From the IMG/VR virus record IMGVR_UViG_3300046791_000386, positions 1 through 42,345 of that record: 42,345 nt of DNA, one strand, 5' to 3'. Under the pieces are notes generated by a model, which had not been told where the DNA came from, did not search any database, and saw only the letters and a program-made list of their open reading frames with translations. Below, piece by piece: positions 1 through 42,345 of the stretch; within the stretch, counting starts at the first letter, position 1, and every line of letters begins with the position of its first letter. Origin of the DNA: a virus. A program made the position numbers and the translations under genes.

Positions 1-25
1 TTCCACATATATGAATTATTGGTAG

Positions 26-550
26 CGACGCGCCTACCTCTGGTTCGCGTGGCTTAACGGCCTCTTCGATGGCAGTGGAAATCTGACACTCGACTCGGCT
101 GCCAGCGTTACGGTTAGTGGTGTTGGCGCCTATAAGCATGGCGAGAAGACCATAGCGATCCCAGCGACTGCAGCACAACCCGAGGCTACTGGACCATCCG
201 TGTATGCTAACGGTATATGGGAGCTAGGTACCACAACCGGGCGGCTTGTATTCCCTGTGCAGGTACCCGCCGGTGCTCGCATAAAAGCGTGGACTGTTCA
301 TCTGTCCAAAACTTCTGCGACTGGAACGATTTCCGCAAAACTGTTTACAACCCTGTCAACGTTTGGCGAGTTCCAGCTAGGCTCTACGCACAGTAATTCG
401 GCGAATGCCCCGGGGGTTATCACACTCGGTGAAACAGGGTTGACCGAATCGCTATCCGCTACACACATCGCGTTCTACATAACGCTAGAAGGTGGTGGCA
501 CGGTAGGTGATGCCGCTATGTCATTGGATGTCACTTATGACGTTGTGTAA
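26..550 (+). CDS. Structural (tail fibre-like) protein, 5' end unresolved
   Basis: The frame is open from just after a TAG at 23-25 to the TAA at 548-550. The first usual start codon is a GTG at 200, which would give 116 residues. The residues encoded before it (for example LFDGSGNLTLDSAASVTVSG and KHGEKTIAIPATAAQP) read like real protein, with the Ser/Thr/Gly-rich style of phage tail or fibre proteins. So the gene probably starts upstream of the window, uses a rare start, or has a frame error near base 25. The C-terminal half, with segments such as VFPVQVPAGARIKAW and LTESLSATHIAFYITLEGGG, looks like a beta-rich virion domain. Its end overlaps the next gene. The role as a virion protein is an inference from composition and from its place before the lysis cassette. 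Confidence 0.5.
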   Translation, partial: RRAYLWFAWLNGLFDGSGNLTLDSAASVTVSGVGAYKHGEKTIAIPATAAQPEATGPSVYANGIWELGTTTGRLVFPVQVPAGARIKAWTVHLSKTSATGTISAKLFTTLSTFGEFQLGSTHSNSANAPGVITLGETGLTESLSATHIAFYITLEGGGTVGDAAMSLDVTYDVV

Positions 551-878
551 TATAGCACTCATCGCGCTGATCGGTTGCGGCGGGATCCAGAAGAAGGATA
601 TCGCGCTCGAGACCGCGTTCGCGGGTGCGCTCGTGCTCGATTACAAACAGACGCAGCAGATCACCGATCAGTGCTTCGAGTGGAATCCGATCATTGGGCA
701 ATGTGGCCAGCGCGTACCGCCCACGATCTACTTCCTTCTCGGGACACTCATCCATGCTGGCGTAACGGCCGTAATCCCTAATGGATCGTGGCGTACGTTG
801 TTTCAGGGGCTCACACTCGGGATCGAAGCGGAAACCATTCATACCAATCGGCTTGAAGGCGTGACGATCGAATGGTGA
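537..878 (+). CDS. Small phage lipoprotein of the lysis region
   Basis: The product is 113 residues from the ATG at 537, which overlaps the stop of the preceding gene. It begins MTLCNIALIALIGCGG, a short hydrophobic signal ending in a lipobox-like LIGC. It is therefore predicted to be exported and lipid-anchored. The rest (an NPIIGQCGQRVPP segment, a hydrophobic IYFLLGTLIHAGVTAVIP stretch, then WRTLFQGLTLGIEAE and a final N-R-L-E-G pattern) resembles a widespread family of uncharacterised phage membrane lipoproteins found near holins and endolysins. In-frame codons at 507, 510 and 528 are possible earlier starts, but they lie inside the upstream gene and would bury the signal peptide. A role in lysis or in envelope alteration is inferred from position only. 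Confidence 0.6.
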   Translation: MTLCNIALIALIGCGGIQKKDIALETAFAGALVLDYKQTQQITDQCFEWNPIIGQCGQRVPPTIYFLLGTLIHAGVTAVIPNGSWRTLFQGLTLGIEAETIHTNRLEGVTIEW

Positions 879-881
879 GCT

Positions 882-1037
882 ATGACAACGGAAGAAGAGA
901 AGGCATTAGCCAAACGTGTTGCACGGATTGCGATGATCGTGGGCATGGTGCTCGCGCTTGTCTGCCAATTTGTCCCGCCTGAGTACCAGACGGGTTGCGG
1001 TCTCGTGGCACAACTTGTGCCCCATGCTTGTTCGTAG
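882..1037 (+). CDS. 51-residue membrane protein
   Basis: This short gene starts at ATG 882, three bases after the upstream stop, and ends at TAG 1035-1037. The product has a charged N-terminus (MTTEEEKALAKRVAR) and one hydrophobic helix (IAMIVGMVLALVCQF), followed by a short Cys-containing tail (YQTGCG, PHACS). The layout fits a single-pass inner-membrane protein. Its position between a lipoprotein and a multi-pass membrane protein, upstream of the endolysin, makes a holin or antiholin role plausible but unproven. Confidence 0.55.
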   Translation: MTTEEEKALAKRVARIAMIVGMVLALVCQFVPPEYQTGCGLVAQLVPHACS

Positions 1038-1046
1038 GAGGTCACA

Positions 1047-1643
1047 ATGGTTACGCAAATTCGTTTGAGCTTCGTTGCACTGGCATCCCTAGCCCTTGCG
1101 TTCTTCGGTGTAACACTCGCGTTTGCGAGCGTTGCGGCGGTATCTCCAGATCAATCCGCCATCCTTGACCTGTTACGGCCGGTGGTGCAGGCCGTGCAGC
1201 ATGGTGAGCTCGCGCTCGCTGGCGCGCTCGGTATCATCTTCGCGGTTGCGATGACTCGTCGCTATCTACCCGATGGGTATGGTGGCAAGTGGGTACGTGG
1301 CGATATGGGTGGGATGCTCACCGCGTTCCTGTACTCGGCGGCCGGTTCGGTGGCCACCACGCTAGCCGACTCGAGCGCCCACTTCACGAGCTCCGTGGCG
1401 CTCGCTGCATTGAAGTTCGGTATGGGTGCCGTCGGCGGCTTTGTGGCCCTACATAAGCTGGCCACCGCGCTCACGGCCACCCGATGGTGGAACGAGAAGG
1501 CACCAGCGTGGCTCCGCACGGGCCTGGCATTCATGCTTGCCCTGATCGGTTCTAGCGCGGCCGAGAAGGCCGAAGCCGCGGGTAAGACGGCCGTGGAAGC
1601 GAAGCCCTCCACGGGCTCGGGTGAGTTCACGGACGTGTCGTAA
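1047..1643 (+). CDS. Multi-pass membrane protein, holin candidate
   Basis: The product is 198 residues. The ATG at 1047 follows an AGGAGG site at correct spacing. Hydrophobic segments lie near residues 8-33, 54-70, 90-106, 118-136 and 157-172, so it is a polytopic membrane protein. The first segment could alternatively be a signal peptide (AFAS). The C-terminal 25 residues are charged and low in complexity (EKAEAAGKTAVEAKPSTGSGE), typical of a cytoplasmic tail. It sits between other membrane proteins and upstream of the amidase, which favours a holin-like role. No specific holin family is recognisable. It overlaps the next gene by one base (TAATG), so the two are probably translated in tandem. 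Confidence 0.6.
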   Translation: MVTQIRLSFVALASLALAFFGVTLAFASVAAVSPDQSAILDLLRPVVQAVQHGELALAGALGIIFAVAMTRRYLPDGYGGKWVRGDMGGMLTAFLYSAAGSVATTLADSSAHFTSSVALAALKFGMGAVGGFVALHKLATALTATRWWNEKAPAWLRTGLAFMLALIGSSAAEKAEAAGKTAVEAKPSTGSGEFTDVS

Positions 1644-1990
1644 TGCGCGCACCAGCCAGGTTAGGGATCGCGGTAGCTCTTGCGGTAAACCTCCTCGCTG
1701 CAAGAGCTACCGCGGAGCCCGCTCCATCAAACCGGTTGCGAATGTGGGATCCATCCACGCTCACACTCAAGAGCGGACGGGTGCTCGATCTCCCACCGGG
1801 CCGGTTTATTGAGGAGCTCGAGTTTGAGAAGACCGAGATCGAGTTCAAGCGGTTACAGGATACCGAGACTAGATTGACCGCTGAAAACCACGAGTTCCGT
1901 AAGATCACCGAATCGTGGCAACCTGGGTGGCGCACGCTGGCCGTCACCTTATTGGGCGGTATCGCGATCGGTGTCTACATCACGAAATAA
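1643..1990 (+). CDS. Exported coiled-coil protein with C-terminal membrane anchor (spanin-like?)
   Basis: The product is 115 residues. An N-terminal signal (residues 1-25, LGIAVALAVNLLAARATAEP) ends in a plausible AxA cleavage site. A charged, probably coiled-coil middle follows (residues 58-90, ELEFEKTEIEFKRLQDTE), then a C-terminal hydrophobic helix (WRTLAVTLLGGIAIGVYITK). A secreted helical rod ending in an inner-membrane anchor is the plan of unimolecular spanins. Those, however, carry a lipobox Cys at the N-terminus and none is visible here. It could instead be a periplasmic partner of the upstream lipoprotein. The start overlaps the upstream stop (TAATG). The position in the lysis cassette supports a role in envelope disruption; the exact class is uncertain. 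Confidence 0.5.
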   Translation: MRAPARLGIAVALAVNLLAARATAEPAPSNRLRMWDPSTLTLKSGRVLDLPPGRFIEELEFEKTEIEFKRLQDTETRLTAENHEFRKITESWQPGWRTLAVTLLGGIAIGVYITK

Positions 1991-2049
1991 AGCGCGTAGG
2001 CCATGCCGTTCCTTCGGTGATGCTGCCTTGCCAGGATCCGGAGGGTACA

Positions 2050-3366
2050 ATGGAAGTTCCACTTAAGCGTTGCTCTAAGTGTGGCGTGGAGAAACCGGCT
2101 ACGGCCGAGTTCTTCCATAAGCAAAACCACAAGGGCAACAAATGGGGCCTTCGGTCCATCTGTAAGAAGTGCCGCGATCAATCCAAGTATGGCGCGGATT
2201 CCTGGAAGAAGTACGCACCGCCGCCGCTTGCGGCCATCCCAGATGGGTTCGAGGTATCCAAGCTATCCACTGAAGTGGATGAAAATGGTGAGGCGAAGAA
2301 GCAGTTTATTGGCGCGCGGCCCGAGCGCGTCACCCCCGCGCCTCACCTAACGGTCCCCGATGGTTATGCGCTCAAGCGCATCTCTACACTCACCGACGGT
2401 AACGAGCGGATCATCCAGCAATGGCAGATCTTTACACCCGAGCAAGAGGCGAAGGCCAAGCGCGAGCAGTGGCTCCTTGATGCCATCGGCGCGCTCGCCG
2501 AGAAGTGGCCGGTGCGTGAACCGGTAAAGCTCGAGACCGCCAGGATAGACGAGCGTCTAATGTGCGTCATCCCGATGGGTGATCCGCACTTCGGCCAATA
2601 CTCGTGGGCGGCCGAGACAGGCGATGATTACGATCTGCAACTCGCGGAGCAATATCATTGTACCGCCATGGATGCGCTCGTCGAGAGTGCACCCCGTGCG
2701 AAGCGAGGGTTGCTTATTAACCTCGGTGATTTCGTGCACGCGGACAACTCGAGCAATCAAACGCTACGCGGCCACCATCAACTCGATGTAGATACGCGTT
2801 GGCCGAAGGTAATTCGCTCGTCGGTAAACGCACTCATCTGGCTTGTGCGTAAGATGCTAACGAAGTTCGAGCAAGTCGACGGATGGATGGTTCCAGGCAA
2901 CCACGATCCACACTCGGCCGTGATGTTGCAGCTTGCGCTCACGCTATTCTTCAAGGATGAGCCGCGAGTGAAGATCGATCAGACCGCTGGGTTGTTTTAC
3001 TACGAGCGCTTCGGTAAGAACCTCATCGGCTCCACGCACACCCATACCGTGAAGGATCGCGCTTCGCTCGGTGAGCTGATGGCGATGCATCGGAAGGAAG
3101 ATTGGGGCTGCACCGATCACCGTCATTACTACTGCGGCCACGTGCACCATGACTCGGCACTCGAGACACGCTCGGGTGTCATCGTTGAAACCATGCGCAC
3201 CCTGGCAGGGAAGGATAAGTTCGCGGCCGAGAGTGGGTATGGCTCCGGCCGAGACATGAAGTGCGACATCTTCGACGTAGAAGACGGCCGCATCCAACGC
3301 AACGTAATTGGCATCCGACAAATCATCAGAAAGATCGAGGAGAAGAATAGTGCATCGCAAACATAG
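2050..3366 (+). CDS. Calcineurin-like metallophosphoesterase with N-terminal zinc ribbon
   Basis: The product is 438 residues from ATG 2050, which follows GGAGGG; upstream in-frame codons overlap the previous gene. The N-terminus has a zinc-ribbon pattern (CSKCG near residue 8, CKKC near 42), common at the front of phage nucleic-acid enzymes. The catalytic domain shows the five-block calcineurin signature: GDPH near 177, GD near 227, GNHD near 283, a THTH segment after 320 and GHVH near 363. These would bind two divalent metals and hydrolyse a phosphoester, as in SbcD/Mre11 nucleases or 2',3'-cyclic phosphodiesterases. The substrate cannot be told. It sits among lysis genes but next to a dNTP diphosphohydrolase, so a role in nucleic acid or nucleotide processing is likely. 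Confidence 0.75.
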   Translation: MEVPLKRCSKCGVEKPATAEFFHKQNHKGNKWGLRSICKKCRDQSKYGADSWKKYAPPPLAAIPDGFEVSKLSTEVDENGEAKKQFIGARPERVTPAPHLTVPDGYALKRISTLTDGNERIIQQWQIFTPEQEAKAKREQWLLDAIGALAEKWPVREPVKLETARIDERLMCVIPMGDPHFGQYSWAAETGDDYDLQLAEQYHCTAMDALVESAPRAKRGLLINLGDFVHADNSSNQTLRGHHQLDVDTRWPKVIRSSVNALIWLVRKMLTKFEQVDGWMVPGNHDPHSAVMLQLALTLFFKDEPRVKIDQTAGLFYYERFGKNLIGSTHTHTVKDRASLGELMAMHRKEDWGCTDHRHYYCGHVHHDSALETRSGVIVETMRTLAGKDKFAAESGYGSGRDMKCDIFDVEDGRIQRNVIGIRQIIRKIEEKNSASQT

Positions 3367-3571
3367 ACCTGAAGAGATTGTGACCACCACCCGTGCCACC
3401 GAGTTTACTTGTGGCTGCATCATGCACCCGCTCGTCGGGTACGTCCGACGGTGTGCCGCGCTGGGCTCACGCTCGCTATCGGGCCGCGTGGTCAAACGCG
3501 AAGGTGATGTTGGCCGCCATTCAAAGGCCGAAGTAATCCGTACCTACCCCGTGGCGAGCATCATCCCATGA
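3350..3571 (+). CDS. Small basic protein, unknown
   Basis: The product is 73 residues from a GTG at 3350 preceded by GAGGAG seven bases upstream. It overlaps the phosphoesterase by 17 bases and the next gene by 4 (ATGA). It is basic, with a central CGCIMHPLVGYVRRC segment carrying three cysteines and a histidine that could bind a metal. No family is recognised. Coding status rests on the ribosome binding site and the tight overlaps at both ends. Confidence 0.5.
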   Translation: MHRKHRPEEIVTTTRATEFTCGCIMHPLVGYVRRCAALGSRSLSGRVVKREGDVGRHSKAEVIRTYPVASIIP

Positions 3572-4023
3572 GCGACCAAAAGATTAAAACCGCGGCCGGT
3601 AAAATCCCGCTGGACCTCGTGCCATTGGATTCGATCAAAGGTGCGGCCAGGGTCTTTGGCTATGGAGCCCGCAAGTACGCCCGGGGCAACTGGTACACGG
3701 CAACTGATGATGAGTTCGGTGGCCGCTATGCGGGTGGTGCACTCCGTCACCTCGCATCGGCACAACGGCCCGATGGCACGTTTGACTTCAACTCGCTTGC
3801 ATCGGTTGATGAGGAATCAGGGCTACCCGAAATTGACCACATGCTTTGCGGTCTCATGATGCTTCGCGGATTACTCATCAAACGTGGCGTGCTACCCGTT
3901 GACCCTGGCATCGGCAAGGAACCACCCGCGGGGCGTGATCTCCTTATAGGCACCGAAACAACCGAGGAGAAGAAGGCCATGGCTGCGTTCTTCACCGATA
4001 GAGGGCCCTATGAACGCCGATGA
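3568..4023 (+). CDS. MazZ-like dATP/dGTP diphosphohydrolase (DUF5664-type)
   Basis: The product is 151 residues. It opens with KIPLDLVPLDSIKGAARVFGYGARKYARGNWY, followed by GALRHL (residues 58-63) and EIDHMLCGLMMLRGLL (89-104). This is the pattern of the phage dATP/dGTP diphosphohydrolase N-terminal domain formerly called DUF5664. That family belongs to the all-alpha NTP pyrophosphatase superfamily and includes MazZ of cyanophage S-2L. The H-L and E-x-x-D-H positions fit the helical metal-binding site. MazZ converts dGTP to dGMP (and dATP to dAMP), feeding 2-aminoadenine synthesis when PurZ is present. No PurZ gene is visible here, so general pool adjustment is the cautious reading. Overlaps: ATGA upstream, 14 bases into the amidase gene. 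Confidence 0.75.
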   Translation: MSDQKIKTAAGKIPLDLVPLDSIKGAARVFGYGARKYARGNWYTATDDEFGGRYAGGALRHLASAQRPDGTFDFNSLASVDEESGLPEIDHMLCGLMMLRGLLIKRGVLPVDPGIGKEPPAGRDLLIGTETTEEKKAMAAFFTDRGPYERR

Positions 4024-4690
4024 ATTCAACCAACTAGTCTTAAATTTCCCTGACAACGAGGTAGATGGGAAGTTCGGAGAGAAGACCGTTGCAGCGGTTA
4101 CCGCTCACTTCGAGCACGTATCGTTGCCTGCTAACCCAAACCTCGCGGTCAGTAGCTCGGGTTGGCTTATGGGTGATGACGTGACGCAACTCCCCACGCA
4201 CGCATCGTGGTTCGGTGGCACGCTCGCCGGTGGGAAGCCAGGTGGCGTGGTGTGCCACGTGAGCGACACTGATGCAGGCACGGCCATCAACATGGCGAAG
4301 AACCGGGTGCGGCCGTTCGTGAGGGGGCAAGATCGATTGTCCTCGTGGCACGCCACCGTAGAAACCGATGGCACCATCGTGCAGATGATCCCGTTCACCA
4401 GGATCGCCTGGCACGCGGGCTCCGACACGGCGAAGATCGTACCCGGGCTAGGCTATGCGAACTACTGCACGGTTGGTATCGAGCTCGTAGGCCGCACACC
4501 GGGGCCCTTCCCGGAAGCTCAGGTTCTGGGTTACGCGCGATTGCTCCGCGCGATCGTGCAGTGGGCTGGCATCGAGCGCGAGCACGCGATGATCACTCAC
4601 TCGAGCATCGACCCAACCCGCCGACATGATCCCGGGCCGGAGTGGGAAGTAAGGCACGCACAACGGGTGCTTGAGCTGGCGTTCGCGTAA
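4010..4690 (+). CDS. N-acetylmuramoyl-L-alanine amidase endolysin (Amidase_2/PGRP fold)
   Basis: The product is 226 residues. Residues 15-30 (NEVDGKFGEKTVAAV) match the core of a peptidoglycan-binding type 1 repeat, although the module is short. The catalytic domain follows with zinc-ligand candidates H83 (VVCHVSD), H197 (MITHSSI) and D207 (RRHDPGPEW), the His-His-Asp arrangement of AmpD-like amidases. WHA motifs at 113-115 and 134-136 and the GIELVG strand near 156 also fit. It would cleave the amide bond between MurNAc and L-alanine at lysis. There is no signal peptide, so release depends on a holin, for which the upstream membrane proteins are candidates. It is the last gene of the plus-strand cassette and is followed by a terminator-like hairpin. 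Confidence 0.88.
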   Translation: MNADEFNQLVLNFPDNEVDGKFGEKTVAAVTAHFEHVSLPANPNLAVSSSGWLMGDDVTQLPTHASWFGGTLAGGKPGGVVCHVSDTDAGTAINMAKNRVRPFVRGQDRLSSWHATVETDGTIVQMIPFTRIAWHAGSDTAKIVPGLGYANYCTVGIELVGRTPGPFPEAQVLGYARLLRAIVQWAGIEREHAMITHSSIDPTRRHDPGPEWEVRHAQRVLELAFA

Positions 4691-4715
4691 GGTAAAAGTT
4701 TTTATCTTAGTTTGT

Positions 4716-4734
4716 GGCCACCTTCAGGGTGGCC
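4716..4734 (+). terminator. Hairpin after the endolysin gene
   Basis: The arms GGCCACC (4716-4722) and GGTGGCC (4728-4734) are perfectly complementary around a five-base loop, with a T-containing tail (TTCGTCGTTTCG). It lies 26 bases after the amidase stop, at the end of a plus-strand run of genes. The weak T-tract lowers certainty. Confidence 0.55.
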
Positions 4735-4857
4735 TTCGTCGTTTCGTAAACACCCCATCCGTACCCCAGACTACGTAGCATTACCCGTACGAAAATGTCA
4801 CAGTGGTCTATCAGATGAGCGACGCTGCCACAATCCAAACGAAGGTTAAGTAAGACG

Positions 4858-5190
4858 ATGTCATCAGATGTAGTTACGTGTGAGAATTGTAAGGCTTATG
4901 CGGCCGAGTGCGAAACCCCCGTAGGTGACGGTGCCGCTAGCCTGTGCTGGCTTTGCGCCCACGATATCACCTTCCACGGCTTGCCACTCGGCGAGCTCCG
5001 CGAAGGCCCGTGTGGGTGCGCCCGTCACCAGGTATACCCCGCGGCCGTGCTGGCGAAGCTCGATGCCGATCTCGAAGCGGCCAAGCGCTATCGCGTACGG
5101 CCCGAGTTCATCGGCCGTGACTCGCAACGCATCGAGCGCGTACGTCGGGTGCTACTACACCGCACCGGGGAATACCCGGCGGGTAACTAG
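4858..5190 (+). CDS. Small Cys-rich, probably zinc-binding protein
   Basis: The product is 110 residues. Cysteine pairs CENCKAYAAEC (residues 8-18), CWLCAH (30-35) and CGCARH (52-57) suggest one or two zinc sites. The second half (LDADLEAAKRYRVRPEFIGRDSQRIERVRRVLL) is a charged helix. It stands alone on the plus strand after the endolysin terminator, and its 3' end overlaps the convergent resolvase gene by 36 bases. No strong ribosome binding site is visible. Function unknown; a nucleic-acid or protein-binding adaptor is possible. Confidence 0.55.
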   Translation: MSSDVVTCENCKAYAAECETPVGDGAASLCWLCAHDITFHGLPLGELREGPCGCARHQVYPAAVLAKLDADLEAAKRYRVRPEFIGRDSQRIERVRRVLLHRTGEYPAGN

Positions 5191-5745
5191 CCGTCCGAGC
5201 TTCCACAACCCGATCCCGACGGCATCGATCTCATCGTGCTGATCATGGACGATCGTGCGTTCGACGGTGGTTAACGATTCCGCGATCAACGTTCCGCGTG
5301 GTGTACCCCATGCGGAGCCTTTACAGGCAAGGCACATCTTCGCACGGCGGCCCTTACATGACGGACACACCTTCGGGATACGTGTCCAGTCGCCTGGCAC
5401 TGGGGTGTAGATTGAATCCAGCTTGGGTAGCAATAGCGCCACGAGCGCACCGACGACACCCGCCATTCCGATCAGATCGTTGGGATCGCCTTTACTCTTC
5501 GAAGCCGTGTAGATCTGCGGCCATTCGGACACGAGGCTATCGGGTTCAAGCCGGTGATGCGCAAGCAAACTTCGCACGGTCGTGGCCATACAGAGACAAC
5601 GTCCACCCATATCGCCAGTGCTATCAGCGAGCACACGGCCGCTCCATATAAGCCGTTGCCTTATGGGTATTCTTGCCAATGGCTCATCTATAAAGAACGC
5701 CAACCCGCACGAGCGGATCGACGGATCGATGGCGAGGAGCTTCAC
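5155..5745 (-). CDS. RuvC-like Holliday junction resolvase with a zinc-ribbon insert
   Basis: The product is 196 residues. The RNase H-like fold is marked by IDPSIRSCGLAFF with D7, a second acidic site in VSEWPQIY (E74), and a C-terminal HDEIDAVGIG block (D171, D174). This acidic set coordinates the metals used to cut four-way junctions. A Cys4 insert (CPSCKG at 127-132, CLACKG at 138-143) lies between the last two blocks; this looks like a DnaJ-type zinc loop and is not part of canonical RuvC. It is the last gene of the minus-strand replication operon and overlaps the preceding gene by four bases. It likely resolves recombination or replication intermediates before packaging. Confidence 0.75.
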   Translation of the reverse strand: MKLLAIDPSIRSCGLAFFIDEPLARIPIRQRLIWSGRVLADSTGDMGGRCLCMATTVRSLLAHHRLEPDSLVSEWPQIYTASKSKGDPNDLIGMAGVVGALVALLLPKLDSIYTPVPGDWTRIPKVCPSCKGRRAKMCLACKGSAWGTPRGTLIAESLTTVERTIVHDQHDEIDAVGIGLWKLGRLVTRRVFPGAV

Positions 5746-6101
5746 GGGAAGGCACCGAAGAGCTTATCAGGGCCCGACCACGCATCACCGAGGGTGCGAA
5801 ACTCGACCTCATGCCCAAGCTTCGCCGCATGCTCGATACCTCGTCGCATGCCTTCGGTGATACCGCGATCAGTGTACACCACGGTTTTCTCAGCAACGTC
5901 ACGCCACATGAACCCGGCTTCGATCCCCAGCCTGCGCTCCTCGGGTACGTCATCCCGAAGCACACCCGGTTGGGTGTATAGGCCGTGACTCGCAAACGGT
6001 GCTTCGCCGCGAAGGAAGCAATCGTGTAGACAGGCGCGAAGGTAGGCCACGTTGTAAGCCACGGATCCGGCGAAGGGTGACTCAACAATTACACGAATCA
6101 T
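5742..6101 (-). CDS. DUF7768-like / nucleoside 2-deoxyribosyltransferase-like protein
   Basis: The product is 119 residues from ATG 6101, which overlaps the upstream stop (ATGA). It reads MIRVIVESPFAGS, then NVAYLRACLHDCFLRGEAPFASH, GIEAGFMWRDVAEKTVVYTD and GITEGMRRGIEHAAKLG. This is the pattern of small Rossmann-like phage proteins related to nucleoside 2-deoxyribosyltransferases (DUF4406/DUF7768-type). In that superfamily the acidic residue near the end of the fourth strand and the N-terminal S-P-F loop take part in nucleoside binding. Activity is not assured, since many members are uncharacterised. Its place in a replication and nucleotide operon makes base exchange or nucleotide sensing plausible. 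Confidence 0.6.
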   Translation of the reverse strand: MIRVIVESPFAGSVAYNVAYLRACLHDCFLRGEAPFASHGLYTQPGVLRDDVPEERRLGIEAGFMWRDVAEKTVVYTDRGITEGMRRGIEHAAKLGHEVEFRTLGDAWSGPDKLFGAFP

Positions 6102-6211
6102 ATAACCAACCACATCGCGTTCACCATCATTACGCCGAGGATGAAGCCTGCAAGTAGGCCCCACATCGCCGCGCTAGTTTGGGCGCGACACTCGTTACAA
6201 TGGCAGATCAC
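6098..6211 (-). CDS. 37-residue membrane protein with Cys cluster
   Basis: A GTG at 6211 overlaps the upstream stop (GTGA), and the TGA at 6098-6100 overlaps the next start (ATGA). The product has an N-terminal VICHCNEC, a possible small metal site, and a hydrophobic C-terminal helix MWGLLAGFILGVMMVNAMWL. This is a tail-in-membrane microprotein. Coding is supported by overlaps at both ends and by the coherent helix. Function unknown. Confidence 0.5.
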   Translation of the reverse strand: MICHCNECRAQTSAAMWGLLAGFILGVMMVNAMWLVI

Positions 6212-6399
6212 TGGTACCCCCACCGACGGCGGGCGCCCGTTTCCGTGCACTCGTAGACAAGACCCTGCACGACCTTAGGGCCGTTGTAGTATTCGATCAC
6301 GAATTGCTCGAAGCCGACGAAGAAGTGCCGCGTGGCCTTCATACAGTTGTAGCCTTCACTTGGGAGGATGGGTGTCTTCATTTCAGGTTGCGTGGTCAT
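6208..6399 (-). CDS. Small hypothetical protein
   Basis: The product is 63 residues, from an ATG that overlaps the methyltransferase stop by four bases. It is a compact aromatic-rich sequence (HFFVGFEQFVIEYYNGPKVV) of the kind that forms a small beta-sheet domain. No family is recognised. Coding is supported by the overlaps on both sides. Confidence 0.5.
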   Translation of the reverse strand: MTTQPEMKTPILPSEGYNCMKATRHFFVGFEQFVIEYYNGPKVVQGLVYECTETGARRRWGYQ

Positions 6400-7226
6400 A
6401 GGTTCCTTAGTAGCGGGTTGATACGTTCGGTCGCGATGGTTAACGTCGGTTCGTCTCCCTCTATTCCGAGCACTGACATACCGAAGGGGAGCGGGGGCCG
6501 CTTACCACCGACGACGGCGAGCTCGAGATCAAGCACGGGTTCCATCTGCTCTTTGGAGACCACGAGGTTGATAGGTTGAAGGCCTGGGATACGATCTTGG
6601 GTGAACGCCGGTACGGCCGTTGAACCCGAACCCATGAAGGGATCGAGCACCGAACCACCTGGGGTACCGAATAGCCCGAGGAGCTCCTGCATCAGCCACG
6701 CGGGTTTCTGGTTTGGGTGGAAGCCTTCACGGTCGCGCGGTCCACGCCATGCGGCGGCACGGCCGCCACCGTGCCACGAGAGATCCTTACCCGTGGCATG
6801 GCCGATGACGATGCATTCCGCGCCAGTACCAGGCCTGTCTGCACGAAGGAGCGGCATCGGGTTGGTCTTGAACCAAAAGCCAGTGCGAATCCAGGCGCCA
6901 CCTGCATCCGCGATGCCATCGCCCCACCACCCAACCGAGCGATCATCGGTGAACACGAGGATCCACCCGCGTGATATGCGCACGAACTCGGCCGCGAGGT
7001 ACCTCACTTGTTCGTGAGTAAGTGGCGGAAACGCTAGCTCCGTTCGCTTCTTACCGCCATCATTACGGCGCTCGGTACCGAGCTTTGCATGGGTGTGTTC
7101 ACCATAGGGAGGATCGGTGCAGATGAGATCCATTGAGCGATTTTTGAGTAGTGTAGGGAGCAAGCTCTCCGCGAACACGTCCCCATGGATGAACGCACAA
7201 CGATCGTGTAGCGGGATGACACGCAC
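6396..7226 (-). CDS. Beta-class DNA methyltransferase (N6-adenine or N4-cytosine)
   Basis: The product is 276 residues from a GTG at 7226 that overlaps the previous stop (TAGTG). The catalytic motif IV is TDPPYGEH (residues 37-44). The SAM-binding block VLDPFMGSGST lies near residues 198-208, so the target-recognition region falls between them in beta-class order. DPPY is most often found in N6-adenine enzymes. A GFHPNQKPAWLMQELL segment precedes motif I, as in CcrM/Dam-like phage enzymes. About 70 residues follow motif I, a C-terminal extension. No partner nuclease is present, so protection from host restriction or a regulatory mark is more likely than a restriction-modification system. Confidence 0.82.
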   Translation of the reverse strand: MRVIPLHDRCAFIHGDVFAESLLPTLLKNRSMDLICTDPPYGEHTHAKLGTERRNDGGKKRTELAFPPLTHEQVRYLAAEFVRISRGWILVFTDDRSVGWWGDGIADAGGAWIRTGFWFKTNPMPLLRADRPGTGAECIVIGHATGKDLSWHGGGRAAAWRGPRDREGFHPNQKPAWLMQELLGLFGTPGGSVLDPFMGSGSTAVPAFTQDRIPGLQPINLVVSKEQMEPVLDLELAVVGGKRPPLPFGMSVLGIEGDEPTLTIATERINPLLRNL

Positions 7227-7503
7227 TAGTTCCCGCTGCCTTCCTTTGGCTTGAGATCGGTAAGCTCCACGGTTACCGATTGCTGGAACCTCATGAGTGC
7301 GGCGATCGTCCGTTGCGCGATATCCATTCCTTGTGCCGCGTTGTTCACCATCGCGAAGAATTGAATCCCCTCGATCTGCACCATCACCAGGGTATCGCCA
7401 TCATCAGGGTATCGCCATCATCATCGGTGAACGAGGCGACACGAAGCGCGTAGGGTTCCGCGGCGGGTAGGCTCGGAGCATCTTCGTTTTTAATGTCTGC
7501 CAT
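7226..7503 (-). pseudogene. Small gene split by a 17-bp tandem duplication
   Basis: An ATG at 7503, three bases after the polymerase stop, opens a frame that begins MADIKNEDAPSLPAAEPY and stops after 39 residues, just past a perfect 17-bp tandem duplication. Removing one copy restores one frame of 86 residues that continues VQIEGIQFFAMVNNAAQG and MRFQQSVTVELTDLKP and ends at TAG 7226-7228. That stop overlaps the methyltransferase GTG exactly as intact neighbours do. The break is therefore recent, or it is a sequencing or assembly error. The early TGA overlaps an ATG in the restored frame (TGATG), so the second half could still be made by re-initiation. No known family. Confidence 0.65.
7389..7422. 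repeat. Perfect 17-bp tandem duplication
   Basis: The unit AGGGTATCGCCATCATC occurs twice in direct succession (7389-7405 and 7406-7422) with no difference. Seventeen is not a multiple of three, so it shifts the frame of the minus-strand gene that it lies in. Confidence 0.95.
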
Positions 7504-7506
7504 AGG

Positions 7507-9999
7507 TCACGCTTTCTTGGGTTGCCATACCTGGAGTTGGCCGTTCGCATCCCACACGGGTTGGGCACTCTTGAACCAATGCTCCATGGCCGTTGGCTCC
7601 ACCTTGCAACGCACGTCCGGCACGTAATGTTTCATCTCGGTTTCCATGGTGGTGTCGATGCGCATGATGCCCTCGTGAAGGATATCCCGTTGGATCTCAC
7701 CGAATAGCTCATCATGAAGGAACGCGATGGGGCGGCTTCGGTTGTAAAGGATCGAACGCTCGCCACCCAGATCATCGGGGCGGTAGTCCGCATCGTATTG
7801 CTCACGGGTAACGGCCCTGAGCGCTGCCTTCGCACCCTGCGCTGCGAGCTCCTGGAAGTAACCGTTGGCCAGCGCGGAGTAATCACAACCACCGCGGATA
7901 CGCTTCGATATCGGGTGCCGTTGCCACCCTAGATCGGTAGTCTTCTGGATGCGCTCGAAGTAGGGCTTATGCTCGGGCCATGCCTTGCGCCATTCATCTT
8001 TGAGCCACACCGCGCACTCGAGACAGGCCTTGCAGGTTGGCGCGCAATCCTTTTTGTTCCAGGTGGTGACCATCTCGATACCGCACCGATCCTTGCCACC
8101 GATCAGGATACAAAATCGTTGGCCGCGATAGACGCGCTTGCCGTTCTTCACGATAGGTCCGCTCGGATGCTCGGTGTTCGCGCCTTGCTGGCGAACCTGA
8201 TGGACGAATCGAAGCGCGCCCATATCTCCCGCGAAACCGAAGTTCCCGGCCTTCGCGGCACCGCGCAACTCCTTCGCGTGCTTATCACCAGCTACGATGC
8301 GCGTCTTTAAATCATCATATGAAACGCCAGCCATCTGTGCGCCTAGTTTTCCATGAACATCGATGCCAGCGTTGATCGCTTCGCCTAACTTAGAACCGAA
8401 GCCCATCCAGATACAGATCTGCGCCCATGTGCAAAGTTCTAGACCACCATAGTCACAGGAGTAGTAGACGCAGCCAGGGCGGGCGATGAAGCATTCTCGA
8501 ACGCCACCATTGCGCGGAAGAAGTTGGATTACCCCCCAATATGATGTCCTATTCGTCTCCAATAAGGGATTCGGGAAGAGCGTGATCGGGATCGTGATCT
8601 TGAGACCGAGTGCTTGCGCTCGCTCAATGTCCGCGAGGCACGTTTCGAGTAACCGATCCACCTCTTCGCGCGTTGCACCTTCGGGCACCACGAGCCGATA
8701 CTCGGGGAGGATGCCGCTCTCAGCAAACGGGATGTAGCTCGTGAGGAGCTTGCCGTCTTCGTTCCATGCGGCGAAGCTCATCAATAGCTCATCGCCACTC
8801 TCCGATAGTGGATCGCGGCCGATGCCGATCTCACCCGATGGCGTACGCGGAACGGATGCAGGAAGTAGCCACCCGGAGCCATCACATGCTTTGCAATTGA
8901 TGAGCGTCTTACCCTGGGTTGCAGGGGATGGAATCTTACCCGGAGCTCGGGCACCTCGCGACTTGCCACCCGGGTGGACCGTCGAGATACACACCGGGCA
9001 TGGCGCATGATCGCCCGCACCGTAAGCACGGGCCGTGAGCTTCTTCAGGTGGTTCTCATCCACCGAACCATGGCGCGCACCCTCACCACGGATGATACCG
9101 GCCGCGATGAACGGCTTCTCCTCTTCTTTGAGATCCTTCATCGCCTCGTGGCGTAGCCTGGCCACGGACGCAGGATCGGGCACTAACCCCCACGCCGCAC
9201 CGAGCGCCATGCACCAGTGGGTATACGCTTGGATCGCGGAATCGTGGATGTTGTGGCGGACATAGGTGGAGGTACACCGCGGATCCAAACCCGCTAGCAT
9301 CTCCTTGTCGCAATGCCGGCATGCGCGCGAGAAGGAGCCCGGCCTAAATGGATCCTCAAATTCATGGGGGCCAACGTTTGGTATCAACCCGGCTTGCGCG
9401 AACCCATCTTGTAGCGTCTTCACCGCATCGTCTACCGGATATTGCCGTGCATCCTCGGGCCATTCGCTGATCGGGATACCCTCGAGTAAGGCATAGCTCT
9501 TGCGAAAACGATCGTTACGTTTGGCATCCACCTCACCCATCACTTGCTCGTGCACGATGGCGTGAGAGTAACGGCCCGGCTTCTTCGTTTCGGGATCGGT
9601 GAGCTTGCGTTTCGTTCGAAGGTCAAACCCGAGGAGACCGAACGCGATCGCGTGAAGCATCTCGGTGATGAGCGGATCGATCACACGGCCAGCGGCGTAG
9701 GCCTTGAAGATAGCGGGGAGTACGTCCACACCTTGCTTCGCGAGCTCGGTAGCGGCCACGAGCATATCGAAGGCGATGTTCGCGTTAACGATCGTGAGCC
9801 GTTCGTTTATGAGGATGGCCTGGAACGCGGCCAACGCTTGCGTCTTATCCAGGCGCTTCCCGATGACGCGACCTTGCTCCCACCATGCAATAGCAGCGCA
9901 CACCGGGGGTGGTGCTCGTAGTCCATCCTGGGATAGGTGCGTCTCGAAATCGATCGAGACCGCATCGGCTAGCATCTTGGATAGGCGCTCGGTGTTCAT
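7507..9999 (-). CDS. Family A DNA polymerase with 3'-5' exonuclease and Cys-rich inserts
   Basis: The product is 830 residues. The N-terminal proofreading domain shows SIDFETH near residue 15 (Exo I), ANIAFDM (Exo II) and YPVDDAVKTL (Exo III). The polymerase domain has motif A CDYGGLELCTWAQ near 517, motif B LRGAAKAGNFGF near 580 and motif C LHDELFGE near 762. Unlike E. coli Pol I there is no 5'-3' exonuclease domain, as in phage replicases. Unusual features are Cys/His-rich inserts: one near 230-245 (ACRHCDKEM), a larger one near 330-375 (CPVC and CKACDGSGW) and a third near 680 (CAPTCKACLEC). It is probably the replicative enzyme. Whether it belongs to the DpoZ branch used by 2-aminoadenine phages cannot be decided by eye. 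Confidence 0.88.
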   Translation of the reverse strand: MNTERLSKMLADAVSIDFETHLSQDGLRAPPPVCAAIAWWEQGRVIGKRLDKTQALAAFQAILINERLTIVNANIAFDMLVAATELAKQGVDVLPAIFKAYAAGRVIDPLITEMLHAIAFGLLGFDLRTKRKLTDPETKKPGRYSHAIVHEQVMGEVDAKRNDRFRKSYALLEGIPISEWPEDARQYPVDDAVKTLQDGFAQAGLIPNVGPHEFEDPFRPGSFSRACRHCDKEMLAGLDPRCTSTYVRHNIHDSAIQAYTHWCMALGAAWGLVPDPASVARLRHEAMKDLKEEEKPFIAAGIIRGEGARHGSVDENHLKKLTARAYGAGDHAPCPVCISTVHPGGKSRGARAPGKIPSPATQGKTLINCKACDGSGWLLPASVPRTPSGEIGIGRDPLSESGDELLMSFAAWNEDGKLLTSYIPFAESGILPEYRLVVPEGATREEVDRLLETCLADIERAQALGLKITIPITLFPNPLLETNRTSYWGVIQLLPRNGGVRECFIARPGCVYYSCDYGGLELCTWAQICIWMGFGSKLGEAINAGIDVHGKLGAQMAGVSYDDLKTRIVAGDKHAKELRGAAKAGNFGFAGDMGALRFVHQVRQQGANTEHPSGPIVKNGKRVYRGQRFCILIGGKDRCGIEMVTTWNKKDCAPTCKACLECAVWLKDEWRKAWPEHKPYFERIQKTTDLGWQRHPISKRIRGGCDYSALANGYFQELAAQGAKAALRAVTREQYDADYRPDDLGGERSILYNRSRPIAFLHDELFGEIQRDILHEGIMRIDTTMETEMKHYVPDVRCKVEPTAMEHWFKSAQPVWDANGQLQVWQPKKA

Positions 10000-10637
10000 A
10001 CACCCCGCGCCAGACTTATAAGCAGCTCGGCGAAGGCCGGTGGCGTGACGATGTTTTGTACGGCTGACAATCGCTTCACGGGCTTTCGTCCGGCCGCGCG
10101 CGCGGCATCGCGTTCAGCCTTTGAGTGGAAGCCTTCATCGAGCCGAATACCGTTGCTCGGTCCCCAGATCAACTCAGGCGGGCGCGGACCGACGTAATAC
10201 AACCGCGTCGCCTTGCGCGCCGGGTGCCCGTAGTGTCCCTGCTCGACACAGCACGTCCAAGATTCAAACCACGTGCCGCGGCACGGTCTCTGCGATCCAT
10301 ACGAGATCCAACCGCCTGCCTTTGGCGGGATAGATAAGCCGAAACGTCTGAATGCGTGACTTGCTTCTGGATGTTCGAGAACGCCGCCACATCGGCGAAC
10401 GGAGGCGAGCGCGCTAGCGAAACACCCGCCATCGGCACCGAGCACACGCTTCACTCGAGCCGACGGTCCTCCACCCCAGTATCTCCCCCAGCGTTCGCAG
10501 GGCGGGTGCGCGACAACTGGTAATGCGCCTCTATACTTACGCGCATCGCGTTCAGCATCCCATGCATCGATATAGGGGCGGTCCCAATACGGCCCACGCC
10601 TATCGACGAATAGTGCGGCTATCGGTCGCGGATTCAT
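9996..10637 (-). CDS. C5-cytosine-methyltransferase-like protein lacking motif I
   Basis: The product is 213 residues. VAHPPCERWGRYW (residues 42-54) resembles the PPC catalytic motif IV of C5-methyltransferases, and GGVLEHPEASHAF (84-96) resembles their ENV motif VI. The usual N-terminal SAM-binding DLFxGxGG motif is absent; the protein starts AALFVDRRGPYWD instead. Later conserved-looking blocks are GGWISYG, QGHYGHPARKATRLYYVG and a charged C-terminus ending in TPPAFAELLISLA. It may be a degenerate methyltransferase or an enzyme that uses the fold and Cys for another base or nucleotide reaction. It overlaps the polymerase gene by four bases, so it is made together with it. I recall similar unnamed phage proteins but no function. 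Confidence 0.5.
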   Translation of the reverse strand: MNPRPIAALFVDRRGPYWDRPYIDAWDAERDARKYRGALPVVAHPPCERWGRYWGGGPSARVKRVLGADGGCFASALASVRRCGGVLEHPEASHAFRRFGLSIPPKAGGWISYGSQRPCRGTWFESWTCCVEQGHYGHPARKATRLYYVGPRPPELIWGPSNGIRLDEGFHSKAERDAARAAGRKPVKRLSAVQNIVTPPAFAELLISLARGV

Positions 10638-10819
10638 CGCCAGCGCCTATCCATGAGCGGCGATCGATCTCGGGCCTTCCGCCGTTTCGAGATACCGCCG
10701 GTGTAGGGTGACGATTTCTCACCCATCACGTGTTCAATAATCGCGCGGCGCCAATCGTGCTCATCATCGCGCACCGATGGCACGCGGCGGGTGTTGCCGT
10801 CCCCTAGGCGCAACCTCAC
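10634..10819 (-). CDS. Small Arg-rich protein
   Basis: The product is 61 residues from a GTG at 10819 that overlaps the previous stop (GTGA) and has GGAGGAGG just upstream. It is very basic (RRVPSVRDDEHDWRRAII, then SKRRKARDRS), which suggests nucleic-acid contact. It overlaps the next gene by four bases. No family is recognised. Confidence 0.5.
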   Translation of the reverse strand: MRLRLGDGNTRRVPSVRDDEHDWRRAIIEHVMGEKSSPYTGGISKRRKARDRSPLMDRRWR

Positions 10820-10986
10820 AACCTCCTCCGCTTCAGGGAATAACGCGCGGCGATCTCATCGAGCTTCTCACCGTGTGCGGTATGGAGCTCGCGCTCGAGT
10901 ATGGGCTCCTCATGGGCATAGATGCTTACGTAGCGAAGCCGCTCGCGAAGTATCTCGTCACTCTCTGTACCGATGGCCCACATCAT
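10816..10986 (-). CDS. 56-residue charged protein
   Basis: ATG 10986 overlaps the stop of the HD-domain gene (ATGATG), and the TGA at 10816 overlaps the next GTG. The product MMWAIGTESDEILRERLRYV...LERELHTAHGEKLDEIAARY is mostly helical, with alternating acidic and basic residues and a basic end (SLKRRRL). Coding is supported by exact overlaps at both ends. Function unknown. Confidence 0.55.
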   Translation of the reverse strand: MMWAIGTESDEILRERLRYVSIYAHEEPILERELHTAHGEKLDEIAARYSLKRRRL

Positions 10987-11693
10987 CGCAGCTCTTCGGG
11001 GAACAAGGTAGCGAAGCGCGAAAGGAATAGCTCCACCGCTTCATCAGGGCCTAGCCCTGGGATTTTACAACCTATCGGTTGTACGTCCGCATGGCGTTCG
11101 AGATACATGGATGGGCAACGCATGAATTGGTTGATTTCATCCACCACTAACCGCTTATCGATGGTGTCGATCATATCGTGGGTTTCCGCGGTGGGTTTGA
11201 TCCCGAACCGCTCGAAGACCACGGCTCGGTACTGCGCACCGATGGCCCGGTAACTCTCTAGGCGCATCCCAGGATCGTGTTTGATCGGACGCGGCATATC
11301 GTGCAGTGGGGCCTCATCGCAATCGTGAAAGAGTCCCTCACGGGCCACCGCTAGCGCGAGCTCCGGCCGTGTCGCGAGTGCAACCTCCTCAGCAAGGATG
11401 GAAACGATCACGGAATGCTCTGCTACCGAGTACCACCGGAGCGTTTGCTTACCATACCGACACTCCCTCGCTAGGCCGATCGCAATGTCTTCGATCTTGA
11501 TATCAGTAACTCGAGGTGAACGAGGCCAGCACTTCCCACCAGAGTAGGTTTGAAGCCAGGTTCCTAGCCGTCCGGGCTCTTGTGGTGCACCGAACACCGG
11601 ATCAAGTAGCTCGGCGGGTACCGCCGGACGATGGCAAATCCGGCACCATGTACCCTTACCTTCATCACGACATGACCAGCATTGTGTACTCAT
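10983..11693 (-). CDS. HD-domain phosphohydrolase with N-terminal zinc ribbon, DatZ/YfbR-like
   Basis: The product is 236 residues. An N-terminal Cys4 ribbon (CWSC at 5-8, CRIC at 17-20) precedes the HD domain. The domain runs TYSGGKCWPRSP (49-60), IEDIAIGLARECRYG (67-81), YSVAEHSVIVS (88-98, H93), LFHDCDEAPLHD (121-132, catalytic H123-D124) and MIDTIDKRL with D176. This is the phage HD-phosphohydrolase family that includes the dATP triphosphohydrolase DatZ, and YfbR nucleotidases are relatives. A likely role is hydrolysis of a deoxynucleoside (tri)phosphate, shaping the pool used by the co-transcribed polymerase. The start at 11693 has GGAG seven bases upstream. The zinc ribbon is extra relative to compact relatives. 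Confidence 0.75.
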   Translation of the reverse strand: MSTQCWSCRDEGKGTWCRICHRPAVPAELLDPVFGAPQEPGRLGTWLQTYSGGKCWPRSPRVTDIKIEDIAIGLARECRYGKQTLRWYSVAEHSVIVSILAEEVALATRPELALAVAREGLFHDCDEAPLHDMPRPIKHDPGMRLESYRAIGAQYRAVVFERFGIKPTAETHDMIDTIDKRLVVDEINQFMRCPSMYLERHADVQPIGCKIPGLGPDEAVELFLSRFATLFPEELR

Positions 11694-11830
11694 ATATCTC
11701 CAATCTCGGTCACTCCGCGATAGGTGAGCAATCTCTCTTATGCCTACTAACCTTGCTACAGGATGATATGTAGCGTCGGGTTATAAGCCCGCAATTTTGT
11801 TCGGCTAGAGAGCGTGTCTCACCCATCGCG

Positions 11831-11848
11831 GAACGGCCGAAGCCGTTC
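11831..11848 (-). terminator. UUCG-capped hairpin
   Basis: The arms GAACGGC (11831-11837) and GCCGTTC (11842-11848) enclose four bases that read TTCG on the minus strand with a closing C-G pair, an extra-stable tetraloop. It starts seven bases beyond the stop of the minus-strand gene at 11855. No clear T-tract follows on that strand, so it may be an RNA-stabilising or processing element and not an intrinsic terminator. Confidence 0.4.
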
Positions 11849-11854
11849 TCAAAT

Positions 11855-12109
11855 TTAGGCTAACTTGTTTCTATCCTTCCAACCCGCGTGCCACCTGCCG
11901 ATTGGTTGCGGCCGTCTTACCACGACACTTTCAACCAACTTGGTTAGCGGATCAGGTTCGACGGTCCGCTCATAGGTGAATACCCCTTCACCCTTTAACG
12001 GATCCCAATCGTAATCGGCGAGCTCCCACTCATGATCGAACCTACGCACCCGCGTTACAGGTTGATGGCCATCAGAGTGTATTGGCGTGTGCTTGATTAG
12101 ATTCGACAT
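11855..12109 (-). CDS. Small hypothetical protein
   Basis: The product is 84 residues, starting at ATG 12109, ten bases after the preceding stop. It is hydrophilic and rich in charged and aromatic residues (FDHEWELADYDWDPLKGEG, FTYERTVEPD, RWHAGWKDR). That suggests a small folded beta domain. No family is recognised. A stretch of about 160 bases without a gene separates it from the HD-domain gene and holds only the hairpin and possibly a promoter. Confidence 0.45.
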   Translation of the reverse strand: MSNLIKHTPIHSDGHQPVTRVRRFDHEWELADYDWDPLKGEGVFTYERTVEPDPLTKLVESVVVRRPQPIGRWHAGWKDRNKLA

Positions 12110-12119
12110 GATGTATTTG

Positions 12120-12719
12120 TTACCTGGTACCGAAGAGACCAGCCAGTGGATCGGCGGGCTGTGCAGGTTGGGTGGGCTGCACGGATGCAGCCGTTACTTC
12201 TGGTACAAGGCGCTCGCGCATCGCCTTGATCGTCTCACCCGTTTGGCCAGGAATATGATGGTACTCATACTCCATACCGGTTCCCTTCTGGCCTGCCTTC
12301 TCACCTTTAGTATAAGTGAACGTCTTCGTGGTTGCTTCGATCTCGATCAGGATGCCCCGGCCGGGTTGTGCATCCGATGCGAGTTGTGCGCTCTGTTGTC
12401 CCGCTGGCGTCATCTGCGGCCGGCCAAGAAGGGCGTTAACGAAATCGCGAGCACGGCCGCGCTCACGTTCGCCACCTTCCTTCACGCCTTTGTAGATGAA
12501 CCATGAGATTTCTGCCTTGTCTCCTGGTTTCTTGTTCGAGCCTTCTGGTGCCTTAACCACTTGTAGTTTTGCTACTGCGATATATCCCGCGTCTGTCTTC
12601 TTTGGTCCGTAGTTTGTCAGTGCGTAAATGCCGCGTCCCGTCGCTGGTTCTGATGCATATCCACTTTGTGCTTGCGTGTCTAGTCCACTAAATAGGTCTG
12701 CCAATGGATCGAATGTCAT
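12120..12719 (-). CDS. Possible single-stranded DNA-binding protein
   Basis: The product is 199 residues. The core (RGIYALTNYG, AGYIAVAKLQVVKA, KAEISWFIYKGVKEGGERERGRARDFV, GILIEIEATTKTFT) has the alternating strands of an OB-fold-like protein. It ends in a low-complexity tail (QPTQPAQPADPLAGLF), as SSB proteins end in a flexible partner-binding tail. The N-terminus (MTFDPLADLFSGL) mirrors the C-terminal DPLAGLFG. It lies between a helicase and the Cas4-like nuclease of the same operon, where phages often keep an SSB. The assignment is by architecture and context only. The start is preceded by GAAAGAGAG. Confidence 0.4.
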   Translation of the reverse strand: MTFDPLADLFSGLDTQAQSGYASEPATGRGIYALTNYGPKKTDAGYIAVAKLQVVKAPEGSNKKPGDKAEISWFIYKGVKEGGERERGRARDFVNALLGRPQMTPAGQQSAQLASDAQPGRGILIEIEATTKTFTYTKGEKAGQKGTGMEYEYHHIPGQTGETIKAMRERLVPEVTAASVQPTQPAQPADPLAGLFGTR

Positions 12720-12774
12720 ACGTGTCTCTCTTTCCTTGTCTTGCTTGCGTTGCTTGTCGTGCGCCTAAGGAACG

Positions 12775-12790
12775 GACGGAGGATTCCGTC
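12775..12790 (-). terminator. Small hairpin at the helicase stop
   Basis: GACGGA (12775-12780) pairs with TCCGTC (12785-12790) over a four-base loop and begins at the last base of the helicase stop codon on the minus strand. The tail is only mildly T-rich (CGTTCCTT). It may attenuate expression or stabilise the message between helicase and SSB-like genes. Confidence 0.3.
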
Positions 12791-14772
12791 TATTCCTCGA
12801 TTTCAGAATCATCATCCTCGGGTGGGTCAACCATCTCCAGCCCCGATAGGATCAGCTTTTGATCGGAGCCCATGGTGCCTTGCACGTACCCGGCACGGCG
12901 TAAAGCCTGGTTAGAATTGCGAATTAGCTCCGGGGTGTGTCGGTAGAAAAGCGTACGCACCGAACTTCGTTTCTGGCCGATGCGATGGGTGCGGCCGAGA
13001 AGTTGCTCCCACTCCTCGTTACTCGAGCCCGGGTTCGCCACGAGGTTCTCGCTATACTTCAGCTGCAACCCGTCACGCCCGGTGCCATGTGAATCGATCG
13101 AGGCGATGATCGATGTCTTACCGTCGTACATCAAGATCTGTTTCGCGGCTTCCTTACCTCCACCGAATCGCGGTAGCCCGGCGAGTTCTGCAACCTTCTC
13201 ACCGAACGCGGCTTCGGAGTACCACACGATCCCGCGGTTGGTTAGCGCCCATTCGGCCGCATCTTTGGCGAGGTAGTGATCGATCCAGATGGGCTCGGTT
13301 TCGTGCACCACCTGGTGCTCGATGTCCCGCCATTCGGGGTAGACCACCGACTCCCAAATCGGGAGTTTCTTATCCGTGATGGGACGGTCACCATGGAACC
13401 GCTCGGCCGCGTTGCGGGCTAGGCGTTCCGAATCGAAGTGCTCGCGCCTACGTCGAATGGAGGCACGGACCTCCGCGGCCCACATCTTCCGAATCTCCAA
13501 CCACTCTAGGATGGTTGCAATTGATTGCGGTTGTCCGTGTACAAGTGGAAACCGCCAACGGTAGAAGAACCCACACGCTAGCCTGATCAGGGTGGCGTTG
13601 CGTTGGAGCGCATCAGGGATGGGCTCACCATCGGGCCGCTTCCAACCTCTAGCCATTGCGATAGCCTTCGTAAGGGAGATGGCCACCTTCGACGGATCGG
13701 GTTGGAACAAACCCGGCCGTGTCGGGATGGGTGGTGCTTCCTTCTCCGCGATCACGAGCCCCGCATCCACGGCCGCCACACGCGTGGCCACCACCCCGGC
13801 GGTCTCAGTAAGCCGTCGGTGGAACGCGTGGAGCACGTGCTCCCCAGGCGCCATGATTTGGGATAGCGCACCCTCGGGACACGGTGACGCCACTGGATCG
13901 AGGCACCGGGCCCAATCATCCACGATCTCGGGATCGATGGGGAGTGGGGAGTCTAGACGAAGTGCAAGGGCAGAAAGATGGGCGTAGTCTTTGATGCTCT
14001 TATCCGTCATCGAGCCCGACCACCCGCAGAACCTCGTTTCCGGGTGGTGCTTGAAGTAACGGAGCACACGGCTTGTGGTGGCCGTGTCGGCCGCCTTTAA
14101 TTTGTGCACCTCGTCCGCAATGATCGTGTCGGGTTTGAGTACACGCTCGAGATAGTCGGTACTCTCTGGCCGAGATAACTTCGAGTAGGGGAACACGTGA
14201 AGCGATGGCATCCCTGGCACGAGCGCGGAGAACGCGTCCGCATCATGGGTGATCATCGAAGGCATCTGAAAATGCTGGCCGACGATTCGATAATCGCGCA
14301 CCAGCTGTTTCACTAGGCCAGGTGGTGCGAGGAGCACGGCCGTTTGACACTCGGGCATCACGAGTGCCGCGAGGAGGTCTAGGATCGTCTTACCGTGTCC
14401 AACTCCGATAGGGCCAAGGAGCCCGCGCTTCGTATAGATCTCGAGGAGCGCCCATGCTTGAATAGGCCGAAGGAGCCTGATGCACCCGGGCGTCTTACCC
14501 GTGTCAGGATCCACCATGCCATACTCGCGTTGGATCTCGTCACACTGGCACGCGGGGTTTAGCCGTGACAGCTTCGCGCTCATGAAGGCCACGAGCTGAT
14601 CGAGCTCTATCTTCGAGGGTTGTGCACGACGCGGTAACCCGGCCACGCGCGTGAGCTCCACGCTCGGTTGCACGGGTAGCTTCGTGCTGTACGTGGGATC
14701 GGGGGCTTTACTCTGCCAGGCTTGAGGTTTGACAAAGGGGTTTGCCACGAGTGTGCCGAGATCGATGGTCAT
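12790..14772 (-). CDS. SNF2-type superfamily 2 helicase
   Basis: The product is 660 residues. The start is set at ATG 14772 (MTIDLGTLVANP), which overlaps the stop of the small zinc protein upstream (ATGA). Motif I is GPIGVGHGKT near residues 138-147 and motif II is DEVH in IIADEVHKLK. A motif III-like GWSGSMTDKS follows, and the C-terminal RecA lobe ends with motif VI EQLLGRTHRIGQKR. The H-R-x-G-Q form of motif VI is characteristic of SNF2/Rad54-like enzymes. Early cysteines (PACQCDE) may bind a metal. It likely remodels or unwinds DNA during phage replication or recombination, together with the Cas4-like nuclease encoded upstream in the operon. Confidence 0.82.
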   Translation of the reverse strand: MTIDLGTLVANPFVKPQAWQSKAPDPTYSTKLPVQPSVELTRVAGLPRRAQPSKIELDQLVAFMSAKLSRLNPACQCDEIQREYGMVDPDTGKTPGCIRLLRPIQAWALLEIYTKRGLLGPIGVGHGKTILDLLAALVMPECQTAVLLAPPGLVKQLVRDYRIVGQHFQMPSMITHDADAFSALVPGMPSLHVFPYSKLSRPESTDYLERVLKPDTIIADEVHKLKAADTATTSRVLRYFKHHPETRFCGWSGSMTDKSIKDYAHLSALALRLDSPLPIDPEIVDDWARCLDPVASPCPEGALSQIMAPGEHVLHAFHRRLTETAGVVATRVAAVDAGLVIAEKEAPPIPTRPGLFQPDPSKVAISLTKAIAMARGWKRPDGEPIPDALQRNATLIRLACGFFYRWRFPLVHGQPQSIATILEWLEIRKMWAAEVRASIRRRREHFDSERLARNAAERFHGDRPITDKKLPIWESVVYPEWRDIEHQVVHETEPIWIDHYLAKDAAEWALTNRGIVWYSEAAFGEKVAELAGLPRFGGGKEAAKQILMYDGKTSIIASIDSHGTGRDGLQLKYSENLVANPGSSNEEWEQLLGRTHRIGQKRSSVRTLFYRHTPELIRNSNQALRRAGYVQGTMGSDQKLILSGLEMVDPPEDDDSEIEE

Positions 14773-14927
14773 ATGCGCTTGCCAGAACCCTTGCACGTCT
14801 CCCCAGCTGCCTTCGATGGGTGTGTTTCCAACCACCACCATTCGGCCGAGAAACCCTCGTTTTGCTTGATGCCCGTGGGCTGCATCTTGATGGGCTGGCC
14901 ACAATGCGGGCACACCGCGCGAGGCAT
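14769..14927 (-). CDS. 52-residue zinc-ribbon protein
   Basis: ATG 14927 lies directly after the previous TAG, with GGAGGAG ending at that stop. The TGA at 14769 overlaps the helicase start. The product has CPHCG at residues 6-10 and a second Cys near 45 (ETCKGSG), so zinc binding is likely, with the fourth ligand unclear. An aromatic patch (SAEWWWLETH) sits in the middle. A reading in another frame would extend the helicase upstream, but the overlaps favour this gene. Confidence 0.55.
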   Translation of the reverse strand: MPRAVCPHCGQPIKMQPTGIKQNEGFSAEWWWLETHPSKAAGETCKGSGKRI

Positions 14928-15158
14928 CTACTCCTCCGCTTCATCGAGTGCGCGGATAGCATCGGCGATCAGACCGCGGAGCTCGTCTGGTGTCACCATG
15001 CCAAAGGCCGTTTCGATCATCACGCCACGAACACCAGGAATGGCTGGGTGGATCGCCGCTTGCGGGTAACCACACGGGAAGGGTGCATCACGGAATTCGC
15101 GAAGAACATCCCATCCTAAACGGTTAGCAGCGGCCTCTATTGCTTCACCGATCTTCAT
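14928..15158 (-). CDS. Small hypothetical protein
   Basis: The product is 76 residues from ATG 15158, which overlaps the preceding stop (ATGA). It starts MKIGEAIEAAANRLGWDVLREF and contains PCGYPQAAIHPAIPG and an acidic helical end (LRGLIADAIRALDEAEE). It resembles small folded alpha/beta proteins of phage early operons. No family is recognised. Confidence 0.5.
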   Translation of the reverse strand: MKIGEAIEAAANRLGWDVLREFRDAPFPCGYPQAAIHPAIPGVRGVMIETAFGMVTPDELRGLIADAIRALDEAEE

Positions 15159-15349
15159 GATGCCTTCTCCTTGTATTCTTCTAACCACTCGCGCGAAACC
15201 TCACCACCTTCGATAGCGGCCGTGAAGCCTTGCGCGAACGCGCGAGCCACACGCTCGCGTAGATGACAGCACACACGCTCTAGAACGGCCGCCTGATTAA
15301 CGTCGGTCACGTCAAACTGGCAGACCGCTCGCGTGTGCTGGTACCTCAT
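15155..15349 (-). CDS. Small hypothetical protein
   Basis: The product is 64 residues. ATG 15349 overlaps the preceding TGA (ATGA) and its own stop overlaps the next start. It is mainly helical and charged (AAVLERVCCHLRERVARAFAQG, then EVSREWLEEYKEKAS), suggesting a small DNA- or protein-binding helix bundle. Function unknown. Confidence 0.5.
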   Translation of the reverse strand: MRYQHTRAVCQFDVTDVNQAAVLERVCCHLRERVARAFAQGFTAAIEGGEVSREWLEEYKEKAS

Positions 15350-15507
15350 TTGGCCTTCTCAAGCGAACGCGCGATCTTGCGATCGAGCGGCGTGCTCGTC
15401 GGCGGTTGCACCCGTGAGGCGCGGAGTGTGGCAACCCGACGTTGCCACCAACTATCCTTGCGCTTCACCACCACGTAGTTAGACAAGTAGGTTGAACCGG
15501 CGCTCAC
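15346..15507 (-). CDS. 53-residue basic protein
   Basis: A GTG at 15507 overlaps the stop of the Acb2-like gene (GTGA), and the TGA at 15346 overlaps the next ATG. The product (VSAGSTYLSNYVVVKRKDSWWQ...RVATLRASRVQPP...DRKIARSLEKAK) is strongly basic. Coding is supported by the exact overlaps at both ends. A nucleic-acid-binding role is possible; no family is recognised. Confidence 0.5.
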   Translation of the reverse strand: MSAGSTYLSNYVVVKRKDSWWQRRVATLRASRVQPPTSTPLDRKIARSLEKAK

Positions 15508-15770
15508 TGGCTTGGCTCATTTAGTAAGCGTACAGGTTCAACGTAGCCCTCTTGATTCCAGGCGCATCCGGCCATCTCCATCATCGCGAACATCTGTGCT
15601 TCCTGTAGCTTCGTGCGCACGAGTGCCATCGCACGGCCGCCGGTACCGATGATCGATTCGAGATGGTTAAGGCATGCCGAAAATCGCATTGCGATATCGG
15701 CCGCACGCTCGCGACCTAGCTCGTTAAGCGCGTGCACCTTAAACTCTTCGCGAAGTCTAGTTTCACTCAT
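15504..15770 (-). CDS. Acb2/Tad1 hairpin-domain-like protein (possible anti-CBASS/anti-Thoeris sponge)
   Basis: The product is 88 residues, with AAGGAG upstream of ATG 15770. The last two thirds read IAMRFSACLNHLESIIGTGGRAMALVRTKLQEAQMFAMMEMAG. This is close to the two-helix pattern of Acb2 and Tad1 proteins, in which a short turn precedes an R-x-x-x-L-x-x-T-x-L-E-E-A-x-M-W helix. Known members form hexamers that bind cyclic oligonucleotides or cyclic ADP-ribose products and so block CBASS or Thoeris signalling. Differences are Q for the first E and F for W in the second helix. The assignment is by pattern recall and needs a profile search. It sits just downstream of the Cas4-like gene in the early operon, where fast expression would suit counter-defence. 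Confidence 0.5.
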   Translation of the reverse strand: MSETRLREEFKVHALNELGRERAADIAMRFSACLNHLESIIGTGGRAMALVRTKLQEAQMFAMMEMAGCAWNQEGYVEPVRLLNEPSQ

Positions 15771-15772
15771 GA

Positions 15773-17698
15773 TTATCTCCTTACCGTCGGTCTAACGATC
15801 AACTCGAACACCGGATCACCATCGGTACCATCGGCATTCTTGGTACGCGCGAAGGAGAAACCCTCCGCGATGGCCGCACCGAGCTCACTCTCGGTGTTGA
15901 TGTAATAGGCACCAGGCGACAACGATTGCGCCGCGTTCTTCGCAACACCCGAGAGCGCACCCTTCCATGCGCCATAGGCCAGCGGATGATCCTTCGGTGC
16001 CATGCGCACGTCATCGTAGGGCGCGATCAACTTGAAGTGCTTCGCGAGACCGGTGGACCACTCGGCCACGAAACGCGAGCAGTCTTCATAGGCAACGTTC
16101 GGGATGCAATCGATGAAGAGCCAACGGCTATTGCTCTGGGTATCGTCGGCCGATTCGTTGGCGGTTGGTTTCACATCACCGGCGGCTTTCGCCTTCGGTC
16201 CGCGCTTCTTCTTCGGCTCCTCTGCAGGTGCTGTAACGGCCGCGGGTGTAACGGTCGTGTTCGTTAGAACCTGTACCGCCTGTGTAGGCGTTACGGATGC
16301 TAGGAGTCCTGGCACCTGGACATTAGGCGTGACGGCCGCGGGGTGCGCGAACCCCTCCACCGGAAGCGCTGCCTTCGAGGGATCGCTGGCCGGTGTTTCC
16401 GGTGATGTGAGGCCCATAGGAGCTGCAACCGCTGGTGCAGGCGTACCCTTCACCGGTAGTGCAGCCATCTCACGGGAAAGCGCTACTACACGCGAGGCTT
16501 CCGCCACCGGGTTGGTACGCGCGAGGTCCAACGAACCACCATACTTGTAGTCCGCGGTTACGTCGTGCTTGTTAAGCACACCGAACATCTGCGCGGCTTC
16601 GCCAGTGAGCGGTGGCATTCCGTAACCTTTGGCATTGATCGCCATCACGGCATCCACGAACTCCTTCGTGGGTTGTGCAGGCTTCCAAGCGGTGGCCGCC
16701 TGCAATGCTGCCACACTACTAGCGGAAGCCTGCACAATCGGTGCGGGTTGGGTTGGTTGCGGGATATTAAGTTCATCAAGAATACTCATGGTCTGCGCTC
16801 CTCCGAAAAATGTCTCTAGCCCGGATTCGATAGGGACTTGGCAAGGTGTTCCGGCGTATGGGCATCCGCCAAAACTACCGCACGCATTCTTGTTACCGGG
16901 AACGCGCTCATGGTCCGATTCGTGTACAACGTCCTTTAAAGTACGAACGGCCGCGCCCACGTATTCCCACCGCTTCAAAAGGTTCTCGCGAGGGATCAGG
17001 ATGCTGGCCTTCGAAGCCTCGGGCCTACCCTTCGTGTTGGTGTACACGTGGGATAGGCGGATGGGTACGTCTAGGCTTGGAGTCTTGTGGATCGCCCACA
17101 CCCCGAGGGTAACCATCTGGGTGTCGCTGGCGAGCTCCGGGCCTGACATCGAGTAATCGTTATCGGCACCCTTCTTCGCACCACCGAACTTCCAATCAAG
17201 ACATTCGATGGTGCCGATGGGATCATCGTAGGTGCCTTCGCGCTCGTGGTGCGCTTGCCCCGAGCCGAGAATTCCCAGGCCGTGAATCTGTGCGTTGGCT
17301 CGGATCACGTCCGTATAGCCAACGAACGGCACTCCGGCCGTACCGAAATCGGCACGCTCCAATGAACCGCCACCGATATCGTGCTCCACGAGCAATCGCG
17401 CGCGTTGAATGTCGGGCTCGGGTAGGTAGGGTTTAACCGCGCTCGAGATGTGGCCGAGGGTGCTGGCACCCGTGAGAAGATGGTTTTCGATCTCCTTGTG
17501 GCATTGCAGCCCGACCGTATGCCAATCCTTCTCCTCCTCTTTCAACCCGAGCACGTAGCGGTAGTAGAACTTGCGCAAGCACCCGCCACCGTGGTGATCA
17601 TTAGGGTCACCCTTCTGTAGGGTGGTGGGTGCCATCCACCGAATCGCCCGTGTGGTCTTATCCACGCACGAGCCATATGGCCAGCCAGCTCGAGACAT
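15773..17698 (-). CDS. Cas4/RecB-like PD-(D/E)XK nuclease with long C-terminal extension
   Basis: The product is 641 residues. The N-terminal 290 residues carry a RecB-family nuclease. A first Cys lies in GGGCLRKFYYRYVLG near residue 40, the catalytic E-x-x-x-W-K is in GTIECLDWKFGG near 163-174, and a C-terminal Cys cluster CGSFGGCPYAGTPC lies near 270-285. One early Cys plus three late Cys is the Cas4/AddB iron-sulfur arrangement. A Pro/Ala/Thr-rich, low-complexity linker follows (about 300-510), with a basic KKKRGPKAKAAG patch. A distinct C-terminal domain (SRWLFIDCIPNVAYEDCSRF to the end) belongs to no family I know. An internal MSILDELNIP after residue 300 could be a secondary start. It is probably a recombination exonuclease paired with the SSB-like protein and SNF2 helicase. 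Confidence 0.72.
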   Translation of the reverse strand: MSRAGWPYGSCVDKTTRAIRWMAPTTLQKGDPNDHHGGGCLRKFYYRYVLGLKEEEKDWHTVGLQCHKEIENHLLTGASTLGHISSAVKPYLPEPDIQRARLLVEHDIGGGSLERADFGTAGVPFVGYTDVIRANAQIHGLGILGSGQAHHEREGTYDDPIGTIECLDWKFGGAKKGADNDYSMSGPELASDTQMVTLGVWAIHKTPSLDVPIRLSHVYTNTKGRPEASKASILIPRENLLKRWEYVGAAVRTLKDVVHESDHERVPGNKNACGSFGGCPYAGTPCQVPIESGLETFFGGAQTMSILDELNIPQPTQPAPIVQASASSVAALQAATAWKPAQPTKEFVDAVMAINAKGYGMPPLTGEAAQMFGVLNKHDVTADYKYGGSLDLARTNPVAEASRVVALSREMAALPVKGTPAPAVAAPMGLTSPETPASDPSKAALPVEGFAHPAAVTPNVQVPGLLASVTPTQAVQVLTNTTVTPAAVTAPAEEPKKKRGPKAKAAGDVKPTANESADDTQSNSRWLFIDCIPNVAYEDCSRFVAEWSTGLAKHFKLIAPYDDVRMAPKDHPLAYGAWKGALSGVAKNAAQSLSPGAYYINTESELGAAIAEGFSFARTKNADGTDGDPVFELIVRPTVRR

Positions 17699-17847
17699 TA
17701 GTTAGTCAGCTCGTCTTCAGGGTGTTCTTCACCGATCGTGCCTAACTCCGGCGTGTGCCGCGTACGCAACACCTTCGCGACAACCGCGAGCACCAGCACG
17801 AGCGGGCTCATCGCGAGAAGCACGGCCAAGTAAAGTAGGAATCTCAT
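17698..17847 (-). CDS. 49-residue membrane protein
   Basis: ATG 17847 overlaps the previous stop (ATGA), and TAA 17698-17700 overlaps the nuclease start (TAATG). The product is MRFLLYLAVLLAMSPLVLVLAVVAKVLR, one long hydrophobic helix, followed by a short acidic tail (ELGTIGEEHPEDELTN). This is a single-pass microprotein with N-out or N-in topology unknown. Coding is supported by the overlaps. Function unknown. Confidence 0.55.
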   Translation of the reverse strand: MRFLLYLAVLLAMSPLVLVLAVVAKVLRTRHTPELGTIGEEHPEDELTN

Positions 17848-18071
17848 ATTTCCCAGAACGTTTCATCAGACCAAAGCATTCGCTTCCACTCGACGATTGC
17901 ATCGTGCTCACAAGCCGCTGCCAACGCCTCACGGGTTACCCCTGCAAAGCAGGGCTCGTTGCCGCTATTCACGTGGGCTACCGCGTAACTGATCGTGCCG
18001 TTACCGCCCGTAGATCCTGGCACCACGGGTAGGTTGGAACGCCCGCACGTGGTGCACCTAACGGGCATCAT
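17844..18071 (-). CDS. Small zinc-binding hypothetical protein
   Basis: The product is 75 residues. CTTCG at residues 6-10 with C41 and C54 could form one zinc site. The second half (REALAAACEHDAIVEWKRML) is helical. ATG overlaps occur on both sides (ATGA). No family is recognised. Confidence 0.5.
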   Translation of the reverse strand: MMPVRCTTCGRSNLPVVPGSTGGNGTISYAVAHVNSGNEPCFAGVTREALAAACEHDAIVEWKRMLWSDETFWEI

Positions 18072-18304
18072 TGGTTGATCTTTTTGAGCTCAGCTTCCAA
18101 CCGTAGCTTCATGCATTTGGCATAAGCCGAAGCCATCAGTGTCTCGAGCATCTCGAGTGCCATCGGGGTAGCACCGGCATTCACGGCCGTGGATGCCAGC
18201 ACGGTAGCCAGTGCCGCGAGGGCATCGGCTACCTTCACACCACGGTCCACCCATGCCGCGTGCAGTGCGGAGATCTCATCGAACACAACTCGATCCACCA
18301 TCAT
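18068..18304 (-). CDS. Small helical hypothetical protein
   Basis: The product is 78 residues from ATG 18304, next to GGAGG and overlapping the preceding stop; the adjacent ATG at 18301 has better spacing and is an alternative. It reads MMVDRVVFDEISALHAAWVDRG followed by an Ala-rich helical region (VADALAALATVLASTAVNAG) and a charged end (KLRLEAELKKINQ). Earlier in-frame starts would overlap the upstream protease gene and encode unlikely sequence. Function unknown. Confidence 0.5.
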   Translation of the reverse strand: MMVDRVVFDEISALHAAWVDRGVKVADALAALATVLASTAVNAGATPMALEMLETLMASAYAKCMKLRLEAELKKINQ

Positions 18305-18414
18305 ATCCTCCAAAGGTAACGAAGAAACCGGCGGTACCACGGAAGCGTCGCACGTACCGCGAGTGCGGTATCTAGCTGCAACGGATCCGTGATGACCTCG
18401 CGGCGAAGATTCAC
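18301..18414 (-). CDS. 37-residue basic peptide
   Basis: A GTG at 18414 overlaps the protease stop (GTGA), and the TGA at 18301 overlaps the next ATG. The product VNLRREVITDPLQLDTALAV...LPWYRRFLRYLWRI ends in a basic amphipathic aromatic helix, which could bind membrane or nucleic acid. It also carries GGAGG for the next gene near its end. Coding is supported mainly by the overlaps. Confidence 0.45.
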   Translation of the reverse strand: MNLRREVITDPLQLDTALAVRATLPWYRRFLRYLWRI

Positions 18415-19172
18415 AGCATGAACTCGAGCGACGAAAACTTACCGCCGCACCACTGCCCATTTTGACAGTTACGAAGATGGGTGGTGATGCCAACGAGCCG
18501 ACCCTTGGAATCATAGACACCCGATCCGCTATTGCCGGGCTCCACGATCACGTCGAACCCGATATCACCTGGTGGCTCATCACGGTAATACTGAACCGCG
18601 CCACATTTGCGCCACCACACTGGGTACGAGGCCACCACGCACGCATCTTCGCCGGGGTGGGGCACGTGTCCGATTTTGATCGGTGTGTAGGGCATGGGCT
18701 CCAACGTCACGAGCTCCGCAACATCGTGCTCTTTCCACTCGCGGTTAACCAATGCCAGCACCCCCACGCCGTCTGCCGTGCTCGCGCTATAGATGCACCC
18801 ATGTTCGGTGGCTTCCTTACTCGCGACGTGGCGAGCGGTCAGGAGCGTATGTGCCGACGTCATCACGCCCGAGCCATAGCCCTGGTATGCCATACCCTTC
18901 GCCGCATCGAAGCACACCACGGTGATGCGCACGCTCGTCTCATGCTCTTGCTTGAAGTTCCTAACGTTACGAGGTGTGCAGCACATCGTCATCATCACCA
19001 CGGCCATCGCAACCGCCCACCACCCAAGTGTGGTGAGTGCGCGCAACCGACGATCCATCCGGGCATCCTCATGATCGAGCAGCATGGCCGCCGCTTCATT
19101 GCTCTCGATGTTGTTTGCGAAGCGAATGTCGCTCTCAAGTCGATCCTTCGCCACGTTTGTGCTCTTGTTCAT
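18411..19172 (-). CDS. Membrane-anchored trypsin-like serine protease
   Basis: The product is 253 residues from ATG 19172, with GGAGGG five bases upstream; a TTG at 19187 is a weaker alternative. A hydrophilic N-terminal 45 residues precede one hydrophobic segment, LGWWAVAMAVVMMTMCC (49-65), which probably spans the inner membrane. The protease domain follows with H115 in LTARHV, D150 in EHDVAEL and S215 in EPGNSGSG, a complete S1-type triad. The GYGSGVMTS strand and the GRLVGITTH strand also fit. Extra cysteines (126, 178, 190, 236, 242) could form disulfides outside the cytoplasm. Phages seldom carry such a protease inside the replication operon. It may process envelope or host proteins, or act on other envelope-targeted phage products. 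Confidence 0.75.
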   Translation of the reverse strand: MNKSTNVAKDRLESDIRFANNIESNEAAAMLLDHEDARMDRRLRALTTLGWWAVAMAVVMMTMCCTPRNVRNFKQEHETSVRITVVCFDAAKGMAYQGYGSGVMTSAHTLLTARHVASKEATEHGCIYSASTADGVGVLALVNREWKEHDVAELVTLEPMPYTPIKIGHVPHPGEDACVVASYPVWWRKCGAVQYYRDEPPGDIGFDVIVEPGNSGSGVYDSKGRLVGITTHLRNCQNGQWCGGKFSSLEFML

Positions 19173-19191
19173 GGTGCCCTCCGTCAATCAT

Positions 19192-21456
19192 CTACGTACG
19201 TTTGTTGCCATCTATTCCCGGAACTACATCGGTGATACTCACCGGCGACGCGTCAATCATTACCGCCCGTTCAGCATGTTGCATCACATATTGACGGCCC
19301 TCAGGGGTTAGGTTCCACCCATAATGGGTGGCTACTAGATAACCCCGCTTGCGGGCTAGCTCCCTGATATATGGGAGGGTGCGCATGCCAACCTTCGCTT
19401 GCGCACGGATCGTTTCGTTCGTGGTGGGCTTGTCACGGGTCTGCAGCTCAAACACGGCGCGGAGCACGGCATACATGTTCACCTTGTCATCGCCAGTATC
19501 TTCGGCCGCGGAGTTCTTCGCCCATTTGGCGGATACCGCACGGCCTAGCATATCGTCTTCTAGGGTGAGCGTGAGCTTGAAGGTACCCGCCGATCGCGCC
19601 CCTTTAATTTCGCTCTCCACGGTGTTGGTGAATTCGGTGGTGCCATCTCCAGCCAGGTTGGATAGGTAGATGCCAGAATCCACCGAGCCATGGAGTGCAC
19701 TTGATCCGCGCATCTTCTCGCCACCACGGCCTTCGCTATTCTTTTTATTGTGATGTGCCGTTCCAGGCGTGGCCTGTAGGATCTCGCCGATGAGCCGGAG
19801 CCTCTTCATCGCGGGTGCCATGCCATCGGATGAGTTCTCCTCCCCCGAGTGGATATCGCGGAGTGGTTCGATGAACACGAAGGCCAGCTGGCCGAACCTC
19901 CGACATGACGCGATGATCAGCGCGAGGTCTTCATCTTTCAACAGATCGAGAAACCGGCCACGTGGCTCGATGTGCAGGTTCCGACGACAAAGGACCAATT
20001 GCTCCTCCACCGGCATTTGGTCCTTAGCACCTTCGATCAGCGCGTTGAGATGGCACTGCACGTCACCACCCAAGTCTTCGGCCGAGAAGTAGGCACCCCG
20101 TCGAGCGGGGCCCGTATCAAACCAACCGAAGGCTTTCGTGCCCGTGCAGATGGCACGAGCTATCTCAAGCATCATCCAACTTTTAGATGTCTTCGGTTCG
20201 CCACCGATGATCAGTGTGCCTAACGATTTCACCAGATCGCGCACCAGCCACACTACACCTGGGTACTCCTTCGTTAGGAACTCACTACAGGGTGTGAAGA
20301 TAGGTGATGGAACGTTCGTTACCTTGATATCTACGAGCTGTTTCACCTCGATAAGTGCACGCTTGAACTCCACGTCCCATGCCACGGCCGGATTGAACAG
20401 CGCCAGCGACTCACCGATCGTCTGCACGGCATCAAGCCATTCGATCCACTCAAAGCTCTCGGCATTCTCGAACAGCGCGCGTTGCTCACCATAGATCCCG
20501 CTAGCGTAGGTGCGGCCGTTATCTAGTTTCACTCTGAGACGATCCTCGGACCATTGTCTTCCCGGATTCCTCGCATTCCATTCGAGTGCGAGGGGCCACG
20601 CTTCTTCCATCGTGAGCGCGTAATCAAACAGGAGGATCATACCCACCCGCAAGGTATGTTCATCCCCATGCTGGCCAACGATGGCCGGGCCGTGTCGCTC
20701 CAGTGCTTCACGCGCGGCCGTTAGCAACGAGCTAGATGCCGGGCCATATATCGACGGTTCGGTGGTTGATCGCACCTTGGCGGGCTTCGGGGCCGCTTGT
20801 GGAAACTGATCGAGGGTGTATCGCTTGCTCACATCGATCGCAATCACCTCCGCTAGCACGGGCTCCGTGCGGCCCTTGGCACGCTTCGCAGAATTTGGAT
20901 AGTTCAGCGTACCGGGCAAGCGAAGGAGCGTCTGCACACCCGTGGCGATGTCATCACCTTCGGCTCCAAAGCTCTGGGCTACACCTCTGTTTCGACTTTC
21001 GATCTCTTCAACGAGTGTAGGCAGGGAGTGAAACGTGCCGTCACCAACCAACCCGAGTGGTCTAGGCTGATCGAGTAACCACAATAGCTGAAACCCACTG
21101 CCCGAGAACACGGACACCGATGGGTTTAGCGTAAGCACCCGTTGCTTCATCTGGGCTTGCCATGCGGCGAGCTCCTCGGGCGTTGTGACCGTGATCGGCG
21201 GGTCGATATCTACGTGGATGGCATTCGCGGCCACCATCGTGATCTTGCTCGCGCGTAGGCGTCCTAAGTTAGGGTGAGCGTAGTCAGGTTGATAATAGAG
21301 GTTGCGACCTAACGCGGCTTGCTCGGTGATAAAGGCTTGCGCCGCGGTTAGATCACGCGTTGTCAGCCATGCCTTATGGCCATCATCAGGGTGGATAGCA
21401 CCGAGTGCCCACGGTCCTGATGGCTGTATGGTGCGTAGAAATTCGGTGGTGTTCAT
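19192..21456 (-). CDS. Primase-helicase: AEP/RepB-like primase fused to RepA-like AAA ATPase
   Basis: The product is 754 residues. The N-terminal archaeo-eukaryotic primase-like domain shows HVDIDPP (D83, D85) for metal binding, SVFSGSGFQLLWLLD near 113-127 and LLRLPGTLNYPNS near 180, the third AEP block. A linker region follows to about residue 390. The RepA/AAA_25-type ATPase has Walker A GGEPKTSKSW near 415-424, Walker B FVFIEPLRDIH near 515, and a TAHHNKKNSEG sensor-like block with GSSALHGSVDSGIYL. The last 90 residues (MRTLPYIRELARKRGYLV) look like a winged helix for DNA binding. It probably primes and unwinds at the repeat-rich region just upstream (22214-22726). Start at ATG 21456 overlaps the previous stop (TAATG). 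Confidence 0.82.
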   Translation of the reverse strand: MNTTEFLRTIQPSGPWALGAIHPDDGHKAWLTTRDLTAAQAFITEQAALGRNLYYQPDYAHPNLGRLRASKITMVAANAIHVDIDPPITVTTPEELAAWQAQMKQRVLTLNPSVSVFSGSGFQLLWLLDQPRPLGLVGDGTFHSLPTLVEEIESRNRGVAQSFGAEGDDIATGVQTLLRLPGTLNYPNSAKRAKGRTEPVLAEVIAIDVSKRYTLDQFPQAAPKPAKVRSTTEPSIYGPASSSLLTAAREALERHGPAIVGQHGDEHTLRVGMILLFDYALTMEEAWPLALEWNARNPGRQWSEDRLRVKLDNGRTYASGIYGEQRALFENAESFEWIEWLDAVQTIGESLALFNPAVAWDVEFKRALIEVKQLVDIKVTNVPSPIFTPCSEFLTKEYPGVVWLVRDLVKSLGTLIIGGEPKTSKSWMMLEIARAICTGTKAFGWFDTGPARRGAYFSAEDLGGDVQCHLNALIEGAKDQMPVEEQLVLCRRNLHIEPRGRFLDLLKDEDLALIIASCRRFGQLAFVFIEPLRDIHSGEENSSDGMAPAMKRLRLIGEILQATPGTAHHNKKNSEGRGGEKMRGSSALHGSVDSGIYLSNLAGDGTTEFTNTVESEIKGARSAGTFKLTLTLEDDMLGRAVSAKWAKNSAAEDTGDDKVNMYAVLRAVFELQTRDKPTTNETIRAQAKVGMRTLPYIRELARKRGYLVATHYGWNLTPEGRQYVMQHAERAVMIDASPVSITDVVPGIDGNKRT

Positions 21457-21554
21457 TAAGCCCCCGGGTAGGGAATGGGCACGCCCTGGCTAGCTAGTCC
21501 CCGGAGCATCACCAGAGCGCACCCGGCTCGATCTAAACCACGCTGGCACGTCAC
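21456..21554 (-). CDS. 32-residue peptide, possible coupling gene
   Basis: A GTG at 21554 overlaps the stop of the DUF3223 gene (GTGA), and its TAA overlaps the primase ATG (TAATG). The product VTCQRGLDRAGCALVMLRGLASQGVPIPYPGA has no recognised motif. It fills the space between two genes exactly, so it is either a real microprotein or a translated leader that couples primase synthesis to the upstream gene. Confidence 0.4.
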   Translation of the reverse strand: MTCQRGLDRAGCALVMLRGLASQGVPIPYPGA

Positions 21555-22213
21555 TTGCCAGAGTTCTTTCTTAGCGTCAATAGGTTCGCGGTCTTACTCA
21601 CCACACGCAACACGGCCAGCGATCGGTGAAATTCAGCGAACACAAACGCATCAATTGGCTGGGCAAATCGTTGTGATGTCTCGCCATCCCCTCCCCCGGC
21701 TAGCTCGATGGTGGTGACGTCTAGCGCGTTCTTCCTGATGAACTCATCCGTAATGTGCTGGAACGTCCATGGGGGTGCGTGATCAACATGTGCGGTATCC
21801 CTGGTAATGACCTCACCACTGATCGGGCACGTGATCTCGTTAGCCCATTCAAAGGCCAGAAATTTAGCCGCCGCTACCTGAGGCAGGATAGCCGTACGGC
21901 ATGCTGCCTTGAACTTGGCTAGCCGTGTAGATGGGCTTAGACACTGCAGGTAGGAAAAATCGGTACCTGATCCGTCCACTCGGTGAATCCAGAAGCCGTG
22001 GGTGCCATAAGGCATGATCGCCCTCACCTCGATACTGGCGACACCCACACCGATCTTCGTTTGTGCCGATGGGTGGCGTTCTAGGAGCGCCAGCACGAAG
22101 GGTAGGTGTTGCGGGCTGACAGGTCCGAGAACCTGTAGCAGCGACCGTACGCGGCATTGGACGGCCGCCTTTGAAGTGAACGCCTCACCGGCAAGTAGAT
22201 AGCTGTTGGCCAT
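21551..22213 (-). CDS. DUF3223-domain protein with HNH-like C-terminus
   Basis: The product is 220 residues from ATG 22213; a GTG at 22219 is an alternative. The segment near 55-95 (IEVRAIMPYGTHGFWIHRVDGSGTDFSYLQCL) matches the DUF3223 pattern, a small domain found in phage and plant plastid proteins. A later block, ITCPISGEVITRDTAHVDHAPPWTFQHI, resembles an HNH-type nuclease core, with a Cys, the D-x-A-H-V-D-H pattern and the following P-W-T-F. This pairing occurs in phage endonuclease-like proteins. It is the first gene of the leftward operon, next to the repeat-rich region, so a nicking or origin-related role is possible. Its start codon lies inside a GGGTATG box. Confidence 0.6.
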   Translation of the reverse strand: MANSYLLAGEAFTSKAAVQCRVRSLLQVLGPVSPQHLPFVLALLERHPSAQTKIGVGVASIEVRAIMPYGTHGFWIHRVDGSGTDFSYLQCLSPSTRLAKFKAACRTAILPQVAAAKFLAFEWANEITCPISGEVITRDTAHVDHAPPWTFQHITDEFIRKNALDVTTIELAGGGDGETSQRFAQPIDAFVFAEFHRSLAVLRVVSKTANLLTLRKNSGK

Positions 22214-22280
22214 ACCCACCTAGCGCCCGGCGCCGCTGGATTATTTCAGTGGCACGTCAGTCATTCCAGACCAGGTAGCT

Positions 22281-22308
22281 CATACCCGTGCTTCGCAGCA
22301 CGGGTATG
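22281..22308. repeat. Inverted repeat with CATACCC/GGGTATG ends
   Basis: CATACCCGTGCT (22281-22292) and AGCACGGGTATG (22297-22308) are perfectly complementary around a TCGC loop, and one more outer base pairs. Each end is one GGGTATG box. It can form a 12-13 bp stem or a paired protein-binding site. Confidence 0.85.
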
Positions 22309-22324
22309 ATTGGTACGATCGCTC

Positions 22325-22350
22325 GGTATGCCGCGGTATGCCGCGGTATG
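22325..22350. repeat. Iteron-like GGTATG direct repeats with 10-bp period
   Basis: GGTATG occurs at 22325, 22335 and 22345, separated by CCGC spacers. The ten-base period places the boxes on one face of the helix, as in iterons bound by an initiator or repressor. A fourth copy in the same orientation is at 22385. Confidence 0.8.
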
Positions 22351-22405
22351 ACGCTAGAAGATGTTGGATCTATTGCCGAATCTCGGTATGACTTTGGGTA
22401 TGATC

Positions 22406-22423
22406 GGGTATGCTAGCATACCC
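22406..22423. repeat. 18-bp perfect palindrome of two boxes
   Basis: GGGTATGCTAGCATACCC is a perfect palindrome made of two facing GGGTATG boxes. It is flanked by further GGGTATG copies at 22396 and 22430. It would suit a dimeric DNA-binding protein. Confidence 0.85.
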
Positions 22424-22726
22424 AACCTCGGGTATGACAGGGCCTGAAATACCCGACCATACCCGCGGCATACCATAGGAATACCACATAGTTAGCAGTT
22501 TCCGAATTGCTGGCATACCATGAATGATTTCATGGAATTAATTAAAATGAGGGTGTCGAAATGCTGAATACCTACATCTAGGAAACATCTCCCTACATGT
22601 AGGGTAGAATTAATTAAATTGGGGGTTTCTACCCCCAGATCAAGTGTAGGATTTTACCACATGTAGGATTTTGCTACACTCGATCGAACCGTTGCCCAGC
22701 TATTCAGGTTACGGCATGTTAGCGGT

Positions 22727-23104
22727 ATGCCCCCGGGGAACGCACTTACTCGCACACGCGCCAAGGTACGCACTGGAACGATGGCCGAAGCGATGTCACG
22801 CAAGATCGCCGAGTCCACCAAAGATGGTGATGAGCTCGTAGCGTTCGCGGAGCGCGTGTGGCGTGACCCTACGATGCCATTCGATGATCGTCGGTGGGCA
22901 TTCGAATGGCTCGCCGATCGCCTCGCAGGCAAGGCGATGGCGAAGATTGAAGTGGGTGGTAACGTCACGCATACCGTTCGACCCAATCTCGAAGATTACA
23001 CGTTCGAGGAAATGGATCAGATCGAGCGCATCAACGCGCGAGCACTTGAGCGTAAGCAATTGTCGACGGTGATCGATGCTAGCGGGATCGAGGTGAAGCC
23101 ATGA
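22727..23104 (+). CDS. Terminase small subunit-like protein
   Basis: The product is 125 residues. The central block (ELVAFAERVWRDPTMPFDDRRWAFEWLADRLAGKAMAKIEV) matches the C-terminal helical region of small terminase-like proteins that carry DUF5681. It is basic at the front (RTRAKVRTGTMAEAMSRK) and acidic later. It lies two genes upstream of the large terminase. Its ATG is part of a GGTATG box (22724-22729), so a protein bound to that box could block translation initiation sites or transcription here. No helix-turn-helix can be assigned by eye. It overlaps the next gene by four bases. Confidence 0.5.
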   Translation: MPPGNALTRTRAKVRTGTMAEAMSRKIAESTKDGDELVAFAERVWRDPTMPFDDRRWAFEWLADRLAGKAMAKIEVGGNVTHTVRPNLEDYTFEEMDQIERINARALERKQLSTVIDASGIEVKP

Positions 23105-23571
23105 CGCACCCTAAGACAGGCCATGATTGTGCAACCATCAAGCCGTGGGATGAGCGTAATGGGTGGACTAGGCCTGAAGAGTTAACCATACACGTGAAGC
23201 GCGGGATGGATTGTGACACGGACCCGGATTATGGATGCACGTGCAACCGGGGCACCGAGCATTGTTGGGTAGATCATGAAGCGGCGAGTAAGGTCTTCTA
23301 CGCCTGCATCACTTCAGCGGACGGCATCGAGTGGTTGATGCATGGTGATTCCGTCGGGGCCGCACTCTTCATGGCATATGATGTGGTGCAAATGATGTAC
23401 GAGGAATGCAAGCCTGGTGAGACGCACTGCTATTGCCGTGATGTAACGTGGTCGAGTCATTGGGCACCAGAACCGCCCAACCATCTTGTAGGCCTCGCTA
23501 AGAGGTGCTGCATCTGCGAGGACAAAGCCGGAGCCGGAGAGTTCGATGTGCCCACATCCAATACTCCGTGA
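23101..23571 (+). CDS. Cys/His-rich hypothetical protein
   Basis: The product is 156 residues. Cysteines cluster at DCDTDPDYGCTCNRGTEHCW (residues 37-56), ETHCYCRDV and RCCICEDK, so more than one metal site is likely. A hydrophobic core (GAALFMAYDVVQMMYEE) lies between them. It is translationally coupled to the TerS-like gene (ATGA) and overlaps the large terminase gene by 26 bases. No family is recognised; its place between the two terminase genes suggests a packaging-related or regulatory role. Confidence 0.5.
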   Translation: MTHPKTGHDCATIKPWDERNGWTRPEELTIHVKRGMDCDTDPDYGCTCNRGTEHCWVDHEAASKVFYACITSADGIEWLMHGDSVGAALFMAYDVVQMMYEECKPGETHCYCRDVTWSSHWAPEPPNHLVGLAKRCCICEDKAGAGEFDVPTSNTP

Positions 23572-25648
23572 GCTCGGGAACGGGCGATGTCCCGTGTGCC
23601 CTCGCGATGAAGCCATCGATACGTTAACCAAACGGTTGGGTGAGTGCGAAGAAGCGCCTGGCCGTGTCTATTTCATGGCCACGAGAGATCGCACGCTGGT
23701 GAAGATCGGTAAGACGCGTTCAAAGGATGACATCCGCTTCGTACGCATCACCGGGCAATCGCCGGTGCCGATCGATCTCATCGCGGAAATCGATGGCTAC
23801 ACGCGGGTGGAGAAGAGAATCCAAGATCAGTTTGAAGCGTACCGCCAGCATGGTGAGTGGTTCCGGTTCGAGGGTGCGCTCAAGCTATTCGTCGAGGCGA
23901 TCATCCGCACTGGCACTCACCCCTGTATCACCGAACGCGAGATCGATCGCGGTAAGATCCGTGACCCTGCACCATTGGTGGATGATTACTCGAAGGCAGG
24001 CGCGGAGCTAGACCGTGGTGTGGTGCAGGAGCCCGCGGAGATCGCGGCCGAGATGGCGCGCATGCTCCCCACGATGGATGACATCGAAGCGGAGAAATGT
24101 AGGCGTTCGCTCTCCTACTTCGTGCGCAAGGCGTGGCTACGAATCAACCCGGGCATCGTGCTGCATTGGGGCTGGCACCTTGAGGAAATCTGCAAGCACG
24201 TACAAGCGATGCTAGAGGAGTGGATCAAGGCGCAACAGGATCCCTCGTACCGGATGAAGGCGCAGAACCTCATCGTCAACTGTCCACCCCGTGCGTTGAA
24301 ATCCACCATCGTGAGCATCTGCGCCCCGGCCTGGATGTGGTTGCGCTGGCCATCGTGGAAGGCCCTGTTCGTGTCGGCCAACCCTCGCGTAGCCGTACGT
24401 GATGCGCGAGCGTGTCGTGCGCTCATCGAAGACCCCTGGTACCAACAGCTCCGTAACACCCTATCGGAACGCTTCGAGGATGGTACCCAGGAGCGCGAGA
24501 GCTTCTCGTGGTCGCTCGATCAGGGCCACAATGCGGATACCGACTTCGCCAACACAAGCGGTGGCGTACGCATGGCCATGGGCTTCTCGGCCATCGTGAC
24601 GGGCCTCGGCGGTGATGCCATCTTCGTGGATGATCCAAACGACATGAAGAAGGTTGTGAGTGAGGTGGAGCGCTCACGCATCAACGATACGTGGGACCTT
24701 TCGTTATGTAACCGTATCAACGATTACGACCGTTCGATCCGCGTGATGATTATGCAGAGGGGTCACGAGATCGATCTCACCGGCCATTGGGTGTCCACCA
24801 TGTCACCTAAAGGGCTCGTCCATCTGGTGATGCCATTGGAATTCGATCCCGAGATGGTGGTGCGGAGTCCGTTCGGGTACACCGATCCGCGCACCGTGCG
24901 CGATGAGAGCTTGCACCCCGCACGCTTCTCGGCCGAGACCATTGAGGAGCTGAAGAAGAAGCCCGGATTCTCAGGGCAGTACAACCAAAAGCCCGTGCCT
25001 GATGACGGGATGTTGTTCAAGCGGGATAGCTGGAATTTCTTCACCCTTACCCGCACCGACGACAAGGACCCGCTCAAGGGTTGTCGGGTGAGCGTAGACC
25101 ACAACCTACCCGCACGGCCGCGAGGGTGCACGACACGCCCGGCCATCCAGCTACCGAAGCTCGATCATCTGGCCATCACCATCGATGCCACGTTTGGATC
25201 ACTCGGGGAGGATGCATCATGCGTAGGGCTCCTGGTGATCGGTACACACAAGGCGGATCGGTTCGTGATCGAAGACCGTACGAAGGCGCGCACATTCACC
25301 GATACCATCCAGGCGATCAGGGACGTGGTGGCGGACTATCCCGCCGTGACGGTCAAGATCATCGAGAAGAAGGCCAACGGTGCGGCCGTGATCCAGACCC
25401 TGCAATCGGAGCTCGGTAGCATCGTGTCGATTGAGAACAACGATAACTATGCGATCCGCTGGAACGCCATGAGCCCGAGCGTGCAAGCGGGTAACTGGTA
25501 CATACTCGAGCACGCACCATGGGCTTCGGCCTTCGTCGCGGAGTTCGCGTTGTGTCCTAAGGGTGCCAAAGATGATCGGATCGATGCGGCGAGTACCCTA
25601 CAGAAGTACTTCGCTACCGACACCCGGCGCTGGATGGGGTGGAAGTAG
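23546..25648 (+). CDS. Terminase large subunit fused to an N-terminal GIY-YIG (T5orf172-type) domain
   Basis: The product is 700 residues, longer than most large terminases. Residues 2-18 (CPHP and CPVC) may bind zinc. Residues 39-120 (GRVYFMATRDRTLVKIGKT, IRFVRITGQSPVPIDLI, RVEKRIQDQFEAYRQHGEWF) fit the T5orf172/MUG113 branch of GIY-YIG nucleases, including the conserved Tyr, KIGKT, Arg, Glu and GEWF. The terminase follows: Walker A CPPRALKST near 246-254, Walker B AIFVDDPND near 357-365, then an RNase H-like nuclease with TIDATFG (near 546), IEKKANG (near 607) and KDDRIDAAS (near 675). It cuts and translocates genome DNA into proheads. The ribosome binding site GGAG precedes ATG 23546. No stop separates the two parts, so this is a true fusion in the sequence. 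Confidence 0.85.
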   Translation: MCPHPILRELGNGRCPVCPRDEAIDTLTKRLGECEEAPGRVYFMATRDRTLVKIGKTRSKDDIRFVRITGQSPVPIDLIAEIDGYTRVEKRIQDQFEAYRQHGEWFRFEGALKLFVEAIIRTGTHPCITEREIDRGKIRDPAPLVDDYSKAGAELDRGVVQEPAEIAAEMARMLPTMDDIEAEKCRRSLSYFVRKAWLRINPGIVLHWGWHLEEICKHVQAMLEEWIKAQQDPSYRMKAQNLIVNCPPRALKSTIVSICAPAWMWLRWPSWKALFVSANPRVAVRDARACRALIEDPWYQQLRNTLSERFEDGTQERESFSWSLDQGHNADTDFANTSGGVRMAMGFSAIVTGLGGDAIFVDDPNDMKKVVSEVERSRINDTWDLSLCNRINDYDRSIRVMIMQRGHEIDLTGHWVSTMSPKGLVHLVMPLEFDPEMVVRSPFGYTDPRTVRDESLHPARFSAETIEELKKKPGFSGQYNQKPVPDDGMLFKRDSWNFFTLTRTDDKDPLKGCRVSVDHNLPARPRGCTTRPAIQLPKLDHLAITIDATFGSLGEDASCVGLLVIGTHKADRFVIEDRTKARTFTDTIQAIRDVVADYPAVTVKIIEKKANGAAVIQTLQSELGSIVSIENNDNYAIRWNAMSPSVQAGNWYILEHAPWASAFVAEFALCPKGAKDDRIDAASTLQKYFATDTRRWMGWK

Positions 25649-25689
25649 TTCGGAGTGATCCGGATGGCAAGCGCCTAACGTAGCCCTAA

Positions 25690-26154
25690 CTAAGGACATT
25701 CCACGTTGTATATGTCTTTGGTAGACGGGGTGTATGTATCAGTAAGGGAGTGCATCACCGACAAGGGATCGCCTTTAGGATCTACGTGATTCAGACCCAA
25801 AGCGTGACCTAATTCATGCACTAGGACCATGCGCTCTGTCTCTGTATGTCCTGGCTGCATCAAGATATCAACGGTCTCACTAAAATCATCATAGTGACCT
25901 ACAACGCTAGGGCCTTTGTTTGGGTACCTCGCGCGCCAGTCATCAAGCGACAGCCTGCTTACACTATGGCCGTTATAGGCGATATAGAACGCAGGTTCTC
26001 CACCGCACTTCTCATATAGCGCATCATTCCAGATGCCAATGGCGTCTTCTACTACCAGATTCCAAGTATAGTTAGGGTCTTTGATGGCTACAGGCTCGCC
26101 ATAACCCCACCCCTGACAGGCAGATAAACAGATGACTAGATAGGATTTTATCAT
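25690..26154 (-). CDS. Matrixin-like zinc metalloprotease lipoprotein
   Basis: The product is 154 residues. The N-terminus MIKSYLVICLSACQG is a short lipoprotein signal with an LSAC lipobox (Cys13), so the mature protein is tethered outside the cytoplasm. The zinc site is VHELGHALGLNH (H113, E114, H117, H123), the extended metzincin motif, followed by the Met-turn SVMHS (M134). A strand with WNDALY and ILMQPG fits the matrixin fold, here in a minimal size. It is the last gene of a minus-strand cargo cluster that faces the terminase gene. Such enzymes are rare in phages. It may modify the host surface, cleave envelope proteins at lysis, or act as a lysogeny-type cargo gene, although no lysogeny genes are seen. 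Confidence 0.78.
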   Translation of the reverse strand: MIKSYLVICLSACQGWGYGEPVAIKDPNYTWNLVVEDAIGIWNDALYEKCGGEPAFYIAYNGHSVSRLSLDDWRARYPNKGPSVVGHYDDFSETVDILMQPGHTETERMVLVHELGHALGLNHVDPKGDPLSVMHSLTDTYTPSTKDIYNVECP

Positions 26155-26184
26155 ACTTGTCTGGTTATCACCTCACGGTATCCT

Positions 26185-26346
26185 TCATAGGCACACGTAT
26201 ATGATCGCTATGGCTAACATGAGCGCACACGCCGCGAGAGCAAGAGGTTCGCTATTCGCGAATAGCGAACGCCTACATGTGGGGCCCGTCGCACACTCGC
26301 CCCGGATGATTGGGATCGCCTGGCGTTGGTTGTGTGGTGTCATCAT
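26185..26346 (-). CDS. 53-residue membrane protein
   Basis: ATG 26346 overlaps the previous stop (TAATG), with a second ATG directly after; the TGA ends at 26185. The N-terminal part is polar, with two cysteines (GECATGPTC). The C-terminus is one hydrophobic helix, LALAACALMLAIAIIYVCL. The gene contains a 24-bp perfect palindrome at 26247-26270. It shares an operon with the metalloprotease. Function unknown. Confidence 0.45.
   Translation of the reverse strand: MMTPHNQRQAIPIIRGECATGPTCRRSLFANSEPLALAACALMLAIAIIYVCL
26247..26270. repeat. 24-bp perfect palindrome
   Basis: GTTCGCTATTCG (26247-26258) is followed at once by its exact reverse complement (26259-26270), with no spacer. It lies inside a small minus-strand gene. 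Perfect palindromes of this length are rare by chance. It may be a dimer-binding site, a recombination target or a transcript-processing hairpin. Confidence 0.85.
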
Positions 26347-26468
26347 TAGCGGTTCACCTTGTAGAAGCCTTCTGGATCGGTGGTCACGAGCTCACGCATC
26401 GGGATGCTGCTCTCCACCTGGGTGGTTTCCTCGGTCTCGAATTCGTTGTGCTCTTCGGTGGTGTTCAT
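26346..26468 (-). CDS. 40-residue acidic peptide
   Basis: ATG 26468 lies 11 bases after the -10 element of a strong promoter-like sequence, and the TAA overlaps the next gene (TAATG). The product MNTTEEHNEFETEETTQVES...MRELVTTDPEGFYKVNR is acidic and probably unstructured at the front. It is the first gene after the promoter. Function unknown. Confidence 0.5.
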   Translation of the reverse strand: MNTTEEHNEFETEETTQVESSIPMRELVTTDPEGFYKVNR

Positions 26469-26478
26469 CTTGGATCCT

Positions 26479-26507
26479 AGTATGAGGGTTCGAGCAAACA
26501 ATGTCAA
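26479..26507 (-). promoter_or_regulatory. Sigma70-like promoter of the metalloprotease cluster
   Basis: On the minus strand a perfect -35 TTGACA (26507-26502) is followed after exactly 17 bases by CATACT (26484-26479), four of six matches to TATAAT. It points to the gene at 26468 and onwards to the lipoprotease. This is the best vegetative-type promoter I see in the window. Confidence 0.65.
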
Positions 26508-26526
26508 GCGGTAATCACCGCATCAA

Positions 26527-26754
26527 CTAACCGATTTGTTCGGCGAGTACTACCGCACACTTGCGGATGTACTCACTGCGCGCGATTGCGCGATCCATCG
26601 CGGCGAACGCTGCATCATAGCTAGCGTCATCATCACACGCCACGAAGGTAGCGGTGGCTTCAACCACCTTGGCATGTGCCTCAGCCTGAAGGGCCCACAT
26701 AGAGGCCAGTTGTTGGGTGCGGTTGGTGGCGTCCATCTCGTTCGTGTTCGTCAT
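26527..26754 (-). CDS. Small Ala-rich helical protein
   Basis: The product is 75 residues starting at ATG 26754. It is hydrophilic and helical (QLASMWALQAEAHAKVVEATATFVACDDD, then AAFAAMDRAIARSEYIRKCAVVLAEQ). No clear ribosome binding site is visible. The first gene of the minus-strand cargo cluster, it is separated from the rest by the promoter at 26479-26507. No family is recognised. Confidence 0.45.
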   Translation of the reverse strand: MTNTNEMDATNRTQQLASMWALQAEAHAKVVEATATFVACDDDASYDAAFAAMDRAIARSEYIRKCAVVLAEQIG

Positions 26755-26853
26755 GAACTAACCATAGGGCTTCTAGCGTCGCTTGTAAAGCATTAATCGG
26801 GTACGATCGGGGTAGCGGGTATCTACTTGACAACCGTTGCGATAACCCTCACC

Positions 26854-27087
26854 ATGGCCTACATGTCTAAGACAACCAAGCCGCGTAAAGCCCCTACCCC
26901 GAGACCTACTGGCCGTCCGCCGACGGAGAAGAAGGCCTTCGATCGGGTCACCATGGTCCGCATGTTCGCGGAGGATTACACCGCGTTCGAAGCCGAAGCC
27001 AGGAAGCTAGCGGCGAAGAGTGGTGGTAGCGTGTCCGTTGGTGCGTATCTCCGCATGGCCGGGCGGGCGATGCTAGGTGCAGCGTGA
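26854..27087 (+). CDS. Small basic protein, possible ribbon-helix-helix
   Basis: The product is 77 residues from ATG 26854; ATG 26863 is an alternative and no Shine-Dalgarno site is evident. A Pro/Lys-rich front (TTKPRKAPTPRPTGRPPTEKK) is followed by FDRVTMVRMFAEDYTAFEAEARKLA and SVSVGAYLRMAGRAML. A strand followed by two helices with this spacing fits a ribbon-helix-helix DNA-binding fold. It leads a run of small plus-strand genes, so it could be their repressor. The family assignment is tentative. Confidence 0.45.
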   Translation: MAYMSKTTKPRKAPTPRPTGRPPTEKKAFDRVTMVRMFAEDYTAFEAEARKLAAKSGGSVSVGAYLRMAGRAMLGAA

Positions 27088-27281
27088 ACTTTAATGGTGA
27101 ATGTCAGTGCACGAAGTGCAGAGCTCGTCGGGTCGTGCTTTCAATGTGCCCCTACCCCGAGTGTGCAGCGGCCGGTAAGTGCATGGAGATGGGAAGCTAC
27201 CAGGTGAAGGGGCCACCATCAGATGAGGTGCGGTTCTGTAGGTTGCGGCCACCATTAACCGAGATCGTAGGTGCACCGTGA
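27084..27281 (+). CDS. Small Cys-rich protein
   Basis: The product is 65 residues from a GTG overlapping the previous stop (GTGA). CQCTKC at residues 7-12, CPYPEC at 22-27 and C33 provide a likely zinc site. The C-terminus has a further Cys (RFCRLRPP). It is coupled at its end to the next gene. No family is recognised. Confidence 0.5.
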   Translation: MNFNGECQCTKCRARRVVLSMCPYPECAAAGKCMEMGSYQVKGPPSDEVRFCRLRPPLTEIVGAP

Positions 27282-27496
27282 CCCTATCGAAGACGCTGCT
27301 AGCGTTGCTTGACAAGGTTCATGAGGAACACACCGATGATTGGTGGGTTGCGTTTGAACTCGAGATGCAAGCCATCGGTGCGCGGGTAACCGGTGGAGAT
27401 GTCAACGGCGAGACCCATTTCGCTTGTCCGGGCGACAAGGTGGCCGAAGCGAAGAAGATCGTGGCCAAGTACACGGCCAAGCGACGCGCGAAATAG
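27278..27496 (+). CDS. Small hypothetical protein
   Basis: The product is 72 residues from a GTG that overlaps the previous stop. It reads MTLSKTLLALLDKVHEEHTDDWWVAFELEMQAIG followed by GDVNGETHFACPGDKVAEAKKIVAKY and a basic tail (TAKRRAK). This looks like a compact alpha/beta fold. No family is recognised. Confidence 0.5.
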   Translation: MTLSKTLLALLDKVHEEHTDDWWVAFELEMQAIGARVTGGDVNGETHFACPGDKVAEAKKIVAKYTAKRRAK

Positions 27497-27508
27497 TTTG
27501 GTGAGGCC

Positions 27509-28234
27509 ATGCGTAGTATCGCCATGTCTAACACGATCACAGCATGGCATTTCCTCCGCGATGACTGGCACACCGGCGAAGGCCGGATCCTAGAGAAGGT
27601 CGGTACGCGCCTTGTTCACACGGGCGACCTGGTACCAGCACGCTCGGGCCTACACGCATCCAGACGGGCGCTCGATGCCCTCCATTATGCGTGCGGTAAT
27701 GTGGTCACACTCGTCGAGTGTGAAGCCCCGTTTGTCGAGAATGCAGGTGATGATAAGTTCGTGTGTACGGCCCGAACACCAGTATGGGGCTACGACGCAT
27801 CCACCGAGCTCCGGTTGTTTGCTCGGCAGGTCGCGAGTGACGCACTAGATAAGTATTGGGATGTGAAGTTCGGTGAGCTTCCCTCCGTACTCACCGAATG
27901 GTTGCGCACGGGTGATCCTACACTCAGGAGCGCGGCCTGGAGCGCGGCCAGGAGCGCGGCCGAGAGCGCGGCCTGGAGCGCGGCCGAGAGAGCGGCCTGG
28001 AGCGCGGCCAGGAGCGCGGCCGAGAGCGCGGCCGAGAGCGCGGCCGAGAGAGCGGCCGAGAGCGCGGCCAGGAGCGCGGCCGAGAGCGCGGCCTGGAGCG
28101 CGGCCTGGAGCGCGGCCTGGAGCGCGGCCAGGAGCGCGGCCAGGAGCGCGGCCTGGAGCGCGGCCGATGTTCGGTTGAAGAAGATCCTAACCGATGGCGC
28201 GATCGAACGGGGCGCTCATCAAGATCGGTGGTGA
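27509..28234 (+). CDS. Protein with DUF7666-like N-terminus and 20 tetrapeptide repeats
   Basis: The product is 241 residues from ATG 27509; ATG 27524 is an alternative start. Residues 10-120 (ITAWHFLRDD, SGLHASRRALDALHYACGNVVTLVECE, ELRLFARQVASDALDKYW) match a small domain of unknown function common in phage and bacterial proteins. Then 20 copies of a four-residue unit follow, S/R-A-A with W, R, E or D as the fourth residue, near residues 141-220. The product ends VRLKKILTDGAIERGAHQ. The repeat is strongly helical and may form a long rod whose W/R/E positions line one face. Function unknown; similar Ala-rich repeats follow this domain elsewhere. Confidence 0.6.
   Translation: MRSIAMSNTITAWHFLRDDWHTGEGRILEKVGTRLVHTGDLVPARSGLHASRRALDALHYACGNVVTLVECEAPFVENAGDDKFVCTARTPVWGYDASTELRLFARQVASDALDKYWDVKFGELPSVLTEWLRTGDPTLRSAAWSAARSAAESAAWSAAERAAWSAARSAAESAAESAAERAAESAARSAAESAAWSAAWSAAWSAARSAARSAAWSAADVRLKKILTDGAIERGAHQDRW
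27929..28168 (+). repeat. 12-bp tandem repeat, 20 units
   Basis: Twenty consecutive copies of AGCGCGGCC followed by TGG, AGG, GAG or finally GAT span 240 bases within a coding gene. Nine of twelve positions are nearly invariant (two units have AGA for AGC), and only the last codon varies. The array keeps the frame when units are gained or lost, so its length should vary between relatives. Confidence 0.95.
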
Positions 28235-28237
28235 CAA

Positions 28238-28495
28238 GTGAAGATCATCACCGATGAACCGCGATGGTCACCCTATCCGATCGCGATGGTTAGTAGGCGA
28301 GCTGCTTACTACTTCGTACCTTACGCGAACGAGGAGATCGACGACATCGAGCGGGCGATTCGCGTGAAGGTCACCACCCGCCATGAGATCAGCGACGGCA
28401 TCCCAACCGCGATCGGTGACGAGGAGATCACGCTACCGGCCGCACCGAAGGCATCTACGCCGATGGAAATAACCCGGCGCTCTCGAGCGTGGTAA
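28238..28495 (+). CDS. Small hypothetical protein
   Basis: The product is 85 residues from a GTG at 28238, four bases after the preceding stop. Acidic and hydrophobic patches alternate (AYYFVPYANEEIDDIERAIRVKVTTRHEISDG), consistent with a small beta-rich domain. No family is recognised. Confidence 0.5.
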   Translation: MKIITDEPRWSPYPIAMVSRRAAYYFVPYANEEIDDIERAIRVKVTTRHEISDGIPTAIGDEEITLPAAPKASTPMEITRRSRAW

Positions 28496-28499
28496 CAGC

Positions 28500-28748
28500 A
28501 TGCTGAAAATCATGCTCGTGCTCGGATTATCGGGTTGTATGTCCATCACCCATGCAACCGTTCGACCATCCAAAGATCAGTGCATCCCACCTGTATTGAT
28601 CGCTGGTGATGTCGTGCTCGGGGCTGCTACCACCTATACTGGTGTGCTCGTCCACGAACCGGTGGTAGCAGTCGAGGGTGGTGTCTACCTCGGGCTAGCC
28701 ACCCTGATGATGTTCGCGCAAATGGCCGAGTGTGAGTGGTTGCAGTGA
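28500..28748 (+). CDS. Small lipoprotein with membrane segments
   Basis: The product is 82 residues. MLKIMLVLGLSGCMS is a short lipoprotein signal with an LSGC lipobox (Cys13). Two further hydrophobic stretches follow (PVLIAGDVVLGAATTYTGVLV and VYLGLATLMMFAQMA). It overlaps the next gene by four bases (GTGA). The position is far from the lysis genes, so the role is open; superinfection exclusion is one possibility for small phage lipoproteins. Confidence 0.5.
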   Translation: MLKIMLVLGLSGCMSITHATVRPSKDQCIPPVLIAGDVVLGAATTYTGVLVHEPVVAVEGGVYLGLATLMMFAQMAECEWLQ

Positions 28749-28933
28749 AGGCACCAGATAAGCCGGGCTTCCTGCACCTGGAGACCGATGCGGAGTTCCT
28801 AGCGCGCATTTCACCACTATTCCCCGATGGGTGGTCGCGTTCCTACATCACAAGCCTTGGTAGCAAGGAGCTCGATGATTACGTGTGGGCTGTCCGTTTG
28901 AAGCAACGCAAGATCATCGAGGTGTATCCGTGA
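28745..28933 (+). CDS. Small hypothetical protein
   Basis: The product is 62 residues from a GTG at 28745 overlapping the upstream stop (GTGA). It reads VKAPDKPGFLHLETDAEFLARI, then SRSYITSLGSKELDDYVWAV and a basic end (LKQRKIIEVYP). It overlaps the next gene by four bases. No family is recognised. Confidence 0.5.
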   Translation: MKAPDKPGFLHLETDAEFLARISPLFPDGWSRSYITSLGSKELDDYVWAVRLKQRKIIEVYP

Positions 28934-29172
28934 AGTATACATTAACCGTCGAGTGGGATGTAGACGGCAAAGGCGCAACAGCTTACATCGATGATCTGCC
29001 TACTCCCCATCGTGGGTGGGGTGAGTCACCATTGCAGGCCATCCGCGCGTTGTGTGAGTCGCTTCGTGAATGGCCTATCGGTGGTGCAGATCGTTGGCTC
29101 CATACACCTGATGGCCAGGCACTTACTAGGAAGTTTGGCCTGGAACCGAAAAAGCCGATGGGGGAATCATGA
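28930..29172 (+). CDS. Small HicB-like hypothetical protein
   Basis: The product is 80 residues from GTG 28930, overlapping the upstream stop (GTGA). It begins VKYTLTVEWDVDGKGATAYIDDLP and continues GWGESPLQAIRALCESLREWP. A strand pair followed by a helix starting with S-P-x-x-A resembles the partial RNase H fold of HicB-type antitoxins, but no HicA partner is seen. The family link is weak. It is coupled to the next gene (ATGA). Confidence 0.45.
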   Translation: MKYTLTVEWDVDGKGATAYIDDLPTPHRGWGESPLQAIRALCESLREWPIGGADRWLHTPDGQALTRKFGLEPKKPMGES

Positions 29173-29420
29173 GCCTACGCGAAGACATCGTTGTGGCCAT
29201 GAAGCGATTCAAGCTCGTGGAGCCCGTGACCATCGATGACATGAAGACCATTGCCACGCATCTGCGATTTGCGCTCGGCGGGGATACCAAGGTGGATGTG
29301 TTCCGAAACACACCCACCACGCCAGTGATGATCGGTGCGCATCGTGATGGTAAGGTTGCAGCCATCGCGATCACACCATTCACGTCTACGGCCGAAGCCA
29401 CCAATAAGCCCGGTACCTAG
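29169..29420 (+). CDS. Small hypothetical protein
   Basis: The product is 83 residues from an ATG overlapping the upstream stop. It reads MSLREDIVVAMKRFKLVEPVTIDDMKTIATHLRFALGG, then a strand-rich end (VMIGAHRDGKVAAIAITPFTS). It is the last of the small plus-strand genes and overlaps the convergent gene at 29386 by 35 bases. No family is recognised. Confidence 0.5.
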   Translation: MSLREDIVVAMKRFKLVEPVTIDDMKTIATHLRFALGGDTKVDVFRNTPTTPVMIGAHRDGKVAAIAITPFTSTAEATNKPGT

Positions 29421-29781
29421 TACCGAGGTTCTCCACCTTCTCACCATCCACCTGGAACTTGACGATCGCGCCACCAATGCGATTGCGGTTCGGTTCACCA
29501 GTGAGTTCGACGAGCTCCTGCAGTGTCTTCGAGCTCCGAGCGTTGGGACCACTGATCGCTCGCCTCACCGCGTTGTACAGAACCTCAACAGGTGCATCGG
29601 GGCCAACGAAGTAGGGCCGTGCTGGATCGATCACCCGTTTGATCTGTCGGGTTCCTTTCACGCTACCGAGGAGCTTCTCTAGCTTCGTGGCCTGCTCTGC
29701 AATCGATTCGGCGCGCTCACGGAGCTTGCGGATCTCGGAAACAGGGTCGAGTTCGGTGCGAGTTGTCTTATTGGGGTTCAT
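29386..29781 (-). CDS. Coiled-coil protein with winged-helix-like C-terminus
   Basis: The product is 131 residues from ATG 29781. Residues 13-42 (VSEIRKLRERAESIAEQATKLEKLL) form a likely coiled coil. The C-terminal part (TLQELVELTGEPNRNRIGGAIVKFQ, then ENLGTRYRAYWWL) has the helix-turn-helix-plus-wing order of small DNA-binding domains. Lying alone on the minus strand between the cargo genes and the late structural genes, it is a candidate regulator. The family is not identified. Confidence 0.5.
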   Translation of the reverse strand: MNPNKTTRTELDPVSEIRKLRERAESIAEQATKLEKLLGSVKGTRQIKRVIDPARPYFVGPDAPVEVLYNAVRRAISGPNARSSKTLQELVELTGEPNRNRIGGAIVKFQVDGEKVENLGTRYRAYWWLRP

Positions 29782-29799
29782 TGTCTTGCCTTGTCATGT

Positions 29800-29816
29800 C
29801 CACCCGGAGCGGGTGG
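29800..29816. other. Short inverted repeat before the structural genes
   Basis: CCACCCG (29800-29806) pairs with CGGGTGG (29810-29816) over three bases. It lies between the start of the minus-strand regulator-like gene and the portal gene. No T-tract follows, so it may be an operator or hairpin and not a terminator. The rest of 29782-29943 shows no gene I can support. Confidence 0.3.
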
Positions 29817-29943
29817 TAGCTCCACCATACGGATCCTCGAACTACTTGCAAGCGCACAGGATTCGGAAGATGAAGATCGTGCGCCTACGCCACAATCCGA
29901 TCGATGTGTGGTGAGTGTCGCGGGCTTATGCCATCGTCATGCC

Positions 29944-31653
29944 ATGCCAAAAAACAGGGTGACCACGCAAAATAACAGGCTTCCGAATGGACGCTTCCCT
30001 AAGAATGTGAGCGGGAACCCCAACGGACGGCCACGGCTCGATGCAAAGGGTGATGTTACCCACCTCGATAGTTGGGAGAACGTCATCACCAACATTGGTA
30101 CGAACAAGGATGGTAGGAGCGGAGCTCGGTTCAAGCTCCGGGTGGTTGGTAGCACGCAAGCGCGGAACCTTTGGCGCGGTAATGATCTCGTCGCGCGCAT
30201 CGTCGAGACCCACGGTAACGAAGCCTTACGCCGCGGGATCGAGTTGAACCTCGGTGAAGGCCAGAAGGATGAATCCGAGCGCATCCTGGCCGTGCTCGAA
30301 GCGATTCCCGGGCCTGATTTCGTGGGTAACGGGTTGCTCTCGGTGTTCACCAAAGCGCTGCATTACGAATCCGCCTATGGTGGGTGCGCGATCTGGCCGG
30401 TGATTAACGATGCCGAGGGTTCGCTCGAGACACCACTCAACGAAGCCCAGATCCCGAGCGTCGATCGGTTGGTGATCTTCGAACCCCGTGAGCTCCGGCC
30501 CGAGCGCTACTACCAGGCACCAGACCCGAAGGCCGGCCAGGTAGAGGTGTACCGTATCCATCCACTAGCAACTCGAGGTGCAGCGCTTGGGATGCCGTTG
30601 ATCCATGAGTCACGGTTGATCATCTTCCCTGGTATCCGCGTCACGCGCGAGGACATCACCGGCGCGGAGTATGGGTGGGGTGACAATAAGCTTACCCGAT
30701 GCATGCCGGTGCTCTCGGATTTCGATCTCTCGTTTGGTGGTGCAGCTACTTTGCTCGCACAATTTTCTCAGCTGGTGATCAAGCTGAAAGGGTTAGCAAG
30801 CGCACAAGCCTCTAACGAGGATTTCCAGACCCATCTAAAGGCGATGGATACCGCTCGGTCGATTCTTAACGCGATGGTGGTGGATGAAGCCGATGACGTG
30901 CAGCGCCTAGCGGTCTCGATGGGTGGATTCCCCGAGACACTCGATAAGCTAGCGTTGCGGTTGTCGGCAGCAGCTGACATGCCTGTCTCCTTGTTACTTG
31001 GCCAAGCACCGGCCGGATTGCAAGCTACAGGCGACTCGGATATCCGGTTCTTCTACGATCGGATTGCGCAATTGCAGGCGCGCATCCGGCCTATGATCGA
31101 GCGGCTTGTGAAGTGGGTGATGTTGTCCACCACGGGCCCCACGAATGGTCAGGAGCCCGAAACATGGTGCGTGGAATTCCCCTCGCTATGGCAGCAAACG
31201 GAAGCGGAGAAGGTCGCTACACGTAAGACACAGATGGAGATCGACACGGGGTATATCGCCGCGCAAGTCTACTCACCCGAAGAGGCCGCCGCATTCCGGT
31301 TTAGTGGTGACACCTATTCGTTTGAAACCTCCATCGATTTCGCGGAGCGAGAGAAGCTGGCCAAGGCGGATGCAGCGGCCACGGCGTCACTCGGTGGGAG
31401 CTCCGACATCCAGAAGGAAGCACTCAACGGTGCGCAGATCTCATCGCTGATCGAGGTGGTCACGGCCGTGAACTCCGGTGCCATCTCGAGGGAATCAGGC
31501 ATTGCCGCATTGAAGCTGGCGTTCCAGCTCGATGATGCAGAGGCTATTGCGCTCGTTGGACCCGAGACGTTTAAGGCAACGGCCCCGGCACCTGCATCAC
31601 CGTTTGGTGGACCACCGGCCGCACCGGCCCCCGAGGTAACGAATGCCGGTTAA
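29944..31653 (+). CDS. Portal protein (DUF1073-like) with a DUF5681-like N-terminal motif
   Basis: The product is 569 residues from ATG 29944. The body matches DUF1073-type portals: RNLWRGNDLVARIVE, HYESAYGGCAIWPVIND, IHESRLIIFPGI, SDFDLSFGGAATLLAQFSQ, MPVSLLLGQAPAGLQATGDSDIRFFYD and IRPMIERLVKWV. The portal forms the dodecameric ring at the capsid vertex through which the terminase moves DNA. The N-terminus carries NGRFPKNVSGNPNGRPR, a near match to the DUF5681 signature usually found at the front of terminase small subunit-like proteins. The C-terminus is Ala/Pro-rich. Earlier in-frame starts give unlikely sequence. It overlaps the MuF-like gene by 11 bases. Confidence 0.82.
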   Translation: MPKNRVTTQNNRLPNGRFPKNVSGNPNGRPRLDAKGDVTHLDSWENVITNIGTNKDGRSGARFKLRVVGSTQARNLWRGNDLVARIVETHGNEALRRGIELNLGEGQKDESERILAVLEAIPGPDFVGNGLLSVFTKALHYESAYGGCAIWPVINDAEGSLETPLNEAQIPSVDRLVIFEPRELRPERYYQAPDPKAGQVEVYRIHPLATRGAALGMPLIHESRLIIFPGIRVTREDITGAEYGWGDNKLTRCMPVLSDFDLSFGGAATLLAQFSQLVIKLKGLASAQASNEDFQTHLKAMDTARSILNAMVVDEADDVQRLAVSMGGFPETLDKLALRLSAAADMPVSLLLGQAPAGLQATGDSDIRFFYDRIAQLQARIRPMIERLVKWVMLSTTGPTNGQEPETWCVEFPSLWQQTEAEKVATRKTQMEIDTGYIAAQVYSPEEAAAFRFSGDTYSFETSIDFAEREKLAKADAAATASLGGSSDIQKEALNGAQISSLIEVVTAVNSGAISRESGIAALKLAFQLDDAEAIALVGPETFKATAPAPASPFGGPPAAPAPEVTNAG

Positions 31654-32497
31654 CTATCGCGCGGCACACACGGCCGGGCGTATTCGTGTGATGCAGAGCA
31701 TCGGGCTGGCGAAGAAGCCGCGTAAACGCATCCCTCGGCAGATAGAACCTCGCGCAATCGAGCGCGAGTACCAGCGCACACTCATCGGTGTGATGCAGCA
31801 AGTGATCGCGACGTTCGATGATCTCAAGCACGAGCTACCGGGGTTGCTCGCATCGGCCGCGCGCGATCACCGGCTTGATGCTGGTGAGGGTTCACGGGTG
31901 CGCCAGCTCATCGAAGAGGCGCGTAGGAAGATGAACTCATCCATCCTGACACCCGAGCTTGATCGTATTGCTCGGAAGTTTGCAGAGCGCACGGCCAGCC
32001 ATCAACGGGTGGAGCTCAATAAGCAGGTGAAGGCAGCGCTTGGGGTGGATGTGTTCCTCACCGATCGTAGGCTAGTGCTATTGGTGGAAGCGTTCGTTAA
32101 TTCAAACGTGGGGCTCATCAAGAAACTAGGCGATGAGGTCGCGGGCCGTGTGGAGACTAGCGTCTTACGCGCCGTGCAAGATGCTAAACCGTGGGATCAG
32201 TTTGCTACCGAGCTCCAAGATCAATTTGATTTCGGTGAGACGCGCGCAAAGATCATTGCCCGTGACCAAATCGGAAAAATGTATGGCCAAACAAACGCGG
32301 CGCGGCAACGGGAGCTGGGGGTAACTCGTTTTCGGTGGAATACATCTAACGACGAGCGCGTTAGGCCCGAGCATGCCGTGCTTGATGGCAAGGTATTTAG
32401 TTACAACGATCCACCATCTGAGGGTTTACCTGGTGAGCCAATCTTGTGCAGGTGCGTGGCCGAACCGTTGTTTGATGGGATTCTCGAAGAGGTCTAG
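31643..32497 (+). CDS. MuF-like minor head protein (SPP1 gp7-type)
   Basis: The product is 284 residues. The C-terminal half has the Phage_Mu_F pattern: AKIIARDQIGKMYGQTNAARQRELGVTRFRWNTSNDERVRPEHAVLDGKVF, then GLPGEPILCRCVAEPLF. Here the D-R-R/H and CRC elements are conserved. The N-terminal half is helical and basic (KKPRKRIPRQIEPRAIEREYQ). These proteins bind the portal and are packed in the head in small number, some with a role in DNA ejection. It directly follows the portal gene, as usual in myoviruses and siphoviruses. Confidence 0.85.
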   Translation: MPVNYRAAHTAGRIRVMQSIGLAKKPRKRIPRQIEPRAIEREYQRTLIGVMQQVIATFDDLKHELPGLLASAARDHRLDAGEGSRVRQLIEEARRKMNSSILTPELDRIARKFAERTASHQRVELNKQVKAALGVDVFLTDRRLVLLVEAFVNSNVGLIKKLGDEVAGRVETSVLRAVQDAKPWDQFATELQDQFDFGETRAKIIARDQIGKMYGQTNAARQRELGVTRFRWNTSNDERVRPEHAVLDGKVFSYNDPPSEGLPGEPILCRCVAEPLFDGILEEV

Positions 32498-32559
32498 GCG
32501 GTAAGCGATCTTATACGCCATCTCGTGACACGATCAGCCCGATCACCCATGATCGGTGA

Positions 32560-32859
32560 ATGCCACCGAAGCGAAATCGCGACAACGTTAACGAGCGCTT
32601 CGCGAGCTTCACGCCGGTGATGTTCCAACGCGGCCAGGTGATACATGCGGTAACGCTATATGCGCCTAGTAAAACCGCGTGTGGTAAGAAGGCTCGTCGG
32701 GTTCACGTCCATTTCCTGCGCCGGATCGATTGCATCGATTGCCTGGCCGCTTTGTTCTACCGCGTACCCGTCGCGGCGATGAAGGCGTGGCTCGATCGTA
32801 ATGATTATCAGGCTTCGGATGCCGTGGTGAAGGCAGCCGTGAAGCGGGGGCGCAAGTGA
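32560..32859 (+). CDS. Small basic protein with CxxC
   Basis: The product is 99 residues from ATG 32560, at the end of a 62-base gap. It is basic at both ends (MPPKRNRDNVNERF and AAVKRGRK) and carries C41 and C58-I-D-C61, which may form a zinc site. The middle reads MFQRGQVIHAVTLYAPSKTACGKKARRVHVHF. It lies among head genes and is coupled to the next gene by a four-base overlap. Function unknown. Confidence 0.5.
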   Translation: MPPKRNRDNVNERFASFTPVMFQRGQVIHAVTLYAPSKTACGKKARRVHVHFLRRIDCIDCLAALFYRVPVAAMKAWLDRNDYQASDAVVKAAVKRGRK

Positions 32860-33098
32860 TCGTGCTACTCGCCATCGGTGTGTTCGTCGGAGCGGTGGCG
32901 ATCGACTATGCCGATTCGAAGAACACCCTCGCGGTGGCGAATCGTGATGCGCATGGCGCGGCCCGGTGGAGCGTTATGATGTATGTTATTGGATTGGTAG
33001 GGTTCTTCGCCGTACTCGAGGTGTCGTGGTGGCTAGCAATCCCCACGTGCGCTGGCCTCTACACAGGATCATGGTGGGCGGTTAGCCACCATCGCTAA
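32856..33098 (+). CDS. Two-helix membrane protein
   Basis: The product is 80 residues from a GTG overlapping the upstream stop (GTGA). An N-terminal hydrophobic helix (VLLAIGVFVGAVAIDYADSK) and a second hydrophobic region (WSVMMYVIGLVGFFAVLEVSWWLAIPTCAGLYTG) enclose a short polar loop (NTLAVANRDAHGAARW). I have seen similar small membrane proteins among phage genes, without an assigned role. Being within the head gene cluster it would be made late. Confidence 0.55.
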   Translation: MIVLLAIGVFVGAVAIDYADSKNTLAVANRDAHGAARWSVMMYVIGLVGFFAVLEVSWWLAIPTCAGLYTGSWWAVSHHR

Positions 33099-33147
33099 AC
33101 CTTTCTTTGCAAATGTCGTACCGCGGGGCTAATTTTCCGACTAACCC

Positions 33148-34302
33148 ATGAGAGTGCATTTTGATCGCGCGAATATGGTGAGACGTGGTGCAACCACCAC
33201 GTTTACGGCCACCGTTGCGCGAACCCACGATCGACGGGATGCACTCCAGTACGAATGGGGTGCCGAGTATCGCGATACCGCGGAGCTCCAACGAATTGTA
33301 GATCAGCTCCCTGGCCTACCAATCGTGGCCCCGCCGACTGCACCTTATGGTCATCCGGCCGGGTTGCTCCTCGATAACGTACCTCATCGGGTGATCGGTC
33401 GTATCGATAGCGCGAAGCTGGAAAACGATAGGGCCGTGGTGGAGATGACGGTTCATGACGCGGCCGCGATCGCCGCAATCGACGGCGGTATCACCGAAGT
33501 TAGTTTGGGATATCAAGCCGCGACATCAATGGGTTTTCAAAGGCACACACGCGTGGATCATCTCGCGATTGTGCCAAAGGGTAATTGTGGCGCCACTTGT
33601 TCGATCACCGCTCGTGTGGATGCATGTTGTGACGCATGCGAGAAAACTAAACCTTGCATGGCGCAAACGCCTATGCACAACTCAGGCCTAGGAGACACCA
33701 TCATGGACAAAGACGAGCTGATCCGACAACTCAATGCCCAGCTTGCCGAGGTTACCACTCGCGCGGATGCTGCAACTACCGAGCTTGCCGCTGCAAGTGC
33801 TCGCTTCGATCATGCATCGGGTGAGGCTTCTCAGCTGAAGAAGGATCTCGAAGAGGCCAACGCGCGCATTGCAGCCAATGATGCGGCCGTGCAGACCGAA
33901 GCCGTTAAGCAGGTCACCACGAAGCTGGATGAAGCAACCGCGAAAATCGCGCGCTTCGATGAGCTTTTCGTTGATCGCGTCGAGAAGCGCGTCGCTCTCG
34001 AGCGTAAGGCCGAAATCGTTCTCGGACCGGAAGCATCCAAGTTCCGTGGCCTCACCGATCGCATGGTGCGCACGCTGGTGATCAAGCAACTCGATGCTTC
34101 CGCCGATGTCTCGGACACCATCTCGGATGGCCATCTCGAAGGTCGCTTTGACGTTCTCACCGAGCGCCGTGTGGCCACCGCGCGTAGCATCGCTCGCGTT
34201 TCCGAAGTCGCTACTCAGGAGCGTAAGGATGCAGCCGCACCCGTCGCTTCCAACCAGCTTTGGTTGCTTCCGCTTCCCAGCACGTCAATGAAAGGGGTCT
34301 AG
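33148..34302 (+). CDS. Prohead protease/scaffold of the DUF2213 type
   Basis: The product is 384 residues. The front domain (residues 1-150) follows DUF2213: LPIVAPPTAPYGHPAGLL, HRVIGRIDSAKLENDRAVVEMTV, GITEVSLGYQA and RVDHLAIVPKGNCG. The H and S in GHPAGLL and EVSLGY are the likely catalytic pair of this capsid-protease-like family. A Cys-rich joint (CCDACEKTKPC) follows. The rest (about 190-290) is a charged coiled coil with an Ala-rich register (LIRQLNAQLAEVTTRADAATTELAAASARF), typical of a scaffold. The single chain can serve as protease and scaffold during head assembly. It directly precedes the cement and major capsid genes. Confidence 0.78.
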   Translation: MRVHFDRANMVRRGATTTFTATVARTHDRRDALQYEWGAEYRDTAELQRIVDQLPGLPIVAPPTAPYGHPAGLLLDNVPHRVIGRIDSAKLENDRAVVEMTVHDAAAIAAIDGGITEVSLGYQAATSMGFQRHTRVDHLAIVPKGNCGATCSITARVDACCDACEKTKPCMAQTPMHNSGLGDTIMDKDELIRQLNAQLAEVTTRADAATTELAAASARFDHASGEASQLKKDLEEANARIAANDAAVQTEAVKQVTTKLDEATAKIARFDELFVDRVEKRVALERKAEIVLGPEASKFRGLTDRMVRTLVIKQLDASADVSDTISDGHLEGRFDVLTERRVATARSIARVSEVATQERKDAAAPVASNQLWLLPLPSTSMKGV

Positions 34303-34304
34303 CC

Positions 34305-34826
34305 ATGCCGCAGTCTGAAATTACCGATCTCGCAGTGGGCCCCGCTGGCCTCAAGCTCGAAGGGGAGGATCGCACGGGTACCTCGGAAGAGGCTACTGAT
34401 GGGATTCCCTTTGGTGTGATGGTGTGCCAGGGCACTGCCGACGATGGCATCCTGCTCTTGAATACCTCGGCGGCCGCGATGGCTACCAAGCTCAAGGGTA
34501 TCCTCCTCTTCGATCATCACTTCGCGCGTAACGTGGAGCTCGATGCGAATGGCGATCTAGCCCCCCAGGCGACGGGCGCAATCCTCACTGAGGGCACCTG
34601 TCTGGTGCTCGTAGAAGAGGCCGTTGCCCCTGGTGATCCGGTTCGAGTTCGAGTCGTGGTTGAGGACGATGAGGTCCCTGGCGCATTCCGCACTGGTCCT
34701 GATGACACCTCGGATTGCGTCAATATCTCGAAGTTTGCCCAGTGGCGCTCGTCGGCGGATGCCGGTGAGTACGCGGAACTCGAGATCAATATGACCATGT
34801 CAGCCAACGCTACTGCGGATTCGTAG
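34305..34826 (+). CDS. Capsid cement/decoration protein (gp24-like)
   Basis: The product is 173 residues from ATG 34305. It is acidic and beta-rich: GIPFGVMVCQGTADDGILLLNT, KGILLFDHHFARNVELDANGDLAP, GTCLVLVEEAVAPGDPVRVRVVVED and FRTGPDDTSDCVNISKFAQWRSSADAGEYAELEIN. Small proteins of this pattern between a DUF2213 protease and a DUF2184 capsid gene are structural cement proteins that stabilise the shell. A start at 34260 is possible but overlaps the upstream gene. Confidence 0.65.
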   Translation: MPQSEITDLAVGPAGLKLEGEDRTGTSEEATDGIPFGVMVCQGTADDGILLLNTSAAAMATKLKGILLFDHHFARNVELDANGDLAPQATGAILTEGTCLVLVEEAVAPGDPVRVRVVVEDDEVPGAFRTGPDDTSDCVNISKFAQWRSSADAGEYAELEINMTMSANATADS

Positions 34827-34848
34827 TCGGAAAAGGAAGCACAAGATC

Positions 34849-35796
34849 ATGAAGCTCTATAATCTTTCCCGGCTTGATGCAGCGCAGAACGTCTTCTTCT
34901 CGCGCGACCTCGAGTCAATCGATCCTCAGGAGTACATCAACCTGATTCCCGGTCGGCTTGCTCGTCGGTACATCCCGGCGCTCGCTGGCGTTCCTCCGTA
35001 CGCGAACGTTTACACGTATCGCATGTACCAGATGATGGGCCGCACGAAGGCGGGCTCGAAGCACGGCAACGATTCGCCGCGCGCTTCGCTCACCGGCGTG
35101 GAGACCCCTCGCAAGATTGTTCAGCTGGAGAACCACTACAGCTGGACCACTCGCGAGATCGAGCAAGCGGCGGCCACTGGCGCCCCGCTGGATCGCCTAA
35201 CGGTCCTCGCCGCGATGTCTGCTACCGAGCAGAAGATCGACGACATGCTCGCGCTCGGTGATTCCGCGCACGGCATCACGGGTTTGCTCAATGACCCAAT
35301 TGTGGATGACGATGTTCTCACCCCGACCACGAAGACGGGCGGACCCACGTGGGCCACGTCGGGCAACACGGGTGATCAGGTCCTCGCGGATCTGAACAAG
35401 ATCACCATGTCGCTTGTCGGCCAGCTCAAGAGCACGGATGCCCCGGGCTTCCAGAAGTTCACGATCCTGGTTCCTACGCAGCAATACGCCTACCTCGCGA
35501 CCACGCCTCGTGGCACGGGTACGGATACGACGCTCCTGCAGTTTGCCCTTCGTAACAACCCCTGGATCGAAGCGATCGAGCCATGGGACAAGTGCGACGG
35601 TGCGGGCTCGGGCCCGTCGGATCGCATGGTGGCATATGCTCGCAACCCGATGTGTCTCGGCGCACTCGTTCCCGACGAGTTCCGTGCACATGCTCCCCAG
35701 GAGCGCGGGTTGGAAGTGTACGTTCCGACCACGGCATCATGCGGTGGCACCGTTATTCGGTACCCCGTCGCGGTCAAGTATATGGATGGCATCTAG
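34849..35796 (+). CDS. Major capsid protein (DUF2184-like)
   Basis: The product is 315 residues. The start LDAAQNVFFSRDLESIDPQEYINLIPG, the middle YTYRMYQMMGRTKAGSKHGNDSPRAS and SWTTREIEQAAATGAPLD, and the C-terminal YARNPMCLGALVPDEFRAHAPQERGLEVYVPTTASCGGTVIRYP fit DUF2184 coat proteins of the HK97 fold. Codon use shifts to a more uniform, highly expressed style here (frequent CGC, AAG, CTC), as expected for the most abundant virion protein. The gene order portal, MuF, protease/scaffold, cement, capsid supports the call. Confidence 0.85.
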   Translation: MKLYNLSRLDAAQNVFFSRDLESIDPQEYINLIPGRLARRYIPALAGVPPYANVYTYRMYQMMGRTKAGSKHGNDSPRASLTGVETPRKIVQLENHYSWTTREIEQAAATGAPLDRLTVLAAMSATEQKIDDMLALGDSAHGITGLLNDPIVDDDVLTPTTKTGGPTWATSGNTGDQVLADLNKITMSLVGQLKSTDAPGFQKFTILVPTQQYAYLATTPRGTGTDTTLLQFALRNNPWIEAIEPWDKCDGAGSGPSDRMVAYARNPMCLGALVPDEFRAHAPQERGLEVYVPTTASCGGTVIRYPVAVKYMDGI

Positions 35797-35835
35797 CCAG
35801 CCATAGGGCCCTGCTTTACGGAGTAGCCCTTTGAT

Positions 35836-35906
35836 GCGGGGGGAGTGAGACGGCAACACGCGTGGCTCATACCCACGAGCACCAGCGTTCAATTCCTGGC
35901 CCCGCT
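35836..35906 (+). tRNA. tRNA-Met-like (anticodon CAT), atypical
   Basis: A cloverleaf can be drawn. Acceptor GCGGGG pairs with CCCCGC (six pairs), D-stem GTG pairs with CAC over a GG-containing loop, and anticodon stem CGTGG pairs with CCACG around CTCATAC with CAT at 35868-35870. The T-arm is CCAG-G over TTCAATT. Departures from normal are the six-pair acceptor, G at position 8 and one bulged C in the T-stem. T33 and A37 around the anticodon and the TTCAA T-loop are conserved. No CCA is encoded. It lies between the major capsid gene and the next virion gene. It may be functional or decaying; a methionine or lysidine-type isoleucine identity cannot be separated by eye. Confidence 0.6.
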
Positions 35907-35945
35907 ACTAACTGATGCCCTACTGGCAACTTCGAGGGGGAAGCC

Positions 35946-36956
35946 ATGAAACGTCTATCGAATGTCATAACGCCGGTATCGCTAGCAGATGGCGTATCCG
36001 CGCTCACGCTTCCCCCGGCCGTTTATGCACTTGTGCCCGAAGGCTGGCAGACATTCGAAGGTACCATTCCCGAGTTCGATCTCGAGGTATGGGCGACGGA
36101 TGCACGCGCACTCACGGCCGCGACGCTTTATGGTGCGGCCGTTCATCCGCATGCCATTGCCAATTTTGACTTGGATTCGGTGAACGCGGGTACCGAGACG
36201 TTTACGAAGACGGGCCATGGTCTGTTCACGGGTGATGGCCCCATTCGCTTCACCAGCGATGACCTAGCGGCCACGAAGGCATCGCTAGACCTCGCGCCGA
36301 TCACCGCGGTTATCGAGACCGTGGTGCAAGCGGCGAACGCCGGTGATGCAGGCAACGATATCACCCTCGCACTCACGGCCGATGGTACAGGTGTTGGTAC
36401 GCTCGATGAGAGCGCGTTCCCCATCATCGTGTTCCATTACGAGACCGCCGTGACCACGGTTGGAGACTTCGAGGATGCAATCACCGCATCGGTGAATCTC
36501 CAGGTGAAGACCGCCGACGGTACGCCCGCCACGGTGCTCACGATCGTTAATGATGACTTCACGGCCACGAATCTCACCAACGGTACCGATGATAGCGCGC
36601 TCCCCGCGGGCATTGATGTGGGCGTGGATTATTGGGTGATCAAAACCACCGATGATGCCTTTAAGCTGGCAGACAGCTTGCGTGATGCGTTCGATGGTAT
36701 CTACATCACGATCGGTGATGCGGGTGTCGGTGTCATCACCGTGAGCGATACGGCCGATACGTCTCGCGCGTACTGGCATAGCCACGGCCTGCTAGGACCG
36801 GCGAGCGATGGGGCCATCACCCTCACCGCACAATCGGCCTACCTCACGCGGCGTGTACATCACCCACGGGCGTTTGCATATGCCGTGGTTGCAACCTTTG
36901 GCGCTGGTGCCGGTTTGGTATCGGTGACGATGGTGCCGATTGTCGATGGAGACTAG
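35946..36956 (+). CDS. Virion protein with nested beta domains
   Basis: The product is 336 residues, preceded by GAGGGGG. After about 75 residues a domain begins (ETFTKTGHGLFTGDGPIRFTS) and resumes after residue 215 (LPAGIDVGVDYWVIKTTDDAFKLADSLRDAFDG, ITIGDAGVGVITV). Between the halves sits a second unit (AGNDITLALTADGTGVGTLDESAFPIIVFHYE, TTVGDFEDAITASVNLQVKT). The first unit recurs in the tail sheath protein of this window. The C-terminus (HHPRAFAYAVVATFGAGAGLVSVTMVPIVDGD) looks like a surface beta domain. It is probably a capsid decoration or connector-associated protein, by position after the capsid gene. Confidence 0.55.
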   Translation: MKRLSNVITPVSLADGVSALTLPPAVYALVPEGWQTFEGTIPEFDLEVWATDARALTAATLYGAAVHPHAIANFDLDSVNAGTETFTKTGHGLFTGDGPIRFTSDDLAATKASLDLAPITAVIETVVQAANAGDAGNDITLALTADGTGVGTLDESAFPIIVFHYETAVTTVGDFEDAITASVNLQVKTADGTPATVLTIVNDDFTATNLTNGTDDSALPAGIDVGVDYWVIKTTDDAFKLADSLRDAFDGIYITIGDAGVGVITVSDTADTSRAYWHSHGLLGPASDGAITLTAQSAYLTRRVHHPRAFAYAVVATFGAGAGLVSVTMVPIVDGD

Positions 36957-36958
36957 CC

Positions 36959-37318
36959 ATGGCCACCACGCCAATAACGTGGGATGACGTCATCGCGATT
37001 GCCTCGGAACTCTCTACCGTTGCCGAGGATACGCAGGATGCAATCCTCGCCTACGCGAATGACGCGCTCGTGGAGTCGATGTTCAAACCAAGCGCGCTGA
37101 AGATGGCCCGCGTCTATCTCGCCGCGCACATGGCCACGGTGAACCCTGCCTTCGGCGGTAGCGCGATTGGACCTATCGTGTCCGAGAGTGAGGGTGGCAT
37201 CTCGCGCTCCTATGCATTCGTTGCAGGGAGTTCAAGCTTCGTTGGTTCCACCTATGGCGGGATGCTGCAGTGGCTCATCGATACGAGCCGTGCGCGATTC
37301 CCGGTGGTGCTTCGGTGA
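36959..37318 (+). CDS. Head-tail connector protein (DUF4054-like)
   Basis: The product is 119 residues. ITWDDVIAIASELSTVAEDTQDAILAYANDAL, ALKMARVYLAAHMATV and IVSESEGGISRSYAF, followed by STYGGMLQWLIDTSRARFPVVLR, fit the DUF4054 family of neck adaptor proteins. These helical proteins form the ring under the portal. It overlaps the next gene by four bases (GTGA). Confidence 0.72.
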   Translation: MATTPITWDDVIAIASELSTVAEDTQDAILAYANDALVESMFKPSALKMARVYLAAHMATVNPAFGGSAIGPIVSESEGGISRSYAFVAGSSSFVGSTYGGMLQWLIDTSRARFPVVLR

Positions 37319-37848
37319 GCGATGTAACCGTCAACCGTCGGGTATGGGATGAGCTTCTAGCTCGGGCCCATAAGCTCGATAAGGCTCACGTGAAGGTGGG
37401 CGTGCTCGCGAGCAAGGGTGCTGGTGATACACATAACACCGACGGTGGTTCGCCGATGACGCTCGTAGAGATCGCGGCCGTGCACGAGTTCGGTTCGAGG
37501 GATGGCCGCATCCCGGAGCGCTCGTTCCTTCGCTCCACGTTTCTCATCCGTCGCGTGAACGCACTAGCGGCGATGCAGACCAAGCTGGCGAAGGCGATCG
37601 TTACCGACGGGATGGATCCATCGAAGGCATTGGCGATCTTAGGCGCGTGGGGAGCGGCCGAAGTGAAGAACACCTTCACCGAGATCGATATCCCACCACC
37701 GCTCGCGGAGTCCACCATCGCGCGTAAGGGTAGCTCACGGCCGCTCGTGGATACGGGGCTCCTCAAGAATTCGATCAGCTACGAGGTGGTGGATAACGAT
37801 TCATCCACTGAGGTCACTCACACCACCATGCCATCTAGAGGTGGATGA
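37315..37848 (+). CDS. Tail completion/neck protein (HK97 gp10-like)
   Basis: The product is 177 residues from a GTG at 37315 that overlaps the preceding stop. The segment VKVGVLASKG with MTLVEIAAVHEFGSRDGRIPERSFLRSTF matches the virion morphogenesis/HK97 gp10 family, in which the A-V-H-E-F-G and I-P-x-R-S-F-L-R blocks are conserved. The end (SRPLVDTGLLKNSISYEVVD) also fits. It likely completes the head-tail interface. Coupled to the next gene by four bases. Confidence 0.75.
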   Translation: MSDVTVNRRVWDELLARAHKLDKAHVKVGVLASKGAGDTHNTDGGSPMTLVEIAAVHEFGSRDGRIPERSFLRSTFLIRRVNALAAMQTKLAKAIVTDGMDPSKALAILGAWGAAEVKNTFTEIDIPPPLAESTIARKGSSRPLVDTGLLKNSISYEVVDNDSSTEVTHTTMPSRGG

Positions 37849-38186
37849 TGGGCCTCGCTCCTCGCTTGAACCTCGCCACCTATGCGGTGACGCGCTCGCA
37901 ACTCAACCCGCCGGAGAATGGGCGGCCCGCTGCACCGAGCACGAGCACGCTATCCATCGTGGCGAACATGCAGCCCGCGAATGGTGAGACGTTGAAATCA
38001 CTACCCGAGGCGCGGCACTCGGAAGATCTGCGCGTGCTCTTCACGAGCTCCGTACTCAAGTGTGAAGGCGATGGGTTCGGCGCGGATATCGTGACGATCG
38101 CGGGCAAGCGCTACGAGGTGATCTCGATCGGCGGCCCATGGCCTGGCCACTATGAGGTGGTTGTGAGCAAGGTGGATCGGCCATGA
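37845..38186 (+). CDS. Neck/head-closure protein
   Basis: The product is 113 residues. It starts MMGLAPRLNLATYAVTRSQ and ends DIVTIAGKRYEVISIGGPWPGHYEVVVSKVDRP, a pattern of short beta-barrel head-closure proteins (the YEV-I and Y-V-V strands). Position between gp10-like and terminator-like neck genes supports this. Overlaps of four bases on both sides. Confidence 0.55.
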   Translation: MMGLAPRLNLATYAVTRSQLNPPENGRPAAPSTSTLSIVANMQPANGETLKSLPEARHSEDLRVLFTSSVLKCEGDGFGADIVTIAGKRYEVISIGGPWPGHYEVVVSKVDRP

Positions 38187-38812
38187 GCTCCGTACCATGG
38201 ACAACTGTACTCACCGCAGTACAGGATCTATTTCAGATTGGTTCTGGCCTGCCAGATACCCGCGTGCTCTTCGCGCGTAACGGTCATCTGACAACGCGCC
38301 CTAATGGCACTGATCCGTGGATCTCGCTCCGATTCGAGAGCTCGATACCGATCGATCGTCCACAAACCGTGGAAGAAGAAGATCCCGATGGGGAGCCTGG
38401 TGCCGAGATCATCCAACGGACGATCGCAAGCACCCGCGTTGCATTCCAGGCCACGGCCTACCCGCCGGAGACTGAGGATGATGCGACCACCGCGTATGCC
38501 GTGCTCAATGACGTGGTGGCAACGGCATTCACCCCACCGCGCTTGCGTGCGCTCCGCGAGGCCGGTATTGGTCTGATGAACTTCGAGCAAGTGCTCCGGC
38601 TCGATGGTGCGCTAGGAAGCCGTATCGAACCACGCGCTACGATGCTCTTCGCGTTCACCGTTACGGGTGAGGTGATCACCACCACCGGATTCATCGAAAC
38701 GGTGAACATCGATGCTGATATTGATGATGGTGCGCGGAACTTCAGCTTCACGGTCGATCTGGGTGGTGAAGATCCGTGGGGGGATGGCTTCGCCAGCGGC
38801 TTCGGAGGATAA
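38183..38812 (+). CDS. Phage neck terminator protein-like
   Basis: The product is 209 residues. The segments VLFARNGHLTTRPNGTDPWISLRFESSIPIDRP, STRVAFQATAYPPETEDDATTAYAVLNDVVA and LREAGIGLMNFEQVLRLDGALGSRIEPRATMLFAFTVTGEV fit the gp12-type neck or tail terminator family found just before the sheath gene in myoviruses. It would cap the tail tube and dock it to the head. The last residues are acidic and Gly-rich (GGEDPWGDGFASGFGG). Confidence 0.65.
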   Translation: MSSVPWTTVLTAVQDLFQIGSGLPDTRVLFARNGHLTTRPNGTDPWISLRFESSIPIDRPQTVEEEDPDGEPGAEIIQRTIASTRVAFQATAYPPETEDDATTAYAVLNDVVATAFTPPRLRALREAGIGLMNFEQVLRLDGALGSRIEPRATMLFAFTVTGEVITTTGFIETVNIDADIDDGARNFSFTVDLGGEDPWGDGFASGFGG

Positions 38813-38814
38813 CC

Positions 38815-39354
38815 ATGAGTAGCACCCAACGATCAAAGGACACCCTCGATACGCTGTTCGCGGATAACACGAGCGGGCTCATCACGCCTGCTAGGCTCCG
38901 TGATTTCGTGGAGAGCGCAAAGCCATCGATGGGTGGGCTCCACTTCGATGGTCCCGGTGATCCGACGTCCATCGCCACCGCGGAAACGTTTGTGAAGGCA
39001 TCGAACGAGACCACGCTACAAGGTGCCTACCGGTTCTCGGCTCCGGCGGATAATCGGCTGCAGTACGACGGCCCGGAGGATGTGGCGGCTATCGTGATAG
39101 CTACGCTAGCCTTTACGTGTGCAGATGACGATCAGGTACTGGCCTTCGCGCTCGCCATCAATGGCACGGTGGTGGACGCCTCGATCATCCGAACGAAGAT
39201 CGCCACGGGTGCGGATATACAGGCGGTTACAATCATGGCCCACCCAACCCTAGAATCCGGTGACTATATCGAGGTTTGGGTGGCTAACGACACGTCAGAT
39301 GCAGATATCACAATCGACCACGGGCATATGCATGTGGCCGGATACCTAACCTAA
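38815..39354 (+). CDS. Virion protein, tail or decoration
   Basis: The product is 179 residues from ATG 38815, which follows GGAGG. After a short start (STQRSKDTLDTLFADNTSGLITPARLRDFVES) it has a beta-sandwich-like body (YRFSAPADNRLQYDGPEDVAAIVIATLAFTCADDDQVLAFALAINGTVVDAS, DYIEVWVANDTSDADITI) and ends HGHMHVAGYLT. The opening helical motif with T-P-A-R-L-R-D-F is common at the front of phage tail or fibre proteins that attach to the particle. The exact role is unknown. Confidence 0.55.
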   Translation: MSSTQRSKDTLDTLFADNTSGLITPARLRDFVESAKPSMGGLHFDGPGDPTSIATAETFVKASNETTLQGAYRFSAPADNRLQYDGPEDVAAIVIATLAFTCADDDQVLAFALAINGTVVDASIIRTKIATGADIQAVTIMAHPTLESGDYIEVWVANDTSDADITIDHGHMHVAGYLT

Positions 39355-39410
39355 ACCATCCCTAGCAGCATCAGCAGGATCACGCTACTTTCACCTCGGA
39401 GGAAACGACC

Positions 39411-41033
39411 ATGGGCGCTCTCACCAATTACGTGACCATCACGATCCAGCGTAACTCGGTGGGCATCACCCGCGCGGGTTTCGGAACGCTACTCATCCTC
39501 ACCCCCAACTTCGTTGGAACGGGTAGTCAGATGACGCGCTCTTATGTGGACCTCGCATCGGTTGCCGTGGATTACGACGACACTTCGAGCATGGAGTACC
39601 GTGCTGCAAGTGCGGCGCTATCCCAGGACCCTGCACCTACGCGCATCAAGTTTGGCAAGCTCACCGATAAGCCAACGTTGAAGTATGAGCTCTCGGCCGC
39701 TGCGGTTCGTAACTCCTACACCTACGCGGTTGATGTGGATGGTGCGGGCTTCGCTGCAGAGCGCGTTGAGTTCCTTAGTGACTCCGTGGCAACCCAGGAA
39801 GAGGTTCACTACGGCCTGGCGCTGGCGCTCAATGATGTGGACGATAAGAACTTCACCGCTACCTTCGCGCCGATTACGTTTGCTGATGCAACGTTCGCGG
39901 TAGAAGAGTCGGACGATACGGCCACCTTCACCGCGCCTCATGGTCGACAGACTGGCGATGGTCCGTTCCAGATCACCGCACTCACGGGCGGCACTGGCCT
40001 CACCACGATGACGGATTACTACCTGATCGTAACGGGTGCATCTACGGCGAAGTTCGCCAGCACCCGCGCGCTCGCAATGGCGGGTACGCCCGAAGCGGTT
40101 ACTCTCGATGGCACGGCGGGAACGCTCGCTGATGTTGCCACCACCTCTAGCCCCTACGATGGCGTGGTGGTGACGGGCAGCGCGGCGGGCGATTGGTTTT
40201 CGCTCTCCGTGGTGAACGTGGACGATCTAGCGCTCGCAAAGACACACGCTGATCCAGGCTCGGGTTACGCGGCCGGCCTCACGGCGATTCGGTTCGCGGA
40301 CCCTGATTTCTACGGTGTGTGGAATGCGTTCAACTCAAACGTGGTTGGCGCTGCCATCGCTGGATGGTGTGAGACCAACGAGCGCGTGTTCATCCTCGAT
40401 GACAACGAGACCGAGGCGATCACGGAGGAGCCCGGCGGCACGGATTCGGCCGCCGATGCGAAAACCGAGGGATACGACAACACGATGTACTTCTACCACC
40501 ATATCCCGGCCGAGTGTGCGGGTGCGGCGTGGTTCGGCGCATGTCTCCCTGATGACCCGGGCACTGAGACGTGGGCGGATAAGCAGCTCGCGACCATCAC
40601 GCCATCTCCACTCACTCAGACCCATCGCGACAACCTCACGGGGAAGAACGCGAATGGCTACGAGCAAGTGACGAGCGACATCTCTGTGACCTTCGAGGGT
40701 AAGACCGCGGGTGGTGAGTTCTTCGATACCACGCGCTTCCTGCACTGGTTCAAGGATGATGCCTCGAAGGGTATCTTCGGCGCGAAGGTGGCGAGCCGTA
40801 AGGCCCCGATGTCAAACCCCGGTATCGCGAAGATCGAAACCCAGCTACGCGCATCGCTGGCACGCGGCGAGGAGCGCACGGGCTTCCTGTCGGGTTGGAA
40901 GGTGATCGTGCCTGATGAAGCTGCCATCTCGGATGCCGATCGCGCGACGCGCACTCTTAACGGAGTTCGTGCATATGCGAAGCTCGCTGGTGCCATCCAT
41001 AAAGTGAACGTGACCATCACGGTCGCAGGCTAA
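39411..41033 (+). CDS. Contractile tail sheath protein (DUF3383)
   Basis: The product is 540 residues with GGAGG upstream. The start NYVTITIQRNSVGITRAGFGTLLIL and SYVDLASVAVDYDDTSSMEYRAASAALSQDPAPTRIKFGK are characteristic of DUF3383 sheath proteins. The C-terminal third (GVWNAFNSNVVGAAIAGWCETNERVFILDDNE, KNANGYEQVTSDISVTFEGKTAGGEFFDTTRF, NGVRAYAKLAGAIHKVNVTITV) gives the conserved inter-subunit arms. An extra domain (about 165-240, APHGRQTGDGPFQITALTG and TDYYLIVTGASTAKFASTRALAM) is inserted and resembles the domain of the virion protein at 35946. The sheath contracts to drive the tube into the cell. Confidence 0.87.
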   Translation: MGALTNYVTITIQRNSVGITRAGFGTLLILTPNFVGTGSQMTRSYVDLASVAVDYDDTSSMEYRAASAALSQDPAPTRIKFGKLTDKPTLKYELSAAAVRNSYTYAVDVDGAGFAAERVEFLSDSVATQEEVHYGLALALNDVDDKNFTATFAPITFADATFAVEESDDTATFTAPHGRQTGDGPFQITALTGGTGLTTMTDYYLIVTGASTAKFASTRALAMAGTPEAVTLDGTAGTLADVATTSSPYDGVVVTGSAAGDWFSLSVVNVDDLALAKTHADPGSGYAAGLTAIRFADPDFYGVWNAFNSNVVGAAIAGWCETNERVFILDDNETEAITEEPGGTDSAADAKTEGYDNTMYFYHHIPAECAGAAWFGACLPDDPGTETWADKQLATITPSPLTQTHRDNLTGKNANGYEQVTSDISVTFEGKTAGGEFFDTTRFLHWFKDDASKGIFGAKVASRKAPMSNPGIAKIETQLRASLARGEERTGFLSGWKVIVPDEAAISDADRATRTLNGVRAYAKLAGAIHKVNVTITVAG

Positions 41034-41045
41034 TAGGAGGATGCA

Positions 41046-41477
41046 ATGGCTACTCAATACGATCCCCACCTCGTCACGCTCACGGTCGGTGGTCACACCA
41101 TGGTGGGCTTTCACTCAGGCACCTTCATCAAGGTGAACCGTTCCAATCCTACGTGGAAGCTCGAGAAGGGCGCACAAGGCGAAGGCGTTCGCACACGCAA
41201 CCGTGATAAGAGCGGTATGGTGGTCTTCACCCTGCAGAGCACAAGCCCGAGCAATTCGGATCTACGCACGATGGGCATCAACGATGAAGAGGCCATCCGA
41301 CCGGAGCCCGTCCCGGTGATGCTCAAGTACGGCGGTCCAGCCGACGATGGCGCCGTGATTTGGAGCGGTAAAGAGGCGTGGCTAGAGAAGCCTGCTGATT
41401 CGGAGTTCGCCGATGAACACACCCCGTGTGAGTGGACGCTCGTGGTCGATGATCTGCGGTATGCAAACAATAGCTAA
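41046..41477 (+). CDS. Tail tube protein (DUF3277-like)
   Basis: The product is 143 residues, preceded by AGGAGG. YDPHLVTLTVGGHTMVGFHSGTFIKVNRSNPTWKLEKGAQGEGVRTRNRDKSGMVVFTLQSTSPSN follows the tube-protein pattern of DUF3277, including the loop that stacks between rings. The end (PCEWTLVVDDLRYANN) fits as well. It forms the inner tube inside the sheath. The order sheath, tube, chaperones, tape measure is standard. Confidence 0.82.
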   Translation: MATQYDPHLVTLTVGGHTMVGFHSGTFIKVNRSNPTWKLEKGAQGEGVRTRNRDKSGMVVFTLQSTSPSNSDLRTMGINDEEAIRPEPVPVMLKYGGPADDGAVIWSGKEAWLEKPADSEFADEHTPCEWTLVVDDLRYANNS

Positions 41478-41512
41478 GCCTAAACCCGGCTTGACAATCT
41501 GAGGAGGTTGTT

Positions 41513-41998
41513 ATGCGCACATGTGAAACGACAGAGATCGATGGGTTGAAATTCACAACCCAGGTGAGCGATCCGCTCGAGCTCTACCCAATGGTGCCAC
41601 GGGTGCTGAAGATCGTGGCGGCCGTGCTTCCCCACATCTCGGCGCTCGGTGGTGGACTCACGAAGGATGCCATTGAGCGGATGTTCTCAAAGGATATGGG
41701 TACGCTAGCGCCCGTGCTTGCTGCACTCGGTGAAGCACTCTCCGCGAAGGAGAACGCGACACTACCTCAAGACTTGCTCAAGCGTACAACGGTCGCGCTT
41801 CCCGTCGAGAGTGATGATGAAGACGACGATGGCGAGGTAAAGACGCGCCAGCAATCGATGGTCTCCCCCAAGGAGATCAACGCGGTTTTCCGCGGCCGAT
41901 TCTTCACCATGCTCAAAGTCATGTGGTGGACGCTCGGAGTCAACTTCTCGGATTTTTTCTCTGGAAGCTCGGGGGAGAAGGCCCCGAGCAAGGAGTAG
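41513..41998 (+). CDS. Tail assembly chaperone, short (zero-frame) form
   Basis: The product is 161 residues with GGAGG upstream. It is helical (VPRVLKIVAAVLPHISALGGGLTKDAIERMFSKDM) with an acidic loop (ESDDEDDDGEVKTRQ). The C-terminus has MVSPKEINAVFRGRFFTMLKVMWWTLGVNFSDFF, the conserved end of gpG-like chaperones in contractile phages. It binds the tape-measure protein before tube assembly. The last 13 residues lie past a slippery heptamer and are replaced in the frameshifted form. Confidence 0.72.
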   Translation: MRTCETTEIDGLKFTTQVSDPLELYPMVPRVLKIVAAVLPHISALGGGLTKDAIERMFSKDMGTLAPVLAALGEALSAKENATLPQDLLKRTTVALPVESDDEDDDGEVKTRQQSMVSPKEINAVFRGRFFTMLKVMWWTLGVNFSDFFSGSSGEKAPSKE

Positions 41999-42198
41999 AG
42001 AAGAGCGGCGAACAGCTCAAGCTACGTGCCGAGATGGAAGCGGCCGGTACGGCTTGGTACCTGATCGCAAAGCGGGTGGTCTCATGGACGGAAGTTACCG
42101 AACGGATGACGTTGCTTGATGTAGAGAAGGTGGCACACGCATACATAGCAACCGCGGCGATGGAAACTCGAGCGAGCAAGCGCCACACGAAAGGATAG
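41513..42198 (+). CDS. Tail assembly chaperone, -1 frameshift (gpGT-like) form
   Basis: Ribosomes that slip one base back at 41953-41959 continue in the -1 frame from CTC at 41959 to the TAG at 42196-42198. The first 149 codons are shared, and about 79 codons are added, giving about 228 residues. The added part (EQLKLRAEMEAAGTAWYLIAKRVVSWTEVTERMTLLDVEKVAHAYIATAAMETRA) is a coherent helical domain without a good start of its own. This two-product arrangement directly before the tape-measure gene is conserved across long-tailed phages, where the longer form recruits tube subunits. Confidence 0.75.
41953..41989 (+). promoter_or_regulatory. Programmed -1 frameshift signal
   Basis: The slippery heptamer T-TTT-TTC at 41953-41959 is in the correct zero frame (X-XXY-YYZ). 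After a seven-base spacer, GCTCGGGG (41967-41974) pairs perfectly with CCCCGAGC (41982-41989) over a seven-base loop, a strong GC-rich stimulatory hairpin. Heptamer, spacing, stem and gene position all agree. Confidence 0.82.
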
Positions 42199-42204
42199 GT
42201 AGCC

Positions 42205-42345
42205 ATGAACATCGCCGAACTTGCCGCAAAGCTATCTATCAAGCCTGATAAGAAGAGCTTCGATGCAGCCGACAAACTGCTAGGTGCGATCAAGGGCGCA
42301 CTCCTAGGAGTTGTGGCCGTGAAGACCGCCCAATTCTTCGGCGGT
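42205..42345 (+). CDS. Tape-measure protein, 5' end only
   Basis: The gene starts at ATG 42205, six bases after the frameshift-frame stop, and is cut by the window end after 47 codons. MNIAELAAKLSIKPDKKSFDAADKLLGAIKGALLGVVAVKTAQFF is the usual start of myovirus tape-measure proteins, with a short N-terminal S-x-x-P-D-x-x-S-F helix and then a hydrophobic helix. Being directly after the chaperone genes fits. The protein should set tail length. Confidence 0.75.
   Translation, partial: MNIAELAAKLSIKPDKKSFDAADKLLGAIKGALLGVVAVKTAQFFGG

Follow-up and report, generated by a model that had tools for sequence, protein, structure and literature searches.

Nucleases of the homing type are found around phage terminase genes, and an open question in the field is whether they are selfish neighbours or parts of the packaging machinery; both roles have been discussed, including for the HNH protein of phage HK97 (PMC10448857). 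A viral stretch of 42,345 nucleotides (IMG/VR record IMGVR_UViG_3300046791_000386, hereafter the window) raises this question within one gene, in which a GIY-YIG nuclease domain precedes the terminase large subunit (TerL) in the same reading frame. As the domain is covalently fused to an intact TerL and retains its invariant residues, the question becomes testable in a single protein by a one-residue change. Phages are already known to encode GIY-YIG homing nucleases close to terminase genes and T5orf172 nucleases that have been domesticated, and in HK97 an HNH protein acts as a helper. We found no description of a GIY-YIG/TerL fusion in the literature searched, outside which most subscription journals lie. 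What looks new from comparison with the TerL of phage ctsHD2 is the insertion context, namely a nuclease placed between an older TerL motif and the ATPase.

One reading frame for nuclease and terminase

The gene consists of one stop-free frame of 700 codons (Table 1). A Cys/His motif opens the protein and is followed by a GIY-YIG domain (residues ~39-122), from which a linker with predicted helices leads to a complete TerL (~173-690). The initial annotation had described an uninterrupted frame joining a T5orf172-type GIY-YIG domain to a full terminase ATPase and nuclease, and each of these elements was confirmed here. Neither the open-frame check nor codon-position G+C revealed a frame break between the nuclease and TerL parts; over linker residues 125-175 the codon-position G+C is 0.75/0.45/0.73, and the coding pattern runs on into TerL. 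Of the in-frame starts compared, the initiator ATG has the best-placed GGAG ribosome-binding site (RBS), while at the starts at residues 159 and 170 a GGAG is present but poorly spaced. A shorter second product, devoid of the nuclease, may be made from ATG 170, 173 or 177. All evidence for the fusion stems from a single metagenomic contig.

Table 1 Features of the fusion gene and its surroundings in the window.
Feature	Position	Strand	Basis
Likely terminase small subunit (TerS), 125 aa, separate gene	22727..23104	+	Weak same-position similarity
Cys-rich gene, 156 aa, between terS and terL	23101..23571	+	Open reading frame list; overlaps terL start by 26 bases
RBS-like GGAG (23536-23539) and 6-base spacer to ATG	23536..23545	+	Sequence read directly
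GIY-YIG and TerL fusion gene	23546-25648	+	Single stop-free frame
Cys/His motif, residues 1-18, MCPHPILRELGNGRCPVC	23546..23599	+	Similarity to ctsHD2 TerL N-terminus
GIY-YIG domain, MUG113/T5orf172 type, residues 39-122	23660..23911	+	Profiles, alignments, model
Linker, predicted helices, residues 123-172	23912..24061	+	Model of low to medium confidence; continuous coding composition
TerL packaging ATPase, residues 173-490	24062..25015	+	PHROG 38, A7 invariant columns, Foldseek
TerL RNase H-like nuclease, residues 540-690	25163..25615	+	PF17289, TIGR01630, A7 columns
Portal protein	29791..31653	+	PF06381, E 1e-63; tblastn, best GenBank phage match ctsHD2 33.8%

The TerL part is recognised by PHROG 38 (terminase large subunit) over residues 150-684 with an E value of 5.8e-67. 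Its ATPase displays a Walker A region, NCPPRALKS (245-253), followed by DDP (362-364) and QR (404-405), and the positions that are invariant in the TerL alignment (A7), namely P247-P248, K252, D362-D363 and Q404-R405, are all kept. The RNase H-like nuclease is matched by Terminase_6C (PF17289, residues 544-682) and TIGR01630 (residues 564-684). It retains the acidic residues D547, D677 and D680, which are invariant, and E607, which is nearly so. Judged by these profiles and motif residues, the TerL part is complete, with its own ATPase and nuclease. A PDB sequence search with the full protein as query yielded no match at E values up to 1. The full-length structural model, submitted to Foldseek, returned the PhiV-1 terminase, the D6E terminase and T4 gp17 as its first PDB matches. 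The whole-chain prediction proposed in the initial annotation hence supports the terminase assignment, but it cannot be used to place the nuclease relative to the motor: residues 1-159 have a pLDDT below 50 at almost every position, as they are covered by none of the other rows of the model's alignment. A separate model of the N-terminal part is confident, with a pLDDT above 90 across most of residues 41-122.

The N-terminal region, for which a profile search had likewise been suggested, matches two Pfam families above their curated cut-offs: MUG113 (PF13455) over residues 52-109 (E 1.9e-6, 28.8 bits, cut-off 22.3) and T5orf172 (PF10544) over residues 41-109 (24.4 bits, cut-off 20). The nuclease was aligned separately from TerL, with four GenBank relatives (A3) and with 23 IMG/VR relatives (A6). 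All ten invariant positions (K53-I54-G55, R64, E89, R100 and G103-E104-W105-F106) are kept in the window domain, as are the nearly invariant Y42 and F96. A nearly invariant histidine of the family is replaced by glutamine (Q93), so nuclease activity could be lower. In a structural alignment of the N-terminal model, the top ten matches are GIY-YIG proteins (UPF0213, HIGLE, Slx1), with UvrC ranking lower. The named matches in a viral-structure library searched with Foldseek are mostly T5orf172, MUG113, GIY-YIG or BRO proteins. Foldseek against the PDB gave no match at E ≤0.001, the GIY-YIG domain of UvrC ranking first at E 0.23. With a best Z of 4.9, the structural similarity is modest, and it is chiefly the profile matches and conserved residues that identify the domain. 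It is apparently intact and may be an active nuclease. As a DNA-binding partner for it, only the short Cys/His motif is recognisable, and this is common to a TerL that carries no GIY-YIG domain; RepA_N or another targeting domain is absent among the Pfam matches of the fused protein.

An intron or other structured RNA at the insert was rejected on the basis of Rfam, which returned nothing at gathering level in the whole window and only chance-level matches around the insert (23400-24300). In a general Pfam search of the fused protein, no intein is among the matches. Homing genes are free-standing or lie as open frames within introns; this domain lies in frame with TerL, with no Rfam intron match.

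The fusion gene is situated between the candidate terS and the portal gene, from which it is separated by a block of accessory genes. The putative TerS is not named by any profile. It resembles products of open frames just upstream of terL in related contigs, one by phmmer (L157, E 1.8e-4) and two by BLASTP (L161 and L156). For the Cys-rich gene that follows, we found neither a family match nor a significant relative near related terL genes. Several other genes of the window deserve mention. A DUF3223 protein with an HNH-like HVDH stretch, seen by eye, precedes the terminase genes on the opposite strand (21551-22219, minus strand; E 5.8e-14), and the Pfam HNH profile has no match in the window record. 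Between terL and the portal gene lie a small zinc metalloprotease of the matrixin type (HELGHALGLNH), encoded on the opposite strand (25690-26154, minus strand), and a DUF7666 protein whose second half is an alanine-rich repeat run, SAAWSAARSAAESAA... (27509-28234, plus strand). Further upstream, an 88-residue product (15504-15770, minus strand) weakly resembles the Acb2/Tad1 hairpin domain by profile (E 1.2e-4, under the curated cut-off) and is a possible anti-defence sponge.

The N-terminal motif and the distribution of the domain

Among GenBank phages, ctsHD2 (MW202816.1) gives the best match to the TerL (32% identity) and also to the portal protein (33.8%) of the window. In the tree, the window, ctsHD2 and a pair of related contigs (L156 and L157) form one group (92/93), without order among them. 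The TerL of ctsHD2 begins with MICNHKILAAKNGGACPIC and the window protein with MCPHPILRELGNGRCPVC; the four Cys/His positions are equally spaced in both, and 8 of 17 positions are identical. The ungapped BLOSUM62 score of this pair is 54, compared with 19.1 +/- 4.1 for shuffled sequences, none of which scored as high in 20,000 trials. The motif is a possible zinc knuckle. Among the other TerL open frames screened, no further case was found, and the two phages may share the motif through descent or have gained it independently.

After the motif, the ctsHD2 protein has approximately 25 residues and then the TerL core, and neither MUG113 nor T5orf172 matches anywhere in the full 48.5 kb of this phage. 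Because this TerL has the motif without a GIY-YIG domain, we count the motif with TerL on the strength of the comparison, and not with the nuclease; this is a correction to the initial annotation, which had listed it ahead of the GIY-YIG domain. With TerL-lineage sequence upstream and downstream, the nuclease is bracketed and reads as an insertion: it looks to have entered between the older N-terminal motif and the ATPase. A read-through join from an upstream nuclease gene is disfavoured, as the TerL-lineage motif precedes the nuclease.

How widespread is this arrangement? TerL relatives gathered by alignment-based scans reach identities of up to ~43%. None of the 185 other TerL loci among the matches listed (~174 distinct contigs) contains a GIY-YIG domain within the TerL frame, and in one of them (L020) such a domain is encoded by a separate gene ~3 kb upstream. 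MUG113 and T5orf172 were also absent from the whole records of 18 related phages. Scans of viral and genome contigs with the single protein produced no close relative of the fused protein, and no GenBank phage record matched more than 80% of it. From the opposite direction, a scan with the nuclease alignment gave at least 60 loci. We read 42 of these in detail, a large set of near-identical prophage copies being represented by a single member, and none is joined to TerL; several carry the nuclease joined to helix-turn-helix (HTH), GapR-like, TerS or other modules. The search for the same fusion in other genomes, which the initial annotation had recommended, was thus negative among the TerL loci and the nuclease loci read. 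The fusion is rare, and not demonstrably unique, some contigs being fragments. Owing to its absence from the 185 TerL loci and the 18 phage records, the domain was probably gained in the lineage of the window. Alleles without the insert are seen only in distant relatives (≤43% identity).

Possible roles of the fused domain

We favour, with a probability of roughly 0.42, a reading in which a homing-type nuclease has been captured and domesticated as a second cutter that is borne by the motor and helps to cut DNA for packaging. A MUG113/T5orf172 GIY-YIG nuclease would have entered the 5' end of terL in frame, between the Cys/His motif and the ATPase, and would now be carried by the packaging motor. 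At the place where the TerS-TerL complex is loaded, it would nick or cut the concatemer in cis and so assist the initiation cut in the manner of the separate HNH protein gp74, which stimulates cos cleavage in HK97 (PMC9410871). Targeting would be supplied by TerS and TerL, not by the nuclease domain itself. The idea of a captured homing nuclease in the motor, already put forward in the initial annotation, is supported by the kinship of the domain with free-standing phage nucleases, several of which lie near terminase genes, and by its absence from related TerLs. Sequence-specific cutting of the genome when packaging begins, the other role suggested there, may likewise occur. An N-terminal GFP-TerL fusion has served in HK97 packaging assays (PMC9410871), so the motor is not necessarily blocked by a domain in that position.

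Several points count against a role in the packaging cut. TerL already possesses its own nuclease, the fusion is present in one contig with no second genome, and Q93 stands in place of the near-invariant histidine. Furthermore, this group of TerLs can do without the domain, as related phages package their DNA in its absence. A more specific version, in which two nucleases reside in one motor chain and the cut of the GIY-YIG domain, whether at initiation or at branches, is distinct from that of the RNase H-like domain, is more tentative still. If it were true, a homing nuclease would have turned into a working part of a packaging motor.

Rather unlikely, in our assessment, is a tolerated passenger of homing origin: TerL would have been kept in frame and working, with the nuclease playing no part in packaging. 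Such a nuclease may still spread by cutting terL alleles without the insert, or it may be decaying. Proteins of the T5orf172 family count as homing nucleases that cluster at terminase genes, which occur in 35% of their neighbourhoods (PMC10448857), and the relatives without the insert look as empty alleles would. Its GIY-YIG relatives are mostly free-standing, with varied DNA-binding modules, and the glutamine at the histidine position also fits a passenger. However, all invariant positions are retained, no separate module for DNA binding, as is usual in homing nucleases, was found, and the intron signature is absent near the insert.

GIY-YIG nucleases include structure-specific enzymes of the Slx1 type, and structures of Slx1 rank with the best structural matches of the window domain. 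A motor-borne domain might accordingly trim concatemer junctions that would otherwise stall translocation, replacing a Holliday-junction resolvase, and we regard this as improbable. A recombination role has been proposed for the T5orf172 family (PMC7824862), and the RusA, endonuclease VII and RuvC profiles find no match in the window record. Yet matches to RusA and RuvC are likewise missing almost throughout the related phages that lack the GIY-YIG domain, and their absence does not discriminate. For the same reason, a gain of the domain in exchange for a lost resolvase proved uninformative as an explanation, the three resolvase families being absent here and in most relatives.

A weapon against competitors, cutting the DNA of satellites or rival phages recognised through the terminase, is very improbable. 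T5orf172 nucleases have repeatedly acquired the DNA-binding domain of satellite replication proteins, as in Odn of phage ICP1 (PMC10448857), and at one locus (L148) the same type of nuclease is joined to the DNA-binding domain of a TerS, next to an ordinary terS. The window nuclease, by contrast, sits on a single essential TerL rather than on a spare copy, with no RepA_N or other targeting domain found. An assembly or sequencing artefact joining two genes is scarcely credible: the source is a single metagenomic contig known as assembled sequence, but TerL-lineage sequence on both sides of the nuclease would demand two in-frame joins in one gene, and the coding composition is continuous with a well-placed RBS.

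Related nucleases and known packaging systems

Relatives of the nuclease are encoded close to terminase genes in Mycobacterium phage Nigel, in the Salmonella phages epsilon34 and NM-3 and in VSN-002. The Nigel gene (L091:3914-4249) is an unannotated GIY-YIG gene of 111 residues that adjoins a RuvC-like gene on the strand opposite terL. At another locus, a GapR-like DNA-binding domain is joined to the same type of GIY-YIG domain (L095:4006-5118). The window domain shares its fold family and invariant residues with such free-standing phage nucleases, for instance epsilon34 gp68 and the Nigel protein, which are often found near terminase genes. Theirs are separate genes, fused in other phages to an HTH, a GapR-like or a zinc module, whereas that of the window lies inside TerL. 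The TerL of ctsHD2 is of the same type and has the N-terminal Cys/His motif in common with the window protein, and it differs in having its short linker where the window protein has the GIY-YIG domain.

As in HK97, where gp74 promotes cutting for packaging (PMC9410871), the window phage has an extra nuclease besides that of TerL. In contrast to the window domain, gp74 is an HNH protein, is encoded by a separate gene and belongs to a cos system. The terL of ICP1 is likewise associated with a T5orf172 nuclease (PMC10448857), there in the form of a neighbouring homing nuclease gene and a spliced intron, whereas the window encodes an uninterrupted protein with no intron match. Odn of ICP1, in which T5orf172 is combined with RepA_N, offers a precedent for a domesticated T5orf172 nuclease; it reaches the satellite origin through RepA_N, which has no match in the window protein.

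A further parallel is L148, where a terminase subunit is joined to a nuclease of the same family. The TerS/GIY-YIG fusion (65-814; Terminase_2, E 1.9e-16; MUG113, E 1.2e-8) lies immediately ahead of an ordinary second terS (853-1443) and of terL, and its arrangement resembles the logic of an origin-directed nuclease. By eye, the TerL frame of this locus (1412-3745) contains an intein-like segment, with GQLVATERGD near its start and ASSILVHNC at its end, and an HNH-like open frame lies in another frame of the same gene (2917-3558). No clear further example of a TerS/GIY-YIG fusion was found. The L148 fusion differs from that of the window in that it involves the small subunit, places the nuclease at the C-terminus and stands beside an intact second terS. 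By this comparison the two fusions are independent, which suggests that nucleases of this family have been joined to terminase subunits more than once.
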